In this document: positions 1 through 64,000 of the stretch, piece by piece | How the letters are laid out: each line of letters opens with the position of its first letter | Numbering within the stretch: the stretch's first letter is position 1 | Origin: Opitutia bacterium | GTDB taxonomy: Bacteria > Verrucomicrobiota > Verrucomicrobiia > Opitutales > UBA953 | Direction: 5' to 3' | NCBI GenBank assembly: GCA_003569245.1 | Contig: BGOM01000010.1 | Coordinates: forward strand, 1-64,000 | DNA length: 64,000 nt | Translations under genes and position numbers: made by a program | Notes under the pieces: model-generated | The model's input: only the letters and a program-made list of their open reading frames with translations | What the model was told of the DNA's origin: nothing | Databases searched by the model: none

Positions 1-577
1 TCCTGGTCTTCTCCGTCCTCTTCTGCATCCGCTGGCGCTCTACTACTCCTATGCCAACACGTTCCTGAAGAGCTCGGGTATCGGTCAGACCGAGACGTTC
101 ATGACCGCGGGACAGGTGTCCGAGGTCGTCTTCCTAGCCTTGCTGCCCTTGCTTGCCGCGCGCTTCTCCGCCAAGACCATCCTGCTGTTCGGAATGGCCT
201 GTTGGGCCCTGCGCTACTGGTTGTTCGCGGAATTCCCCGGCTCGGGCCTCGCCCTCTTCACGCCATCGCCATCCACGGCGCCTGCTATGACTTCTTCTTT
301 CGTCACCGGCACGTTGTACGCGGGATCGGAAGGCCCCGAAGGCCTGCGCAACACGGCCCAGTCGGTCGTGACTTGGGCGACGCTGGGCTTGGGCCTGTTC
401 ATCGGCAACCGCATCGCGCCTTTGCTGCACGAGCGCTTCATCAACGTGGTGGACGGCAAGACGGTCTTCGCGAAGGAGTTCTGGCTCTATCCTTCAGTTT
501 TCGCGTTGGTGCTGCTGGTGGTCTTCGCCTTGGTCTTCCACGACGACACGCGTCTGTCCGATAAGGCCAACGACTAA
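1..577 (+). CDS. MFS permease, nucleoside:H+ symporter-like, 3' part, frameshifted
   Basis: C-terminal part of an inner-membrane major facilitator permease running off the left edge. Hydrophobic helices and stretches such as YYSYANTFL, TAGQVSE and LRNTAQSVVTWATLGLG resemble the nucleoside:H+ symporter (NupG) group. Single-base shifts break the frame. Bases 3-29 read LVFSVLFC in frame 3, while the continuation PLALYYSY is in frame 2, so one C seems lost near 32. The family-like AIAIHGACYDFFF is in frame 1, bounded by a one-base loss near 261 and an extra T in 298-300; the rest to the stop at 575-577 is frame 2. The substrate cannot be told. The following oxidoreductase and gluconokinase suggest uptake of a sugar or sugar derivative, which is inference. 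Confidence 0.7.
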   Translation, partial: PGLLRPLLHPLALYYSYANTFLKSSGIGQTETFMTAGQVSEVVFLALLPLLAARFSAKTILLFGMACWALRYWLFAEFPGSGLALFTPSPSTAPAMTSSFVTGTLYAGSEGPEGLRNTAQSVVTWATLGLGLFIGNRIAPLLHERFINVVDGKTVFAKEFWLYPSVFALVLLVVFALVFHDDTRLSDKAND

Positions 578-593
578 GTCCCTTTTCTTTTCC

Positions 594-1665
594 ATGGCAT
601 CCCCTATCCGTATCCTCTGCGTCGGCGCCGGCCACATGGGCCGCTCCCACGCCCTGGCCTACCACAAGCTCCCCGGCTTCCAGATCGTCGGCCTCGTGAC
701 GCGTTCCGCCGCGTCCCGCGCCAAGCTCAACCAGGAGCTCGGCGGCGGTTACTCCGAGTTCGCCGATTTCCATGAGGCGCTGAGGCGACCAAGCCGACGC
801 GGTCTCGATCTCTAGCTACCCGGACACCCACGCCGAATACACGATCGCCGCGCTCGAGGCCGGTTGCCACGCGTTCGTCGAGAAGCCCCTCGCGGCCACC
901 GTCGCCGAGGCCGAGCAGATCGCCGCGAAGGCCAAGGCCACCGGCCGCAAGGTCGTCATCGGCTACATCCTGCGCCATCACCGGCCTGGACGCAGTTCAT
1001 CGCCGAGGCGCAGAAGCTCGGCAAGCCGCTGGTCATGCGCATGAACCTCACCAGCAGAGCTCGGGCGACAATTGGAAGACCCACCGGCGCTCATGCAGAC
1101 CTGCAGCCGATCGTCGATTGCGGCGTCCACTATGTCGACATCATGTGCCTGATGACGGGCAGCCGTCCGGTCCGCGTCTCCGGCATCGGGGCCCGCTTGT
1201 CCGAGGAATTGCCGCCGGGCATGGTGAACTACGGCCAGCTGCAGGTGACTTTCGCCGACGGCTCCGTCGGCTGGTACGAGGCCGGCTGGGGTCCGATGAT
1301 GTCCGAGGAGGCCTTTCTTCGTGAAGGATGTGGTCGGGCCGAAGGGCTCCGTCACCATCGTCGCCGGCAAGGGCGCCCAGGAGGGCAACTCCGCCGACGT
1401 CGACGGCCACACGGGCGCCCAGGCGCTCAAGGTGCATCACGCGGCCCTCGGGGCCGACGGCAAGTTCACCAAGCCCGACCAGCTGGTGCCGACCGAGGCC
1501 GACCCGGGTCACGATGGTCTGTGCGAACGCGAGCAGGTCTACTTCGAGAAGGCCATCCGCGAGAACCTCGACCTGACCGCCCACCTCGACGACGCCGTCA
1601 ACTCGATGCGCATCGTCGCGGCGGCCGACCAATCGTTCCGCGAGGGTCGCACGATCAATCTCTGA
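594..1665 (+). CDS. Gfo/Idh/MocA-family NAD(P)-dependent oxidoreductase, multiply frameshifted
   Basis: Family members oxidise or reduce sugars and cyclitols with NAD(P). The N-terminus from ATG 594 has the Rossmann motif VGAGHMGRSH, and EKP (in AFVEKPLAA, frame 1, near 880) is the family's typical cofactor/catalytic motif. The product is spread over frames: frame 3 from 594 to about 783, frame 1 from 796 (DAVSISSY) to about 982, frame 3 again (PAWTQFIAEAQ, later IVDCGVHYVDIMC), then frame 1 from about 1314 (VKDVVGPKGS) to TGA 1665. At least six one-base indels are needed (near 785, 984, 1052, 1085, 1108, 1314). All segments still read as well-preserved protein, which favours sequence error over a decayed gene. 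It lies 16 bases after the permease. Confidence 0.72.
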
Positions 1666-1672
1666 GGTCGCC

Positions 1673-2188
1673 GTGGCGCACCCCAACGTCGTCTTCATGG
1701 GCGTCTGCGGTTGCGGCAAGAGCACCGTGGCCCGCCGTTATGCCGACGTGACCGGCCGCGTGCTGATCGAGGCCGACGACTTCCATCCGGCGGCGAACGT
1801 CGCGAAGATGCGGTCAGGGCAGCCTTTGACCGACGAGGATCGCGCCGGATGGCTCGCCGCTTTGGCTCTCCGGATCGCGGAGGGTAAGGCACGCGGCGAG
1901 GGCATGGTCCTCACCTGCTCGGCTCTGAAAAAGGCCTACCGGGATCGTTTGCGCCAGGCCGACCCAGACCTGTTCTTCGTGCACCTCTCCGGCTCCCGGG
2001 AACTGCTTTCCAGCCGTCTAGGCGCCCGCCAGGGGCATTTCATGCCGGCCAGCCTCCTGGATAGCCAATTGGCGGCCCTGGAGGCCCCGCAGGCGCCTGC
2101 GGAGCATTGCCTGACCGTGGACATCGCCGCCGCCCCGGAAGTCCTCTGCGCCACCGTGGCGACCTTTTTGCGAGGGGCGTTGGGTTGA
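1673..2188 (+). CDS. gntK: Gluconokinase
   Basis: Phosphorylates D-gluconate to 6-phosphogluconate with ATP in the cytoplasm, feeding the pentose-phosphate or Entner-Doudoroff route. The 171-residue product has the usual length for the small GntK family. A P-loop, GVCGCGKST, lies at residues 10-18. It is followed by the family blocks ADDFHP..NV.KM.SGQPL.DEDR..WL, CSALKKAYRD.LR and GHFMP.SLLDSQ..ALE.P. The start is GTG at 1673, which puts the P-loop at the normal distance from the N-terminus; no better ATG exists. It begins 7 bases after the frameshifted oxidoreductase and is probably co-transcribed with it. A hairpin with T-rich tail follows. Confidence 0.9.
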   Translation: MAHPNVVFMGVCGCGKSTVARRYADVTGRVLIEADDFHPAANVAKMRSGQPLTDEDRAGWLAALALRIAEGKARGEGMVLTCSALKKAYRDRLRQADPDLFFVHLSGSRELLSSRLGARQGHFMPASLLDSQLAALEAPQAPAEHCLTVDIAAAPEVLCATVATFLRGALG

Positions 2189-2213
2189 TCAACCTATCGA
2201 ACGACTACTCCTT

Positions 2214-2238
2214 CCGCTCCGAACTGGGGCGGTTATTT
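2214..2238 (+). terminator. Probable intrinsic terminator after gntK
   Basis: A 7-bp stem (2214-2220 with 2226-2232, one T-G wobble) closes a 5-base loop and is followed by TTATTT. It lies 26 bases downstream of the gntK stop in the right orientation. The T tract is short and interrupted, so termination strength is uncertain. It overlaps the last codons of the small opposite-strand ORF that follows. Confidence 0.5.
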
Positions 2239-2427
2239 GAAGGCTAGGGAATAGAAGAATTTCCCCAAGGCTAAGAAGAAGCCGATCAGCAGGATTCCCA
2301 AGGAGAGAATTCGCTGCCGGGCGGTGCTCGACGGGGCCTTGCGGAAATGGGAATGAAGGATTGCACCCGTGAGAATCAGCAGACCTCCGACGATTAAATC
2401 TCCTGTTTTGAAAACGGCGTCGTCCAT
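2233..2427 (-). CDS. Small two-helix membrane protein, unknown function
   Basis: A 64-residue product, not recognised as any family. It has a short polar N-terminus (MDDAVFKTG), a hydrophobic segment (LIVGGLLILTGAIL), a basic linker (HFRKAPSSTARQR) and a second hydrophobic segment (ILSLGILLIGFFLALG). This suggests a hairpin in the inner membrane. The DNA is clearly less GC-rich than its neighbours, which argues against a chance open frame but may also hint at a different origin. A longer frame on the same strand (2189-2686) reads as Arg/Pro-rich shadow and was not chosen. The gene points away from gntK and lies downstream of the next membrane protein on the same strand. Confidence 0.5.
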   Translation of the reverse strand: MDDAVFKTGDLIVGGLLILTGAILHSHFRKAPSSTARQRILSLGILLIGFFLALGKFFYSLAFK

Positions 2428-2569
2428 GTTTATGTATTACGCGTGAAAGCCTGCCAAGTCTACCGATTTGTGTCGGCATTCCTGCGCCCAACCCTCGTCG
2501 GAGATCGTTCCCCGGTTTTATTTGGTGCAACGGAATCCTGTACTTTATTCTCACCCGAGTTCCGACGGG

Positions 2570-2589
2570 CCTTGGCTGCGGCGTCGACC
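2570..2589. repeat. 20-bp direct repeat, copy 1
   Basis: CCTTGGCTGCGGCGTCGACC, identical to 3386-3405. The second copy encodes (minus strand) part of the C-terminus of the GH36-like glycosidase (VDAAAKVRR). Here the same strand reads LVDAAAKARRNSG then stop, so the copy looks like a relic of that gene end. Bases outside the 20 differ at once on both sides. Confidence 0.7.
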
Positions 2590-2606
2590 AGAAAGGGGGG
2601 GCGTCC

Positions 2607-3284
2607 TTAGGCCTTCTTCGGCGAAGGGGGTCGCCAGTGTTCGGCGAACGTGATTTCGGCGACGAGCCCGGCTGCTTGGATCGCATGCGCGGTTTCTTCC
2701 GCCACGCGGCGGACCTGGCTTTCGTGGCTGGGGTTGATGTCCGCCGGCCGGAGCCAGGTGGTAAGTTCCACTTCGGTCGACGAAGGCGCGTGCACGAGGG
2801 ATAGCATGAAGGAGTGCTCGTCGTACCTGGTGTTATGGTTCGGGATGACCGTCAGCCGACACTCGCTCGTCGGGTATTCCCGCTGGTTCTTCCGTTGCCA
2901 GCGGAACAGCCAGATCTTCGTACTCGTCACGATCGTATGCGGGCCGTCTACTTTTGCCGTGGAGTTCAGGCCCACGCTCGCATTGTGGGGGAATACCGTG
3001 ATCGCCAGGCAGCCGAATCCTCCGAAGCAGAGCCCGATGGGAAGGAGCACCCAGCCCTGGTTTTCGGAGAAGAAGCTGATGATCATCATGACCCCCACGT
3101 AGGTGAACACTAGGCCGATCAGCAAGCTCGCGATCGCCGCGAGGGTGTGGGTGGCGGAGCCAAGGCGCGGCTTCCCTGACCTGTCGTTCCGGTCGAAGCT
3201 GAAGGTACCCTCGGCGACTTGCAGGACCTCTCCGTCGTCCATGACGCAACGGTAGGAAGGCTTCGGTGATCCGGGGGCGCTCAT
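2607..3284 (-). CDS. Membrane protein with two helices, unknown function
   Basis: A 225-residue product. The first 50 or so residues are polar (YRCVMDDGEVLQV). Two adjacent hydrophobic segments follow (TLAAIASLLIGLVFTYVGVM and VLLPIGLCFGGFGCLAITVF). The rest is a soluble domain (TSTKIWLFRWQRKNQREYPT through VAEETAHAIQAAG) with no motif I recognise. The layout resembles small membrane-anchored proteins with a C-terminal beta-rich domain. The gene sits between two copies of a 20-bp repeat derived from the end of the upstream glycosidase gene, so it may have been inserted there. No operon partner is evident, though it is co-directional with its neighbours. Confidence 0.6.
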   Translation of the reverse strand: MSAPGSPKPSYRCVMDDGEVLQVAEGTFSFDRNDRSGKPRLGSATHTLAAIASLLIGLVFTYVGVMMIISFFSENQGWVLLPIGLCFGGFGCLAITVFPHNASVGLNSTAKVDGPHTIVTSTKIWLFRWQRKNQREYPTSECRLTVIPNHNTRYDEHSFMLSLVHAPSSTEVELTTWLRPADINPSHESQVRRVAEETAHAIQAAGLVAEITFAEHWRPPSPKKA

Positions 3285-3347
3285 TCAGGCTCAATGCCGG
3301 GGGTCATGGTTGGACGGCTTCAAGGTCGACGATCGAGCGCACGTCGC

Positions 3348-6300
3348 TCATTCGAGGTCCAGCGGGATCGGCGGGGTCCGGCGAACCTTGGCTGCGGCGT
3401 CGACCCCGAATACCTTGCCTTCGAAGTGGGTCCAGTCGGCGTGGCTGGTGAAGGCCGCCTTTGGGCCGAACTTCACGATCCGGCCGTCGGCCAAGGTCAG
3501 GATCAGCCGGAGGTTGCGCACCTTGAACTTGTCCTCGTTGAGCGGTACGGAGACGTCGGCCGCATTGCGCAAGGCGAGCTTGCTCCGGCTCTCGCCCGTG
3601 AGGTCGAAGCCGAAAGCCTTCCAATCGTCGCCGCCGGTGGGCAACTTGCCGAGGGCGACGCCGTTCAATGTGACCGTCTTATCGCCGTAACCTGGGTTGA
3701 CGCCGAAACTCTCCCCTTCGAGACGGGCGGACCTCACGCCTCGCAGGTCTTCGGCGGTGAGTTTCACCTTGGGCGCAGGGGCGGCCGGCAACTCGGTTTC
3801 CCGCAGCACGGCGTCGGTGTGGCGCAGCACGCCCGGGAAGGTCAGGGGCGACAAGGTATCCTTGTCCGCCTGCTTGCCGAAGCCGCGCTCGGTGAGCAAC
3901 CAGGCCTCGGCCTTGGTCGCCTCTTCCGCGCCGGCGAAACGTACCGTCACTTCGGCCGTGCCGAAGGAAGCGAGGTCGAAGCCGGCCATCTCCCAAGCCC
4001 GGGCCTTCTCGCTCGGCATGCCGCTGCGGGCGTAGCCCGGGTAGGCGTTGAGGCGGCTCTTCGTGCGGCGCGTGGGCGTGGCCGGCTTGCCGTCGAGGAA
4101 GACCTGGGGCAGGGCGGGGTAGCCCATCACCAGCAGCTCCCGCCGCTCCGCCGCGAACTCGGCCACCTTGATCTTGGTTTCGAGCGGTTGGGTGCCCGGC
4201 TCGATGCGCGCCGTCGGCGCCAGTTTGAACATCGGGCCGCGCGCCTCGCCCGGCTCGAGTTCGATCGCCACCGTCTCGTAGCCCGGGATCGTGATCTCGC
4301 CCGTCGCGCCCGACTCGAAGCCATGGGCCATTTCCTGGCGGTAAGGGTAGACGATCCGGCCGCGCCAGGACTTGCCCGGGGCGCTGCGGAACAAGGTGGT
4401 CGCGTCCAGTCCGAAGCGCAGCGTCTGCGCCTCCGCGCGCGGGTTGCGGGCGACCAGGGTGCCGGTGGTGCCGTCATGCGACCAACCCACGAAGCCGTAG
4501 GCCGCGCCCTCGTCGGGCCGTCCGCCCACGAAGCAGGTGTTGATCATGTCCGCGTGCCGTGATTCCGTCCAGCGGTGGATCGCGATGAGCGCCTGCCACT
4601 CGTGCGGCAGCACCGAGCCAGGGGACAGGTACCACTCGCGCAGCAACGTCCCGCGCCCGTAGTGCATCAGCACGTAGTCGGACCAGTCCCGCGGCAGGTC
4701 GGTCTTGTAGGACATCTGCCCGCCGGCGTTACGGATGATCCCGTGCGTCATGATGTTCGCGATCGGGAACCACGGACGGTCGGAAGGGTCGCCCCACATC
4801 CGCCAGAAATACACGTCGCGGTCGGTCGTCGCCTGCGCGCGGCCGGCCAGCTCGGGCCAGTTGCCGTTGAACCCGTCGTCGCCCGCCAGGAGCCAGACCG
4901 AATCCGCGTAGTTCAGCCACGCCGGCGAATGCCACGTCCAGTTCGTCGCGTTGATGAAGACGCCGGCGGCGTTCGCCCGATAGGTTGCACGACAAAAACC
5001 TTGGAACTCGGCGTCGTGCCCGTGGCGGTCCGTCGGCACCACGTTGGAGAGGTGGTTGAAGTCGAATTTGATGTAGGAAACCTTGGTCTGCTCGGTCAGC
5101 GCCCTGATCTGGTGCTCAAGGTCGAGTCGGTATCGGCTATCCGCCAAGGAGTAGTGGGGGAAGTATTGCTTGAAGTAGGCGTTTGGCTGGGCCTTCACGT
5201 AGCCTTCTTTCACGCCCCAGCCGATGTCGTTGGTCGTGCCGTCCGCCGCCATCCAAAGCCCGAGCGAGGAACCCTGGGCGCGGAGGGTCTCGCTGAGTTT
5301 GTTCAGATCTTTCATGCCCTCCGGGAAGGCGCCCGGGGAGGGTTCCCAGACCGATCTACGATCCTGCCAGCCGTTGTCGGGCACCATGCCGTCAACCTTG
5401 ATGCCCGAGCCCTTCAGCGCCTCGAGGAACTGGCGGTGGATCGCCGGCAGGTTGTCGCCCTTCAGGTTCTTGCCGGCCGGGTCGAACCAGTTGTTGTAGT
5501 GCGTGTAGCTTCGGGTGCTGCCTTTCGTGCGGCTGTACTCGATGACTGCCTGTTCCGGGGTCAAGCCGCGTGGGACGGCGAAGACTCCGACGAAGGATGA
5601 TCTCGTGAGAGGGGGGAACGACGTAAAGGCGGTCGGGAAACACAGCGCGCGGACTAGACCCGGCTGGGGCTTGGTCTCGAGTTCCGCCTGCTCGAAGTCG
5701 ACGAAGCTATGGTTGCCGACCTTCTCGAAGCGGCGCGAGTAGGCCGCGGGCTGGTTACCGTCCGTATGCCGCGTCAAGGTCGTGGGTTCGACCGGCATCA
5801 GGATCCACGTGTCCTCAAAGACGAGAGGCTCGCCACGTCCGCCACGGCCGACCTTGGCCTTGGTGCGGAACCGCTCTGTTTCGACCGTGACCTTTTGGTC
5901 GGGTTTGTGTTCCGGCCAGGTGATCTCCACCGCTTTGAGGATGGTGTCGACCGGGATGCTCCTTGGTTTCTTTGCGAGTATGCCGAGGTCGGAGCAGAAC
6001 ATGGCTATGACCAAGGGGGGCGCCAGCGGGTTGGTCGTTTTCTTGGGTCGAAGCGTGAAATCGACCTGTCCGAGGTAGCCCGCGTCGTGGTGGGAATCCG
6101 ATTGCTCCTTGGTCGGCGGTCGGAAATTGACCTTCGCCTCGTAATCATCCGCGGTCAGCACGGTGCCGTCCGAAAGACGGATCGCGAACTCGTCGCTGTC
6201 CACGTCGAGCGTCCGGCCGGTGGCCTGGTCGGTCCAGCCCAGCGTGCGGAAGCGTCCATCCTTCAGCTCGAAACGACGGATGAGGTTGCCGTTGCGCAGC

Positions 6301-6368
6301 TCGTAGGTCTCGGCGTTGACCAGGGCGCTTAGGCAGAGCGTGAGCAGGGCAAAAAAGAAGCGGGGCAT
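3348..6368 (-). CDS. Secreted GH36-like (clan GH-D) alpha-galactosidase-type glycosidase
   Basis: Large exported glycoside hydrolase, 1006 residues, with a clear signal peptide (MPRFFFALLTLCLSALVNA). The N-terminal 300 residues look like the beta-sandwich domain of the clan (YELRNGNLIRRFEL). The central barrel carries YIKFDFN with a probable nucleophile at Asp436; LLAGDDG (Asp497/498) is a candidate acid/base region. About 300 C-terminal residues form an extra beta-rich part, possibly NPCBM- or carbohydrate-binding-like (DLRGVRSARLEGESFGV). Clan members cleave alpha-linked galactose or related sugars; the exact substrate cannot be read. Upstream on the same strand is a ThuA-like protein. The end of this gene is partly duplicated at 2570-2589. 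Confidence 0.72.
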   Translation of the reverse strand: MPRFFFALLTLCLSALVNAETYELRNGNLIRRFELKDGRFRTLGWTDQATGRTLDVDSDEFAIRLSDGTVLTADDYEAKVNFRPPTKEQSDSHHDAGYLGQVDFTLRPKKTTNPLAPPLVIAMFCSDLGILAKKPRSIPVDTILKAVEITWPEHKPDQKVTVETERFRTKAKVGRGGRGEPLVFEDTWILMPVEPTTLTRHTDGNQPAAYSRRFEKVGNHSFVDFEQAELETKPQPGLVRALCFPTAFTSFPPLTRSSFVGVFAVPRGLTPEQAVIEYSRTKGSTRSYTHYNNWFDPAGKNLKGDNLPAIHRQFLEALKGSGIKVDGMVPDNGWQDRRSVWEPSPGAFPEGMKDLNKLSETLRAQGSSLGLWMAADGTTNDIGWGVKEGYVKAQPNAYFKQYFPHYSLADSRYRLDLEHQIRALTEQTKVSYIKFDFNHLSNVVPTDRHGHDAEFQGFCRATYRANAAGVFINATNWTWHSPAWLNYADSVWLLAGDDGFNGNWPELAGRAQATTDRDVYFWRMWGDPSDRPWFPIANIMTHGIIRNAGGQMSYKTDLPRDWSDYVLMHYGRGTLLREWYLSPGSVLPHEWQALIAIHRWTESRHADMINTCFVGGRPDEGAAYGFVGWSHDGTTGTLVARNPRAEAQTLRFGLDATTLFRSAPGKSWRGRIVYPYRQEMAHGFESGATGEITIPGYETVAIELEPGEARGPMFKLAPTARIEPGTQPLETKIKVAEFAAERRELLVMGYPALPQVFLDGKPATPTRRTKSRLNAYPGYARSGMPSEKARAWEMAGFDLASFGTAEVTVRFAGAEEATKAEAWLLTERGFGKQADKDTLSPLTFPGVLRHTDAVLRETELPAAPAPKVKLTAEDLRGVRSARLEGESFGVNPGYGDKTVTLNGVALGKLPTGGDDWKAFGFDLTGESRSKLALRNAADVSVPLNEDKFKVRNLRLILTLADGRIVKFGPKAAFTSHADWTHFEGKVFGVDAAAKVRRTPPIPLDLE
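3386..3405. repeat. 20-bp direct repeat, copy 2
   Basis: Identical to 2570-2589. It lies inside the 3' end of the GH36-like gene and encodes, on the minus strand, VDAAAKVRR about ten residues before the stop. Together with copy 1 it brackets about 800 bases that hold the unknown membrane-protein gene. Confidence 0.7.
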
Positions 6369-6428
6369 GGCAGGAATCTGCCACGCCCCGGTCGGGCTTC
6401 AAGCCCCGCAATCAAAGGATATCCTTTA

Positions 6429-7478
6429 TTACTTCTTCCAGACCACCTTGGACGGCTCGATGACGCTCGTCTGGTCCTTCGTCGGGAAACCTTCCGGGAT
6501 CGGGATGGTCACCTTGCCCGTCGCGGCCCATTCGGTGGAGCGGGCGAGGATGGTCTGGAAACCCACGCAATGGAGGGCGTCGAAGGTCTTGTCGCCGACC
6601 CAGAGGTGGCCCATCGAGGTGGTCACCACGCGGCCTTCGCCGAACTTAGCCCACCAGACCATCGGCTCGTGCATCTCCGTCCCGCCGAACTTCTCGGACG
6701 AGAAGGAGCTCTCGAGGACGTCCATGTGGTCGGCCGAACCGCGCATGCGGTGGTAGAGCTCGTCGGAGGCGTGCAGCCATTCCGTCGGCACGCCCTGCAG
6801 GACCGGGTGGGCGGCGTCGCGGGTCTTGAGCGTGAAGGCGTGCTTGGAGCCGTGACCTGAGCCGAAGCCCTTGGTCTTGATCTTCTCGTCGGCCTCGGCG
6901 ACCGCGACGGCCTTGCCGGTGGCGTCGTCGACGGCCACCCGCTGCCCGAAGGTCGCGCCGCGCCAGCCCACGCAGATCATCTCGTTGAAGTTCTCCCAGC
7001 CGGTGAAGGCGTTGTTGGCCGCGTGCACGTTGACCAGGCCGCCGCCCTTGAGGACGTACTCGGTGAACGCGTCCTTCATGTCGGCGCCCCATTCCGGGCC
7101 GTTGTAGTTGTTCACGACCACGGCGTAATCGGCGAACTTGGGCACCCACTTGGCCCAGGCGTCCGCGTTGGCCTTGTTGAAGGCGGCCTCCTCTTCTTTC
7201 CAGGCCTTGAGCGCGGCGTCGTAAGCCTTCTTGCCGTCGGCGTCGCCCGCCTTGGGCTTGGCCGGCTGGGGCTTGGCGAACGCGGCCGGGGCGGTCGAGA
7301 CATCGACCTTGAAGCGGCCGGTGGCCTCGAGGGTGGCCTTGCAGGACTCGGTCGTGCGGACCCAGTCGTGGTTGTTGCGACCGTCGATGATCAGGACCTT
7401 GATGGCGTCGGCCGCGGCGAGCGGCAGGGCGAGGAAGGCGAGCAGGCCGAGGAGCCCGAGCGTTTTCAGGGTTTTCAT
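6429..7478 (-). CDS. Secreted ThuA-like (trehalose utilization family) protein
   Basis: A 349-residue exported protein of the ThuA-like, glutamine-amidotransferase-fold family, common in sugar-degrading verrucomicrobia and planctomycetes. Its biochemical role is unproven; some relatives act on oxidised sugars. It has a signal peptide (KTLGLLGLLAFLALPLAAA), then KVLIIDGRNNHDW at the first strand, a charged insert of about 60 residues (AKPQPAKPKAGDADGKKAYD), GGGLVNVHAANNAF and MVWWAKFGEGRVV, which are typical family blocks. The start at 7478 gives a normal signal peptide; an upstream in-frame extension to 7745 reads as Arg/Ser/Pro-rich shadow of the next gene and was rejected. It is 60 bases upstream of the glycosidase on the same strand. 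Confidence 0.82.
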   Translation of the reverse strand: MKTLKTLGLLGLLAFLALPLAAADAIKVLIIDGRNNHDWVRTTESCKATLEATGRFKVDVSTAPAAFAKPQPAKPKAGDADGKKAYDAALKAWKEEEAAFNKANADAWAKWVPKFADYAVVVNNYNGPEWGADMKDAFTEYVLKGGGLVNVHAANNAFTGWENFNEMICVGWRGATFGQRVAVDDATGKAVAVAEADEKIKTKGFGSGHGSKHAFTLKTRDAAHPVLQGVPTEWLHASDELYHRMRGSADHMDVLESSFSSEKFGGTEMHEPMVWWAKFGEGRVVTTSMGHLWVGDKTFDALHCVGFQTILARSTEWAATGKVTIPIPEGFPTKDQTSVIEPSKVVWKK

Positions 7479-7524
7479 AGGGAGGCCCCCATTGGAAGCG
7501 AAACCTCCCCGCCTGCGAGCGTTT

Positions 7525-9051
7525 TCAGCCTCGGTCGAGGGAACGGTAGTGGATCGCCTCGAGCAGGTGGGTCGTGGCGATGCTTTCGGCCGCGGCGAGG
7601 TCCGCGATGGTGCGGGCCACCCGGAGGATGCGGTCATAGGCGCGGGCCGAAAGCTTGAGCCGCTCCATGGCCTCCTGGAGCAGGTCCCCCTGGGCTCGCT
7701 CCAAGGCGCAGCAGGCGCGGAGCTCCTTGCCGGCGAGCAGCGCATTGCACCCGCCGGCGCGCTCGCCGAAGCGTCGTCGTTGCAAGGTGCGGGCCGCCTC
7801 CACCCGAGCCCGGATGGCCGCCGAGGCTTCGCCCGGCTCGCCGGCTCGCAGTTCCTCGATGGACAGGGCGGGCGCCTCCACCTGCAGGTCGATACGGTCG
7901 AGCAAGGGACCGGAGATCCGCCCGCGGTAGCGTTGGACGACGGTCGGGCCGCAACGGCAGGTGCGCTGTTTGTCGCCGAGGTAACCGCAGGGGCAGGGGT
8001 TCATCGCCGCCACCAGCATCAGGCGGGAGGGCAGGGTCACCTTCGCGGCGGCGCGCGAGACCGTCACGCTGCCGTCCTCCAACGGTTGGCGCAGCACCTC
8101 CAGCACCGAGCGGCGAAACTCCGGTAATTCGTCGAGGAAGAGCACCCCGCGATGGGCGAGCGACACCTCTCCCGGGGTCGGCATCGCTCCGCCGCCGATC
8201 ATCCCGACGTCGCTGATGGTATGGTGCGGCGAGCGGAACGGCCGGAGCCAGGCGCGCGTCGGGTCCGCCACGTTCATGCCCGCGGCGGAATGAACCGCCA
8301 GGATCTCAAGGAACTCGGCCTTGTCGGGCGTCGGTAGGATCGAAGGGATCCGCTTCGCGATGAGCGACTTCCCCGAGCCGGGTGGTCCGATGAGCAGCAG
8401 GTTGTGCCCGCCGGCCGCCGCGATCTCCACCGCGCGACGCACGGCCAGCTGCCCTTTGACCTCCGCGAAATCGGGTTGCTCGCCGAGGCCCGCGAAGGCG
8501 AACGGGTCCGTCACGGTAGGCAGGGGCTGGAAACCCTCCTCGCCCGACAGGAAGCGCAACGCCGCGTCGAGCGTATCGACCGGCACGGCCTCGATGCCGT
8601 CGATGAGCGCGGCTTCCTGCGCGGCGGCGCGGGGCAGGATGACGCCCTTGAGTCCGGCGCGTTTGGCGTAGGCGGCCAAAGCCACCCCGCCGCGGATCGC
8701 CCGGACCTGTCCGCTGAGGCCGAGCTCGCCGGCCAGGAGGTAGTGCGGGAGGCGGGTCTTCGAGAGCTGACCGGTCGAGGCGGCGAGCCCGACCGCGATC
8801 GGCAGGTCGTACATCGCGCCTTCCTTGCGGAGGTCGCCCGGCGCGAGGTTGATGGTGGTCACCGTCTCCGGCGGGCGGAGCCCGGTGTTGATCAGGGAGG
8901 AGATGACCCGGGTCTTGGATTCCTTGACCGCGGTGTCGGGCAGGCCGACCAGGAAGATCTCGAGCTCGCCGAACTCCCCGGTGTTGACCTCGATCTCGAC
9001 GGCGACGGCTTCCACCCCCACGAGGGCGCCGGAACGGATGGTGGCGAGCAT
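7525..9051 (-). CDS. comM: YifB/ComM-family Mg chelatase-like AAA+ ATPase
   Basis: A 508-residue cytoplasmic protein of the YifB/ComM family. Characterised ComM is a helicase that aids branch migration during natural transformation. The N-terminal 170 residues form the ChlI-like/Lon-protease-like domain ([21 protein letters not shown], with [11 protein letters not shown]). The AAA+ core has Walker A GPPGSGKS around residue 225 and LFLDELPEF as Walker B. CPCGYLGD plus CRCG is a cysteine cluster found in the family, and the C-terminus ([18 protein letters not shown]) is the usual helical domain. Its length matches the family. It is divergent from the cytochrome-type gene at 9196. No other competence gene lies in the window. 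Confidence 0.9.
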
Positions 9052-9195
9052 CCCGGACGGCAGGGGGTGGGGGCGGGCATGGCAAGGGGCGTTAACTCGG
9101 GCTTTTTACCTCTACGGAAGGCCCCGGCCAGGGGCAGGGGATTCCTCGGGACTTGGCAACCCGCGGGGCATTCGTCTGTCTTAACCTCCACCCCG

Positions 9196-11742
9196 ATGCT
9201 CGCCCGGTTCCTCGCCCTTGGACTCCTCGCCCTCGCCCTGCCCGCGAAGGAGCTCGCGCCGTTCCTGGATAAGCACTGCCTGGAATGTCACGATAGCCAG
9301 ACCCGGAAAGGTGATTTCGACCTCGAGGCCCTGAAGTTCGCCCCGACCGACCCGCGTAATCTCGCCGCCTGGGTCAAGGTCCATGACCAGATCGCCACCG
9401 GCGAGATGCCTCCCCGGAAGAAGGCGCGTCCCGAGGCCGCCGCGCAGTCGGCCTACCTCGCCGACCTCGGTGGCAAACTCGCCGCCGCCGACCGCGCCCG
9501 CCTTGAAGCCGAGGGGCGCACCGTGAAGCGCCGCCTCAACCGTTTCGAATACGAGAGCACCTTGCGCGACCTGCTGGCCGCGCCGTGGCTGGATGTCCGC
9601 GAGTCGCTTCCGGAGGACTCCGAATCACATCGCTTCAACAAGAGCGGTCAGGCGTTGGACGTCTCGCACGTGCAGCTGGCGCGCTACCTGGCGACCGCGG
9701 AGGACGCGCTCCGCCAGGTGCTCGTCGCCTCGGCCGAGAAACTGCCGGGCACGCCGCGTCGCTTCTACGCCCGCGACCAAGGCAGCTACGTCGGCCCGAT
9801 GAAGTTCTCGGTCTTCAACACTTCTCCCGAGCGCGCGACTTTCCCGACGCTGGGTTACGCGGCCCAGCCTGAGGTTCGCGCCGGCAAGGCCCCGACGACC
9901 GTCGGCAAGGCCGACCCCGCCAAGCGCGAACTCGAGGGCGTCGGCGTCGTCGCCAGCGCCTACGAGCCGATCGAGCCGAAGTTCAGCGCCTTCAAGGCGC
10001 CGGCCTCCGGTCGCTACCGGATCAAGCTTTGCGGCCACACCGTCTGGGTCGGGCCCGGCGAGGCCAAGCGCTGGTTCATTCCGAACCTCGACAATGTCGG
10101 CCCCGGTCGGCGGTCCGAGCCCGTGACGGTCTACGCGCTCACCCCGCCGCGCGTGATGCGGCGGATCGCCAATATCGACCTGAATCCCGAGGTGACCGTC
10201 GCGGACATCGACGTGCAGCTGGTCGCGGGCGAGTCCATCCAGGTCGACGCCGTGCGGTTCTTCCGCTCCCGTCCCGGCGCCGGACGTTTCCAGAACCCGC
10301 TGGCGACCGCGGAGGGGCAGCCCGGGATGGTCATGCGCTGGATCGAGGTCGAAGGGCCGATCTACGACCGCTGGCCCACCCCGGCTTACCAGGCTTTGTT
10401 CGACGACTTGCCCGTCCGCCGGACCGACGCCACCCCGTTGAAGGTCGAGGTCACGCCGAAGGATCCGGCCAAGGATGCCGAGCGACTGCTGCGCCGCTTC
10501 GTGCAGCAGGCCTACCGCCGGCCCGTCAGCCCGACCGAGGAGGTGCGTTTCCTGCCGGTGATCCAGAACGCGCTCAAGACCGGGAGCTCGTTCGCCGAAG
10601 CGATGGTCGCCGGCTACACCGCGGTCCTGAGCTCGCCGGGCTTCCTTTACCTGCAGGATAAACCCGGCCGTCTCGACGACGTGGCCTTGGCCGAGCGTCT
10701 GAGCTTCTTCCTCTGGAACTCCGGCCCCGACGCCGAGCTCCGCCGGCTCGCCGCGGAGGGCAAGCTGCGCGACCGCGCCGTCCTGCGGGCCCAGGTGGAC
10801 CGCCTGCTCGATGACCCGCGCTCCCGGCGTTTCGTGGATGCGTTCCTCGACTACTGGCTCGACCTGCGCAAGGCCGGCGTGACCAACCCCGACGAGAACC
10901 TCTACCCGGATTACTACCTCGACGACCACCTCGCCGAGTCCTGCGTCGACGAGAGCCGTGCCTTCTTCGCCGAGCTGCTGCGGGGCGACCTGCCGGCCCG
11001 CCACGTCGTCGCCTCTGATTTCGTCTTCGTGAACGAACGTCTCGCCGCGCTGTACGGTCTGCCGGGCGTCGTCGGCGCGAAGTTGCGCAAGGTGACCTTG
11101 CCTAAGGACAGCGTCCGCGGCGGCTTCCTCACCCAGGCCAGCGTGCTCAAGGTGACCGCCAACGGCACCACCACCTCGCCCGTCGTGCGCGGCGCCTGGA
11201 TCATGGAGCGCCTGCTCGGTCGCAAGCCGCCGGCCCCGCCGCCCAGCGTGCCAGCGGTGGAGCCCGACATCCGCGGTGCGACGACGATCCGTCAGCAGCT
11301 CGACCGGCATCGCACCCAGGAGTCCTGCGCCGCCTGCCATACCAAGATCGACCCGCCGGGCTTCGCCTTGGAGAGCTTCGATATCTTCGGGGGCTTTCGG
11401 ACGAACTACCGGGCCATCGACGGCAAGACCAAGGACGTCGGCATCGGCAAGAACGGCCAGAAGTTCGCCTTCCACCAGGCCCTGCCGGTGGAGTCCTATG
11501 GCGAGCTGGATGGGCGTAAATTCGCCGAGATCCGTGATTTTCGACAAGTCGTCCTCCGCGATGAGCGGCAGCTGGCCCGGAACCTGGTCGGCCAGTTCGC
11601 GGTCTTCGCCACCGGCGCCCCCGTCGGTTTCGCCGACCGGCCCAAGGTTGAGGCCCTGCTGGATGCGGCGGCCCCCCGGGGTTATGGCGTCCGGAGCCTG
11701 GTCCACGGGCTTGTCACCAGCGATCTCTTCCTCAATAAGTAA
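9196..11742 (+). CDS. DUF1592/DUF1588 planctomycete-type cytochrome c protein, exported
   Basis: An 848-residue protein of the PSCyt/DUF1587-DUF1592-DUF1588-DUF1585 architecture, characteristic of Planctomycetota and Verrucomicrobiota; its role is unknown but likely extracytoplasmic redox or polymer metabolism. A short signal peptide ([17 protein letters not shown]) is followed by a heme-binding CLECH (Cys28, Cys31, His32). Then come [17 protein letters not shown] (DUF1587), a middle beta domain, [10 protein letters not shown] (DUF1592) and a second heme motif CAACH (Cys711-His715) within DUF1588 ([13 protein letters not shown]). The ATG at 9196 was chosen because it gives a signal peptide; the frame stays open upstream only as antisense of the ATPase gene. 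It is paired with the DUF1552 gene, 9 bases downstream. Confidence 0.9.
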
Positions 11743-11751
11743 CCTGTCCCC

Positions 11752-13106
11752 ATGAGCACCCCCGCCGGTTTCACCCCTGCCCAGGCCCCCGCGTCGCCTT
11801 CCGCCGCGCTCTGGACCGTCGCCGTTTCCTCGCGGGGACCGGCGTGCTGCTGACGTTGCCCTTGCTGGACGCGATGACCCCGGCCTTCGCGGCCGCGCCC
11901 GCGGCCTCGGCCAATCCCGGCGGCAAGCCGCGCCGCATGCTCGGCATCTGCAATAACCTCGGTCTGGTGCCAGAGTATTTCTTCCCGAAGGGCGCCGGGG
12001 CCGACTACCAATCGTCCGTCACGCTCGAGCCTCTCCAGGCGCATCGCCGGGACTTCTCCGTCTTCTCGGGCGTCTCCCATCCGGACGTGGACGGCGGTCA
12101 CCCGGCGGATAATTGCTTCCTGACGGCCGCCCCGCACCCGAGCAGCGGCGGCTTCCGTAACACCATTTCCCTCGACCAGTTCGTCGCGGAGCGGGTGGGG
12201 CACCTGACGCGTTTCCCGTCGATGACCCTCGGGGTCAATTGCGCCCGCGGTTCCCGGAGCCTTTCCTGGACCGCCGGCGGGATCATGATCCCCACGGAGG
12301 AGAAGCCCTCGGAAGTCTTCCGTCGCATGTTCATGGGCGGTTCCCCGAAGGAGATCGCCGCCGCCCAACGTCGGCTGGAACTCGGCCAGAGCATCCTGGA
12401 CGCCGTGGGCGGCCAGGCCGGCGACCTTGGTCGCACGCTCGGCGCGCAGGACCGCGATCGTCTCGACCAGTACTACACCAGCGTCCGCGAGCTGGAGCGT
12501 CGCATGCAGATGTCCAAGGAGTGGGAGCGCAAGCCCCGCCCCGTCGCCACCCGCCCGGCGCCCCTCGATCCGGCGAGCCCGAAGGAGTACATGGACAAGG
12601 TCCGCCTCATGTACGACATGGCCCGACTCTGCTTCGAGACCGACTCCTCCCGGGCCGTGACGCTCATGCTCGACAGCGTGAACTCGCCGGCGATCGAGCT
12701 CGACCACGAGCACACCACGAGCGACGGCTACCACAACCTTTCCCACCACGGTCGCTCGGCGCAGAAGCTCGCCCAGCTCAAGTCGATCGACGCGTGGCAC
12801 ATGAAGCTGCTCGCCCAGTTGCTGGCCGACCTCAAATCGGTGAAGGAGGACGGCGACACCCTGCTGGATCGCACGATGATCCTCTACGGCTCCAACCTCG
12901 GCAACGCGAACACCCACGTGACCACCAACCTGCCGACGATCTTCGCGGGCGGCGGTTTCCGCCACGGGGAGCACCACGTCTTCGACACCGAGCGCAACTA
13001 CCCGCTCCCGAACCTCTTCGTCTCCATGCTGCAGCGCATGGGCCTTGAGGCGGACAAGTTCGCTTCGTCGACCGGCTCGATGCGCGGTCTGAAGATGGTC
13101 GGCTAG
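11752..13106 (+). CDS. DUF1552 protein, Tat-exported, with one frameshift near its start
   Basis: Standard partner of DUF1592/1588 proteins; molecular function unknown. The body, from a GTG at 11844 onward, contains the family blocks [31 protein letters not shown] and [14 protein letters not shown]. Upstream in the same frame lies a convincing N-terminus ([18 protein letters not shown]) with a twin-arginine motif [18 protein letters not shown], but no start codon. ATG 11752 is one base out of frame. One extra C in the run at 11759-11763 would give [12 protein letters not shown] and a complete Tat protein of about 450 residues. I therefore place the start at 11752. It ends 12 bases from the convergent phosphoesterase gene. 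Confidence 0.85.
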
Positions 13107-13118
13107 GCCGTCCGCGGC

Positions 13119-15674
13119 CTAGTCGTCATCGTCGTCCAGTTCGGGGTCGAGCACCAGGCCGAGCGCCGCGAGGCCGCGGCCGTGCGGGCCGGCCCACTCG
13201 GCGGGGTAGCGCTCGCCGGGGCGCGTCTGCAGCCAGGTGGAGCGGTTCAGCGTGTCCTCGTGGATGAGGTCCGGCCGGGAGAAATCCATCTTCTCCATGC
13301 GGGCGATGATCAGTTCGTCGCTGGTCCGCGTCGGGAGCCAGCCGGCCGACTTCGGCTTGGGCTTCGGTCGCGCCTCGTTCAGCGGGGTGGCCGGTACGAG
13401 GTGGGTGAAGGGCTCCAGGTTGGCCTTTTCCGCGAAGCAATCCTCCATGGTGGGGGAGGCGGCCACCACCTGGTTGAGGGGCTGCAGACCGAGGATCCGG
13501 CACATCGTGTGCAGCACCGAGGTCTGGTTGTAGAACTTGCTGATCACCGCGCCGCGCTTCGCCCAGGGGCTGATGACGAAACAGAACGAACGATGCCCGT
13601 CGACGTGGTCGCCACCGGTCTGCGGGTCATCCTCGTTGACGAAGATGGCCATCTCGCCCCAGAAGCGGCTGCGAGATAGGCCTTCCACGACGCGCCCCAA
13701 GGCGAGGTCGTTATCGGCGAGGTAGGAGTTCGGGGTCAGTTCCGCGGCGGTATGGTCGTTGGGCAGGTAGATGATGGTCAGGTCGGGGAACGTGCCTTTT
13801 TGCTCGAAGTCCGCGAGCTCCTTGAGGAAGGCGTCGGCCCGCACCTGGTCGGGGATGGACATCTCCCAGCCCGGGAAATCCTTGCAGCTATATTTGCGGA
13901 GGGTCTCGATCTGGTAGGAGGTGGCGAAGGCGGCCCGTCCGTCGCGGTTCTGCCAGGCGCCGAAGAAGTCGGCGTAGGACTTGCCCTTGAGCTTCACGGT
14001 GTAGTCCATCTCGCCGTAGTTACGGAAAGACTTTCCGCCGAGCAGCGCGTGGTCCCAGAGGAAGCCGCACCCCGCGTAGAAGAGGGCGTCGGTGCCGAAG
14101 TCGTAGCCGCACCGGTAGCCGACGCGGTCCTTCTCGCGGTAGGGGCCGACGATACCCTGCGTGCCCCAGGCGTGGCCGTCGGAGGAGTTCACCCCGTTGC
14201 AGTAGTAGTTGTCGAGGAGCGGGAACCGATCCGCGATCGCGTGGTGGTTCGGGGTGATCTTGCGGGGGAAGATGCAAAGCTTGGGCTCGCCGTTGCCTTT
14301 GCCGAGGTCGCCCAGCACCTGGTCGTAGGTGCGGTTCTCCTTGATGATGTAGACCACGTGCTTGATCACGGAAGGCTGGCCTGGCTCGGCCGGCACGGGT
14401 ACGGGTTTGACGCCGGGCTGGCCGGTCCGGGGAGAGGAGCGCAAGGCGTAGGCGAGGTGCGCCGCGCGGCGGGCCCGGGCGTCGAGCTGCGTGACCTGCT
14501 CGGCGTTGGTCGGCAAGGTCGCCTTCTGCAGGCCGTTGCGGACGTTCGCGACGAAGAGGGCCCCGTTCCGGACGCGGACCGCGCCGGGGAACCAGCCGGC
14601 GGGGATGAGCTTTGGCGCGGCGCCGGGGGCGCCGAGGTCGAGACAACCCACCGCGTTGAGGCCGGCCAAGGCGGTGTAGAGGGTCTTGCCGTCCGGGGAG
14701 AGCGCCAACCCGTCGGTGAGCGTGCCCCAGGCCAGGTCGGCGTCGGGTTTGGTCGCCAGGCTGCGGCTCACCCGGCGGGTGGCGGTGTCGATCACGCTCA
14801 CGCTGTCGGCGCCCACGTTGGCCACGTAGAGCGTGCGACCTTCGTCGGCGAGCAGGAGCTCGCTCGGGTGCAGCCCGACGGCGATCTGGGCGGTGACCTT
14901 GGGCGTCCCGGCGAGCGCGACGACGCTGACGGTGCCGCGCAGGGCGACCGACCGCGGGTCGACCGCCACCAGCGAACCGCCGGAGGACTCGGTGACATCG
15001 GTGGATTCCGGGCGGGCGCCGCCGAAGTTCGAGACGTAGGCGGTGCTTTCATCCGGCGACAGCGCGACGCCGTAAGGGCAGATGCCGACCTCGGTGGTGC
15101 CGACGACCTTGCCGGTGGTCAGGTCGACCTTGGCGAGCGCGTTCGCCATCGAGAGGGCGACATAGGCGAAGCGTCCGTCCTTGGTGAGCGCGATGCCGAG
15201 CGGGTTGACGTTCTTGGCGCCGCCGGAGACGTCGATCGACGGGCCCCAGGTGAATTTGCCGTCGGCCGCGATCTTGGCCACGTAGAGGTGCGTGCGGCCG
15301 CCGGAGACGACCGCGGTCTCGCCGTCGGCGGCGATCGCGAGGCCGTGCATGGAGCCGCCGCCCTTGGCGACGGGGAACTCGGCCTTCGCGATGAGTTTGA
15401 AGGAGTCGGGCTCGAAGGTCGCCAGGGTGGTCGTGGTCTTGAGCACGAGGACTTTGCCGCCCTGGGCGAACTCGATCGCGAGCAAGCGTCCGCTGACGTC
15501 GATGAGCGTGCCCTCCGGGTCGAGTTGCTGCCCGCTCTGCAGGACTTCGCCGGCCTTCACGCGGGCGTTCATCCAGGCCTCGTCGGCCACGGCGGACTTC
15601 TTGTCGACGTAGGGGGTCGGGGCGGCGGCGAGGGTCGCGGTCAGCAGGAGCCAGGCGGGGAGGGCGGGGCGCAT
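13119..15674 (-). CDS. Secreted beta-propeller plus phosphoesterase (AcpA/phospholipase C-like) protein
   Basis: An 851-residue exported two-domain enzyme. After a signal peptide (MRPALPAWLLLTATLAAAP), residues of about 40-370 form YVTN/SMP-30-like beta-propeller repeats (GTLTDGLALSPDGKTLYTAL, LGIALTKDGRFAYVALS). The C-terminal half is a phosphoesterase of the phospholipase C/AcpA type with KHVVYIIKENRTYDQVLG, DNYYCNGVNSSDGHAWG and IFVNEDDPQTGGDHVDGHRS, which supply metal-binding and nucleophile residues. It probably releases phosphate from phospholipids or phosphoesters outside the cytoplasm; the substrate is unknown. The protein ends in an acidic tail (LDDDDD). The start at 15674 gives the signal peptide; the frame extension to 15743 is not supported. 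It is divergent from the amidohydrolase. Confidence 0.85.
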   Translation of the reverse strand: MRPALPAWLLLTATLAAAPTPYVDKKSAVADEAWMNARVKAGEVLQSGQQLDPEGTLIDVSGRLLAIEFAQGGKVLVLKTTTTLATFEPDSFKLIAKAEFPVAKGGGSMHGLAIAADGETAVVSGGRTHLYVAKIAADGKFTWGPSIDVSGGAKNVNPLGIALTKDGRFAYVALSMANALAKVDLTTGKVVGTTEVGICPYGVALSPDESTAYVSNFGGARPESTDVTESSGGSLVAVDPRSVALRGTVSVVALAGTPKVTAQIAVGLHPSELLLADEGRTLYVANVGADSVSVIDTATRRVSRSLATKPDADLAWGTLTDGLALSPDGKTLYTALAGLNAVGCLDLGAPGAAPKLIPAGWFPGAVRVRNGALFVANVRNGLQKATLPTNAEQVTQLDARARRAAHLAYALRSSPRTGQPGVKPVPVPAEPGQPSVIKHVVYIIKENRTYDQVLGDLGKGNGEPKLCIFPRKITPNHHAIADRFPLLDNYYCNGVNSSDGHAWGTQGIVGPYREKDRVGYRCGYDFGTDALFYAGCGFLWDHALLGGKSFRNYGEMDYTVKLKGKSYADFFGAWQNRDGRAAFATSYQIETLRKYSCKDFPGWEMSIPDQVRADAFLKELADFEQKGTFPDLTIIYLPNDHTAAELTPNSYLADNDLALGRVVEGLSRSRFWGEMAIFVNEDDPQTGGDHVDGHRSFCFVISPWAKRGAVISKFYNQTSVLHTMCRILGLQPLNQVVAASPTMEDCFAEKANLEPFTHLVPATPLNEARPKPKPKSAGWLPTRTSDELIIARMEKMDFSRPDLIHEDTLNRSTWLQTRPGERYPAEWAGPHGRGLAALGLVLDPELDDDDD

Positions 15675-15777
15675 AAGGGATGGATAGATACGCCCCCGAC
15701 GGCCTTCAAGGGCGCAATCGACGGCGTGGCCGGTCTTAAACATTTGCCCGGAGCGGTGGGCGGCTTAATCCCTAGGC

Positions 15778-16749
15778 ATGGCCACCCCTCGCTACGACTG
15801 TCATGTCCACCTGGTCGGCAACGGGCTGGCCGGGAGCGGTTGCTGGCTCAAGGTGCCCGGAGGCTGGCACCGCTTCCTCGCCGAGTTCATGCGCCGGGGG
15901 GTCGGCCTGCCCACGCGGCTCGACGCCCCGGAATTCGATGCCGCCTATGTCGCTAATCTGGTCGGCTTGGTGCGGGGGTCCGGGCTGGACCACGCCCTCT
16001 TGCTGGCCCAGGACGAGGTCTACGCCGAGGACGGTCGCAAACTCGACTTCGGTTCGTTCCATGTCCCGAACGACTACCTGTTCGAGGTCTGCCGGGCCCA
16101 CCCGGAATTCGTGCCGGCGGTCTCCGTCCATCCGGGCCGTCCGGACGCGCTGGCGGAGCTGGGGCGATGCCTCGACCAGGGCGCCCGGGCCCTCAAACTG
16201 CTGCCCAACTGCCAGAACGTCGACTGCGCCTCGCCCCGCTACGAGGCCTTCTGGCGGCGGATGGCTGAGGCGAAACTGCCGTTCCTCTGCCACACGGGCG
16301 GCGAGATGACCGTACCCGTCATGCGTCGCGAGTTCCAGGATCCCCGGATCCTGCGCCGGCCCTTGGAATTAGGCGTGAAGGTCATCGCCGCGCACGCCTC
16401 CGGCAACAGCCACTTCTTCGACCCGAACTACTTCGGCGAACTCATCAAGCTCATGGACGAGTTCCCGAACTTGTATGCCGACACCAGCGCGCTCAACAGC
16501 CCGATCCGCAGCGGGGTTCTCCGGCAAGCCCTGGCGTCGGGGCGGCGGGAGCGCTTCCTGCACGGCAGCGACTATCCCGTGCCCGTCGGCGCGCGCTGGG
16601 CCTGGTTGCGCGGTCTCATCTCGCTGGCGCAGGCCGCCGAGGCCGGTCGGATCGATAACCTCATCGCGCGCGACGCCTACCTGAAGCAGGCGATGGGCTT
16701 CGACGAGGGGCATTTCACCCGCCTGGGCGAGGTGCTCCGACCCGTCTGA
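15778..16749 (+). CDS. Amidohydrolase-2-type metal-dependent hydrolase
   Basis: A 323-residue cytoplasmic TIM-barrel protein of the amidohydrolase family 2. The first strand carries the metal-binding H-x-H (YDCHVH, His9 and His11). Further candidate ligands are His in LPFLCHTGG and VIAAHASG, and Asp in FLHGSDYP at the end of the barrel. Relatives hydrolyse or decarboxylate cyclic substrates; the substrate here cannot be told. The start ATG gives the metal motif directly at the N-terminus, as normal for the family. It stands alone: the upstream gene is divergent, and the downstream gene is convergent with only 6 bases between stops. Confidence 0.8.
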   Translation: MATPRYDCHVHLVGNGLAGSGCWLKVPGGWHRFLAEFMRRGVGLPTRLDAPEFDAAYVANLVGLVRGSGLDHALLLAQDEVYAEDGRKLDFGSFHVPNDYLFEVCRAHPEFVPAVSVHPGRPDALAELGRCLDQGARALKLLPNCQNVDCASPRYEAFWRRMAEAKLPFLCHTGGEMTVPVMRREFQDPRILRRPLELGVKVIAAHASGNSHFFDPNYFGELIKLMDEFPNLYADTSALNSPIRSGVLRQALASGRRERFLHGSDYPVPVGARWAWLRGLISLAQAAEAGRIDNLIARDAYLKQAMGFDEGHFTRLGEVLRPV

Positions 16750-16755
16750 AGCCGT

Positions 16756-17901
16756 TCAGAGCGCGCGGAGGAGGCCGCGGATATCGACCGAATCGGCGAT
16801 CATCTTCTCGATGATCGGGATCTTGTCGGAGTCCTGGCGCATGGTCTTCACCGTCATGTTGTTGATGCGCGCGGTCACGGCGAAGGACTCGGCCTCGACG
16901 GCGGCCATGGGCAACCCGGCTTCCTTGAGCCGGCGCACGATGTCGTCGTTCGGGAGCAGGCCGTTGGAGAAGATCACGCCGGTCAGCGACTTGGCCCCGC
17001 CGGCTGCCAGGAAGGCCTCCAACAGGTCCTCGCGGTCGCCGGGCACGATGACGAGCGTGCCGGGCACGCGGAGGTATTCGGCGGACCGCCGGGCCGACAT
17101 GGCGCCGATGACGACGCGGCGGACGCGGCGCAGGCCGGCCGGCTGGTGCAGCCAGCGGGCCTTGGTCTCGTCGGCCACCTGGTCGAGGTTGGGGTAGACG
17201 AGGGTCTCCTGCAGCGGGACGACGCCCAAGAGGGGGACGCCGAGCTTGCGCAGGCCGCGTCCCGCGAAGTCGCGGATGAACTCGAGCTTGTCGGGCATGA
17301 CCTTGTTAAGGATCGCGCCGACGACCTCGACGCCGGCCTTGTCGAACAGGGCCTTGTTGAGGGCGATCTCGTCGATCGGCTTGCCGATGCCGCCGGCGGC
17401 GACCAGGAGCGCCTTGGAACGCAGCACGCGGGCGTTGTCCGCGTTGGAGGCGCCGAAGACGGAACCGACGCCGGCGTGGCCGGAGCCCTCGACGACGACG
17501 ATATCCTTGCCGTAGGCGGCGCGGTCGAAGGCGCGGCAGATGCGGTCCTTGAGCTGCGGGCCGATCTCCTCGGGGTTCTCGAGGTACTGCTTGGTGAAGT
17601 CGGGGCCGATCGCGATGGGTGACATCGCGGCGATCGGGATATCGAGGTTGAAGAGACCGTCGATGAGCAGCGTGTCCTCGTCGACCTGGTCGTCGCCGGA
17701 CTGCACGATACGCTGGGCGATCGGCTTGATGTAGCCGACGTGCATCCCCATCGACTGCAGGGCGGCGGTCAGGCCGAGGCAGGTCGTCGTCTTGCCGTCG
17801 TTCATCCGCGTCGCCGCCACGAAGATGCGGCGCGTGTCGTGGTTCATCGGACTCAGCAGGAGTCCGGGCACGTTGTCCGCGAAGCGACGCTTCATCGCCA
17901 T
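16756..17901 (-). CDS. BioD-like/DRTGG-domain protein, split N-terminal part of phosphotransacetylase
   Basis: About 381 residues, cytoplasmic. The N-terminal half is a P-loop, dethiobiotin-synthetase-like domain (IFVAATRMNDGKTTTCLGL, VVEGSGHAGVG). The C-terminal half matches the DRTGG domain (VVIGAMSARRSAEYLRVPGT, LTGVIFSNGLLPNDDIV, VTARINNMTVKTM). In enterobacterial Pta these two domains are fused in front of the catalytic domain and mediate allosteric control; here they form a separate gene 5 bases after the catalytic gene. Alternative starts are the ATGs at 17895 and 17847 (MNHDTRR); the last puts the P-loop nearest the N-terminus. It probably forms a complex with Pta, which is inference. 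Confidence 0.8.
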   Translation of the reverse strand: MAMKRRFADNVPGLLLSPMNHDTRRIFVAATRMNDGKTTTCLGLTAALQSMGMHVGYIKPIAQRIVQSGDDQVDEDTLLIDGLFNLDIPIAAMSPIAIGPDFTKQYLENPEEIGPQLKDRICRAFDRAAYGKDIVVVEGSGHAGVGSVFGASNADNARVLRSKALLVAAGGIGKPIDEIALNKALFDKAGVEVVGAILNKVMPDKLEFIRDFAGRGLRKLGVPLLGVVPLQETLVYPNLDQVADETKARWLHQPAGLRRVRRVVIGAMSARRSAEYLRVPGTLVIVPGDREDLLEAFLAAGGAKSLTGVIFSNGLLPNDDIVRRLKEAGLPMAAVEAESFAVTARINNMTVKTMRQDSDKIPIIEKMIADSVDIRGLLRAL

Positions 17902-17906
17902 CGTCG

Positions 17907-18962
17907 TCAGGCGGCGGGGCCGTCCTTGCGGAGGGGGTACAGGTAGGACTTGTCGACCGCCTGCGCGGCGACGATGACGGCCGTGCCGAAGATGTCGTGC
18001 GCCGAGGCGCCGCGGGAGATCTCGGCGGCCGGCCGCTCCAGGCCGGTGAGGATCTGGCCGTAGGCCGGGATATCGGCGATATGCTGCGCCATCTTGGAGG
18101 CGATGTTACCCGCGTTGAGGTCCGGGAAGATGAGCACGCTGGCCTTGCCGGCCACGCTGCCGCTGACCTCCTTCGCCTCGGCGGCGAACGGGTTGAGGGC
18201 GGCGTCGGCCTGCATCTCGCCGTCGATGTCGCAGGCGATGCCGAGCTCGCGCGCCTTGCGGCGGGCCAGCTCGGTGGCGGATTGGACGCGCTGGACGGAG
18301 CTCAGGCGGGGGTTCGCGGCGTGCGTGGAGTACGCGAGCATCGCGACCTTCGGCACGGTGTTGGTGAGGTGTCCCGCGAGGGCGGCGGTGGTGATCGCGA
18401 TGTCGGCGAGCTGCTCGGCGGTCGGCTCCGGGATGACGCCGCAGTCCGCGAGGAAGAGCACGCCGTCGACGCCGAACTTGGCCTCCTCGGACTCGAGGAT
18501 CTGCATCGAGGAGACGGTCTCGACGCCGGCCTGGCGCGGCATCGTCTGGAGGATCGTGCGGAGCCCGGAAGCGGCGTGGGTCGTGGCTCCGGAGATGAGG
18601 GCGTCCGCGCCGGCGGTCGCGACCATCATGCAGGCGAAGTAGTTGGGGTTGAGGGCGAGCGCGGCCGGGTCGCCCTGGAGGTTGGTGTTCCCGTAGCGCT
18701 GGATGGAGGCCAGCTTCTCGGCGTAGGACTTCAGCTCATCGCTGCGCTCCGGCTCGATGATGCGGATGTCGTCGAGCTTCACGTTGAGACGGGCGGCGGT
18801 GACCTTGATGCGCTGGCGGTCGCCGACGAGGATCGGGATGCCGAGCTTCTTGTTGGCGAACTGGCGGGCGGCCTGGATGATGCGAGGGTCGGCGCCTTCC
18901 GGGAAGACGACGCGCTTCGGGTGGTTCTGGAGGCGGGCGGAGAGGCGGGAAATCAGGGACAT
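17907..18962 (-). CDS. pta: Phosphate acetyltransferase, catalytic domain only
   Basis: Interconverts acetyl-CoA plus phosphate and acetyl-phosphate plus CoA, the first step of acetate formation or the last of acetate use. The 351-residue product equals the PTA_PTB catalytic domain: KRVVFPEGADPRIIQAA at the N-terminus, DALISGATTHAASGLRTILQ, FLADCGVIPEPTAEQLADIA, VAMLAYSTHAANPR and LIFPDLNAGNIASKMAQ. I start at ATG 18962 (MSLISRLSARL); the extension to 19007 is Pro/Ala-rich and unsupported. The regulatory half is encoded by the next gene. No acetate kinase gene lies in this window. Confidence 0.92.
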   Translation of the reverse strand: MSLISRLSARLQNHPKRVVFPEGADPRIIQAARQFANKKLGIPILVGDRQRIKVTAARLNVKLDDIRIIEPERSDELKSYAEKLASIQRYGNTNLQGDPAALALNPNYFACMMVATAGADALISGATTHAASGLRTILQTMPRQAGVETVSSMQILESEEAKFGVDGVLFLADCGVIPEPTAEQLADIAITTAALAGHLTNTVPKVAMLAYSTHAANPRLSSVQRVQSATELARRKARELGIACDIDGEMQADAALNPFAAEAKEVSGSVAGKASVLIFPDLNAGNIASKMAQHIADIPAYGQILTGLERPAAEISRGASAHDIFGTAVIVAAQAVDKSYLYPLRKDGPAA

Positions 18963-19074
18963 GGTGGGACGGTCGGCGGGCCGCGCAGGTGCGAGCGGCC
19001 CGGCCACTGATTAAGGCAGGTTTGCCCGCGAGGGCGAGGCAGAAGGGGGTCCAAATCCCCTCGTAACCGGGGTT

Positions 19075-20520
19075 TTACTTGGCCGGAGCGGCGGGGACGT
19101 AGCGGAAGGCCGGGAAGCCCTTCAAGGCCTCCTTGGTTTCCGGGGCGATCGGGTAACCGAGTTGTCCGAAGAAATCGGCGACGTCCGCCTTGGCGGCCTG
19201 GCCGTAGCGCACCACGAAGCTGTTCTGCTTCGCGGCGAGGTCGCCCTTGCCCGGCGTCTGCGCGTAGGAGCGGAGCGTGGCGCGCAGCGGCTCCCAGCCG
19301 TGGGCGCGGATCAGCACCATGAAGGGAGCCAGCTGCTCGAACGCCCCGAGGTTCGGCGGGTTACCCAGGCGTTTGGCCATGTTGCCGTCCAGATCCTTGA
19401 CGGAACCGTGGCCGGTGCCGCGCGGCAGGCCGACCAGTTTCTCCATGCAATACAGCGAGAAGAAATTGCAGGTGACCTCCGTCTGTCCGGGGAAGGTCCA
19501 GTCGGTGCGCTGGTGGTTGTGGCCGAGCTCATGGAAGAAGCCCCAGTTGCCCTTGCTCGAGAGCTGGGCGAGGTCGACCATCGCGGGTTCGCTCGGGTTG
19601 ATGAAGCACATGAACGGGTAGCCCGAATGCATGAACCCGGCCGAGATCTGGACGTCGGGGACCACGCGCTCGGGCGCGAGACGGTCGAGCGCGACGAGGT
19701 CGTCCTGGAGCTCCATGGCCTTATCCCACCATTCGGTGATCGGCCTGGGGTCCGCGATCTTCTCGGCGGTCGCGCGGCGGACATGCAGGATGGCGTGTTT
19801 GGCGACGAAGGTGACCCACGGCGCCGGGCTGGTGGCGAGGGAGCGCTGCCAGCTCTCCGCGGTGTCCTTGCCGAGCACGAAGGTGGGCATGGCCACGGCG
19901 TTGCCGAACTCGAGCACGGCCGGTCCGGGCGGGGCGCCGGGCTTGGAGACGGCGGCTTTCCGGGCGCCGGTGTTCCGGACCTGGACGAAGAGCTGGCCGC
20001 CGAAGGCGTTGGCGACCAGGTTGTCACCCGGCTGCAGCTCGAAGGAACGCGTGATGACGGGGAAGCGCTGCCACTTGTCGAGTTTGAGCAGGCTGTCGCG
20101 ATGGCAGCCGATGATGACGCGGACGACGCGGCCTTCGGGCATCACGGGGGCTTTCACGGTGACGATCTCGCCGGGCGCGGCGTAGAGGCCCGTCTCTTGC
20201 CAGGCCTCGGGGCTGGTCGCGAGGTTGGGGGCGTTGTGAGCGTTGGTGTCCCAGCGGGCGACGAGCGTGGCGTCGAAGGGGACGGAGCGGTTGACCCGCG
20301 CCTTGCTCGCCACCGCCCCGGGGAAGTCCTTGGCGGCCGGGTGGGCGACGACCTGGGCCGGCGACGTGGCCATGTAGCCGTTGATCGCCTGATGCAGTTC
20401 GGGGCGCTCGGTCGCGGCGGGCTGGACGTAGGGAGCCTTCGGGCGCGGGACGATATCCTCGGGCTTGGGGGCGGCGACGGCCAGGGCGGCGAAGCCGAGC
20501 AGGGTGCAGGTACGGAGCAT
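19075..20520 (-). CDS. Secreted M60-like (enhancin-type) zinc metallopeptidase
   Basis: An exported 481-residue peptidase of the M60/enhancin-like family, whose members cleave mucin-type glycoproteins. After a signal peptide (MLRTCTLLGFAALAVAA) comes a beta domain (YAAPGEIVTVKAP) and then the gluzincin motif HELGHNHQ with zinc ligands His330 and His334 and catalytic Glu331. TEVTCNFFSLY downstream supplies the typical third zinc ligand region. The C-terminus (VADFFGQLGYPIAPETKEAL) matches the family's helical end. A longer paralogue lies at 21494-23575, separated only by purU. A 12-bp palindrome lies just upstream of the start. Confidence 0.87.
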   Translation of the reverse strand: MLRTCTLLGFAALAVAAPKPEDIVPRPKAPYVQPAATERPELHQAINGYMATSPAQVVAHPAAKDFPGAVASKARVNRSVPFDATLVARWDTNAHNAPNLATSPEAWQETGLYAAPGEIVTVKAPVMPEGRVVRVIIGCHRDSLLKLDKWQRFPVITRSFELQPGDNLVANAFGGQLFVQVRNTGARKAAVSKPGAPPGPAVLEFGNAVAMPTFVLGKDTAESWQRSLATSPAPWVTFVAKHAILHVRRATAEKIADPRPITEWWDKAMELQDDLVALDRLAPERVVPDVQISAGFMHSGYPFMCFINPSEPAMVDLAQLSSKGNWGFFHELGHNHQRTDWTFPGQTEVTCNFFSLYCMEKLVGLPRGTGHGSVKDLDGNMAKRLGNPPNLGAFEQLAPFMVLIRAHGWEPLRATLRSYAQTPGKGDLAAKQNSFVVRYGQAAKADVADFFGQLGYPIAPETKEALKGFPAFRYVPAAPAK

Positions 20521-20551
20521 GGGGGTGTCCGGATAGAACCCCCACCGAACG

Positions 20552-20563
20552 CGCTTTAAAGCG
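20552..20563. repeat. Perfect 12-bp palindrome CGCTTTAAAGCG
   Basis: CGCTTTAAAGCG lies 32 bases upstream of the minus-strand M60-like start and 31 bases downstream of the purU stop. Size and position suit an operator, but a small processed hairpin is also possible. No second copy was noticed in the window. Confidence 0.4.
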
Positions 20564-20593
20564 TAAAGAGCTATTGAGCGAAACCCGCCCTTA

Positions 20594-21448
20594 TCAGAAC
20601 ACCACGGTCTTGTTGTTCCCGGCCAGCAGCACGCGGTCCTCGACCACGGCGCGGAGCCCGCGGGCCAGCACGACCTTCTCGATGTCCTTGCCGAGCTGCA
20701 CCATGTCTTCCGGCGTGTCCGAGTGGTCGACGCGGATGACGTCCTGTTCGACGATCGGGCCTTCGTCCAGCTCCGGGGTGACGAAGTGACAGGTCGCGCC
20801 GATGAGTTTCACGCCGCGTCGGTGGGCCTGGTGGTAGGGCTTGGCGCCGGCGAAGGACGGCAGGAACGAGTGGTGGATGTTCAGGATCTTGCCGGCGAAG
20901 TCGCGGCAGAGCTGCTCGTCGAGCACCTGCATGTAGCGCGCCAGCACGATGAGGTCCGCCTGCTCGGCCCGGAAGATCGCCTCCATCCGCCGGTACGCCT
21001 CGGCCTTGTTCTCCGGCGTGACCGGGATGTGGTGGAAGGGGATGCCGTGGGCCTCGACGACCTTGCGGTGCGCCTCGTGGTTCGAGATGACGCAGGGTAC
21101 GACGAAGCGGAAGTCCTGGGAAACCTGTCGCGCGAGGAGATCGTAGAGGCAGTGCTCCTGCTTGGAGCAAAGGATCACCACGCGGCGCGGGCGGTCGGAG
21201 TCCGACAGCGTCCAGTCCATGCCGAAGCGCTCGGCCAGGGGGCGGAAGCGCTCACCGAACTCGGCCGCCGGAAAGTCGAGCGAGTCGGCTTCGATCTCGA
21301 CCCGCATGAAGAAGCGGCGGAGCTCCGCCTCGGTGTGCTGGCTGGCCTCGGTGATGGAGCCCCGATGGCGGGCGACGAAGCCGGCGACCTCGGCGACGAT
21401 GCCGGTGGTGTCGGGGCAGGAGAAACTGAGGGTCAGTCGGCGGGCCAT
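20594..21448 (-). CDS. purU: Formyltetrahydrofolate deformylase
   Basis: Hydrolyses 10-formyl-tetrahydrofolate to tetrahydrofolate and formate, balancing one-carbon pools and supplying formate for purine synthesis. The 284-residue length is typical. The N-terminal 80 residues form an ACT domain (LTLSFSCPDTTGIVAEVAGF). The C-terminal formyltransferase-fold domain has NHEAHRKVVEAHGIPFHHIP, ARYMQVLD and the catalytic block KILNIHHSFLPSF with GATCHFVTPELDEGPI. The ATG at 21448 fits the family start. It is flanked on both sides by M60-like peptidase genes on the same strand with gaps of 73 and 45 bases, so its own promoter is not evident. Confidence 0.95.
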   Translation of the reverse strand: MARRLTLSFSCPDTTGIVAEVAGFVARHRGSITEASQHTEAELRRFFMRVEIEADSLDFPAAEFGERFRPLAERFGMDWTLSDSDRPRRVVILCSKQEHCLYDLLARQVSQDFRFVVPCVISNHEAHRKVVEAHGIPFHHIPVTPENKAEAYRRMEAIFRAEQADLIVLARYMQVLDEQLCRDFAGKILNIHHSFLPSFAGAKPYHQAHRRGVKLIGATCHFVTPELDEGPIVEQDVIRVDHSDTPEDMVQLGKDIEKVVLARGLRAVVEDRVLLAGNNKTVVF

Positions 21449-21493
21449 GATGGGATAAGGGGAAGGGCAGGTGCTCGGGTCAAGCCGGGGTGC

Positions 21494-23575
21494 CTACTGG
21501 GCGTTGCCCGTGTTGTTGTCGCCTTGCTTCTCGTCGGCGCCGGCCATGGCCTCGTTCTTGGAGCCGAACAAAGGCCCCGTGCTCTTCTTGGCGCCCGGCT
21601 TGGCCGGCGGGAAGTTGGCCGGCATCCAGGGTTTGAGGACGCCGAGCGACGTTTTCATCGAGTCGGTGTAAGGCCAGTTGAAGTTGGCGAAGTAAGGCCC
21701 GAGGTTGTGGCCGACCTCCTTGGACCAGGTGCGCACGAAGATGTCCTTCTTGCGCTCGTCGGAGTCCGACTTGGAGAGGGCGCCGAGGGCTTCCTTGATC
21801 TTCTTCTCCTCCTTGGCGATCTCGGCCATGCGCGCCTCGGCGGCGACCTTGTCCGCGTCTTTCTTTTCCCGCAGGGCGGTCTTGATCTTGCGCTCGAGCT
21901 CATGCTTTTCCTTGTCGAGCGCCTCCTGCTGCTTCTCGACCTCGCGGCCGGCGAGACCGAGGTTCTTCCTCACCAGACCGTCGGCCTTGCGGATATCGCG
22001 GCGGTCGGACAGCGTCTCGAAGGTGTCGCGCAGGCTCTGCCAGCCGAACTGTTTCACCGGGAAATAGTACTGCGCGAGCAGGTGGAAAGGCGAGGCTGCG
22101 TGGGCCTTCGGATCCAGCGCCATCTCGGCCGCCATCACCGCGAGGTCCTCACCGTGTCCCTCGCCGAGCTTCTTGCCGGAGATCTTCTCCATGCAGTAGA
22201 GCGAGAAGAGGTTGTTGGTGACCTCGGTGTAGCCCGAGTAGGTCCAGAGGCTCGACTGGTGGTTATGCCCGAGCTCGTGGTAGAAGCCCCAGTTGCCCTC
22301 GGTCTTCAGTTTCCGGACGTTCACCGAGTCCTTGGCGCTGTCCAGGTAGCACTTGATCGGGTAGCCGGAGTGCATCCAACCGATGGAGATCTCGGCGTCG
22401 GAGACGACGCGCTCGGCCGAACGGCGGGTCCCCCAGGCGGCCAGCCAGTCGCAGGCGTCGACGGTCTCCATCCAGGTCGTCATCAGTTCCTGGGCCTCGG
22501 CGAAGGGCAGTTCGCGGATGTATTTCGACGGCACGGAGACGACCATGTGGTCGCTCACCATCTCGGCCCACGGGGCCGGCGCCAGGCGACGGTTCTCCCA
22601 TTCGGCGCGGGTGGTCTTGCCGTGGATGAAGATCGGGGCCTCGACGGCGCCGACGATCTCGACGCGGATCTGGTCGCGGGATTTCGCGTTCTTCTCGCCG
22701 CCGGGGACGTCGATGTAGATCGGTCCGCCGAACGGGTTCGCCAGTTCCACGGTACGTTTGTCGAGGGCGACCGAATTACAGATGACCGGGAAGCGATGCC
22801 AGCTCTCGCGCTTCGTCGCCCCGACGATGTCGTCGGAGTGGCAACCGATGCGCGCGACCAGCCCGAGGTCGGCGTCGCCCGAGGAAAGGCGGAAGGTGAT
22901 GCGTTCGCCCGGGGCCGCGTACGTGCCGGTCGAGTGCCAGCGCGAGCGGTTGAGCGGCAGGTTGACGGCCGTGATCACGCGGTCGGCGGGCTCGAGCACC
23001 GGACCGGGGAATTTGTCGGCGTCAGGGTGGGGGACACAACGGTCCGGATCGAGGCCGGCCCAATACTCATCGACGGTCTGGCGGATCTTTGCGCGCAGCC
23101 TGCTGTCCCCGGAAGGCACGGCCAGCGGGCTGTCCGGGGAGGCGCGGAGCTCGTGGGCGGCCTTGACCTCCTTGGTGAGGCGCGCCGGGTCGCCGACGTG
23201 CGCCTTCACCAGCCGGGTCGAGACGGTCTTGTAGAAGCGATTGTATTTCAGGGCCTCTTCCTTCACCTCGGGGACCGGCTTCATCGGCTTGGGCGGTTCG
23301 TTCATCACCACCGGGGGCGGCGGAGGCGGCGGGGGCGTTTGGTCGACCACGACGACCTTGGTTTCCTCCTTGGGGATCACCTTGGGCGTCTCGGGCGGAG
23401 GGGTTTCGACCACCGGCGGCGGCACGGCGGACTCGTTGAGCCGGCTGTGCAGGAGGAAGCCGGCCACGGCCAGCAAAGAGAGGAGCAGGCACCAGTACAG
23501 CGGGCTGCTGGTGAAGCCCGGCGACTCGGGCGGGGGGGTCGAGCGTCGACCGGGGCGGCGGGGCTGGATGGCCAT
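21494..23575 (-). CDS. Membrane-anchored M60-like metallopeptidase with proline-rich stalk
   Basis: A 693-residue relative of the M60-like gene at 19075. Instead of a cleaved signal it has a short basic cytoplasmic part, one membrane helix (SPLYWCLLLSLLAVAGFLLH) and a proline-rich stalk (PPPVVETPPPETP, a run of eight prolines). This would place the catalytic domain in the periplasm or outside. The active-site motif is HELGHNHQ (His433, Glu434, His437) with TEVTNNLFSLY. An inserted Lys/Glu-rich coiled coil (EVEKQQEALDKEKHELERKI) of about 80 residues lies near the C-terminal third and is absent from the shorter paralogue. The C-terminus (VGHNLGPYFANFNWPYTDSM) is family-like. It is divergent from leuC. 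Confidence 0.85.
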   Translation of the reverse strand: MAIQPRRPGRRSTPPPESPGFTSSPLYWCLLLSLLAVAGFLLHSRLNESAVPPPVVETPPPETPKVIPKEETKVVVVDQTPPPPPPPPVVMNEPPKPMKPVPEVKEEALKYNRFYKTVSTRLVKAHVGDPARLTKEVKAAHELRASPDSPLAVPSGDSRLRAKIRQTVDEYWAGLDPDRCVPHPDADKFPGPVLEPADRVITAVNLPLNRSRWHSTGTYAAPGERITFRLSSGDADLGLVARIGCHSDDIVGATKRESWHRFPVICNSVALDKRTVELANPFGGPIYIDVPGGEKNAKSRDQIRVEIVGAVEAPIFIHGKTTRAEWENRRLAPAPWAEMVSDHMVVSVPSKYIRELPFAEAQELMTTWMETVDACDWLAAWGTRRSAERVVSDAEISIGWMHSGYPIKCYLDSAKDSVNVRKLKTEGNWGFYHELGHNHQSSLWTYSGYTEVTNNLFSLYCMEKISGKKLGEGHGEDLAVMAAEMALDPKAHAASPFHLLAQYYFPVKQFGWQSLRDTFETLSDRRDIRKADGLVRKNLGLAGREVEKQQEALDKEKHELERKIKTALREKKDADKVAAEARMAEIAKEEKKIKEALGALSKSDSDERKKDIFVRTWSKEVGHNLGPYFANFNWPYTDSMKTSLGVLKPWMPANFPPAKPGAKKSTGPLFGSKNEAMAGADEKQGDNNTGNAQ

Positions 23576-23606
23576 CGGGATGTTTTTTGCCCTTCTTTGG
23601 CGGGAG

Positions 23607-23633
23607 GGTCAACCCATGCCTGTGGGATTGACC
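23607..23633 (+). promoter_or_regulatory. Stem-loop overlapping a candidate leuC promoter
   Basis: Ten base pairs (23607-23616 with 23623-23633) with one bulged A and a 6-base loop (TGCCTG). The right arm ends in TTGACC (23628-23633), which could be a -35 element, with TACGTT at 23650-23655 as a weak -10 after a 16-base spacer. Position between the divergent peptidase gene and leuC suits an operator or leader hairpin. The promoter reading is tentative. Confidence 0.4.
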
Positions 23634-23676
23634 GCCTCGCCCCCAGTCCTACGTTGACCCCTCACCTTTACCGCCG

Positions 23677-25083
23677 ATGGCCAAGACCTTATTCCAGAAA
23701 GTTTGGGAAGCGCATACCGTGCGCCAGCTGCCGAACGGGCAGACCCAGTTGTTCATCGGCACGCACCTGATCCACGAGGTGACGAGCCCCCAGGCCTTCG
23801 GCATGCTCCGGGACCTGGGCCTCAAGGTGAAGTACCCCCAGCGGACCTTCGCCACGGTCGACCACATCGTCCCGACCAATGAGCTCAAGGAGCCCTATTC
23901 CGACCCGATCGCCCAGGAGATGATCGAGGCCCTCCGCAAGAACACCAAGGACTTCGGTATCCGCTTCTTCGACACCAACACCGGCACCCAAGGCATCGTC
24001 CACATGGTCGGACCGGAGCAGGGTATCACCCAGCCGGGCACGACCATCGCCTGCGGCGATTCGCACACCGCCACCCATGGCGCTTTCGGGGCCATCGCCT
24101 TCGGTATCGGCACCACGCAGGTCCGCGACGTGCTCGCGACCCAGACGCTCGCCCTCAGCCCCCTGAAGGTGCGTCGCATCGAGGTCAACGGACAGCTCGC
24201 CCCCGGCGTCTACGCCAAGGACGTCATCCTCCACATCATCCGCGTCCTCGGCGTCAACGGCGGCATCGGCTACGCCTACGAGTACGCCGGCTCGACCTTC
24301 GACAACTTCTCCCTCGAGGAGCGCATGACGGTCTGCAACATGTCCATCGAAGGCGGCGCCCGCTGCGGTTACGTCAACCCGGACCAGAAGACCTTCGATT
24401 ACATCAAGGGTAAGCCCTACGCCCCGAAGGCCGCCGACTGGGATGCCGCCGTGGCCCGCTGGAAGTCCTTCGCCTCCGATCCCGGCTGCGCCTACGACGA
24501 CGTCGTCAAGTTCGACGCCGCCGCGATCCGCCCGACCGTCACCTGGGGCATCACGCCGGGCCAGGCCGTCTTCATCGACGAGAAGATGCCCGCGCTCGAG
24601 ACCCTCAACGCCGCCGACCGCGCCACCGCGGAGGACGCCTACAAGCACATGAAGCTGTCGCCCGACACGGCGATCAAGGGCACCAAGGTCGACGTCTGCT
24701 TCCTCGGCTCCTGCACCAACGGCCGCATCTCCGACCTCCGCGAGGCGGCCAAGTACCTCAAGGGCCGCAAGGTCAGCCCGACCGTGAAGGCGATCGTCGT
24801 CCCCGGCTCGCAGCTCACCGCCATCCAGGCCGTCCACGAGGGTCTCGACAAGGTCTTCACCGAGGCGGGCTTCGAATGGCGCGGCGCGGGTTGCTCCATG
24901 TGCCTCGCGATGAATCCCGACAAGCTCGTCGGCGACCAGCTCTGCGCGAGCTCCTCGAACCGCAACTTCAAGGGCCGCCAGGGTTCCCAGACCGGGCGCA
25001 CCGTGCTGATGAGCCCGATCATGGTCATCGCCGCCGCCATCACCGGCCAGGTCGCCGACGCCCGCGAAGTCTTCAAGGTCTGA
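23677..25083 (+). CDS. leuC: 3-isopropylmalate dehydratase large subunit
   Basis: With LeuD it isomerises 2-isopropylmalate to 3-isopropylmalate in leucine synthesis. The 468-residue aconitase-family protein has the N-terminus [15 protein letters not shown], the block [20 protein letters not shown], and 4Fe-4S cysteines in [14 protein letters not shown] and [13 protein letters not shown]. The ATG at 23677 matches the family start. A candidate promoter and stem-loop lie 40-70 bases upstream. Its stop overlaps the start of an unknown small gene (TGATG), which separates it from leuD, so the three genes are translationally coupled or nearly so. Confidence 0.96.
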
Positions 25084-25364
25084 TGTCCGCCTCCGCCGTC
25101 ACCCGTGTGCTCGCGCGCGTCGCCCAGGGCGACGCCGTGCCGGCCGCGTGCGCCGCGGAGGGGCTCGCCTGCCGGGCCGACGTCACCGTCGACGCCCATT
25201 ACGACGGCAAGCCGGTCTGCACCGTGACCCTCCCGTGGGTCGTGGCCGGGCACGCCCTGCTGTTCGCCGACGACTCCGTGGCCGCCGCCGTGGCCGAGGA
25301 GCGTCTGCGTTCCCTCGCCGATTCCCTCGCCATGCCCGTCTGCATCGTCCGCCGGGCCGCCTGA
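25083..25364 (+). CDS. Small protein of unknown function coupled between leuC and leuD
   Basis: A 93-residue protein, family not recognised. The start overlaps the leuC stop (TGATG) and leuD follows after 26 bases, so it is part of the leu operon. Sequence: helix (TRVLARVAQGDAVPAACAAE), a strand-rich middle (LACRADVTVDAHYDGKPVCT), a hydrophobic core (PWVVAGHALLFADD) and a C-terminal helix with MPVCIVRR. Four cysteines sit near predicted strands. There is no signal peptide and no membrane helix. It is not a fragment of LeuC or LeuD, since both are complete. A role in isopropylmalate dehydratase assembly or regulation is possible but only inferred from position. Confidence 0.7.
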   Translation: MSASAVTRVLARVAQGDAVPAACAAEGLACRADVTVDAHYDGKPVCTVTLPWVVAGHALLFADDSVAAAVAEERLRSLADSLAMPVCIVRRAA

Positions 25365-25390
25365 ACTCCCTTCCCCCGAAACTTCCTCCC

Positions 25391-26011
<621 letters not shown>

Positions 26012-26049
26012 ACCGGCTCCGGCTCCCCTGGGCGGCGCATCCGTCGGGC

Positions 26050-26850
26050 TTAGAGCCCGAAAAGTTTCCGCATGCCGCGGACCGTCTCCTGGTGCCCGGC
26101 CGGCGTGTTCGCCTCCCAGCGTCGCAGGTAGGCCGCGAAGGGCTCGTTGTCCGGGCGGGCCGTGGCGTTGAGCCAGCGAAAGGCGGCCCAGCGCTCCGGC
26201 TTCTCCTCCAGGTAGGGCAGCAGCGCCAGCGCGATCGCGCCGTTCAATTCGCGTTCGGTCGCGTTGGCCCGGAACTCCGCCTCGTGGTCCCGGTAGAAGC
26301 GGGCAAGCCCCTTGCTCGTGAACTCGTCCTTGTAGGTGCGCTTGGCGATCACGTCTCCGGCGTACTTGCCCAACGCGGGCGCGTAGCTCGCCCAGTTCGG
26401 GTAGGGCGGCTTGCTCGCCCAGGTCTTGGCCATCGCGCGCAGGCAGAAGAGTGAGGCGGTTTCGCAGACGGATTCCTCGAACCACTGATTGTGCGTCGGG
26501 CCTGGTTGGAAGCCGCAGTGCACATGCCCGAACTCGTGCGCGACCTGGTAGGCGTATTGCGACCAGAAGGTCTTGTGGGTGTCGAGCCGCACGACGACCT
26601 CGCGTCGGTCGTTGCGCTGGAAGAGCGTGATCGGCCCCTTGGTCCCGCGGATGATGACGACGTTCTCGGTGGGGAGTTCCGGGCAGAAGCGTTGCAGTTC
26701 GCCCACCGCCGAGAGGCAGACGGCCGCGATGTCCGCTTCGCGGGCCTCGAAGCCGTTCGCCTCGACCCGGATCGTCCCGCGGCGCGCGGGGAGGTCGGCG
26801 GCGGTGGTTCCGGCCGTGACGGCGAGCAGGAGCAGGGCCAGCGGGCGCAT
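26050..26850 (-). CDS. Secreted putative zinc metallopeptidase (HEFGH)
   Basis: A 266-residue exported protein, not assigned to a named family with certainty. After a signal peptide (MRPLALLLLAVTAGTTAA), residues of about 30-80 include ENVVIIRGTKGPITLF. A zinc-peptidase motif HEFGH follows (His105, Glu106, His109) with WFEESVCETASLFCLRAM downstream, where the first glutamates could give the third zinc ligand as in gluzincins. The layout resembles basic secretory or DUF1570-type peptidases. It starts 2 bases after the stop of the upstream secreted protein, so the two are one transcription unit. Target unknown. Confidence 0.7.
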   Translation of the reverse strand: MRPLALLLLAVTAGTTAADLPARRGTIRVEANGFEAREADIAAVCLSAVGELQRFCPELPTENVVIIRGTKGPITLFQRNDRREVVVRLDTHKTFWSQYAYQVAHEFGHVHCGFQPGPTHNQWFEESVCETASLFCLRAMAKTWASKPPYPNWASYAPALGKYAGDVIAKRTYKDEFTSKGLARFYRDHEAEFRANATERELNGAIALALLPYLEEKPERWAAFRWLNATARPDNEPFAAYLRRWEANTPAGHQETVRGMRKLFGL

Positions 26851-26852
26851 CC

Positions 26853-27806
26853 TTATTTGGCCGGCGCGGGCGGATCGCCCGGGGTGACGGGGAGGAGGGG
26901 GAATTGCCACTTCTCGCGAATCAGGATCTCGTTGTGCAGCTTGCACACCACTTCCTTGCCGCCCTCCGCGAGTTCGGTGGACATGATCGCCGGGGAGGCC
27001 GGACCCTGGTTCTTCGGGTAGTTGACCTGTAACTTCTTCACCTCGACGGCCTGGCCGTTGATCCGGGGCATGCCGATGCGTACCTCGAGTTTGGGCAGTT
27101 CGGCGATGACCACCTTCTTCCCTCCGTAGATCTCGATGAAGGCCGAATGGGTCCCCCAGAACTTGAGCGTCCGGCCCGGGAACTTGAGCGAGGTGATGAA
27201 GATGGTCTGGTTGGTCGACTTCTCCGTGAGGAACGCGCCGACCCAGGTCCACTCCTTGCCGTCCTTGTCCTTCTCGTAGGTCAACTTGCGAACCGCGTAG
27301 GTGTAGGTGCCGGCCTTCCAGGGGAAGGGGCGCCGGCCGGAGGCGAAATCGCCCTCGTAGCCGGCGGCTTCGGTCAGGCCATTGAGCGCCGGGCGGACGA
27401 AGGAGGTGTCGAGGTCCTTGTTGCCCCAGCGGGAGAAGATCGCGCCCTTGCCTTTGTGGTAGGCGCCCTGCGGGCTCGCGTCCGACACCGGGTTGCCGCC
27501 GATGTTGGTCTGGATGCCGCCGTAGAAGTTCGTGTCGTTCAGCTGGCCGAGCCCGATCGGCGCGATGTAGAGGTTGAGCTTGGCCGGGTCGACGTCGTCG
27601 CTGATCGTCACGTCGATCTCCAGGGACTCGAAGTCTGGCGTCTCGGGGATGCTCCACCAGAGGTTGACCATGTGCCACGGCAGTTTCGTCTTTTCGTTCG
27701 GGAGCGGGCGTTCGATCGGGGTCGCGGTGATGACCTTGGGTTGGGCCTCCTCAGCGCCAAGGAGGCCGGCGGCGGTCAGCACGAGCAGGAGGGGAAGGGC
27801 GCGCAT
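26853..27806 (-). CDS. Secreted protein, possibly DUF3472-like
   Basis: A 317-residue exported protein with a signal peptide (MRALPLLLVLTAAGLLGAEE). The mature part is beta-rich, with LNLYIAPIGLGQLNDTNFYG, KGAIFSRWGN and WKAGTYTYAVRKLTYEKD. Phrases about a nearly identical view of a folded sheet (GGIQTNIGG, AIFSRWG) recall DUF3472/DUF5077 proteins, but I cannot confirm the family. No catalytic motif is visible. It is the first gene of a two-gene unit with the putative metallopeptidase. Its promoter must lie between 27807 and the terminator at 27893. Confidence 0.65.
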   Translation of the reverse strand: MRALPLLLVLTAAGLLGAEEAQPKVITATPIERPLPNEKTKLPWHMVNLWWSIPETPDFESLEIDVTISDDVDPAKLNLYIAPIGLGQLNDTNFYGGIQTNIGGNPVSDASPQGAYHKGKGAIFSRWGNKDLDTSFVRPALNGLTEAAGYEGDFASGRRPFPWKAGTYTYAVRKLTYEKDKDGKEWTWVGAFLTEKSTNQTIFITSLKFPGRTLKFWGTHSAFIEIYGGKKVVIAELPKLEVRIGMPRINGQAVEVKKLQVNYPKNQGPASPAIMSTELAEGGKEVVCKLHNEILIREKWQFPLLPVTPGDPPAPAK

Positions 27807-27892
27807 GGGGGTGGGTTCAACCTAAGCTCACCGCACCCCGTGACCAGCCGGATAACTGAGGGAAACCCGTCGTTTGGAGGTGTTCCGAGCAA

Positions 27893-27920
27893 CAAAAAGG
27901 GCTGCCCGTAGGCAGCCCTT
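27893..27920 (-). terminator. Intrinsic terminator after sucD
   Basis: On the minus strand a perfect 10-bp stem (27911-27920 with 27897-27906, loop TACG) is followed by a T run (27893-27896 and the adjoining stem bases). It lies 21 bases downstream of the sucD stop. This is the clearest intrinsic terminator in the window and closes the pyrH-frr-sucC-sucD run. Confidence 0.85.
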
Positions 27921-27941
27921 GAATGGCGAAGGGTGCGTTCC

Positions 27942-28847
27942 TCAGCCCTTCCAGATGCGCAGCAGCGCGTCGGCCATGTCGGACGGCGTGGCCGCGACGG
28001 AGATGCCGCATTCCTGGAAGATCTTGATCTTCGCGGCGGCGGTATCCTCGGCGCCCCCGATGACGGCGCCGGCGTGGCCCATGCGACGCCCGGCCGGGGC
28101 GGTGGCGCCGGCGATGAAACCGGCGACCGGCTTCTTGCAGTGCGCCTTGATCCAGCGGGCGGCTTCGACCTCGGCGTTGCCGCCGATCTCGCCGATCATG
28201 ATGATCGCCTCGGTTTCCGGGTCGTCGTTGAAGAGCTTGATGACGTCGAGGTGCGAGGTGCCGTTGACGGGGTCGCCGCCGATGCCGACGCAGGTCGACT
28301 GGCCCTTGCCGCGGCAGGTGAGCTGCCAGACGGCCTCATAGGTGAGGGTGCCGGAGCGGGAGACGACGCCGACGTTGCCGCGCTTGTGGATGTAGCCCGG
28401 AGCGATGCCGATGCGGCAGCCGCCGGAGGACTTCTCGCCGCGGCCCGGGGTCACGAGGCCGGGGCAGTTCGGGCCGATGAGGCGGGTGCGACGGCCGGCC
28501 ATGGCGCGCTTGGCGCGGACCATGTCGCGGACCGGGATACCTTCCGTGATGGCCACGGCGAGGTCGAGGTCGGCGTCGAAGCACTCGAGGATGGCATCGG
28601 CCGCGAAGGGCGGGGGGACGAAGATCGCGGAGACCGTGGCGCCGGTCTGCCGGGCGGCCTCGGCGACGGTGTTGAAGATCGGCACCTTCTTGCCGGCGTG
28701 CTCGAAGACCTGACCGCCTTTGCCCGGGGTGACGCCGGCGACGACCTGCGAGCCGTAGTCGAGCGAGAGGCGGGCGTGGCGCGCGCCGAAATCGCCCGTG
28801 ATGCCCTGGACCAGGATGCGGGTGTCTTCTTTGACGAGGATGGACAT
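27942..28847 (-). CDS. sucD: Succinyl-CoA synthetase alpha subunit
   Basis: Forms succinate, CoA and nucleoside triphosphate from succinyl-CoA with SucC in the TCA cycle. The 301-residue protein opens with [20 protein letters not shown] (CoA-binding domain), then [27 protein letters not shown] and [16 protein letters not shown]. The block [12 protein letters not shown] holds the phosphorylated histidine. Length and motifs are standard. It lies 19 bases after sucC and is followed by a strong terminator. Confidence 0.96.
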
Positions 28848-28866
28848 GAGAGTTGGCGTTGAGGGG

Positions 28867-30078
28867 TTACTTGGCGTTGACCAGCTTCACGATCTTCTGG
28901 GCCGCGTCGGCCATGGAGTCGCCCGACACGATGGTCAGGCCCGAGGCGGCGAGGGTGGCCTTGCCCGCCTCGACATTGTTGCCCTCGAGGCGCACCACGA
29001 GGGGGAGCTTGAGGCCGGTCTCCTTGACCGCCTCGATGATGCCGGTGGCGATCACGTTGCAGTCCATGATGCCGCCGAAGATGTTGACGAGGATGCCTTT
29101 CACGTTGGCGTCCCCGAGGATGATCTTGAAGGCCGCCGTGACCTGGTCCTTGGTCGCGCCGCCGCCGACGTCGAGGAAGTTGGCCGGGCTGCCGCCGAAG
29201 TGCTGGATGATGTCCATCGTGGACATCGCGAGGCCGGCGCCGTTGACGAGGCAGGCGATATTACCGTCGAGGGCGATGTAGGAGAGGCCGAACTTGGAGG
29301 CCTCGATCTCCTTGGCGTCCTCCTCGTTGAGGTCGCGCAGGGCGACCACGTCCGGGTGGCGGAAGAGGGCGTTGTCGTCGAACGACACCTTGGCGTCGAG
29401 GGCGAGCAGCTTGCCTTCCTTCGTCACGAGGAGCGGGTTCACCTCGACCATCGCGCAATCCTTCTCCCAGTAGAACTGGTAGAGTTTGGTGACGAGGGTC
29501 ACGCACTGCTTGAAGAGCTCGCCGCTGAAGCCGAGGGCGAAGGCGATCTGGCGGGCCTGGAAGGCCTGGAGGCCGACGGCCGGGTCGACCTGTACCTTGA
29601 AGATCTTCTCCGGGGTGTGGTGGGCGACGTGCTCGATCTCCATGCCGCCTTCGGTCGAGGCGACGATGACCGGGCAGGAGGTCGCGCGGTCGAGCAGGAT
29701 GGCGAGGTAGTACTCGTCATCGCGGCCGTCGGGCCGCTTGCCGAGGTTGGCCGCCTCGGTGAAGTAGATGGTCTGGACCTTGCGGCCGGCTTCGCCGGTC
29801 TGCGCGGTCACGAGGGTGTTGCCGAGCATGGCCTTGGCGTTGTCGATCGCCTTCTCCTTGGTCGGGGAGAACTTCACGCCGCCCTTGAAGCCGTCGGTGA
29901 AGGTGCCCTTGCCGCGGCCGCCGGCGTGGATCTGGGACTTGACCATGTAGCCGCCGGCGCCGTCGAGCTGCGCGAGGGCGCCCGCGAACTCTTCGGCGGT
30001 CTGGACGGCGACGCCCTTGGGGACGGCGACGCCGAATTTTTCGAACAGGGCCTTGGCCTGGTATTCGTGGATATTCAT
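28867..30078 (-). CDS. sucC: Succinyl-CoA synthetase beta subunit
   Basis: ATP-grasp subunit that binds nucleotide and completes the SucCD ligase. The 403-residue product starts [20 protein letters not shown], typical of SucC. It continues with [34 protein letters not shown] and the C-terminal block [16 protein letters not shown]. The gap to frr upstream is 22 bases and to sucD downstream 19, so it appears co-transcribed with pyrH and frr, an order that ties translation and UMP synthesis to a TCA enzyme. Confidence 0.96.
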
Positions 30079-30100
30079 CGGAAAGGGCGGGGACGACGGG

Positions 30101-30664
30101 TCAACCCTTCAGGTCGGCTTCCTTGGCCTTGAGGTTCTTCTCGATGTCGGCCGTGAACTTGTCGGTGTGGTTCTGGATCTCCTTCTCGGAGCGCTTCATC
30201 TCGTCGTCGGTGACGAGCTTATCCTTGTTGCCCTTCTTGAGGAGCTCGAGGGCGTCGCGGCGGGCGTTGCGCACGCGGACCTTCCCATCCTCGGCCATCT
30301 GGGTGGCGCGCTTCGCGAGCTCGAGGCGGCGTTCGCCGGAGAGGGAGGGGACCGGGCAGCGCATGAAGTTGCCCTGCGGGACGGGGTTGATGCCGATGTT
30401 CGCGGCCATGATGGCCTTGCGGATGTCGTCCATCACGCCCTTGTCGAACGGCTGGACCACGATGGTCTGCGCGTCCGGGGTGGTGATGGCGGCCATATCC
30501 TTCAGCCGCTGCGTCATGCCGTAGGCCTCGATGTGCACCTGGATGTTCTCGATCATGCCCGGGGAGGCCTTGCCGGTGTGCAGCGTGGCGAACTCGTGCG
30601 AGGTGTGGTCGACCGCCTTCTTCATGGCGGTGGCGCCGTCGGCGATGATTTTCTTGATGTCCAT
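30101..30664 (-). CDS. frr: Ribosome recycling factor
   Basis: Splits post-termination ribosomes together with EF-G. The 187-residue protein has the normal two-domain length: an N-terminal helix ([20 protein letters not shown]), a domain II beta part ([20 protein letters not shown]) and a long C-terminal helix ([20 protein letters not shown]). The start ATG is preceded by CCCCTCCCCTCCC rather than a purine-rich ribosome site. It follows pyrH after 33 bases, the usual pyrH-frr pairing. Confidence 0.96.
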
Positions 30665-30697
30665 GGGAGGGGAGGGGCGGGATGTTTGGTTGGAAAA

Positions 30698-31432
30698 TCA
30701 GGCGACGAGGGTGCCGATGCGCTGGCCGAGCACGGCCTTCTTCACGGCGCCCTTGTCCGACATCGAGAAGACGATGATCGGGAGCTTGTTGGCCTCGCAG
30801 AGCGAGAAGGCCTCGGCGTCCATCACGCCCAGACGCTTGGTGAGGGCTTCGGCGTGCGAGACGCGGTCGTAGCGCTTGGCGTCCTTGTGCTTCATCGGGT
30901 CCTTGTCGTAGACGCCGTCGACCTTGGTGGCCTTGAGGATGGCGTCGGCGCCGATCTCGTTGGCGCGGAGGGCGGCGGCGTAGTCGGTCGTGCAGTACGG
31001 GTTGCCGGTGCCGGCGACGAAGATGACGATACGGCCGCGGGTGAGGTGGCGCGTGGCGCGGCGCTGGATGAAGGGCTCGGCGATGCGGTCCATCGGGATG
31101 GCGGTCATCACGCGGACCTCGAGGCCGGCTTTCTCGAGGCGGTCCATGAGGGCGAGGCCGTTGATGACGGTCGCGAGCATGCCCATGTTGTCGCCCGTCG
31201 TGCGGTCGGTGCCGTTGGCGCGGGCGCCGGCGAGGCCGCGGAAGATGTTGCCGCCACCCACGACGACCGCGACCTGCGTGCCGAGCTGGCGAAGGGACTT
31301 GAGCTCCTCGGCGAGGCGATCGAGCACGGCCGGATCGATGGATTCGCCGGAGGCATCGTTCCGGAGGGCTTCCCCGCTGATCTTCAGCACGATACGGCGG
31401 TACTTCGACTTCTTGACGGCGGCGGCGGGCAT
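30698..31432 (-). CDS. pyrH: UMP kinase
   Basis: Phosphorylates UMP to UDP with ATP; bacterial-type hexameric kinase of the amino-acid-kinase fold. The 244-residue product contains YRRIVLKISGEAL, VVVGGGNIFRGL, RTTGDNMGMLATVINGLAL, FVAGTGNPYCTTDYAAALRA and TKVDGVYDKDP, all family hallmarks. ATG 31432 gives a nine-residue lead before the first strand. It is the first gene of the pyrH-frr-sucC-sucD run; the upstream 93 bases to the tRNA on the other strand must hold its promoter. Confidence 0.96.
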   Translation of the reverse strand: MPAAAVKKSKYRRIVLKISGEALRNDASGESIDPAVLDRLAEELKSLRQLGTQVAVVVGGGNIFRGLAGARANGTDRTTGDNMGMLATVINGLALMDRLEKAGLEVRVMTAIPMDRIAEPFIQRRATRHLTRGRIVIFVAGTGNPYCTTDYAAALRANEIGADAILKATKVDGVYDKDPMKHKDAKRYDRVSHAEALTKRLGVMDAEAFSLCEANKLPIIVFSMSDKGAVKKAVLGQRIGTLVA

Positions 31433-31484
31433 ACAGGGGAAATGAGGAAGGACACCCCCAGCGTCAACCTCGCCTTGGACACGC

Positions 31485-31513
31485 TTGACTCTCCCCGCCG
31501 GAAGGCTCTTCAG
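31485..31513 (+). promoter_or_regulatory. Tentative promoter of tRNA-Gln
   Basis: TTGACT at 31485-31490 is five of six to the sigma-70 -35 consensus. With a 17-base spacer the -10 would be TCTTCA, which is weak. It lies at a fitting distance from the tRNA at 31526. The opposite strand must also carry the pyrH promoter in this gap. Confidence 0.3.
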
Positions 31514-31525
31514 TAGGGGTGCACA

Positions 31526-31596
31526 GACCCGTGGTGTAACGGTAGCACAAGTGATTTTGGTTCACTTTGTCGGGGTTCGAATCCCTGCGGGTCTAT
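31526..31596 (+). tRNA. tRNA-Gln (anticodon UUG)
   Basis: Folds as a full cloverleaf. The acceptor stem is 7 bp (AGACCCG with CGGGTCT), the D-arm is GTG-TAACGGTAG-CAC, and the anticodon stem AGTGA/TCACT carries loop TTTTGGT with anticodon TTG. The variable loop has 4 bases and the T-arm is CGGGG-TTCGAAT-CCCTG with one G-T pair. The discriminator is A at 31596; CCA is not encoded. It stands alone between pyrH and efp, both on the other strand. Confidence 0.95.
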
Positions 31597-31625
31597 GCAT
31601 GCCATGGGGGCTTCGCCTCCTGGCC

Positions 31626-31654
31626 AAAAAAGAACCCCGGGGTCGCCGGGGTTC
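31626..31654 (-). terminator. Intrinsic terminator after efp
   Basis: On the minus strand a GC-rich 9-bp stem (GAACCCCGG with CCGGGGTTC) is followed by six T (31626-31631). It lies 20 bases downstream of the efp stop and between efp and the oppositely oriented tRNA. Confidence 0.8.
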
Positions 31655-31674
31655 GCCGAAGGTTGCCAGGCGGC

Positions 31675-32238
31675 TCAGGCGCGACCCAGGTACTCCTTGT
31701 TCTCGGTGCTGACCTTGATCTTCTCGCCCTGCTTGATGAAGAGCGGGACGTTGACCTGGAGGCCGTTCTCGCACGTGACCGTCTTCTGGACGTTGCCGGC
31801 GGTGTCGCCCTTGACGGCGGGCGGGGCTTCCAGGACCTCGACGGTGACGGAAGGGGGCAGGTCGACGGTGACCGGCTTCTCCTCGACGAAGAGGACCATG
31901 TAGGAGGTGCCCGAGATCAGGAACTCCTTGGAGTCCGCGAGGGTCGTGGCCGAGATGTAGTATTCCTCGTTGGAGTCGGTATCGACGAAGATATAGCTGC
32001 CGTCGGCCTCGTAGGAGTACTCGAGCTGCTTGATCGAGTTGTCGAAGACCTCGAAGCTGACGCCGATGCCGCAACGGACCGGGATCTTGGCGCCGGTCTT
32101 GATCGAGCGGAGTTCCATCTGGACGTAGGAGGCGTTGTTCGGGGGGGTGCGGACGAGGCACTCGAGAACGATGCAGAGCTCGCCGTTGTAGCTCATGATG
32201 TTCTTTTTCTTGATGCGGTTGACGGGCAGGGAGGGCAT
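31675..32238 (-). CDS. efp: Elongation factor P, divergent tip loop
   Basis: Binds between the P and E sites and relieves stalling at proline runs. The 187-residue product has three OB-like domains: a KOW-like N-terminus (NGELCIVLECLVRTPPNN), a middle domain with SYMVLFVEEKPVTVDLPPSV and the C-terminal EF-P signature region (DTAGNVQKTVTCENGLQVNV, FIKQGEKIKVSTENKEYLGR). At the tip loop, TPPNN occupies positions 31-35 where Escherichia coli has KPGKG, so the modified Lys34 is replaced by Asn34. No modification enzyme gene is seen nearby. A possible internal start is Met15. An intrinsic terminator follows. Confidence 0.9.
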   Translation of the reverse strand: MPSLPVNRIKKKNIMSYNGELCIVLECLVRTPPNNASYVQMELRSIKTGAKIPVRCGIGVSFEVFDNSIKQLEYSYEADGSYIFVDTDSNEEYYISATTLADSKEFLISGTSYMVLFVEEKPVTVDLPPSVTVEVLEAPPAVKGDTAGNVQKTVTCENGLQVNVPLFIKQGEKIKVSTENKEYLGRA

Positions 32239-32267
32239 GGGAGTAAAGGCGAAGACAAGCCGTCCCT

Positions 32268-32302
32268 CCCGCCACGGTCAAGCCGGACTTGCCGGTGGCG
32301 GG
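32268..32302. repeat. Imperfect long hairpin between the GH20 gene and efp
   Basis: CCCGCCAC (32268-32275) pairs with GTGGCGGG, and an inner CAAG/CTTG stem closes a CCGGA loop, with two mismatches between the stems. It lies just after the minus-strand GH20 stop and before efp. No T run follows, so it may stabilise or process the transcript rather than terminate it. Confidence 0.4.
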
Positions 32303-32314
32303 GGTCGGGGACGT

Positions 32315-33913
32315 CTATTCCCCTCGACCGACCTTATCCGTCACGGCCGGACTGCCGTCCGGACGGCGGTAATTGACCTTGAGGCCCTTCAGTCCCTCGA
32401 GGTCGCGCTCCAGACGGGCCTGGAATTCCGGCCAGGAACGACCGGCGGGGTCGGACCAGGCGACCTCGGCCAGCGCTTGGAGGCGAGGGAAGGCCATGTA
32501 CTCCAGTTTGGCCCCGTTGTAGATGTACTCCGACCAGAGCTGGGCCTGGCAACCGAGCACGAGCTTGCGTTGCTCCGGGGTGAACTTCGGAGGAATCGGA
32601 TCGAAGCCGTAGACTTTCTCCACGGTCAGGGTGCCGCCGATCACGTCGAAGCGCGGGTCCGCGGGACGCTTGCCTTGGCCGTAGTCGAAGTAGGTGTGGG
32701 AGGTCGGGGCCATCACGATCGGGTTGCCGCGTTCGGCGGCCAGCTGCGCCCACTTCCAGTCGCGCCAGACCATCATGGTCGCCGACTTGGACAGGCCGCC
32801 CTCCTGGATCTCGTCCCAGCCGATCAGTTTCTTGCCGCGGGCCTGCAGCATCTTCTCCAGCCGGCCGATGAAGTAGGCTTGGAGCTCGTGCGCGTCCTTC
32901 AGTTTCTCGCGGCCCATGACGCCCTTCGCGAAGGCGGACTTGTTCCATTGATCCTTGGGGGCCTCGTCGCCGCCCACGTGGAAGTAGACACCGGGGAAGA
33001 TCGGGCAGAGTTCGGCGAACACGTCATCGATGAAGCGGAAGGTCTCCTCTTTCGGGGCCAGCGTGTACTGTTTGACGCCCCAGCTGGTGGCCACCTTCGG
33101 CGCATAGCCCGGGATGTCGGTGTTGCCCAGTTCCGGGTAGGCCGCGATGGCGGCGCTCGCGTGGCCCGGCATGTCGATCTCCGGCACCACCGTGATGTGG
33201 AACTTCGCCGCGTAGGCGACGATCTCCTTCAGGTCCTCCTGGGTGTAGAAGCCTCCGTAGGGCTTGCCGTCGGACTTGTTCCGGTCGCCCATCACGGGGG
33301 AGGCGTCGCGGCGGGCGCCGACCTCGGTGAGCTTCGGGTACTTCTTGATCTCGACCCGCCAGCCTTGGTCCTCGGTGAGGTGCCAGTGCAGGACGTTGAG
33401 CTTGTAGAGGGACATCAGGTGCAGCATCCGCTTCACCTGTTCCTTGCCGAGGAAGTGCCGGCCTTCGTCGAGCATCACGCCGCGCCAGGCGAAGCGGGGC
33501 CGGTCGAGCACCAGCCCGGGGCGGACGTAGGCCTTGCCGTCGGAGCCTTGGTAGGTGAGCGCGTCCAGCGTGTTGAAGGCGTAGAAGGCGCCGGCCTCGG
33601 TGGCGGCCTCGATGATGAGATCCTTGCCGGGCTCGTTGATGATAGCGTAGCCTTCGGGGCCGAAGACGAAGTCTCCGTGCTGGTCAGCTTTGATCAGCCG
33701 CAGGGTGGTCTGCCCGGCCGCGGTGGCGCCGATCCGGGGCCGGATGTAGGTCTCGGTCAGAGGGAAGGCCGGGTCGGCCACCAGGTTGGCGCCCATGAGG
33801 GGCTTGGCCGGAGCGTCCATCAGCGGCGACCACTGGACCGGCCTGGGGAGGAAGTTCTGCGCCAGCGCGAGGGCGCAGGTCAGGCTCAGCAACAGGGAAG
33901 GGAGGAGGCGCAT
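32315..33913 (-). CDS. Secreted GH20 beta-N-acetylhexosaminidase
   Basis: Removes terminal beta-linked GlcNAc or GalNAc from glycans. The 532-residue exported protein has a signal peptide (MRLLPSLLLSLTCALALAQ), the GH20b N-terminal domain (GPEGYAIINEPGKDLIIEAA), and the catalytic barrel with RGVMLDEGRHFLGKEQVKRM, LNVLHWHLTEDQGWRVEI and VVPEIDMPGHASAA. FHVGGDEAPKDQW holds the catalytic Asp316-Glu317 pair. The C-terminal MAFPRLQALAEVAWSDP is typical. It lies 76 bases upstream of efp on the same strand, with a hairpin between. It fits with the M60-like peptidases and GH36 enzyme as glycan-degrading functions. Confidence 0.93.
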   Translation of the reverse strand: MRLLPSLLLSLTCALALAQNFLPRPVQWSPLMDAPAKPLMGANLVADPAFPLTETYIRPRIGATAAGQTTLRLIKADQHGDFVFGPEGYAIINEPGKDLIIEAATEAGAFYAFNTLDALTYQGSDGKAYVRPGLVLDRPRFAWRGVMLDEGRHFLGKEQVKRMLHLMSLYKLNVLHWHLTEDQGWRVEIKKYPKLTEVGARRDASPVMGDRNKSDGKPYGGFYTQEDLKEIVAYAAKFHITVVPEIDMPGHASAAIAAYPELGNTDIPGYAPKVATSWGVKQYTLAPKEETFRFIDDVFAELCPIFPGVYFHVGGDEAPKDQWNKSAFAKGVMGREKLKDAHELQAYFIGRLEKMLQARGKKLIGWDEIQEGGLSKSATMMVWRDWKWAQLAAERGNPIVMAPTSHTYFDYGQGKRPADPRFDVIGGTLTVEKVYGFDPIPPKFTPEQRKLVLGCQAQLWSEYIYNGAKLEYMAFPRLQALAEVAWSDPAGRSWPEFQARLERDLEGLKGLKVNYRRPDGSPAVTDKVGRGE

Positions 33914-33972
33914 GATACCCTCACCATCTCACCCTTCCTCCGCCGGACTTCAAGAGGCCTATTGGGCTACAT

Positions 33973-34650
33973 TCACTCGATAACGAAGATGGTCCCGCCG
34001 ATCTGATTGATCGTCACGTTAGGGGTGCCGCCGGCCGCCGCGGCCTGAGCCGCGGCCGCATCGCCTCCCTCGATGGTCGAGCCGGCCGAAGCGGTGACCG
34101 TGCGGGCGCAGAGCAGGTCCTTGAACGCACCGTAGAAGCGCTGCAGCTCGGCCTTCGAGCTGACCACCATCTCGACCGTCTTGGCGTGCGTCGTGTTCGG
34201 GTAGGTCTTGACGACGAGTCCGGCGGTGGCCGATTGCGTGACGTTGTTCACCTTGGATTCGATCGCGGCGAGGGGGCCGGGAATGGGGAGTTTGGAGGCG
34301 GCCGACGGGTCCAGCCCGCGGTTCTGGGAGTTCGCGACGCTGGCGCGGTTGGCACGGTCGGCGACGTCGGCGCTGCCGGGCGGACGGGTGAAGTAGATGC
34401 GCAGTTGCTGGTTGGAATTCTGCATGTCGACGACGACCTCGCTGACCAGGTAGGCGCCGGTGGTGTACTCCTGGAAGGAGACCGAGACCACATGGTCGGC
34501 CCGGCCGTAGAAGGATAGCTCGGTCCCGGCGACCTCGATGCCGAAGATGCCGCCGTTGGGGATGGCCCGTTTCTTCATCTTGAGCGCGAGGGCGTCGGGC
34601 GCGAGGGCGGTGAGCGCGAGGGCGGCCAAGGCGAAGGCGGGCAGTCTCAT
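33973..34650 (-). CDS. Secreted protein of unknown function
   Basis: A 225-residue exported protein, family not recognised. Signal peptide MRLPAFALAALALTALAPDALA. The mature protein begins with a beta-rich part (NGGIFGIEVAGTELSFYGRA, VSVSFQEYTTGAYLVSEVVV), continues through an Asn/Ala-rich segment (ANRASVANSQNRGLDPSAA) and ends in a small-residue C-terminus (AAAAQAAAAGGTPNVTINQI). No catalytic motif or cysteine pair is visible apart from one Cys near residue 175. The start is preceded by AAAGG at suitable spacing, one of few purine-rich ribosome sites here. It is divergent from the ABC transporter at 34698. Confidence 0.65.
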   Translation of the reverse strand: MRLPAFALAALALTALAPDALALKMKKRAIPNGGIFGIEVAGTELSFYGRADHVVSVSFQEYTTGAYLVSEVVVDMQNSNQQLRIYFTRPPGSADVADRANRASVANSQNRGLDPSAASKLPIPGPLAAIESKVNNVTQSATAGLVVKTYPNTTHAKTVEMVVSSKAELQRFYGAFKDLLCARTVTASAGSTIEGGDAAAAQAAAAGGTPNVTINQIGGTIFVIE

Positions 34651-34697
34651 GGTGTTAATCCTTTACCCGAGGCGGGCCCGAAGCAAGACTAGTCCCG

Positions 34698-36404
34698 ATG
34701 CTGAGCTGCCAAGACCTCACCGTGCAGGCGGGTGCCGACGGCCCCATCATCCTCGACCACGCCACCGCGCGCTTCCTGCCGAAGGGGCTCAACGCCGTCA
34801 TCGGTCCCTCGGGCTGCGGCAAGACGACCTTGATGAAGGCCATCCTCGGCATCCTGCCGTCGACCGGCGAGGCCTCGCTGGCCGGCGTCCCGATCACGTG
34901 CTCGGAGGATCTCGTCGGCAAGGTCGGCTTCGCGCCCCAGTTCACCGCCGCGCAGGCCCAGCTGACCGTCGGCGAGTCCCTGGATTACGCCCTGCGCCTG
35001 GCCGTCCCTTCGGCCGCCGAACGCCGCACCCGCCTCGAGGGGGTGCTCGACGTCACCGGCCTCAAGCCGCACCGCGACAAGCGCGTTTCGTCGCTTTCGG
35101 GCGGGCAGCTGCGCCGGCTCTCCCTCGGTCTGGAACTGACGCTCGACCCGGCGTGCATGGTGTGCGACGAGGTGACCTCCGGCCTCGACCCGCACTCGGA
35201 AGACCAGATCCTCGCCCTGCTGCGCGAGCTCGCGACGACGCGCGACAAGAGCTTCGTCTGCATCATCCATAACCTCGGGAAGCTTCACCAGTTCGACTGG
35301 GTGACGGTCGTCTACCAGGGCGATGTCGTCTTCCAGGGTTCGCCCGATGCCTTGCAACGCTACTTCGGTATTCCCGATGGTCTGGGGCTCTACGCGGTGC
35401 TCAACGCCTCGGACCTCGCCACCTGGCGCGACCGCTGGGCGATCCACCAAGCCGAGCACCCCGGCGCGTTCGAGGCGGCCGCGGCGGCCGTGGGGACCTC
35501 GCCGGAACCCGAGCCGCTCCCCGAGCCGGTCCTGCCCGGCGGCGTCTCGCAGTTCTTCACCTTGCTCGCCCGCCGTCTCCGCCTGTTCTTCCGGGACACC
35601 GGGTACCTCGGCCTCACGCTCGCGATCACGTTCGGTTTCCCGCTGCTGGTCGTCATCTTCAATTTCAACGGGGTCTGGAACCTGCAGGACATCTCGCTCG
35701 AGAGCAATCCGGCCTCGGTGTCGGAGTTCCAGGCGCGGATCGCCGACTCGCTGAACAACGCCCGCGTGGCGAACATGGCCGCGGGCCTGGTCATGTTCCA
35801 GGTGATCCTGCTCACGCTCATGGGCGCGAACAACGGCGGGCGCGAGATCTCCGCCGAGCGGCAGCTCTACGAGAAGGAACGCATGACCGGCCTGCGGCCC
35901 TGGTCCTACGCGCTCTCCAAGATCACGTTCGTCTCCTTCATCGCCATCTTCCAGGGCGTCTGGATGTGCGTCTTCGTGAAGCTGATCTGCCGCTTCCCGG
36001 GAGGGTGGGCCCCTCAGCTCGGCATCCTTGTCGCGAGCTGCGTCTCGATGTCGGTGGTCTGCCTCGCTTTCTCGGCCTTGCTGGCGTCGCCCGAGAAGTC
36101 CTCCTTGCTGTCGATCTACCTCGTCGGCTTCCAGCTCCCGCTATCCGGCGTGGTGCTGGCCTTGCCCGACCAGCTGACCTGGGTCTGTCGCCCCTTCATC
36201 AACTCCTACTGGGGCTGGTCCGGCTTCATGAAGTCCATGGCCGATGACCAGTCGGTGCGTCTCTGGGGGGCCTACGTGAACAGCCTCGCGGACAAGTCCG
36301 CCCAGATCGCCGACAACCAGGTCTCGATCATGGTCCTGGCGGTCCATGCGATGCTGGCCATCGCCCTCATCATGGTCGGTTGCCAGCAAAAGCGCTGGAA
36401 CTGA
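34698..36404 (+). CDS. ABCG-type half-transporter (ATPase fused to ABC-2 permease)
   Basis: A 568-residue inner-membrane exporter with the ATPase first and membrane domain second, as in the ABCG/White group. The ATPase has Walker A GPSGCGKT near residues 35-42, signature LSGGQLRRLSLG and Walker B with CDEVTSGLDP. A linker of about 60 residues follows, then six helices in ABC-2 style (GLTLAITFGFPLLVVIFNF, AGLVMFQVILLTLMGANNGG, ASCVSMSVVCLAFSALLASP). EISAERQLYEKERMTGL is the amphipathic segment conserved in ABCG proteins. It probably works as a dimer; the substrate is unknown. Next come two genes for a small anchored protein and a periplasmic protein. Confidence 0.85.
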   Translation: MLSCQDLTVQAGADGPIILDHATARFLPKGLNAVIGPSGCGKTTLMKAILGILPSTGEASLAGVPITCSEDLVGKVGFAPQFTAAQAQLTVGESLDYALRLAVPSAAERRTRLEGVLDVTGLKPHRDKRVSSLSGGQLRRLSLGLELTLDPACMVCDEVTSGLDPHSEDQILALLRELATTRDKSFVCIIHNLGKLHQFDWVTVVYQGDVVFQGSPDALQRYFGIPDGLGLYAVLNASDLATWRDRWAIHQAEHPGAFEAAAAAVGTSPEPEPLPEPVLPGGVSQFFTLLARRLRLFFRDTGYLGLTLAITFGFPLLVVIFNFNGVWNLQDISLESNPASVSEFQARIADSLNNARVANMAAGLVMFQVILLTLMGANNGGREISAERQLYEKERMTGLRPWSYALSKITFVSFIAIFQGVWMCVFVKLICRFPGGWAPQLGILVASCVSMSVVCLAFSALLASPEKSSLLSIYLVGFQLPLSGVVLALPDQLTWVCRPFINSYWGWSGFMKSMADDQSVRLWGAYVNSLADKSAQIADNQVSIMVLAVHAMLAIALIMVGCQQKRWN

Positions 36405-36451
36405 GCCGTTTTGCCCCTAGACTTCTCATAGTCCCCTCCTTTCCTCCGTTC

Positions 36452-36853
36452 ATGTCCAAGATCAACCCCCTGGTTTTCGCGCTCGGCATCCCCTTCGTGG
36501 TCATCGCCGTGCTGCTCGTCGTCGTCGTCGGACGCACCGGGGGCAAATTCACGAACCTCTCCCCGTTCTCGCTCAAGTCCTACCGCCAGGACTGGACCGC
36601 GCTGCAGGGCAATTCCTACCGTCTGGATTGCAAGGTCGAGCAGCAGCTCGCCTTCCTCGAGGGCAAGGGCCGCCTGCTGGTGGTCAGCCCGATCGTCGAC
36701 CGCGACAAGGAGATGGACAAGGCCAACCTCGGCCGCCTGCCGGTCTTCGTGCCGGCCGACTCCACCCAGTCCTTCGAGGTCGGCCAACGTTTCAAGTTCA
36801 AGGTCCGGCTGAACCGCGACCTCCTCCTCGTCGAGGACCTCGAGCGCTTCTGA
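36452..36853 (+). CDS. Small membrane-anchored protein of unknown function
   Basis: A 133-residue protein with one N-terminal membrane helix (NPLVFALGIPFVVIAVLLVV) and a soluble domain facing the periplasm. The soluble part starts GGKFTNLSPFSLKSYRQDW and ends in a small beta domain (GQRFKFKVRLNRDLLLVEDL), possibly OB-like. Family not recognised. The start ATG at 36452 follows CTTTCCTCCGTTC, with no Shine-Dalgarno sequence. It is 47 bases after the ABCG-type gene and 10 bases before the next gene, so all three may be one unit. Confidence 0.7.
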   Translation: MSKINPLVFALGIPFVVIAVLLVVVVGRTGGKFTNLSPFSLKSYRQDWTALQGNSYRLDCKVEQQLAFLEGKGRLLVVSPIVDRDKEMDKANLGRLPVFVPADSTQSFEVGQRFKFKVRLNRDLLLVEDLERF

Positions 36854-36863
36854 TTTTCCCGCC

Positions 36864-38801
36864 ATGCGTACATCCCTCCTCGTCTGTCTCGGTTGGTGCG
36901 CGTTGGTCGCCCAAGGCTTCGCCCAGGCCCCGCCCCCCGGCGCGGCCGTGTCCGGCGGCGGGGGCGGCGATTACCGCAGCTCCACGGCCGAGGGCGGCGC
37001 CGACCGGCTCTTCGACGTGAACAGCGACTCGGTCGACATGGAGAACGGCTCCATGCAGTGGAAGGGCAAGACCTTCAACCTCGGCAATTCGCGCGCCATG
37101 CGCATGCGCTTCGAGCGCTACCTGTCCGCGCCGGCCGCCGGCGGCGACATGCTGAAGTACCAGCAGCTGCTCCAGCGCATCGAGCGGCTGCTTTCCCCGG
37201 GCACCATCAACAATTCCAACTACATCGCCAACCAGCAGGAGGCCTTCAACCTGCTCTTCCAGGCCGCGGAGTTCGAGGTGGACGGCAACAACTCCCTCAC
37301 GATCGCCACCCAGGTGCAGAAGATCTGGAACATGCGGGCGGAGTTCCGCTCGCTCGAGGTGAGCAAGAACCAGCTCGAGGTGATCCGCAAGAACCAGGAG
37401 ACCGTCATCGTCAACCGCGCCGAGAAGATCGAGTCGGCCAACGATGAGCGCTCCTCGCAGCCCGGCAAGGCCGGCCAGCCGACCTTGGCCAAGTCGTCCT
37501 CCGGGACCACCGAGCTCGGTTTCCGCGTCAAGGACGAGCAGCGCACCCAGGCCGAGATCCTCGCCCGGAACGCCGAGATGACCGCGCTGGGGCTCAAGGC
37601 CCAGGTGGAGTTCCAGTCGCAGATGGTCGGGTTCCTCCTCGCCCGCCGCTACCGTCATTGCATCATCTCCTCGGCCTTCTACCGGGTCCTCTTCAAGAGC
37701 GGCAACCAGAACATCCGGGTCGGCGCCAAGGAAGTGAAGGAGTTCTTCCCGGTCTCCGATTTCGTGCCCACCCTGGAGTCGATCGATACGCTCGCCCGCG
37801 AGGCGATGACCGACGTCACCCTGGGGATGAAGACCGTCGACGACCTCGTGAAGCAAGGCGAGCTCTACGGCGCCTTCGAGCGCCTCCAGGAGACCTACTT
37901 CCTCGGCGAATTCGAGCCGTCGGTCATGATGTACGACCAGACCAAGAAGCGCGACATGCTCGAGCTCTGGCGCGACCTCCGCGAACTCCAGCGCCTGGGG
38001 GATGAGCACGATCTCGCGAACGTCGAAGGCTACGTCAACAAGGTGCGCGGCCGGGCCCGCGACTTCCCGGGCGCCGCCATCCTTTCCAAGGTCAACAACG
38101 CCATCAACGCCTCCAACATGGCGGTCCTTTCCGCCAAGCAGGCCGCCCTCGCCGGCGACACCGCCAAGGCCGAGGCCGCCCTCGAGCGGGCGACCAAGAT
38201 CTGGCCGCAGAACCCCGCAGTGAAGGACTTCGCCAACCAGGTGGTCAGCCGCCAGGACACGCTCGCCCAGAAGATCCCGGAGTTCGACCGCATGGTCTCC
38301 GAGGCCAAGTGGCGTGATATCTTCAACAAGAAGTTGGAATTCGCCCTGGCCCTCGCGCAGGACAAGGTCCGTTCGGACAAGCTCCGGCAGGTCGTGAACC
38401 GCATCGGCGAGCTCGATGCCAATATCCAGAAGGCGCAGGTCCTGGCCTCGCAGAACAACCCCTACCTCGCCTGGGACGTGATCGTCGAGACCTCGCGGGC
38501 CGAGCCGGATGACCTGGTGCTGGCGAAGACCCGCTCCGACATCGCCCCGCTGGTGGCCGATTATGCGCGCGTCATCGGCGTCGCCGAAAAACTCGAGAAG
38601 GACGGCGGCGAGGCCGCCGCGCTGACGGCCTGGCTGCAGGCGCAGGACCTCAACCCGGCCTCCCCGGCCTGCGGCGCCGCGATCAAGCGCCTGGCCGGCT
38701 CGCTGGCCCAAGGGGCTCCGGCCAAGGCGACGGCCGCCGCGCCCACGCCCCCCGCCGCCGGCGCGTCCGGTGACGAGGTCGCGGTCCCGCCCCGGCGCTG
38801 A
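36864..38801 (+). CDS. Exported coiled-coil/TPR-like protein, unknown function
   Basis: A 645-residue exported protein. A signal peptide (LLVCLGWCALVAQGFA) is followed by a Gly-rich stretch (AAVSGGGGGDYRS), a short beta part (DMENGSMQWKGKTFNLGNSR) and then almost entirely helical sequence with charged heptad-like patterns (FRSLEVSKNQLEVIRKNQET). It includes TPR-like units (AALAGDTAKAEAALERATKI, AQVLASQNNPYLAWDVIVET). The C-terminus is Ala/Pro-rich. It may be a scaffold in the periplasm acting with the small anchored protein 10 bases upstream; this is inference. No enzyme motif is visible. Confidence 0.75.
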   Translation: MRTSLLVCLGWCALVAQGFAQAPPPGAAVSGGGGGDYRSSTAEGGADRLFDVNSDSVDMENGSMQWKGKTFNLGNSRAMRMRFERYLSAPAAGGDMLKYQQLLQRIERLLSPGTINNSNYIANQQEAFNLLFQAAEFEVDGNNSLTIATQVQKIWNMRAEFRSLEVSKNQLEVIRKNQETVIVNRAEKIESANDERSSQPGKAGQPTLAKSSSGTTELGFRVKDEQRTQAEILARNAEMTALGLKAQVEFQSQMVGFLLARRYRHCIISSAFYRVLFKSGNQNIRVGAKEVKEFFPVSDFVPTLESIDTLAREAMTDVTLGMKTVDDLVKQGELYGAFERLQETYFLGEFEPSVMMYDQTKKRDMLELWRDLRELQRLGDEHDLANVEGYVNKVRGRARDFPGAAILSKVNNAINASNMAVLSAKQAALAGDTAKAEAALERATKIWPQNPAVKDFANQVVSRQDTLAQKIPEFDRMVSEAKWRDIFNKKLEFALALAQDKVRSDKLRQVVNRIGELDANIQKAQVLASQNNPYLAWDVIVETSRAEPDDLVLAKTRSDIAPLVADYARVIGVAEKLEKDGGEAAALTAWLQAQDLNPASPACGAAIKRLAGSLAQGAPAKATAAAPTPPAAGASGDEVAVPPRR

Positions 38802-38807
38802 CCGGCG

Positions 38808-39602
38808 CTACCAGACGCTGACGGGCGTTTCCTCCAGCGGGTCGACCACGGTGACCCGGAGGTCGCCCTTGGCGGCGCGCACCTCCTGCATGACGCCTTC
38901 CACGATGGTGGTCCGGTTGCATTCCTTGCTCAGGTGCCCGAGCAGCAGCTCGGTGGCCCGCCACTCGCGGAGCCCCAGCAGCAGGTCGCGCGCCGCGAGG
39001 TTGGAGAGGTGCCCGTGCCGCCCGCGGATCCGTTGCTTCAGGTTCAGGGGGCGCTTGGAGAGGTCCAGCATCTCGTCGTCGTAGTTCGACTCGAGCACCA
39101 GGATGTCGGCCAGGGCGGCGTGGTGCCGCACCACATCGGTCACGTGCCCCAGGTCGGTCAGCCAGGTCACGCGCCGGCCTGGTCGCCCCGCCTCGCCCGG
39201 GCAGTCGAGCGCGAACCCGACGGGGTCCGCCGCGTCGTGAGGAATCGGGATGGCGGTGATCGCCAGGCCGCGGAACTCGAAGGTGCTGCCGGTCTCGAAG
39301 AGTTGCCAGTCCGGGCGGACCTTGAGGGTGCCTTGGATGCGGCGGGCGGTCTCGCGGTTGGCGAAGACCTTGAGCGCGGGGTTCTGGCGCAGGAGCGCCG
39401 CCAATCCGACGCAGTGGTCGCTGTGCTCGTGGGTGATGAAGACCGCGTCGAGCGCCCGGGCCTCGGTGCCCAGCCGCTGGAGCGACGCCTCCAGCCGCGG
39501 CCCCGGGAAGCCGGCGTCCAGCATGACCCGGGCCCCGTCGCATTCGAGGATCGAGCAGTTGCCGGAGCTGCTGGTGCCGAGGATGTGGAAGGCGAAGGCC
39601 AT
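38808..39602 (-). CDS. Metallo-beta-lactamase-fold hydrolase, YycJ/WalJ-like
   Basis: A 264-residue cytoplasmic hydrolase. The N-terminus (FHILGTSSSGNCSILECDGA) and the metal motif HEHSDH (His58, His60, Asp62, His63) match YycJ/WalJ-type proteins, often annotated as exonucleases or phosphodiesterases. ESNYDD and LGHLSKECN are further family blocks carrying later metal ligands. I start at ATG 39602 (MAFAFHILG); the ATG at 39617 would add five residues. It is convergent with the long coiled-coil gene (6 bases apart) and divergent from glgC. Confidence 0.85.
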   Translation of the reverse strand: MAFAFHILGTSSSGNCSILECDGARVMLDAGFPGPRLEASLQRLGTEARALDAVFITHEHSDHCVGLAALLRQNPALKVFANRETARRIQGTLKVRPDWQLFETGSTFEFRGLAITAIPIPHDAADPVGFALDCPGEAGRPGRRVTWLTDLGHVTDVVRHHAALADILVLESNYDDEMLDLSKRPLNLKQRIRGRHGHLSNLAARDLLLGLREWRATELLLGHLSKECNRTTIVEGVMQEVRAAKGDLRVTVVDPLEETPVSVW

Positions 39603-39700
39603 CGGAGGGCGATGCAACCCCGCCGGGGGCGGTTCTTCAAGCCGCCAGTCGGCTTTTCGCTTGAGAGGTCGGGGGCAGGGGAGATGCTAGGGGGACTGCC

Positions 39701-40996
39701 ATGCCGTCCCTTCCCCGAGTCATCAGCATCATCATGGGGGGTGGCCGCGGCTCCCGCCTCTACCCGCTCACCAAGGATCGCTGCAAGCCGGCCGTGCCGC
39801 TGGCCAGCAACTACCGGCTGGTCGACATCCCGATCAGCAACTGCCTCAACTCCGGCATCAACCAGATCTTCGTCCTGACGCAGTTCAACACCGCCTCGCT
39901 CCACAAGCATATCCAGCAGACCTATAAGTTCGACGGCTTCGGCCGCGGTTTCGTCGACATCCTGGCCGCCGAGCAGACCGGGGACAAGGAGTCCTGGTAC
40001 CAGGGTACCGCCGATGCGGTCCGCCAGAACCTGCACCATTACAACCTCCGCGACGACGACCTGGTGCTGATCCTGTCCGGCGACCAGCTCTACCGGATGG
40101 ACCTGGAGGAACTCGCCCGCCAGCACATCGAGAACGCGGCCGACATCACGATCGCAGCCAAGGCCATGCCCTCCGACCAGGTCTCCGCCCTGGGCGTCAT
40201 GCGGGTCAATCCCGACCTGCGCATCGTCGAGTTCGTCGAGAAGCCCAAGGATCCGGCGGTCATCTCCTCGCTCGTCCTCGGCGGCGCCGCCCGCGCCCGT
40301 CTTTCCGACAAGTCCGAGCGCCCCTATTGCCTGGCGTCGATGGGGATCTACCTTTTCTCGGGCAAGGTGATGCGCGAGGCTCTGGCCGACCACTCCCAGA
40401 CGGATTTCGGCAAGGAGGTCATCCCCGGCCTGCTCGCCTCGAAGCGCATGATGGCCTACGTCTTCGACGGTTATTGGGAGGATATCGGCACCGTCGGCTC
40501 CTTCTGGGAGTGCAACCTCACGCTCACCGACCCGGTGCCGCCGTTCGATTTCTTCGATGACCAGAACCCGGTCTACACCCACTCGCGCTACCTGCCTCCG
40601 GCCAAGCTCAACGGCGCCCGTTCCCGCCGGGTCCTGATGGCGGATGGCGCCATCGTCGACGATTCCGACCTCGAACGTTGCGTGATCGGCGTGCGCTCCG
40701 TGATCCGCGGCGGTTCCCGTCTCGAGAACGTCGTGATGATGGGGGCGGACGTCTTCGAGCGCCCGCATGACCTCGCGCGCAACCACGGGCTCGGCCGTCC
40801 CGACATCGGGGTGGGGGCGAACTGCCTGATCCGCAACGCCATCATCGACAAGAACGCGCGCATCGGCGCCGGTTGCCGGCTTTCGCCGCAGGGTCTGCCG
40901 GAGAAGTGGGAGACCGACGCGCTCTTCGTGCGCGACGGCGTCATCGTCGTGAAGAAGGGCGCCATCGTGCCGCCCGGGACGGTCGTCGGGGAATGA
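39701..40996 (+). CDS. glgC: Glucose-1-phosphate adenylyltransferase
   Basis: Makes ADP-glucose from glucose-1-phosphate and ATP, the committed step of bacterial glycogen synthesis. The 431 residues match the family. The nucleotide-binding N-terminus is GGGRGSRLYPLTKDRCKPAV, followed by RLVDIPISNCLNSGI, WYQGTADAVRQNL, LILSGDQLYRMD and FVEKPKDP. The C-terminal left-handed helix region (NCLIRNAIIDKNARIGAGCR) carries allosteric sites. The start is preceded by TAGGGGGACTGCC, a rare G-rich leader here. Its stop overlaps the next start (ATGA). No other glycogen gene is in the window. Confidence 0.95.
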   Translation: MPSLPRVISIIMGGGRGSRLYPLTKDRCKPAVPLASNYRLVDIPISNCLNSGINQIFVLTQFNTASLHKHIQQTYKFDGFGRGFVDILAAEQTGDKESWYQGTADAVRQNLHHYNLRDDDLVLILSGDQLYRMDLEELARQHIENAADITIAAKAMPSDQVSALGVMRVNPDLRIVEFVEKPKDPAVISSLVLGGAARARLSDKSERPYCLASMGIYLFSGKVMREALADHSQTDFGKEVIPGLLASKRMMAYVFDGYWEDIGTVGSFWECNLTLTDPVPPFDFFDDQNPVYTHSRYLPPAKLNGARSRRVLMADGAIVDDSDLERCVIGVRSVIRGGSRLENVVMMGADVFERPHDLARNHGLGRPDIGVGANCLIRNAIIDKNARIGAGCRLSPQGLPEKWETDALFVRDGVIVVKKGAIVPPGTVVGE

Positions 40997-42173
40997 AAAC
41001 TTTCGCGCGGACCTACTGGTTCACCTGGGGCTTCCTCGTCCTCGCCGCCCTTGGCACGGGGGGCGCCGCGTCCGTCAAGGACGCGTTCTTCGGCGGCCTG
41101 TTGGCCGCGGTGGTTTCCGCCGCGCTGACGCGTCCGTACGAGCGCCTGGGGCTGCGCTACGCCCCGTTGCTGGGAGCCTTGGCGGGCGCCGGCTGGGTTC
41201 TCGCGCAGATGCTGCGCTATCGTTGGTTCGGCGACGCCGATGAGGTCGCCGCCTATGCCTGGCAGCTGGGGACGCAGATCTCGGTGCACGCCGCCGCCTT
41301 CGCCGGCGCGGCCCTGATGGCCTCGCTTCGTCCCGAGGAGCGTCTCGCCCGCGCCGTGGGCGCCGGCGTGCTGCTGGCCGCGGCGATGACCGCCGTGCCC
41401 TACGGTTTCATCGCCTGGGTCGACCACCGCCTCGCCGGTCCGGTCGAGGTCATCCTGCTGACCGGGGCCGAGGTGGCGGCGAACGCCGCGCCGGTCCGCC
41501 GCGTCGGCGCCGAGGTCGCCACCCTCGCTCCGGATGAGATCGCCCTGCTCAAGGAACGTTTCCTGGTCGTGGAGGGTCCCGGCGGTCCCGAGGCGATCGA
41601 CGACGTCGGCCGGCGCTATTGGCCGCTGTGGCGCAAGCGTTTCAGCTACCCAGGCAACCCCGGGGGCCGGTCCGTCGCGTGCTGGTCGTCCTTCCCGCGG
41701 ATGCGAAACGGCTCGATGCGGACCGCTACCCGGCCCTCGGGCAGGGCGATTGGACTTTCTCCGCAGGCGAGGATCCGCGCGGGCTGACGCTGGTCCAGCT
41801 GGGTGCGGAGGGGGCGGTCGCGACCTCGGCCCGGTTCGCCGCCTTGACCATCCGGTTGAAGCAAGGCGCGGAGACCGCTCCGGTCGTCGACCGGGTCCGT
41901 CCGCCCGCCACGGTGGCCGCGGCGCAGCGCGAACTGCTGGCCTTCCGCGCCGCCCAAGTCTGCTCCCTGGCCATCGTCCGGCGCTCGCCGGTCGGCGACT
42001 TCTACGCCCCCGATCCCGTCCGGCGCGGCATCGCCTACGCTTTCGACTACACGGTGGTCGGCGATGACCTGCGGGAAGCCCAGCCGGAGGTCGCCCCGGC
42101 GCCGAAGCTGACCGAACCGCCCGTCTTGCCGGCCGCCCCCAAGGTCCCGGCGCCCGAACGGTCAGGTCGTTGA
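40993..42173 (+). CDS. Membrane protein of unknown function, one frameshift
   Basis: About 393 residues when one base is restored. The N-terminal part has four hydrophobic segments (TYWFTWGFLVLAALGTGGAA, AFFGGLLAAVVSAALT, YAPLLGALAGAGWVLAQMLR, AVGAGVLLAAAMTAVPYGFI), followed by a soluble domain. The first frame breaks at about 41660 within AACCCCGGGGGCC; the second frame continues as VRRVLVVLPADAKRLDADRY through to the stop at 42173. Loss of one C or G in these runs explains it. The ATG overlaps the glgC stop. The 3' end overlaps the convergent ABC exporter gene by 12 bases. Family not recognised. Confidence 0.65.
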
Positions 42174-43970
42174 GCTGAGGAAGTCGCGGTGCAGCCGCGC
42201 GTAGGCGCCGTCCGTCGCGAGCAGGCTCTCGTGCGTCCCGCGTTCGACGATGCGTCCGTGCTCCATCACCAGCACCTGGTCCGCCTTGCGGATCGTGCTG
42301 AGGCGGTGGGCGACGACGAAGCTGGTCCGTCCGCGCATGAGGCGCGCGAGGGCCGCCTGCAGCCGGGATTCCGTCAAGGTGTCGACCGCGCTCGTCGCCT
42401 CGTCCAGCACCAGGATGCGCGGGTCGGCGAGCAGCGCGCGGGCGAAGGCCACCAGCTGTTGCTGCCCGAGCGAGAGCCCGCGGCCTTTTTCCGATACCGG
42501 GGTGTGGATGCCTTGCGGCAGCGCCTCGATCAGGTCGAGGCAGTCGAGGTCGCGGAACGCCTGGCGGACCGCCTCGTCCGACGCTTCCGGACGGGTGGCC
42601 TTCACGTTGTCGGCGACCGTGCCGGCGAAGAGGAAGTTCTGCTGGAAGACGAAGCCCATCTGGCGCCGCAGGGTCTCCTGCCGGAGGTCCGCCAGGTCGT
42701 GCCCATCCGCGAGCACCTGGCCGCTATCAGGCCGCTGGAACTTGGCCAACAGGCCGATGATCGTGGACTTACCCGAGCCGGTATGGCCGACCAGCGCGAT
42801 GACCTGGCCGGGCGCGGCGGTGAAGTTCACGGCATGGAGCACGGGCCGGCCGGGCAGGTAGGAGAACGTCACCTCTCGGAACTCCACCGCGCCGCGGAGC
42901 GGCGGGCAGGCGACGGCATCGGCCGGGTCGGTCCAGGCCGGCGGGGTGTCCAGCAGGCGGAAGTAGCGCTCGGCCCCGGCCATGGCGAGGGTGGCTTCCG
43001 ACAGCTGCGTCCCGATGATGGTGATCGGGGAGAAGAAGAGGTCCGCCAGGAAGAAGAAGGTCACGAGGTCGCCCAGCCCGGTGTGGCCGCCGTCGAGGGC
43101 GAGCCAGCCGCCGACCCCGACGAGCGCCGCGAGGAAACCCTGGGCGTTGAGCTCGAGCAGCGGCAGGTAAAGCGCGCTGAGGCTGGCGGTCTTGACGACG
43201 TTGCCGGCGAGGGTGTGGACCAGGCGGGAGAAGATCCCGGCGTTGGTCTCCTCGCGGGCGAATCCTTGGGTCACCCGGATGCCCTGCACCGTCTCGGCCA
43301 GCGCCGAGGTCACGCGGGAGAAGCTTTCCTGCTGCAGGCGCGACGCCTGCAGGATCTTGCCGCGGAAGGCCGCGTGCACGAGCAGGAGGCAAGGCACGAT
43401 GGCCAGCAGGACGAGGAACAGGCGGGGGTTCACCCAGAGCATCAGCAGCGCGGCGCAGGTCATCTGTCCGAACGAGACGATCGTGATGAAGAAGTTGTTC
43501 TGGATGCCGTTGCGCATCGCCTCGATATCCGAGATCATCCGGCTGATGAGGCTGCCGTGCCGGCGGGCGTGGAAGAACGCCAGGGGCTGGGTCAGCAGGT
43601 GACGCATGAGCCGGTCGCGCAGGTCGCGCAGCACCACCTCGCCGATCTGGTGCGCCAGCCGGATGCGCCAGTACAGGGCGACGTCGGCCAGCACGACCGC
43701 GGCGAGGAAGACCGCCAGCCAGCGGAAGGTGGCCGCGCCGTCGCCGGCGGTGACCGGACCGCGGATGATCGCCCCGATCATCCAGGCGAGCAAGGGCAGG
43801 GCCATCGCGCGCAGCGCGCAGAGCGCCAACAGCGTGTTCCGTTGCGTCCGGTGCGGGGCGGTGAAGGCGAGCAGCCGGGCGACGGTCGCCCAGCGCAACG
43901 GCAACCGGTCCGGTTCCTCGTCGTCCGGGTGGGCCCGGCGCACGGCGATCTCGAGGCGGGTCTGGCTCAT
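42162..43970 (-). CDS. ABC exporter subunit, consensus Walker B but altered signature
   Basis: A 602-residue half-exporter: six membrane helices (LLALCALRAMALPLLAWMIG, TIVSFGQMTCAALLMLWVNP) and then an ATPase with Walker A GHTGSGKST, Q-loop FVFQQNFLF and Walker B VLDEATSAVD with an intact catalytic glutamate. The H-loop is VAHRLST. The signature is LSLGQ (residues 499-503) instead of LSGGQ. It starts inside the stop of the upstream half-exporter (ATGA), so the two surely act as a heterodimer. Its likely role is lipid, drug or peptide export. The frame stays open far upstream only as an antisense or shadow extension; Met at 43970 is chosen. Confidence 0.92.
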   Translation of the reverse strand: MSQTRLEIAVRRAHPDDEEPDRLPLRWATVARLLAFTAPHRTQRNTLLALCALRAMALPLLAWMIGAIIRGPVTAGDGAATFRWLAVFLAAVVLADVALYWRIRLAHQIGEVVLRDLRDRLMRHLLTQPLAFFHARRHGSLISRMISDIEAMRNGIQNNFFITIVSFGQMTCAALLMLWVNPRLFLVLLAIVPCLLLVHAAFRGKILQASRLQQESFSRVTSALAETVQGIRVTQGFAREETNAGIFSRLVHTLAGNVVKTASLSALYLPLLELNAQGFLAALVGVGGWLALDGGHTGLGDLVTFFFLADLFFSPITIIGTQLSEATLAMAGAERYFRLLDTPPAWTDPADAVACPPLRGAVEFREVTFSYLPGRPVLHAVNFTAAPGQVIALVGHTGSGKSTIIGLLAKFQRPDSGQVLADGHDLADLRQETLRRQMGFVFQQNFLFAGTVADNVKATRPEASDEAVRQAFRDLDCLDLIEALPQGIHTPVSEKGRGLSLGQQQLVAFARALLADPRILVLDEATSAVDTLTESRLQAALARLMRGRTSFVVAHRLSTIRKADQVLVMEHGRIVERGTHESLLATDGAYARLHRDFLSSTT

Positions 43971-45796
43971 GCGACCGCCCCCTCCGATTGGACGAGGATG
44001 GCCCGGCGGTATTGCCCGTCCTGGGCCATCAGCTCCGCGTGCGTGCCGCTCTGGATCAGGCGGCCGCGCTCGAGGACGAGGATGAGGTCGGCCCGGCGCA
44101 GCGTGCTGAGGCGGTGGGCGACGATGAACGTGGTCCGGCCTTCCATGGCGGCCTCCATCGCCTCGAGGATCTCCCGCTCGGTCTCCGGGTCGATGGCCGA
44201 GGTCGGGTCGTCGAGCAGCAGGACCGTCGGTTCCAGCAGCAGGGCGCGCGCGATGGCCAGACGCTGACGCTGGCCGCCCGACAGGTTGACGCCCCCTTCG
44301 CCGAGGTAGGTCTCGTAGCCTTCGGGCAGGGCGGTGATGAAGCCGTGGGCGCCCGCGACCTTGGCGGCGCGCTCGATCCGTTCCTGGCTGGCGTCGGGAT
44401 GACCGAAGGCGATGTTGGCCGCGATCGTGTTGGAGAAGAGGAAGTTCTCCTGGAACACCATCCCGACCTGGCGGCGCAGCTCGGGCAGGGGGAGGTCGCG
44501 CAGGTCGTGGCCATCGAGGGTCACGCGGCCGGAGCGCGGGTCGTAGAACCGCGGGATCAGGGAGAGGAGGGCCGATTTGCCGGCGCCCGTCGCGCCCGCG
44601 ATGGCGATGCGGCTGCCGGGGCGGGCCCGGAAACTCAGCCGGTGCAGGACCGTATCGTTCTCGCGGTACTCGAAGGAGACGTCCTCGAAGGCGACCTCGC
44701 CGAGGAAGCGCCCGGGCGAGCGCGCGGCGGGCAGCGAGGCCACGCCGGGGTCGGTGTCGAGGATCTCGAAGATGCGCTTGGCGCCGGCCAGGGAGACCTG
44801 GGCGTTGTCGACCACCGCCGCCAAGGTGGTCACCTGCGTGGCGAACTGCTGGAGCAGGCCGGCGAAGGTCACCAGGCCCGTGCCCAGCGCGATGTCGCCC
44901 CGGGCCACCATCCAGCCGCCGTAACCGACGAGGATGGCCATCGAGAGGCGGTTGAGCCCGTCGATCACCGGCCAGAACAGGGCGATCTCCTTGAAGACCT
45001 TGCGCTTCTGCAGCCGGATGTCCTCGCTCCAGCCCTCGAAGCGACCCTGCACGCGCGGTTCGAGCGCGAAGCCCTTCACGACCTGGATGCCTTGCACGTT
45101 CTCGGAGAAACCCAGGACCAGGCGGTCCATCAGCTCGCGGTTCTCCTCGTAGGCGGGGCGCACGCGGCGGGAGAAGCGGATCGCGAACCAGGCCTGGAGC
45201 GGGAGCACCGAGAGGCAGGCGAGCGTGAGCCGCCAGTCGGTCCGGAACATGTAGATCGAGCAGGCGACGAGGGTGACGGCGATGATGGCCAGCTGGAGCA
45301 GCACGCCCTCGATGAAGATGCGGACCGAGTGGGCGTCGGAGGTCACGCGGTTGATGATCGAGCCGCTGGCGTTGGTGTCGAAGAAGCGGAAGCTCAGCTG
45401 CTGCAGCTTGGCGAAGACCTGGGCCCGCAGGTTGACGACGATGCGTCCGTGCAGGAATCGCACGGAGACCAGGCCGAAGACATAGGCGAGCGCGGCCCGG
45501 AGCAGCGCGGCGACGATGATCCCGCCGGCCAGCCAGGCGATGACCTGCCCGTCGCTCGCGGCCGGCGGCACGAAAAAGGGCAGGGCCGGAGCGGGGATCG
45601 CGGGGTCCCCGCAATGGCGGAGGGTGTCGATGGCCACGCCGGCGAGGGCGAAGACCGCGACCGTCAGGAAGACGAGCAGCAGTTGGAGCCCGAGCAGCTG
45701 CAGGCAGTCGGCGCGGTGCGACCAGGCGATGCCCAGCAACCGCCGCAGCGTGTCATCACGGCCGGCGGCGGGCGGAGGGACGGGTTCGGCGGGCAT
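43967..45796 (-). CDS. ABC exporter subunit, LSGGQ signature but Asp in place of the catalytic Glu
   Basis: A 609-residue half-exporter preceding its partner by a 4-base overlap. Membrane domain (LQLLGLQLLLVFLTVAVFAL, WLAGGIIVAALLRAALAYVF) followed by an ATPase with Walker A GATGAGKSALL, Q-loop VFQENFLF, signature LSGGQRQRLAIARALL and Walker B LLLDDPTSAID. The second Asp (residue 530) sits where the catalytic glutamate belongs. Combined with the LSLGQ signature of its partner, this makes one of the two ATP sites non-canonical, as in TM287/288-type heterodimeric exporters. The N-terminal proline-rich leader (MPAEPVPPPAAG) is unusual but short. It follows ilvE by 22 bases. Confidence 0.92.
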   Translation of the reverse strand: MPAEPVPPPAAGRDDTLRRLLGIAWSHRADCLQLLGLQLLLVFLTVAVFALAGVAIDTLRHCGDPAIPAPALPFFVPPAASDGQVIAWLAGGIIVAALLRAALAYVFGLVSVRFLHGRIVVNLRAQVFAKLQQLSFRFFDTNASGSIINRVTSDAHSVRIFIEGVLLQLAIIAVTLVACSIYMFRTDWRLTLACLSVLPLQAWFAIRFSRRVRPAYEENRELMDRLVLGFSENVQGIQVVKGFALEPRVQGRFEGWSEDIRLQKRKVFKEIALFWPVIDGLNRLSMAILVGYGGWMVARGDIALGTGLVTFAGLLQQFATQVTTLAAVVDNAQVSLAGAKRIFEILDTDPGVASLPAARSPGRFLGEVAFEDVSFEYRENDTVLHRLSFRARPGSRIAIAGATGAGKSALLSLIPRFYDPRSGRVTLDGHDLRDLPLPELRRQVGMVFQENFLFSNTIAANIAFGHPDASQERIERAAKVAGAHGFITALPEGYETYLGEGGVNLSGGQRQRLAIARALLLEPTVLLLDDPTSAIDPETEREILEAMEAAMEGRTTFIVAHRLSTLRRADLILVLERGRLIQSGTHAELMAQDGQYRRAILVQSEGAVA

Positions 45797-45818
45797 GCGC
45801 GGCGGGGCGCCGGCGGTC

Positions 45819-46688
45819 TCAGCGGATCATCTGGCCTTCCCGCGAGGCCTTCTTGCGGAACTCGGCGAGGATGCGGGCGGTGAGGGGGCCCGGCTTGCCG
45901 GAGCCGATCTTGCGGGCGTCGACCTCGATCACGGGGATGACCTCCGCGGCGGTGCCGGTGAGGAAGCACTCGTCGGCGTTCCAGACGTCGTAGCGGGTGA
46001 TGTTCGTCTCGACGGTCGGGATGCCGAGGGCCGCGGCGACCTCGAGGGCGACCTGGCGGGTGATGCCGACGAGCGCGCCGGCGTGCGAGGCGGGCGTGAT
46101 CAGGCGGCCCTTGTGGATCAGGAAGACGTTGTCGCCGGTGCACTCGGAGACGTAGCCCTGCTCGTTGAGCATGAGGCACTCGTGGAAGCCATGCTGCTGG
46201 GCCTCCATCTTCGCCATGATGTTGTTCAGGTAGTTGAGGGACTTGATCATCGGCGGCAGGGCGGCCGGGCTGATGCGGCGCGTCGGCGCGGTGATGATGC
46301 GCATGCCGGTCGTGTAGAGCTCTTCCGGGTAGAGCTTGATGCTGTCCGCGATGCAGATGATGGAGGGCTTCGGGCAGTTCTTCGGCGAGAGGCCGAGGTC
46401 GCCGAAGCCGCGCGAGACGACCAGCCGGATGTAACCGTCGGTCAGGTTGTTGCGCCGGCAGGATTCGCAGACGATCTCGGCGATCTCCGCGCGGGTCCAG
46501 GGCAGGTCGAGGCAGAGGGCCTTGGCCGACATCTCCAGCCGCTCGAGGTGCTCGTCCAGGCGGAAGACGCAGCCTTGGTAGAGGCGGATACCTTCGAAGA
46601 TGCCGTCGCCATAGAGGAAGCCATGGTCGAAGACGGAGATCTTGGCCTCGGCCTTGGGGTAGAACTTGCCGTCGATGTAGACTTCCAT
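45819..46688 (-). CDS. ilvE: Branched-chain amino acid aminotransferase (class IV)
   Basis: Transfers the amino group between glutamate and 2-keto acids of Val, Leu and Ile, the last step of branched-chain synthesis. The 289-residue fold-IV PLP enzyme starts MEVYIDGKFYPKAEAKISVF, then DHGFLYGDGIFEGIRLY, a PLP-lysine in PMIKSLNYLNNI (Lys149), and GYVSECTGDNVFLI and TGTAAEVIPV. All are typical of IlvE; D-amino acid transaminase or 4-amino-4-deoxychorismate lyase are alternatives but fit less well. It complements leuC/leuD elsewhere in the window. It is upstream of the ABC exporter pair on the same strand. Confidence 0.9.
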   Translation of the reverse strand: MEVYIDGKFYPKAEAKISVFDHGFLYGDGIFEGIRLYQGCVFRLDEHLERLEMSAKALCLDLPWTRAEIAEIVCESCRRNNLTDGYIRLVVSRGFGDLGLSPKNCPKPSIICIADSIKLYPEELYTTGMRIITAPTRRISPAALPPMIKSLNYLNNIMAKMEAQQHGFHECLMLNEQGYVSECTGDNVFLIHKGRLITPASHAGALVGITRQVALEVAAALGIPTVETNITRYDVWNADECFLTGTAAEVIPVIEVDARKIGSGKPGPLTARILAEFRKKASREGQMIR

Positions 46689-46719
46689 GTTGGGAAAAGC
46701 CCACCTTGGCGGGTTGGCC

Positions 46720-46749
46720 GGGGATTTTCCAGCCCGAATCCCCTTTTTT
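46720..46749 (+). terminator. Terminator-like hairpin facing the wrong way for its neighbours
   Basis: GGGGATT (46720-46726) pairs perfectly with AATCCCC (46737-46743) and is followed by six T on the + strand. Both flanking genes (ilvE and the PaaK-like gene) are on the minus strand, where the stem would be preceded, not followed, by the T run. It could end an unseen + strand or antisense transcript. Confidence 0.45.
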
Positions 46750-46766
46750 AAAGCGATGGTGCGGGC

Positions 46767-47999
46767 TTAAGCCACCCGCAGCGTCAGCCGGAACTTTCCC
46801 GAATCCTCCGGGGCGATCCGGTCGGTGTCCGCCACGGTGACGGGCCTTCCCAGTAGCTCGGTCAGCCGCGCGGCCAGCACCGGGTGGACGGCGGAGAGGT
46901 CGCCGTTCGGGTGTTCCGGTAGCAGGGCGAGCTCCGCCGAGCCGTCGGCGGATTGGCGGAGCTGGTAGTGGGCGACGCCGGTGATATCCCGGAAGCAGTC
47001 GTCGACCCTCCGGGTGGTGACCACGCGACCGTCGGAGCCTCTCAGCGTGTCGCGGAGGCGACCGTGGACGATCCAGCGACCGCCCGTCCGTTCGGCGTGG
47101 TCACCGATCTCGTAGCGGACCAAGGGCAGGTACTCGTTGGTAAGGGTCGTCACGAGCAGCTGGCCCACGCCGCTTTCGTCGACGTCGGCCAGCTCGAGCT
47201 CCGCGGTTTCCGGGGAGGCGACCATGCCGCCATCGGGGTGGTCGATCAGGAGGTGTCCCGTCTCGCTGGAGCCGTAAAGATTGATGACCGGCACGCCGAA
47301 GACACGCTCGAGGATGCGTCGGTGGGCGACGCTGGCGTACTCGTAGCTGGTCAGGATGAACCGCAGGGAAGGGAAGCGGAGCCCGTGGCGTTCGCAGTGG
47401 AGCGCGAACCAGGCCCCGTGCACCGGGTCGACGTCGAGGAAGGTCGGCGCCCAGGCCGCGGTCTCGGCCGCCATCTGCGCGAGTTTCTCCTCCGGCAGGG
47501 CGAACGGGATGCGCGACTGGTTGACGAACAGGGTCGAGCCGAGGGTGCGCTGCTCGACGTTGAGCCAACGGGCGAAGCAACTGACCCCGCTGCAACCGGG
47601 CGTGGTCAGCACCGCGCGGCGGGCCGCGGGATTGGCCGCGAGCAGGCCGGCGATCAGGGGGTGCCGGCGGAGAGCCCGGGCTTCCTGCTCGGCCCACCAG
47701 GTCCGGCCGAAGATCACGCGAACGCTGGCCCCGGAGGTTCCGGAGGTGCTCTCCTCCTCGATTTCGCCGGACTTCTCCAAGGTCACGAGATCGAAGCGCC
47801 GCGGCAGGAAATCGCCGGGCGAGTGCGCGCGTAGCTCGGCCTTGGTGATCCGCGGCAGGTCTTGCAGCCGAGGTTCGGGGAGGGCCAGGGCCGACCGCCA
47901 ATCCGTCCGTTCGTAAAACGGCACGTCCGCGGTGGCCGCCAATGCCCGGTCGAGGCGGGAAGCGGGTTCGGAAGCGAAGGAGTGGAGGGTTCCCGGCAT
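46767..47999 (-). CDS. PaaK-like AMP-dependent ligase (phenylacetate-CoA ligase family)
   Basis: A 410-residue adenylate-forming enzyme of the phenylacetate-CoA ligase type. Nucleotide motif EESTSGTSGASVRVIFG is the P-loop-like block, followed by NLYGSSETGHLLIDH and RYEIGDHAERTGGRWIVHGR, which match the adenylation core. The usual C-terminal AMP-binding subdomain is present (DCFRDITGVAHYQLRQ). It probably activates an acid to an acyl-adenylate or thioester; the acid is unknown. The start at 47999 (MPGTLHSFA) was preferred over 48038. A FAH-family gene lies 53 bases upstream on the same strand, so the two may act in one catabolic path. Confidence 0.8.
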   Translation of the reverse strand: MPGTLHSFASEPASRLDRALAATADVPFYERTDWRSALALPEPRLQDLPRITKAELRAHSPGDFLPRRFDLVTLEKSGEIEEESTSGTSGASVRVIFGRTWWAEQEARALRRHPLIAGLLAANPAARRAVLTTPGCSGVSCFARWLNVEQRTLGSTLFVNQSRIPFALPEEKLAQMAAETAAWAPTFLDVDPVHGAWFALHCERHGLRFPSLRFILTSYEYASVAHRRILERVFGVPVINLYGSSETGHLLIDHPDGGMVASPETAELELADVDESGVGQLLVTTLTNEYLPLVRYEIGDHAERTGGRWIVHGRLRDTLRGSDGRVVTTRRVDDCFRDITGVAHYQLRQSADGSAELALLPEHPNGDLSAVHPVLAARLTELLGRPVTVADTDRIAPEDSGKFRLTLRVA

Positions 48000-48052
48000 G
48001 ACGAGACCGCAACCTAGTCCGACCTGCGCAAAAAGCAAAACGACGAGGCGGT

Positions 48053-48862
48053 TCAGCCGAGGATTTCCTCCTCCACGCGATTGCGGAGGATCCCGATGCC
48101 GTCGATCTCGACTTCCATCACGTCACCGGGGCGGAGCCAGCTGGGCGGGACCTGCGCCATGCCGACGCCGGCGGGCGAGCCGGTGAGGATCACGGAGCCG
48201 GCGGGCAGGGTCGAACTGCCCGAGAGGAAGGCGATCAGGTCGGCGACCTTGAACTGCATCGACGAGGTGTGGGCGTCCTGCCGCACCGCCCCGTTGAGCC
48301 GGAAGCGAAGCCGCAGGGTCTGGGGGTCGGGGAGCTCGTCCGTCGTGACCAGGCAAGGCCCCAGCGGGCAGAACGTGTCGAAAGACTTGCCCCGCGTCCA
48401 TTGGCCGCCGCCCCATTCCTTCTGCCAGTCCCGGGCGGAGACGTCGTTGGCGCAGCAGTAGCCGAGCACGTGGTCGAGCGCCTGGGCCGGGGTGACGTTG
48501 CGGCAGTCGCGTCCGATGACGACCGCCAGCTCGCCTTCGTAATCCACCCTGTCGCTGCGCAGAAAACGCGGCAGCCGGACGGTGGCCTCGTGACCCACAA
48601 CGCTGGCGGGGCTCTTCATGAAGATGGTCGGGTGGGCCTGCTGCGTGGCCCCGAACTCCTTCGCGTGGTCGGCGTAGTTCACCCCGGCGCAGAAAATCGC
48701 CGTCGGCACGACGCAGGGCAGGGGGAGTCCCGGGCTGACGGCCCGGGGGGTCGCCTGGAAACGTCCGCCGCGGAGAATGACCTGACGCCACGTGCCGTCG
48801 GGTTCGGCGACGGCCTGCACCGGTCGGCCGGTGAGCGTGTCCATGAAGGCGTAGACTTTCAT
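48053..48862 (-). CDS. Fumarylacetoacetate hydrolase family protein
   Basis: About 269 residues; hydrolase, isomerase or decarboxylase acting on 2-keto-type or beta-diketone acids. The core has FCAGVNYADHAKEFG, HPTIFMKSPASVVGH and the metal-binding YEGELAVVIGRDCRN with conserved glutamates. Later blocks are YCCANDVSARDWQK, WTRGKSFDTFCPLGP and ILTGSPAGVGMAQ. The start at 48862 (MKVYAFMD) is preferred to 48871, as the family begins at that point. It is divergent from the Tat-exported oxidoreductase and shares the 130-base gap with it. Substrate cannot be told. Confidence 0.88.
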   Translation of the reverse strand: MKVYAFMDTLTGRPVQAVAEPDGTWRQVILRGGRFQATPRAVSPGLPLPCVVPTAIFCAGVNYADHAKEFGATQQAHPTIFMKSPASVVGHEATVRLPRFLRSDRVDYEGELAVVIGRDCRNVTPAQALDHVLGYCCANDVSARDWQKEWGGGQWTRGKSFDTFCPLGPCLVTTDELPDPQTLRLRFRLNGAVRQDAHTSSMQFKVADLIAFLSGSSTLPAGSVILTGSPAGVGMAQVPPSWLRPGDVMEVEIDGIGILRNRVEEEILG

Positions 48863-48898
48863 CGACGTCATCCTTGCAGTGGGCGTGCCGAAAGGCGA

Positions 48899-48939
48899 AC
48901 TTCTGTTCTAAACGGAAGTTTCTGGGCATTAAATCCCAA
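48899..48939. promoter_or_regulatory. Two inverted repeats in a divergent promoter gap
   Basis: AACTTC (48899-48904) with GAAGTT (48916-48921), and TGGG (48924-48927) with CCCA (48936-48939), lie in the AT-richer gap between the divergent FAH-family and Gfo/Idh/MocA genes. Size, spacing and position suit an operator, but no regulator gene is next to it. Confidence 0.35.
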
Positions 48940-49000
48940 ATTGTGCGTATCTGGAACTATCGGGATTGTCGCGTGTCAGGTTTTCGACCTACCTAGCCCC

Positions 49001-50290
49001 ATGCGATTGCCCCGTCGTTCCTTCCTGCGTAATGCGGCCGTTGCCGCCGCCGGCTTCACCATCTTGCCCCGCCATGTGCTCGGTCGCGGTTTCGTCCCGC
49101 CGAGCGAGACATTGAACCACGTCATCGTCGGTTGCGGCGGCATCTCCGGCTCCGGGGCCCACTTCGGCGATCATATGAAAGGCGCCCATCGCGTGCTCGC
49201 GGTATGCGACGTCGATGACAATCACGCCCGGAACCGTGTGAACCAGGTCAAGGCCGCCGGCGGCAACACCCCGCTCAGCACGCGCGATTTCCGCGAGGTC
49301 ATCGGCCTCGCCGACGCCGACGTGGTGCACGTCTGCACGCCGCCCCATTGGCATGGTGTCATCGCCGCCCAGGCGGCGCGCGCCGGCAAGGCCGTCTGGT
49401 GCGAGAAGCCCCTGACCCGCACGATCGGCGAGGGTCTCGCCCTGCGCAAGGTCGTGCAGGAGACCCGCGTGCCGTTCCGCGTGAACACCTGGTTCCGCCT
49501 CAATCGCACCAACTACTACGGCGTCGGTCCCGCCCGCGACATCCGTCGCGTGGTCGCCAGCGGCGTCCTCGGCGGCCCGCTGACCGTGCGCCTCGCCTGC
49601 GTCGGCGGCATCGCCTGGAAGGTGAACCTCTGGGTCGGCAAGCCAAACCTCGAGCCCCAGCCGGTCCCCGCCCATCTCGATTGGGACATGTACTGCGGCC
49701 CGTCGCAGCTGATCCCCTACCACCCGCATCGCGCCCATGGTTCGTTCCGCGGTTACTGGAATTTCGACCAAGGCGGCCTGGGTGACATGGGGCAGCACTT
49801 CCTCGATCCGGTCCAGTACTTCCTCGGCAAGGACAATGAGTTCCCGGTGTCCGTCGAGGCCGACGCCCCCCCCCAGGACGCCATGGCCTGCGGCGTCTGG
49901 AAGACCGTGACGCTCACCTACGCCGACGGCACCCGCATCATCCTGGAGTCCGAGCTCGCCGAGCGCGGCGAGAAGCCGTTCATCGAAGGGCCGAACGGCA
50001 AGCTGTTCGCCAACCTGCGTTCGGACCGTCCCGAACTCATCCGCAAGGCGATGGAATTCCCGCTGCCCGAGTACCAGGAGGATGACTTCGACGCCTGCGT
50101 GCGCGAGAAGCGCCCCTTCGGCTACGGCGTCAACGAGGCCTTCCATAGTTCGACCATCGTCAACCTCGCGGCCCTCGCCGTCCGCCTGGGTCGTCCGCTC
50201 AAGTTCAAGCCCGACGGCTCCGGCTTCATCGGTGACGCCCAAGCCGACCGGCTCCACTCGCCCGTGCTGCGCGGGCCTTGGTCGATCTAA
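49001..50290 (+). CDS. Tat-exported Gfo/Idh/MocA-family oxidoreductase
   Basis: A 429-residue NAD(P)-dependent oxidoreductase exported through the Tat system: the N-terminus has RRSFLRNAAVAAAGFTILP with twin arginines. The Rossmann motif is HVIVGCGGISGSG and the catalytic-type EKP lies in VWCEKPLTR. VHVCTPPHWHGVIAAQA and DQGGLGDMGQHFLDPVQYFL are blocks of the Tat-bound clade found in verrucomicrobia and planctomycetes. It probably oxidises an exported sugar or glycoside. The start at 49001 follows CCTACCTAGCCCC, without a Shine-Dalgarno sequence. A hypothetical exported protein follows after 19 bases. Confidence 0.88.
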   Translation: MRLPRRSFLRNAAVAAAGFTILPRHVLGRGFVPPSETLNHVIVGCGGISGSGAHFGDHMKGAHRVLAVCDVDDNHARNRVNQVKAAGGNTPLSTRDFREVIGLADADVVHVCTPPHWHGVIAAQAARAGKAVWCEKPLTRTIGEGLALRKVVQETRVPFRVNTWFRLNRTNYYGVGPARDIRRVVASGVLGGPLTVRLACVGGIAWKVNLWVGKPNLEPQPVPAHLDWDMYCGPSQLIPYHPHRAHGSFRGYWNFDQGGLGDMGQHFLDPVQYFLGKDNEFPVSVEADAPPQDAMACGVWKTVTLTYADGTRIILESELAERGEKPFIEGPNGKLFANLRSDRPELIRKAMEFPLPEYQEDDFDACVREKRPFGYGVNEAFHSSTIVNLAALAVRLGRPLKFKPDGSGFIGDAQADRLHSPVLRGPWSI

Positions 50291-50309
50291 CCGCCCGACT
50301 TCCTTCCCC

Positions 50310-51242
50310 ATGAAACTTTCCCTGTCCCTTCTGCTGCTGGCCGCCGCGACCTTCGCGGCGGAGCCGGCCAAGCCCGCCGCCAAGGCCGCAGCCAAGCCGG
50401 CCGCGAGCAAGGCCGCGCCGACCCCGGAGCAGCTGGCCGCCGCCGCCCGCGTCCAGGCCATGCAGGAGATGGTCAACGCCGCCCGTCGTTTCCCAGCCGC
50501 CACGCCGGAAGCGAAGGCTTTCTTCGATCAGCTCCGCGCCCAGCGCGCCGCCGCCGCCGATCCCGAGGCGCGCGCCGCCCTCGACCAGGCCTTGGCGATG
50601 GATCCCGCCGTCGCGGTCCGCCTGCCGCTCGGCGAAGCTCCCGTGAAGGCCGTCGAACTCCCGGCCGGTACCACGTCGGAGACCAAACTGGCCGAACTGG
50701 AACGCCAGCTCGACCTCGGTCAGCCGCCCCGGGCGCTGTCCGCGGCGGAGCTCGTCCCGCTCGCCGCCGGCGAGGACTTCGCCGCCGCCCATCGCGCCGC
50801 GCGCCTCCTGCGTCGCGTCGACCCGGCCGCCGCGGCCCCCGTGCTCTGGCAGCGCCTCGCCAAGCTGACCTCGCGCGAGCAGGTGCAGCTGACGGAGGAT
50901 GAGCTCCTGCGTCTGCCCGTGAAGTTCGCCGGCACCGGCGCCCCCGCCGCGCCGACGGGTTCCTCGGCCGCGAAGGCCGCTTTCCTGCGGGTCTCCGCCG
51001 TGCGCGCCTCGGTGGCGCTGTCCAAGGAGGCCTTGCTCCCGCTCCTCAAGTCGACCACCGCCAACGAACTGAACGAAGCCGCCTGGGAGGCGGTGCCCCG
51101 CGTTTTCGCGCGCACCGATCGTCCGGCGCTCGAGGCCGCCGCCAAGGATCTCCTCGAGGCCGCCGCCAAGGCCCGCGAGGCGAAAACCGAGCCCGGTCGT
51201 CTCTACCCGAAGGCCAAGGCCGCGCTGGACGCCTTGCGCTGA
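50310..51242 (+). CDS. Exported Ala-rich protein, unknown function
   Basis: A 310-residue protein with signal peptide (MKLSLSLLLLAAATFAAEPA) and a very Ala/Lys-rich linker (KPAAKAAAKPAASKAAP). The rest is mostly helical, with HEAT/TPR-like units (AAHRAARLLRRVDPAAAAPV) and a Glu-rich segment (QVQLTEDELLRLPVKF). Family not recognised. It lies 19 bases after the Tat oxidoreductase and 60 bases before aroK and may belong to the same unit. The start ATG follows ACTTCCTTCCCC. Confidence 0.65.
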   Translation: MKLSLSLLLLAAATFAAEPAKPAAKAAAKPAASKAAPTPEQLAAAARVQAMQEMVNAARRFPAATPEAKAFFDQLRAQRAAAADPEARAALDQALAMDPAVAVRLPLGEAPVKAVELPAGTTSETKLAELERQLDLGQPPRALSAAELVPLAAGEDFAAAHRAARLLRRVDPAAAAPVLWQRLAKLTSREQVQLTEDELLRLPVKFAGTGAPAAPTGSSAAKAAFLRVSAVRASVALSKEALLPLLKSTTANELNEAAWEAVPRVFARTDRPALEAAAKDLLEAAAKAREAKTEPGRLYPKAKAALDALR

Positions 51243-51302
51243 GCGGTTCCCCCGCGCGATTGTCGCTTGCCCCGCCGAGGCCTTGGGCCTTGCAATGAGG
51301 GC

Positions 51303-51874
51303 ATGTCGCCCGTCGCCACCAAGGATGCCGCGCCCAACCTGCTGCTCGCGGGTTTCATGGGCACCGGCAAGTCCGCGCTCGGGCGGCAGCTCGCCAAGCG
51401 CTGGCGCCGCCCGTTCCTCGACACCGACGAACTCGTCGAGAAACTCGCCGGCACCAGCATCGCCGACATCTTCGCGGAACACGGCGAGGAGCATTTCCGC
51501 GCCTGGAGCGCCAGGTCGTCGAGTCCCTGCTCCCCGCCGAGGGGGCCGTCATCGCCTGCGGCGGCGGGCTCGTCGTCCCGCCCGGCATGGGCGAGCTCGT
51601 CCGCCGCAAGGGCGTGGTGATCACGCTCTTCGCCTCCGTCGATACCATTCTCCGACGCACCTCCGGCAACAACCGGCGCCCCCTGCTCAAAGGGGATGAC
51701 CCCGAGGCCCGCATCCGCGAGCTGATGAAGAAGCGCGAGCAGGCCTACCTGCAGGCCGGCATCGCGGTCTACACCGACGGCCGCTCCCTTCAGCAGCTTT
51801 GCGTGATCGTCGAGCGGGTCTACGAGCGCGAGGTGCGGGCCGCCCTCAAGGGCCCGGGCAAGCGTCGGGATTGA
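51303..51874 (+). CDS. aroK: Shikimate kinase, one frameshift
   Basis: Phosphorylates shikimate to shikimate-3-phosphate with ATP. The N-terminal part shows Walker A GFMGTGKSALGRQL, then FLDTDELVEKLAGTSIADIF with the shikimate-binding Asp, and FAEHGEEHFRAW. The frame is lost at about 51503: CGCCTGGAGCGCCAGG needs one extra G to give RAWERQVVESLLPAEG. It then continues to ACGGGLVVPPGMGELVRRKG, RRPLLKGDDPEARI and the stop at 51872. Corrected, the protein has about 190 residues, normal for AroK. The 3' end overlaps the convergent aat gene by 29 bases. Together with DAHP synthase downstream it supplies the aromatic pathway. Confidence 0.85.
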
Positions 51875-52529
51875 TCCACGGGTCACCCGTCGGCGGGAGG
51901 TCGCGCTGCGCCCGCAGGCAGGCCAGGAAGTCGGCGCGCCGTACGGCGAAGGCCCCGAGGCTCGCGAGGTGCTCGGTCGGCATCTGGCAGTCGATGAGCA
52001 CGAAGCCGGCGGCGACCAGGCGTTCCACCAGCCGGACAAACCCGACCTTCGAGGCGTCGCTACGCCGGTGGAACATGGATTCGCCGTGGAAAATCCGGCC
52101 GACGGCCACGCCGTAGAGCCCGCCGACGAGCTCGCCGTGCCAGCGGACCTCGACGCTGTGGGCATGGCCGGCGCGGTGCAGGGCGACGTAGGCGGCGATC
52201 ATCTCCGCGGTGATCCAGGTGCCGTCCTGACCGGGGCGCGGCGCGGCGGCGCAGGCCCGCATTACCCCGGCGAAGTCCCGGTCGAACGTCACCGTCCAGC
52301 CCGGCTTGCGCAACGTGCGGCGCAGGCTGTCGGTGACGCGCAGTTCCCCCGGGAGCAGGACGAAGCGAGGGTCGGGACACCACCAAGCCACCGGTTCGCC
52401 CTCGGAGTACCAAGGGAAAACCCCGGAGCGGTAGGCCGCGAGCAAGGTGACCTCGTCAAGCCGACCCCCGGTCGCCAGGGGCGAACGGGGAGGGGCCTTG
52501 GCCGGGTCGCCTCGGGTCCATTCGGTCAT
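51846..52529 (-). CDS. aat: Leucyl/phenylalanyl-tRNA-protein transferase
   Basis: Transfers Leu or Phe from tRNA to proteins with N-terminal Lys or Arg, marking them for ClpS/ClpAP. The 227-residue product has AAYRSGVFPWYSEGEPVAWW, PRFVLLPGELRVTDSLRRTL, TWITAEMIAAYVALHRAGHA and GRIFHGESMFHRRSDASK, which are hallmark blocks. ATG 52529 gives the usual short N-terminus. Its last codons overlap the convergent aroK end. The small DNA-binding protein gene lies 38 bases upstream. Confidence 0.93.
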   Translation of the reverse strand: MTEWTRGDPAKAPPRSPLATGGRLDEVTLLAAYRSGVFPWYSEGEPVAWWCPDPRFVLLPGELRVTDSLRRTLRKPGWTVTFDRDFAGVMRACAAAPRPGQDGTWITAEMIAAYVALHRAGHAHSVEVRWHGELVGGLYGVAVGRIFHGESMFHRRSDASKVGFVRLVERLVAAGFVLIDCQMPTEHLASLGAFAVRRADFLACLRAQRDLPPTGDPWINPDACPGP

Positions 52530-52567
52530 CGGTCGTCATCAAGCGACGGCCGCCGACCGGGGCAAGT

Positions 52568-52903
52568 TCAGTCCTTGGTGATGTTGTAGACCGAAGGGAT
52601 CGAGATTCCGAGCTCGGCCGCGATCTCGCGCACGGGGACATCCTTCTTCCGGAGCGCCTTGGCCTTGGAACGCATCGCTTCGCTGATCTGGGCGCGGGCG
52701 CGGTTCGGGCGGGATAGTAGTTTGACGAGCCGGCGGGCCAGTTCGTTCTTGGACAGCGAGGAGACCTCGCGCTCGATCAAGGAGCGTCGCTCGGTGTGCT
52801 CATCCTCCCAGGCTTGGACGGCCAGGTCGCGGGCGCGAGCCAGGGCGGCGCGGACATAGGCGTCCTTCGAGGTGAAGGTGCTGGGATCGAGGTCGATTTT
52901 CAT
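52568..52903 (-). CDS. Small HTH DNA-binding protein, Hin/resolvase-like C-terminus
   Basis: A 111-residue protein. The N-terminal 75 residues are helical and charged (TSKDAYVRAALARARDLAVQ, SLIEREVSSLSKNELARRLV). Residues of about 75-110 form a helix-turn-helix (MRSKAKALRKKDVPVREIAA, ELGISIPSVYNITKD) similar to the recognition end of Hin-type resolvases. There is no catalytic serine domain, so it is a stand-alone DNA binder. It starts with CGCTTCTTTCC upstream rather than a purine-rich site. Next to it lies an AT-rich stretch with a palindrome, a plausible place for autoregulation. Target genes unknown. Confidence 0.7.
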   Translation of the reverse strand: MKIDLDPSTFTSKDAYVRAALARARDLAVQAWEDEHTERRSLIEREVSSLSKNELARRLVKLLSRPNRARAQISEAMRSKAKALRKKDVPVREIAAELGISIPSVYNITKD

Positions 52904-52929
52904 GGAAAGAAGCGGCGGCTAATTGACGG

Positions 52930-53030
52930 GAAACGAAACGAGGAGCCGGATTTGTCAAACAATTGTTAATCTCAAGTTTTATAATAAATCGGAAAAGTCA
53001 AACGGTCCCTCGTTTTTAGACACCGGAAAG
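52930..53030 (-). promoter_or_regulatory. AT-rich regulatory stretch upstream of the small HTH gene
   Basis: The stretch is strikingly AT-rich beside GC-rich neighbours. It holds the palindrome AACAATTGTT (52958-52967), several TTTGAC-like blocks (52949-52959 and the other strand near 52996-53003) and TTATAATAAA. It lies between the nadA stop and the HTH start, so it is the likely promoter and operator region of the HTH gene. Exact -10 and -35 elements cannot be fixed. Confidence 0.45.
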
Positions 53031-53046
53031 AGACCTTAGTTACGGA

Positions 53047-54027
53047 CTAGAGGCTCCACTCCAGCATGCGGCGGAGCGGGATTTCCGCGGCGGCACGGAC
53101 CTCCTCCGGGAGGATGATCTCGGGGGTGCCGTTTGACAGGCAGTCCCGGACCTTCTCCAGGGTGTTCATCTTCATGAAACGGCACTCGTTGCAGGAGCAG
53201 CGGTCCGTCGGGGCGGCCACGAAGGTCTTGCCTGGCACCTCTTTGCGGAGGCGATGAATCATGCCCGCCTCGGTGGTGATGATGAGGGTGTCGGCGGCCT
53301 GGCGCTTGCACCAGTCGACCATCAGCTCGGTGGAGCAGACCATGTCCGCCATCTCGCGGACCGCCTCGGTGCATTCGGGGTGGGCGACGACGGGCGCGCC
53401 CGGATGGGCGGCCTTGGCCCGGAGCAAGGCGCCCGGCGTGAACTGCACGTGGGCGTAGCAGTTGCCCGGCCAGAGCTGCATCGCCCGGCCGGTCTTACCG
53501 GAGACCCAGCGGCCAAGGTTCTGGTCCGGCACGAAGAGGATGCGGCGGTCGGCGGGGACCTTGGCCACGATCTTGCTGGCGTTGCCGCTGGTCACGATGA
53601 CGTCCGAGAGCGCCTTCACCGCCGCGCTGCAGTTGATGTAGGCGACGACGTAGAGCGACGGGTCGGCCGCCTTCAGCGCCGCGAGCTTGTCGGCCGGGCA
53701 GGAGTCGGCGAGCGAGCAACCCGCCTCGAGGTCGGGCAGGAGCACCCGACGCGTCGGGTTCACGATCTTGGCGGTCTCCGCCATGAAATGCACGCCGCAG
53801 AAGACGATGGTGGAGTTCTGCGCGGCGGCGGCCTTGTAGGCGAGGCCGAGCGAATCGCCGACGAAATCGGCGACACCCTGGATGTCCTCGCACTGGTAGT
53901 TGTGCGCGAGGATCAGCGCGTCCTTCGCCTGCTTGAGGGCGAGCACCTCGCGCTGCAGGGCGGACAAAGGCGTGCCGCCGACGGGCAGGGGAGGGAAGAC
54001 GGAGGCGACAGGGTAGGAAGGAGTCAT
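53047..54027 (-). CDS. nadA: Quinolinate synthase
   Basis: Condenses iminoaspartate with dihydroxyacetone phosphate to quinolinate, an early step of NAD synthesis; a 4Fe-4S enzyme. The 326-residue protein has LILAHNYQCEDIQGVADFVG, SLGLAYKAAAAQNSTIVFCG, VHFMAETAKIVNPTRRVLLP and the iron-sulphur cysteines of FCGVHF, VAHPECTEAVREMADMVCS and CSCNECRFMKMNT. The start at 54027 overlaps the fur stop by four bases (ATGA). No nadB or nadC lies in the window. Oxidative damage to its cluster would explain coupling to a Fur-family regulator, which is inference. Confidence 0.95.
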   Translation of the reverse strand: MTPSYPVASVFPPLPVGGTPLSALQREVLALKQAKDALILAHNYQCEDIQGVADFVGDSLGLAYKAAAAQNSTIVFCGVHFMAETAKIVNPTRRVLLPDLEAGCSLADSCPADKLAALKAADPSLYVVAYINCSAAVKALSDVIVTSGNASKIVAKVPADRRILFVPDQNLGRWVSGKTGRAMQLWPGNCYAHVQFTPGALLRAKAAHPGAPVVAHPECTEAVREMADMVCSTELMVDWCKRQAADTLIITTEAGMIHRLRKEVPGKTFVAAPTDRCSCNECRFMKMNTLEKVRDCLSNGTPEIILPEEVRAAAEIPLRRMLEWSL

Positions 54028-54497
54028 GGGCGGTGGGTCCGGCGTTTCTGGCAGCGGTCGCAGAGCGCGGTGACCTGAAGTTTCTGGGAGATAGGGCGCA
54101 TGCCGTGCTTCGCGGCCACGGCCTTGCCGTACCACTCCATGAACGGGGCCTCGACCTCGACGATGGTGTCGCACCCCTCGCACACGAGCTGGGCGCGGAA
54201 GTTGGTCGGGCCGACCTCCGCCAGGTAGTACTTGTGGTCGCGGCCGACGTCGACCTCGCGGATCACCGCGCTGCCGACGAGCAAGGGGAGCGCCCGGTAG
54301 ATCGTCGCGCGGGAGACGGTACGGTCGAGCGAGCGGGCCTTCTTCAGCAGGTCCTCGGCGGTGTAATGGCCGGGGAGGGTCCGGGCCGCCTCGAAGACGG
54401 CCATGCGTTGGCGGGTGGCCCGCAGGCCTTTCTCCGCGATGTAGGTGCGGAAGGCGCGGGATTGCTCCGTGGTTTCTGGGGGCGAGGACTTCGGCAT
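54024..54497 (-). CDS. Fur-family metalloregulator
   Basis: A 157-residue DNA-binding regulator. The winged HTH covers residues of about 20-80 (GLRATRQRMAVFEAARTLPG, TVSRATIYRALPLL), followed by the dimerisation half with zinc-type cysteine pairs CEGC and CDRC. DHKYYLA and NFRAQLVCEGCDTIVEVE carry His/Glu metal ligands typical of Fur, PerR or Zur. Which metal it senses cannot be told. Its stop overlaps the nadA start (ATGA), so the two are co-translated. Two TTTTGA blocks 11 bases apart lie 5 to 21 bases upstream of its start. Confidence 0.85.
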   Translation of the reverse strand: MPKSSPPETTEQSRAFRTYIAEKGLRATRQRMAVFEAARTLPGHYTAEDLLKKARSLDRTVSRATIYRALPLLVGSAVIREVDVGRDHKYYLAEVGPTNFRAQLVCEGCDTIVEVEAPFMEWYGKAVAAKHGMRPISQKLQVTALCDRCQKRRTHRP

Positions 54498-54501
54498 CCG
54501 C

Positions 54502-54518
54502 TTTTGAGACTGTTTTGA
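54502..54518 (-). promoter_or_regulatory. TTTTGA repeats spaced one helical turn, upstream of fur
   Basis: TTTTGA occurs at 54502-54507 and 54513-54518 (as TCAAAA on the coding strand of fur), 11 bases start to start, directly before the fur ATG at 54497. Spacing of one helical turn suits a dimeric regulator, possibly autoregulation. It does not match the classical Fur box. Confidence 0.3.
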
Positions 54519-54555
54519 TACCGTCCGCGGCGGCCGTCAAGCGTGGGACGAGTCA

Positions 54556-54584
54556 TTGACACCGAGGCCTCGCACCCCTTCATT
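54556..54584 (+). promoter_or_regulatory. Candidate promoter of the DAHP synthase operon
   Basis: TTGACA (54556-54561) is a perfect -35 sequence; with a 17-base spacer the -10 is TTCATT (54579-54584), three of six to consensus. It lies 35 bases before the DAHP synthase start, at the head of a long + strand gene run. Confidence 0.45.
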
Positions 54585-54618
54585 TGAGCCTCTTTTCCCT
54601 CGGGAAAGGCCCACCACG

Positions 54619-55686
54619 ATGTATCATAACACGGACGACCTGCGTATCCGCACCCAACTCCCGCTCCTGTCCCCGGCGGTGGTGCTGCATGAGCTGCGTC
54701 CGTCCGAACGGGCCACCGAGGTGGTCGCCCAGGCCCGCAAGGAGGCCGCCCGCATCCTCGCGGGACAGGATGACCGCCTCCTGGTCATCGTCGGGCCGTG
54801 CTCGGTCCACGACCCCAAGGCCGCCAAGGAGTACGCCGCCCTCCTCGGGCAGGAAGCCCGGAAGCATGCCGCCGACCTCCTGGTGGTCATGCGCGTCTAT
54901 TTCGAGAAGCCCCGCACCACCGTGGGCTGGAAGGGCCTCATCAACGACCCCGAGGTCGACGGCTCCTTCAAGATCAACGACGGCCTCCGCCTGGCCCGCC
55001 GCCTGCTGGCCGACATCGCCGACGCGGGCTTGCCCGCCGCCACCGAATTCCTCGACCCGATCACCCCGCAGTACCTCGCCGACCTCGTGGCCTACGGTGC
55101 CATCGGCGCCCGCACGACCGAAAGCCAGATCCACCGCGAGCTCGCCTCGGGCCTGTCCATGCCGGTCGGCTTCAAGAACGGGACCGACGGATCCATCCAG
55201 GTCGCCGTCGACGCCTGCCTTTCGGCCCGGTCCTCGCATTGGTTCCCGTCCGTCACCAAGGACGGCGTGGTGGCGATCTTCCAGACCGCCGGCAACCCTG
55301 ACGCGCACGTCATCCTGCGTGGCTCGAGCAAGGGACCCAACTACGGCGCCGAAGGGGTCGCCGACGCCGCCACGCGCATCCAGAAGGCCGGGCTCACCTC
55401 CCGCATCGTGGTCGACTGCTCCCACGGCAACAGCTCGAAGGATCATCGCCGCCAGCCGCTGGTCGCCGCCGACGTCGCCGCGCAGGTCGCCGCGGGCGCC
55501 GCCGCCATCGGCGGCGTGATGATCGAGAGCCACCTCGTCGAAGGCCGCCAGGACTGGAAGGGGCGCGAGGCCTCGACCTACGGCTGCAGCATCACCGACG
55601 CCTGCATCTCCTTCGCCCAGACCGTCCCGGTGCTGGACGGGCTCGCCGCCGCCGCCCGCTCCCGCCGCGCCCTCGTCAAAGCCTGA
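54619..55686 (+). CDS. 3-deoxy-7-phosphoheptulonate (DAHP) synthase, class I (AroF/G/H type)
   Basis: Condenses phosphoenolpyruvate and erythrose-4-phosphate to DAHP, the entry to aromatic amino acids. The 355-residue class I enzyme contains LRIRTQLPLLSPAVVLHEL, VIVGPCSVHDPKAAKEYAAL, RVYFEKPRTTVGWKGLINDP, ATEFLDPITPQYLADL, GARTTESQIHRELASGLSMP and IVVDCSHGNSSKDHRRQP with the metal ligands. Start ATG 54619; the frame upstream to 54556 lacks support. Which of Phe, Tyr or Trp inhibits it cannot be judged. An Lrp regulator and aminotransferase follow, 10 and 9 bases apart. Confidence 0.95.
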   Translation: MYHNTDDLRIRTQLPLLSPAVVLHELRPSERATEVVAQARKEAARILAGQDDRLLVIVGPCSVHDPKAAKEYAALLGQEARKHAADLLVVMRVYFEKPRTTVGWKGLINDPEVDGSFKINDGLRLARRLLADIADAGLPAATEFLDPITPQYLADLVAYGAIGARTTESQIHRELASGLSMPVGFKNGTDGSIQVAVDACLSARSSHWFPSVTKDGVVAIFQTAGNPDAHVILRGSSKGPNYGAEGVADAATRIQKAGLTSRIVVDCSHGNSSKDHRRQPLVAADVAAQVAAGAAAIGGVMIESHLVEGRQDWKGREASTYGCSITDACISFAQTVPVLDGLAAAARSRRALVKA

Positions 55687-55696
55687 ACCTTCCGCC

Positions 55697-56179
55697 ATGA
55701 ACTCCGTCCTCAAGCTCCTCCTCGAAGGGGAGGCCCTCGACACCCAGCAGCTCGGCAAGATCCTCGGCCTGGGCGCCGACGCCGTGGAGCGCGAGCTGGC
55801 CGAGCTTCGCCGGCAGGGCGTGCTCCTGGGGATGCGTCCCGTGCTGAACCCCAGCTTCGAGGCCGAGCGCCGCGTGCGCGCGGTGATCGAGATCAAGATC
55901 CGCCCCGAGGGGATCGGCGGTTTCGACGGCATCGCCGAGCGCATCAGCTCCTTCGAGCAGGTCGAGAGCTGCTACCTCATGTCCGGCGGCTACGACCTCC
56001 TCGTCGTCGTCACGGCGGACAACCTCTACAAGGTCGCCGGGTTCGTCCACGAAAGGCTCGCGCGCATCGAGGGCGTCCAGGGCACCTCGACCCACTTCTT
56101 CCTCCGCGCCTACAAGAAGGATGGTTTCGTGGTGACCGCCGACGGCGTGCGCCGCGACCAGCCCTCTGTCAGCCCCTGA
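55697..56179 (+). CDS. Lrp/AsnC-family transcriptional regulator
   Basis: A 160-residue regulator. The N-terminus is a winged HTH (LLEGEALDTQQLGKILGLGA, LRRQGVLLGMRPVLNPSFEA), slightly different from classical AsnC. The C-terminal effector-binding RAM domain contains RAVIEIKIRPEGIGGFDGIA, VESCYLMSGGYDLLVVVTAD and GVQGTSTHFFLRAYKKDG. It probably senses an amino acid and controls the DAHP synthase and aminotransferase genes around it, as Lrp genes often sit next to their targets. It lies 10 bases after DAHP synthase and 9 bases before the aminotransferase. Confidence 0.88.
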   Translation: MNSVLKLLLEGEALDTQQLGKILGLGADAVERELAELRRQGVLLGMRPVLNPSFEAERRVRAVIEIKIRPEGIGGFDGIAERISSFEQVESCYLMSGGYDLLVVVTADNLYKVAGFVHERLARIEGVQGTSTHFFLRAYKKDGFVVTADGVRRDQPSVSP

Positions 56180-56188
56180 GCCCCGACC

Positions 56189-57364
56189 ATGGACGATTCC
56201 GGCCGTTTTGTCGCGCGTCACGTCGCGTCCCTGCCCAAGTCGGGCATCCGGGACTTCTTCGCCATCGTCTCCAAGATGAAGGACGCGGTCTCGCTCGGCA
56301 TCGGCGAGCCTGACTTCGTCACCCCGTTCCATATCCGCGAGGCGGCGATGAACGCCCTCGAGAAGGGCCGGACCTCCTACACCGACAACCGCGGGACGAG
56401 CCAGCTCCGCGAGGAGATCTCCCGCTACGTCGCGAAGAACTACGGCCCCGAGTACAACCCGGAGACCGAGATCCTCGCCACCATCGGCGTGTCCGAGGCG
56501 CTGGACATCATGTTGCGGGCCACGTTGAACCCGGGCGACAAGGTGCTCTACCATGAGCCCTGCTACGTGTCCTACGCGCCGAGCGTGACCCTCTGCCATG
56601 CCGAGGCCGTGCCGGTGCGCACCACCTCCGCCGACCAGTTCGCCCTCGACCCGGCCGCGCTCCGCGCCGCCTGGCAGCCGGGCTGCAAGGTGCTCGTCAT
56701 CAACTTCCCGACCAATCCGACCGGCGGCACCGCCGACCGCGCCAAGCTTTTGGAGATCGCCAAGTTCGCGATCGAGAAGGACCTGCTGGTCGCCTCGGAT
56801 GAGATCTACTCCGAGCTGACGTTCGAGGGTGACCACGTCTCCATCGCGTCGCTCCCGGGCATGCGCGAGCGCACCGTCTTCCTGCATGGTTTCTCGAAGG
56901 CCTTCGCGATGACCGGCTTCCGCATCGGCTACGCCTGTGGTCCCGCCGCCGTCATCGACGGCATGCTCAAGGTGCACCAGTACGGCATCATGTGCGCCTC
57001 CATCATCAGCCAGGAGGCCGCGGTCGAGGCGCTGCGCAACGGTCGCGACTCGATGCTGCACATGCGCGACAAGTACCGCGAGCGGCGCGACTTCATCGTC
57101 CGCCGGTTCAACGAGCTCGGGCTGCCTTGCCATCTCCCGCGCGGGGCGTTCTACGCTTTCCCGCAGGTCTCCGTCACGGGCCTGGATGCCATGACCTTCG
57201 CCCAGAAGCTCCTCGAGCAGCAGAAGGTCGCGATGGTGCCGGGGACCGCCTTCGGCGCCGCCGGCGCCGGTTTCTGCCGGGCCTCCTTCTCGACCAGCTA
57301 CGAGCGCATCCACGAGGCCGGCGAGCGGATTGCCCGCTTTTTGGACACCATCCGCCGCGGTTGA
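56189..57364 (+). CDS. Class I/II PLP-dependent aminotransferase
   Basis: A 391-residue cytoplasmic aminotransferase of fold type I. The product shows SLGIGEPDFVTPFHIREAAM, YTDNRGTSQLREEISRYVAK, INFPTNPTGGTADRAKLLEI, a PLP-binding lysine in HGFSKAFAMTGFRIGYACGP (Lys237) and GAFYAFPQVSVTG near the C-terminus. The best guess is an aromatic amino acid or alanine-type transaminase; PatA- and AspC-like enzymes share these motifs. Lying behind DAHP synthase and an Lrp regulator, it probably finishes Phe or Tyr synthesis, which is inference. The start follows TGAGCCCCGACC. Confidence 0.9.
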   Translation: MDDSGRFVARHVASLPKSGIRDFFAIVSKMKDAVSLGIGEPDFVTPFHIREAAMNALEKGRTSYTDNRGTSQLREEISRYVAKNYGPEYNPETEILATIGVSEALDIMLRATLNPGDKVLYHEPCYVSYAPSVTLCHAEAVPVRTTSADQFALDPAALRAAWQPGCKVLVINFPTNPTGGTADRAKLLEIAKFAIEKDLLVASDEIYSELTFEGDHVSIASLPGMRERTVFLHGFSKAFAMTGFRIGYACGPAAVIDGMLKVHQYGIMCASIISQEAAVEALRNGRDSMLHMRDKYRERRDFIVRRFNELGLPCHLPRGAFYAFPQVSVTGLDAMTFAQKLLEQQKVAMVPGTAFGAAGAGFCRASFSTSYERIHEAGERIARFLDTIRRG

Positions 57365-57411
57365 GCGTCCTTGCTTGCTAGCGGGGCGTTCCCTCGCGAC
57401 GCTGGGGGTTC

Positions 57412-59040
57412 ATGGAACGGAACACTGAGATCTCCCGTGCGGTAGCCATCGTGGGCCGTCCCAACGTCGGCAAGAGCCGGCTGTTCAACCGCCTGGTCGG
57501 ACGGCGCATCTCGATCGTGCACGACCAGCCCGGCGTCACGCGGGACCTGATCACGGCCGAGGTCGATGAAGGGCGCTATACCCTCATGGATACGGGCGGC
57601 ATCGGCCTCTACAAGGCGGAGCTCACCCCGAAGGTCGTGGCCGACGCCGTGGAGGAGCAGGTCGGTTTCGCCCTCGCCGCCGCCGCGCTCGTACTGCTGG
57701 TCGTCGACGCCACCGAAGGGTGTACTCCGCTCGACCTCGAGGTCGCGGCGCAGCTGCGCCAGGCCGGCAAACAGGTCGTCGTCGTCGCCAACAAGGCCGA
57801 CACCGAGGAGCGCGACGGTCTCTACGGCGAGTTCTTCGCCCTGGGTTTCGGCGAGCCGGTCCTGACCTCCGCGGAGCATGGCCGCGGAATCCCCCAGTTG
57901 GTCGCCCGCATCGAGGCCGTCCTCGGTCCGGCGCCGCTGCCGGAACGCGACGACGGCCCCCGCGCCATCCGCCTGGCCTTGGCCGGCCGGCCCAACGTCG
58001 GCAAGAGCTCGCTCGGTAACCGCCTGCTCGGGGGCTCCCGTCTGATCGTGAGCGAGATCGCCGGGACGACCCGCGACCCGGTCCGTTCGCGGCTGTCCCG
58101 CGCCAAGGCCGACGGTTCCAAGGCTTCCTTCGTGCTGGTGGATACCGCCGGACGCCGCACCGCCAACAAGCGCGATACGCTCGACTTCTTCTCCCAGACC
58201 CGGGCCGATGAGATCCTCGCCGAGACCGACGTGGTGTTCCTGGTCCTCGACGCGGGGCAGGGCGTGACGCGCATCGACAAGCAGCTGGCGGGCGAGCTCG
58301 CGCTGCTGGGCTGCGGTCTGGTCATCGTGGTCAACAAGTGGGACCTCGCGAAGCAGGCCTTCCGCGAGGAGAATATCGACGGCTTCGAGGACGAGGAGGA
58401 GTTCCGCGCGAAGTTCCGCGCCGCGGTCCGCCGGGAGCTGTTCTTCCTGCCCGACCCGCCCTTGCTTTTCGTGTCCGCCAAGACCGGCCTGCGCGCCGAG
58501 GACATGCTCGACGCGGCCGAGGGCGTCTTCCGCCGCGCCGGCACCGCCATCCCGACCGGCCGCATCAACCGCGTGATCCAGGACCTCATGACGAAGCGCC
58601 CGCCCCGCATGGTCTCCGGTAAGCGCTTCAAGTGCTACTACGTGACGCAGGTCTCCAAGCGTCCGATCCGCTTCCGCCTGTTCTGCAACTCCGAGGAACG
58701 GCTCGAGGACGCTTACCAGCGTTTCCTGGTCAAGGGCGTGCACGAGGAGTTCGACCTCGCCGGCGTCCCGGTCTTCCTCGACATCGTCGGCAAGCCCAAG
58801 CAGCCCGGTCGCCGCGGTAGCGGCACCCCGCCCGGCAGCAAGGAGGCCGGCCCCGTCGCCGCCGCCCCGGCCAAGCCCGCCGCGAAGGTCGTCCCGCGGC
58901 CGGCGCCGTCGGCCTCCAAGCCCCGCATCGGCAAGGTCCGCGTCTCCCGCGCCAAGGCCAAGCCGGTCAAGAAGGCTTACACTCGCTGGGATAAGCCGCG
59001 TTCCCTCAAGGGTCGCGCCGCCCGTCAGGCCCGGAAGTGA
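57412..59040 (+). CDS. der: GTPase Der (EngA) with a basic C-terminal extension
   Basis: Double-GTPase needed for 50S ribosome assembly. The 542-residue protein has two G domains: first GRPNVGKSRLFNRLVGRR, VDTGGIG-type region (MDTGGIGLYKA) and NKAD; second GRPNVGKSSLGNRLLGGS, VDTAGRR and NKWD, followed by the KH-like domain (VSKRPIRFRLFCNSEERLED). After about residue 470 comes an extra tail rich in Lys, Arg, Pro and Ala (AKPAAKVVPRPAPSASKPRI, RVSRAKAKPVKKAYTRWDKP) not found in typical Der of about 440-490 residues; it is probably RNA-binding. GTG of fmt overlaps its stop. Confidence 0.95.
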   Translation: MERNTEISRAVAIVGRPNVGKSRLFNRLVGRRISIVHDQPGVTRDLITAEVDEGRYTLMDTGGIGLYKAELTPKVVADAVEEQVGFALAAAALVLLVVDATEGCTPLDLEVAAQLRQAGKQVVVVANKADTEERDGLYGEFFALGFGEPVLTSAEHGRGIPQLVARIEAVLGPAPLPERDDGPRAIRLALAGRPNVGKSSLGNRLLGGSRLIVSEIAGTTRDPVRSRLSRAKADGSKASFVLVDTAGRRTANKRDTLDFFSQTRADEILAETDVVFLVLDAGQGVTRIDKQLAGELALLGCGLVIVVNKWDLAKQAFREENIDGFEDEEEFRAKFRAAVRRELFFLPDPPLLFVSAKTGLRAEDMLDAAEGVFRRAGTAIPTGRINRVIQDLMTKRPPRMVSGKRFKCYYVTQVSKRPIRFRLFCNSEERLEDAYQRFLVKGVHEEFDLAGVPVFLDIVGKPKQPGRRGSGTPPGSKEAGPVAAAPAKPAAKVVPRPAPSASKPRIGKVRVSRAKAKPVKKAYTRWDKPRSLKGRAARQARK

Positions 59041-60065
59041 ACCCCGCCATGGCCCCCGCCGCCCCGACGAACCCTCCGCGCCGTCTGGTGTTGCTCGGCT
59101 CCGACGAGATCGCGCTGCCCGCTTTCCGCGCGGCCGCCGCCTTGCCGGACGTCGTCATCGTGGCCGTCTACTCGCAGCCCGATCGTCCGGCGGGGCGCGG
59201 TCAGGAAGTCCAGCCCAACCCGGTCACCGCCTGGGCCCGCGCGGCCGGTCATCTAGTCCGTCAGCCCGAACGCCTCGGGCCCGAGCATGCCGCCGAGCTC
59301 GCGGCCGACGGCGTCGACCTCGGCGTGGTCATGGCCTACGGGCAGATCCTGAAGGATGATTTCCTCGCCGCCCCGCGTCGCGGGCTCGTGAACTTCCACG
59401 GTTCGCCTTTGCCCGCCTTGCGCGGGGCGACGCCGGTCGAAGGCGCGCTCGCGGCCGGTTGGACGACCACCGGGGTCTCCTTGCAGCAGGTCGTCCGGCG
59501 CCTGGACGCCGGTCCTTTGCACGCGACGGCGACGCTGGCGATCCTGCCGGACGAAGGGCGCGCCGCCTTGCGCGCCCGGTTGGGCGAGCTGGCGGGACGG
59601 TTGGCCGCCACGGCGCTCCCCGAGATCCTGGCGGACCGCTCCTTCCCGCGTCCGCAGGACGAAGCCGCCGCCACCTTCACCCGTCGGCTGACGCGGGCGG
59701 ATGCCGCCCTTGATTTCGGCGCCGCCGCCGAAACCCTCGCGGCGCGCATCCGCGCCCTCGAGGGCTGGCCCGGTTCCACCTTCGAGCATGCGGGCGTCGT
59801 GCTCAAGGTCGGCGCCGCCGCGGCGGAGTCCGGGGTCGTCGAAGCCGCTCCCGGTTCGATCCTCTCGGCGGACCGGGGCGGGGTCCGGGTCGCCTGCGGC
59901 GATGGGGTGTTGGTGCTGAGCCGGCTGCAACGACCGGGCGGCCGGATGCTACCCGTCGGCGAATTCCTGTCCGGTCATCCGCTGACGCCCGGCGAGGTGC
60001 TGCCCTCGGTCGCCATGCCGGCCCTGGTCGGCGCGGTCCCTTTCCCGCGGCCGCCGAAGGCGTAA
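59037..60065 (+). CDS. fmt: Methionyl-tRNA formyltransferase
   Basis: Formylates Met-tRNAi with 10-formyl-tetrahydrofolate, for initiation. The 342-residue protein has RRLVLLGSDEIALPAFRAAA, VYSQPDRPAGRGQEVQPNPV, the catalytic NFHGSPLPALRGATPVEGAL and SLQQVVRRLDAGPLHA, then the C-terminal OB-like domain (AARIRALEGWPGSTFEHAGV). The GTG at 59037 overlaps the der stop; ATG 59049 is an alternative. It lies in the same gene run as der. The C-terminal half is less conserved but complete. Confidence 0.93.
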   Translation: MNPAMAPAAPTNPPRRLVLLGSDEIALPAFRAAAALPDVVIVAVYSQPDRPAGRGQEVQPNPVTAWARAAGHLVRQPERLGPEHAAELAADGVDLGVVMAYGQILKDDFLAAPRRGLVNFHGSPLPALRGATPVEGALAAGWTTTGVSLQQVVRRLDAGPLHATATLAILPDEGRAALRARLGELAGRLAATALPEILADRSFPRPQDEAAATFTRRLTRADAALDFGAAAETLAARIRALEGWPGSTFEHAGVVLKVGAAAAESGVVEAAPGSILSADRGGVRVACGDGVLVLSRLQRPGGRMLPVGEFLSGHPLTPGEVLPSVAMPALVGAVPFPRPPKA

Positions 60066-60104
60066 GCGCTTGATTCGAGGGCGGGATTTCGGTGTCATGA
60101 TGCC

Positions 60105-62183
60105 ATGCGTGCCCTTCTCCTGTCCTTGCTCCTGACGGCGGGGCTCGGCGCGCAATCGGCCCCGCCGAAGGAGATCAAGTTCCAGGACATCGGCGGCGGT
60201 TCGTTCGCCGGTTTCACGGAGGACGCCAAGGCCGAGAAAGCCTGGGAACTCTCCGCCGAGCGCATGAAGCCCACCGGCGAGGCGGGTACGTGGGACATGG
60301 AGAAGATCGAGCTGCGTTCGTTCCGCGACGGCAAACTCCGGACCACCTTCACGACCCCTTTCGGGATCGCCACGCCCGAACGCAAGGCCGCCCAAGGGGC
60401 CGCCCCCGTCGTCGTCCGCTCGGCCGCGTTCAACTTATCGGGCCTGGGTTGGAGCTGGCGCTCCACGCCGCAGGGCGACGCCTTCGCCATCCTCGCCGGG
60501 GTCGCCGCCGAACTCGACCTCGCCAAGCCGGTCCTGGATCGCACGCGCATCCGCGCCGAGCGTCTCGACGCCGCCACGGTCGAGCGCGGCACCCAGCTCA
60601 CGTTCGTCGGCCAGGTCGTCGTCGACCGCCGCGATGAGCGGATGACCTGCGAGCGGGTGGTCTGTCTCGTCGAGGAAGGCCCGAAGGGCGAGGCTGTCTG
60701 CCGCTCCATCGTCGCGCAGGGCAAGATCATCCGGGTCGCCGGTCGCCAGACCCTGACCGGCGCCGCCGCGGATTACGACCTGCCGGCCGAACGTCTCCTG
60801 CTCACCGGCGGGGTCACCTTGACGGAGCCGGGTTTGCGCGCGACCGCGGGGAGTCTTCGTCATGAGGCCAAGCTCGACGTCACGACCCTGCAGTCGCCGG
60901 ATGAGGCTCACCCGGTGAAGCTGAACCTCTCCCGCCAGGACGAACCGGAGACCGAGCTGGCTGGACAGACCGTGGTCCTGCGACGGGAGGCGAAGGCCGA
61001 ACGCACCTTGGTCGAGCTGACCGGGCGGGCGACGTACGTCGCCGGCAAGGATCGGCTCGAGGCTACCCGCCTGATCGCGACCGAAGCCAAGGGCGTCACC
61101 GTCGACCTGCGGGCTTCGGGTGGGGTGAAGGGGCGGGCGGACGACGCCGATTTCGAGTCCGAAGAGGCGCGCTGGGAACGGTCCGCCGGCGTGTTGCGCC
61201 TGCTCGGCCGGCCGCACCTGCGCCAGGCCGACGGGTTCGAGGTGACCGGCGCCGCGATCTATTCGGACCGGAAGCGCGAACGCGTGGAGGTGCGATCCGC
61301 GCCCGGCGTCCGCGCCGCCGTCCGGTTGCCGCCCGACGACACCCCGGGCGCCTTGCCCGGCCAGGCCGAGGCGGATCAGGTGGTGCTCAGCGTGCGGCAG
61401 GGAGTGGTCGAGGCCGACCTCGAAGGCGCCGTGCGCTATGTCGCCGGCCTCGTGACGGCGCAGTCGGACCGGTTGGTCGCCTTCTCCAAGCCGTTCAAGA
61501 CCGGCCATGTGCTCAGCAAGGTCTTCCTGACCGGCAAGGTGACCTACGTGCAGCCCGGTCTGGCGTGCGCGGCGGAACGCGTCGACTACGTGCCGAACGT
61601 CGCCATCGAGGAGGTGCTCCTGAAGGATCGCCTCACCGGTCGCCCCCGGCTGCTCAACCTTTCCGGCGGCGCGGAGTCCACGCGGCCGCGGCTCTTCGTC
61701 CAGTTCGCCGACGGCAAGAAGGCGGATTTCGTGGCCGACTCCCAGGAGATCCTGGCCGGCCCGGACGGGGCCAAGTTCTTCCTGCGCGGCAACGTGGGGA
61801 TGAAGGCGGACGGCGTCGAGGCCACCTGCGACCTGCTCGAGGGCCTCGTGTCCCCGGACAAGAAGGGGCGGCTGGTCGCCCGTCTTATGGTCGGTCGCGG
61901 CAACGTCAACGCGCTCGCCGGGGACGCCGCCGCCCGGGGCCGGGTGCTCGAGGTCAAGCCCGAGGAAGGGGTGGCCCGTCTCACCGGCGATGCCCGCTTG
62001 CGGACCCGCTCCGGCATCGAGGGCGTGCCCGCCAAGGAAGTCATCTACGACTTCCGGACCAAGGGTTGGCGCATGGACTCGGCGTCGGACCAGGCGGCGC
62101 CCGACCAGGTGGTGCGCCCGAAGATCTTCCTGGGCGAGGACTTCACGCTGCCGGCGGTCAAAAGCCTCGACAACGGCCGTTGA
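60105..62183 (+). CDS. Large OstA/LptA-like LPS-export bridge protein
   Basis: A 692-residue exported protein with signal peptide (MRALLLSLLLTAGLGAQSA). The body is repetitive beta-rich sequence in OstA/LptA/LptD-N style: blocks such as DRTRIRAERLDAATVERGTQ, FVGQVVVDRRDERMTCERVV, LPAERLLLTGGVTLTEPGLR and GRATYVAGKDRLEATRLIAT repeat the pattern of a membrane-spanning beta-jelly-roll bridge. It is far longer than LptA (about 185 residues), so it may combine LptC- and LptA-like parts or extend the bridge. lptB follows after 19 bases. Exact role is inferred from fold-like repeats and context. Confidence 0.75.
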   Translation: MRALLLSLLLTAGLGAQSAPPKEIKFQDIGGGSFAGFTEDAKAEKAWELSAERMKPTGEAGTWDMEKIELRSFRDGKLRTTFTTPFGIATPERKAAQGAAPVVVRSAAFNLSGLGWSWRSTPQGDAFAILAGVAAELDLAKPVLDRTRIRAERLDAATVERGTQLTFVGQVVVDRRDERMTCERVVCLVEEGPKGEAVCRSIVAQGKIIRVAGRQTLTGAAADYDLPAERLLLTGGVTLTEPGLRATAGSLRHEAKLDVTTLQSPDEAHPVKLNLSRQDEPETELAGQTVVLRREAKAERTLVELTGRATYVAGKDRLEATRLIATEAKGVTVDLRASGGVKGRADDADFESEEARWERSAGVLRLLGRPHLRQADGFEVTGAAIYSDRKRERVEVRSAPGVRAAVRLPPDDTPGALPGQAEADQVVLSVRQGVVEADLEGAVRYVAGLVTAQSDRLVAFSKPFKTGHVLSKVFLTGKVTYVQPGLACAAERVDYVPNVAIEEVLLKDRLTGRPRLLNLSGGAESTRPRLFVQFADGKKADFVADSQEILAGPDGAKFFLRGNVGMKADGVEATCDLLEGLVSPDKKGRLVARLMVGRGNVNALAGDAAARGRVLEVKPEEGVARLTGDARLRTRSGIEGVPAKEVIYDFRTKGWRMDSASDQAAPDQVVRPKIFLGEDFTLPAVKSLDNGR

Positions 62184-62202
62184 GGCGGCCCTCCTTGATG
62201 TC

Positions 62203-62943
62203 ATGGCTTTAACCGGCGAACAGGGTCTGGTCCGCGTCGAATCGCTCGCCAAGCACTACGGCCCGAAGGTCGCGGTGATGGATGTCAGCCTGCGGCTGCA
62301 GGCCGGCGAGATCGTCGGCCTGCTGGGGCCCAACGGCGCCGGCAAGACCACCACTTTCTACATGGTCGTCGGCCTCGTGCCCTCCACCTCCGGCCGGGTC
62401 TTCCTCGATGGCCGCGACATCACCGCCATGCCCATGTGGCAGCGCGCCCGCGCCGGCCTCGGTTACCTGCCGCAGGAGGCGTCCATCTTCCGTAAGCTGA
62501 CGGTCTGGGAGAACGTGATGGCCGTCGTCGAGACGTTGGACCTCGCCGCGCCCGCGCGCCGCGAGCGCACCCAGCAGCAGCTCCACGACCTCGGTCTCGA
62601 GAAACTGGCGAAGCAGCCGGCCTTCACCCTGTCCGGCGGCGAGCGTCGTCGGCTGGAGATCGCCCGCGCCTTGGCGACGAACCCGCGTTTCCTGCTGATG
62701 GACGAACCCTTCAGCGGCGTCGACCCCATCTCGGTCGCCGAGGTCCAGGCCATCGTACGTCGGCTCAAGGATCGCGGCATCGGCGTGCTGATCACCGACC
62801 ACAACGTGCGCGAGACCCTCTCCATCGTCGACCGCGCCTACCTCATCCACCAGGGGAGGGTGCTCGTCTCGGGCACCCCGGCCGACATCGTGAACAACCC
62901 CGAGAGCCGCCGCTACTATCTCGGCGAAGGCTTCAAGCTCTGA
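62203..62943 (+). CDS. lptB: LPS export ABC transporter ATPase LptB
   Basis: Powers transport of lipopolysaccharide from the inner membrane. The 246-residue ATPase has Walker [21 protein letters not shown]-loop [20 protein letters not shown], signature [20 protein letters not shown], Walker [13 protein letters not shown] and the family-specific [12 protein letters not shown]. Start ATG 62203; an open frame upstream to 61990 is shadow of the OstA-like gene. Its partner permeases LptF/LptG are not in the window. hprK follows after 4 bases. Confidence 0.95.
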
Positions 62944-62947
62944 CCTT

Positions 62948-63922
62948 ATGTCCGACCAAGCCCCCGACACCCGCCCGGAATCGGTCTCCGTCCGCGAGTT
63001 CTTCGACTCCTTCCGCGACATGCTCCAGATGGAGCTCCTGGCCGGGGAGGCCGGGCTCGACAACGTGATCGCGGAGAAGTCCCTGAACCGCCCGGCCCTC
63101 GCCGTGACCGGCTACTTCAAGGAATTCGCCCATAAGCGCCTGCAGCTCTTCGGCGCGGGCGAGATGGCCTACCTCGGCGACCAGACGGCCGCGGTGCGCG
63201 AGAAGCTGCTCGACGATGTCTTCGCCAAGCGCATCCCCGCCGTGGTCGTCTCGCGCGGCCTGCCGGCCGATGACATCCTCGTGAAGCTCGCGGACCGCCA
63301 CAAGGTCCCGCTCATCCGCACCCAGCTCAAGTCCAAGGACTTCTCGGCCGAGGCGACGGTGCTCCTGGAGGAGAAGTTCGCCCCGCGGACGAACCTGCAT
63401 GCCACGCTCGTCGACATCAAGGGCGTCGGCGTGCTGCTGCGCGGCGCCTCCGGCGTCGGCAAGAGCGAATGCGCCCTCGCCCTGATCGAGCGCGGCCATT
63501 CCTTGGTCGCGGACGACTACGTGATCGTCACGCTCATCGGCGACCGCGAGCTCCAAGGGAAGTCCAAGGAGCTCAACCGCGGTTACATGGAGTGCCGCGG
63601 CATCGGCATCATCAACGTCGCCTCGATCTTCGGGATCCGTTCCGTCCGCCTCGAGAAGCGCGTCGACCTCGTCGTCACCTTCGTCCTGTGGCAGCCCGGC
63701 ATGGATGAGGAACGCTCCGGCCTGGAGGTCGAGACCTATGAGATCCTCGGTCGCAAGGTGCCGCACATGACCATCCCGGTCCGCCCGGGCCGCGACATGG
63801 CCCGGCTCGTGGAGGTCGCCGCGATGGTGCAGGCGTTGCGCGGTATGGGGCATGACTCCGCCAAGGAATTCAGCGACCGGCTGATCCAGCACATGGCCCG
63901 CGGGGACCAGGCGAAGGCCTGA
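62948..63922 (+). CDS. hprK: HPr kinase/phosphorylase
   Basis: Phosphorylates Ser46 of HPr or related PTS proteins and reverses it, linking carbon or nitrogen state to gene control. The 324-residue protein has the N-terminal domain ([20 protein letters not shown]), the P-loop GASGVGKS (residues 166-173), [14 protein letters not shown] and the HprK signature [20 protein letters not shown]. The gene lies 4 bases after lptB. In Proteobacteria hprK also sits near lptB, together with rpoN and ptsN; here those genes are missing from the spacing. No PTS gene is in the window. Confidence 0.94.
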
Positions 63923-63925
63923 CCT

Positions 63926-64000
63926 TCAGCCCTTCGTCCCGTCCCAGCGGCAGTCGGCCATCACGCGCAGGCAGATCTCGCGCAGGTCGAACAAGGTGGC
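63926..64000 (-). CDS. 3' end of a minus-strand gene, unidentified
   Basis: The minus strand reads ATLFDLREICLRVMADCRWD then GTKG and a stop at 63926-63928. The frame runs off the right edge. The amphipathic helix pattern looks like coding sequence, and it is 3 bases from the convergent hprK stop, in keeping with packed convergent ends elsewhere in the window. Too little is visible to name it. Confidence 0.5.
   Translation of the reverse strand, partial: ATLFDLREICLRVMADCRWDGTKG

Follow-up and report, generated by a model that had tools for sequence, protein, structure and literature searches.

The window analysed here (the whole stretch of 64,000 nucleotides, from a bacterium of an Opitutales-like, freshwater group of Verrucomicrobiota) carries a gene for elongation factor P (EF-P) that encodes asparagine at tip position 34, which raises the question of how such a tip may work and whether it is modified.

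The efp gene and its tip loop

The open frame of efp reads from position 32238 down to 31675 on the minus strand, a strand assignment that was absent from the original prediction for this locus; the plus strand over 31675–32238 holds a different frame, unrelated to EF-P. The features concerned are the following.

31675..32238, minus strand: efp (elongation factor P), 187 aa, single copy (open frame, profile matches)
32128..32148, minus strand: codons for the loop TPPNNAS, residues 31–37, between strands 3 and 4 (translation and predicted strands)
32137..32139, minus strand: AAC codon for Asn34, at the loop tip
30698..31432, minus strand: pyrH (UMP kinase), next gene downstream of efp; not a modification enzyme
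30101..30664, minus strand: frr (ribosome recycling factor), on the downstream side (PF01765)
32315..33913, minus strand: glycoside hydrolase family 20 gene, next gene upstream (Pfam); no link to EF-P

Translation of the codons from 32148 to 32128 gives TPPNNAS for residues 31–37, with Asn at 34; the residue numbering, which we take to coincide with that of E. coli EF-P, places this Asn at the tip position. Codon reading on the minus strand thus confirms the TPPNN residues and the Asn34 that had been predicted. The genome of this bacterium (G000; 2.45 Mb, 24 contigs) contained one EF-P copy at a completeness of 91.31%; a second, canonical EF-P, a finding that would have counted against the original prediction, was not found in this genome and is rejected on the basis of the single EF-P match.

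No gene resembling an EF-P modifier was found among the 24 of 43 predicted window genes scanned with Pfam. Three predicted proteins near efp (317, 225, and 645 aa, at window positions 26853–27806, 33973–34650, and 36864–38801, respectively) had no Pfam match at E 1e-5. The G+C content was 0.68 in the window and 0.54 in a stretch of a genome from the same genus (G042; L314–L333), a wide difference for one genus.

The encoded protein scored above the gathering cut-offs for all three Pfam domains of EF-P (i.e., the KOW-like N-terminal, OB, and C-terminal domains; PF08207, PF01132, and PF09285) and above the cut-off of NF001810, the NCBI EF-P subfamily model (170.4 vs. 161 bits), in agreement with the earlier view that the remainder of this EF-P is normal, although the cut-off of the equivalog TIGR00038 was not reached (166 vs. 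185.8 bits). We read the TIGR00038 shortfall as divergence, given that EF-P remains the top-ranking model and that the predicted fold agrees with solved EF-P structures. The EfpL/YeiP models scored far below their cut-offs (NF003392, 109.6 vs. 216 bits; TIGR02178, 91.7 vs. 264 bits), ruling out an EfpL identity. The AlphaFold2 model (mean pLDDT 83.1, pTM 0.62) has an ordinary EF-P shape, in which predicted strands 20–30 and 38–45 flank the loop 31–37, with the seven residues typical of EF-P. An alignment was made between the window EF-P and solved EF-Ps; the top TM-score among the PDB matches listed was 0.84, for C. glutamicum EF-P (6s8z), a value that hinges on domain orientation and calls for a cautious reading.

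An EF-P match was present in 80 of the 95 relatives. Within the same family, 50 of 61 genomes had a match and 11 had none, and the loop was read in 42 of the 50 matched genomes. All 42 loops (37 from the same genus and five from other genera) were TPPNNAS, which bears out the suggestion that Asn34 might be fixed in related genomes and rules out a sequencing error, a pseudogene, or chance. The proteins that carry these loops fall into 33 different sequences, the seven codons are spelled in 23 different ways at the DNA level, and residues 30–38 form the longest invariant stretch of the protein (41 family rows of length 187). Invariance across 23 DNA versions, together with the longest invariant run, points to strong selection at the protein level; the TPPNNAS loop is, as judged from these sequence comparisons, under such selection in the family.

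Distribution and history of Asn34 in the class Verrucomicrobiae

Asn34 had been presented as a peculiarity of this lineage, but most of the class Verrucomicrobiae has it, in the form TPGNLRAF, and Asn34 EF-Ps have been in print since 2010. The DNA pattern TPGNLR was found in 95 of 133 class genomes, and TPGNLRAF was found almost everywhere when one or a few genomes from each of most families were read; two more class genomes (L160, L165) have a TPGNKRAF loop. The TPGNLRAF EF-Ps, which belong to the same class and one clade, share Arg30, Thr31, Pro32, and Asn34 with the window EF-P, but differ in having Gly33, Leu35, and Arg36, and most genomes with this loop contain a protein of the DHS family, of which there is none in G000. 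The features particular to the lineage, on this comparison of loops, are the double proline and the loss of Arg36, not Asn34 itself.

In print, asparagine is listed among EF-P tip residues (PMC11611912), represents 2.2% of EF-Ps in organisms without yjeA/yjeK (Bailly 2010, PMC2821294), and is always accompanied by Pro32 (100% co-occurrence; Volkwein 2019, PMC6544042). The window EF-P (T31, P32, P33, N34) has both residues of this Asn34 group, and shares with it the lack of EpmA (PMC2821294 and PMC6544042 for the group); in contrast to the group, it adds Pro33 and Asn35 and is without Arg36. Asn34 EF-Ps are already in print, and TPPNNAS is a lineage-specific variant. No description of Verrucomicrobiae-wide Asn34, of Arg34 switches without EarP, or of TPPNNAS was found in the literature searched, outside which most subscription journals and supplements lay; a search for Asn34, or Akkermansia, together with EF-P yielded no paper, and the passages of PMC11611912 that were consulted did not mention the EF-P tips of Verrucomicrobia.

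Outside the window's family but within its order, the loop was read in 29 of 30 matched genomes, of which 25 presented Arg34 without Pro32 (mostly TQGRQAG), two presented TPGNLRA (family f14), and one each presented TPPNMRS and TPPNLTS; an order relative outside f14 (L169) presented TPGRRMA. Families f29 and f33 (L149, L152, L153, L172, L173) carry CPPRMAS or TPPRMAS, i.e., Arg34 with Pro32; this pairing is described in print as very rare, and the whole EF-P of these families lies on a long branch. Lys34 was found inside the class as KPGKGPA at L177 (G439), a loop that resembles the Actinobacterial PGKGP loop, and as TPGKGQP in two Opitutales-type MAGs (L290 and L298), so that these three loci present a reversion to Lys34 within Asn34 clades. 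In the phylum outside the class, 48 of 48 loci read were KPGKG or RPGKG (Lys34). The EF-P locus counts include five repeats (L209–L213) from genomes already counted. Extra EF-P paralogs with a very different loop region (e.g., SGTAQTRHKM) are present in some genomes of families f90, f100, f114, and f30 (L125, L126, L131, L143, L163, L175, L176).

On a maximum-likelihood tree of 65 EF-Ps from which the loop columns had been removed, position 34 needs four changes. We read these as one switch from Lys to Asn at the root of the class, two switches from Asn to Arg (in f29/f33 and in the Arg34 families of the window's order), and one return from Asn to Lys. The TPPN rows (families f1, f18, and f21) form one clade (support 100/99). 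A horizontal origin from f29/f33, with their look-alike CPPRMAS/TPPRMAS loops, is rejected, as the tree puts f1 with its own order. Among the best 80 of 575 EF-P matches, the loop was TPGNLRA in 65, TPPNNAS in nine, TQGRQAG in four, and TPGKGQP in two; the titles of these 80 name Opitutae, Opitutaceae, Puniceicoccales, Chthoniobacterales, Limisphaerales, and other Verrucomicrobia, along with a few labelled only "bacterium", one Proteobacteria, and one Akkermansia muciniphila MAG. A record titled "Opitutae bacterium BS6" is among those with TPPNNAS, and the scope of these 80 for Asn34 is Verrucomicrobiota. On this reading, Asn34 of the window EF-P goes back to one replacement of Lys by Asn at the root of the class, and the ancestral TPGNLRA loop turned into TPPNNAS in the window's Opitutales-like family.

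Known modification enzymes and the probable need for EF-P activity

A known EF-P modification enzyme is missing in more than half of bacteria, according to Volkwein 2019 (PMC6544042). Beta-lysylation of the EpmA type does not fit this EF-P, which has Asn34 in a genome with no EpmA above the cut-off; TIGR00462 matches were found in 132 of 133 class genomes, none of them above the cut-off (2 of 14 controls were above it), and the best match in G000 (188.7 vs. 286.9 bits) lies in a 535-aa frame that is likely lysyl-tRNA synthetase. The homologue searches that had been proposed for epmA and earP gave nothing over the cut-off and nothing at all, respectively, in this genome. EarP was found in 0 of 141 class genomes, the Arg34 ones included, and in none of the control panel, so that this search had no positive control; rhamnosylation of the EarP type is also at odds with Asn34 and Pro32 in place of Arg34 without Pro32. 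The latter combination, which is the pattern of EarP-type EF-Ps, is that of the 25 of 29 order relatives described above (within L004–L029, e.g., L004, L017, L028), yet no EarP was found in these class genomes either. For 5-aminopentanolylation by YmfI, one of many SDR enzymes, the substrate is a tip Lys, and the tip residue here is Asn34. No match to the DHS family (PF01916; deoxyhypusine-type modification), including its clade b described below, was found in G000. One missing gene is possible at 91% completeness; the known modifiers are also absent across relatives.

The PPP of ValS depends on EF-P, and the ValS motif IPPPNVTG is kept in G000 and in 17 of 17 full-length ValS sequences read (11 from this genus). 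Proline runs were counted with a home-made gene finder in small samples. For PPP, the window had 5 motifs for 4.7 expected (observed/expected ratio 1.06), 400 kb of the same-genus genome G042 had 39 for 29.1 (1.34), a TPGN relative had 29 for 10.7 (2.71), and a KPGKG relative had 7 for 6.8 (1.03); the ratios for PP were 0.88, 0.89, 1.13, and 0.86, respectively. PPP thus presented no depletion relative to the Lys34 (KPGKG) relative, and an enrichment below that of the TPGN relative. The kept PPP of ValS and the undepleted PPP motifs suggest that EF-P activity is probably needed in this bacterium; ABCF ATPases or YebC-type factors could be alternative handlers of PPP motifs.

Candidate explanations for the Asn34 tip

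On balance, we lean towards a working housekeeping EF-P that is probably unmodified at its tip and has a stiffened loop, where the activity, the unmodified state, and the role of the prolines are what we infer. An unmodified, proline-stiffened Asn34 tip is judged the most likely explanation, and modification by an enzyme not yet known is ranked next. The K34N variant of E. coli EF-P is inactive (Volkwein 2019, PMC6544042); Asn alone therefore gives no working tip in the E. coli loop, and compensation here must come from other parts of the loop or from the ribosome. The double proline may stiffen the loop such that the Asn34 tip works bare. Stiffening by two prolines had been proposed from the outset and stands in part, as it fits the double proline, but the TPGNLRAF relatives manage with Gly33.

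Actinobacterial EF-Ps of the PGKGP type are reportedly unmodified, with a stiff loop. In them as in the window EF-P, a proline lies beside the tip and would, as proposed, make the loop rigid and take the place of a modification; however, the Actinobacterial tip is a Lys with its extra proline behind it, whereas here the prolines lead up to an Asn. For the stiffness of the Actinobacterial loop, PMC11611912 cites its ref. 79; that paper also describes EfpL/YeiP, which shares an upstream Pro and an unmodified tip (putative in the window EF-P), but differs in its tip Arg and longer loop.

There is a lesser but real chance that Asn34 (or Asn35 or Ser37) is modified by an as yet undiscovered enzyme, perhaps one that acts throughout the class, given that in well-studied bacteria an EF-P with a Lys or Arg tip almost always requires modification (PMC6544042 and PMC2821294). 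Asn34 is also held class-wide (95 of 133 genomes by pattern) despite its short side chain, but a comparison of efp loci from the class revealed no conserved neighbour gene; those next to efp encoded a sugar isomerase or were unrelated. An amide nitrogen is, from general chemistry, a poor nucleophile, and N-X-S/T sequons are not conserved. An N-glycosylation sequon at Asn34 is rejected, as the one sequon in NNAS starts at Asn35, and TPGNLRA contains none.

It is improbable that the DHS family is involved, through an uncharacterised deoxyhypusine-synthase-like clade (clade b; about 335 aa; L194–L200, L202–L204) that would modify TPGN EF-Ps and would have been lost from the window's family as the loop became modification-free. 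A PF01916 match over the cut-off was found in 86 of 97 TPGN genomes vs. 0 of 33 genomes of changed-loop families among the 133 class genomes (13 of these 33 had loops read directly and 20 were assigned by family and absent pattern; G186 had no EF-P match); two genomes outside both groups, G388 with a fragment of EF-P and G429 without any EF-P match, had no DHS match over the cut-off. Clade b is present in 62 of 133 class genomes and, among the 95 relatives, only in the two TPGN ones, and it keeps NEKITWGK, the region around the catalytic Lys. Its hosts among these 62 always carry a TPGN EF-P or, once, Lys34. Mean column identity in clade b is 81% (eight rows), and the two proteins scanned (L194 and L203) were below every NCBIfam cut-off. 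Volkwein 2019 (PMC6544042) reports DHS-like proteins from a number of bacteria whose EF-P has Lys34 or Asn34, and considers a modification plausible there. However, correction for kinship left three independent contrasts, two for and one against, which is not significant; the raw DHS/TPGN co-occurrence, for all its striking counts, does not hold up under this correction and counts as no more than a lead. In addition, 11 TPGN genomes have no DHS-family match over the cut-off, while the Lys34 genome G439 has both a PF01916 match and clade b; some DHS-family matches are of the homospermidine type (L201: NF001980, 559 bits, over the cut-off), for which action on EF-P is not expected; Asn is chemically unlike Lys, the DHS substrate; and the clade b gene is not near efp, the neighbourhoods of the two genes sharing no candidate. 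Just as doubtful is a wider scenario in which the class switched from Lys34 to Asn34 in dependence on a DHS-family enzyme, via loop modification or a polyamine, and the TPPNNAS family and the two Arg34 lineages lost the enzyme and had their loops rebuilt as bare ones.

Least probable is an EF-P without proline-rescue activity, with other factors doing the work, which would agree with the inactivity of K34N in E. coli (PMC6544042) and with the long f1 branch in the tree, but not with a loop conserved more strongly than any other part of the family's EF-P, a kept PPP in ValS, or undepleted PPP motifs.

Including the unmodified, proline-stiffened tip that we favour for the window's family, the class presents a series in which, as read here, Lys34 changed to Asn34 once, Arg34 arose twice, and a double-proline loop arose in this family; this series is a natural set for asking what the EF-P tip requires and whether a bare tip works.
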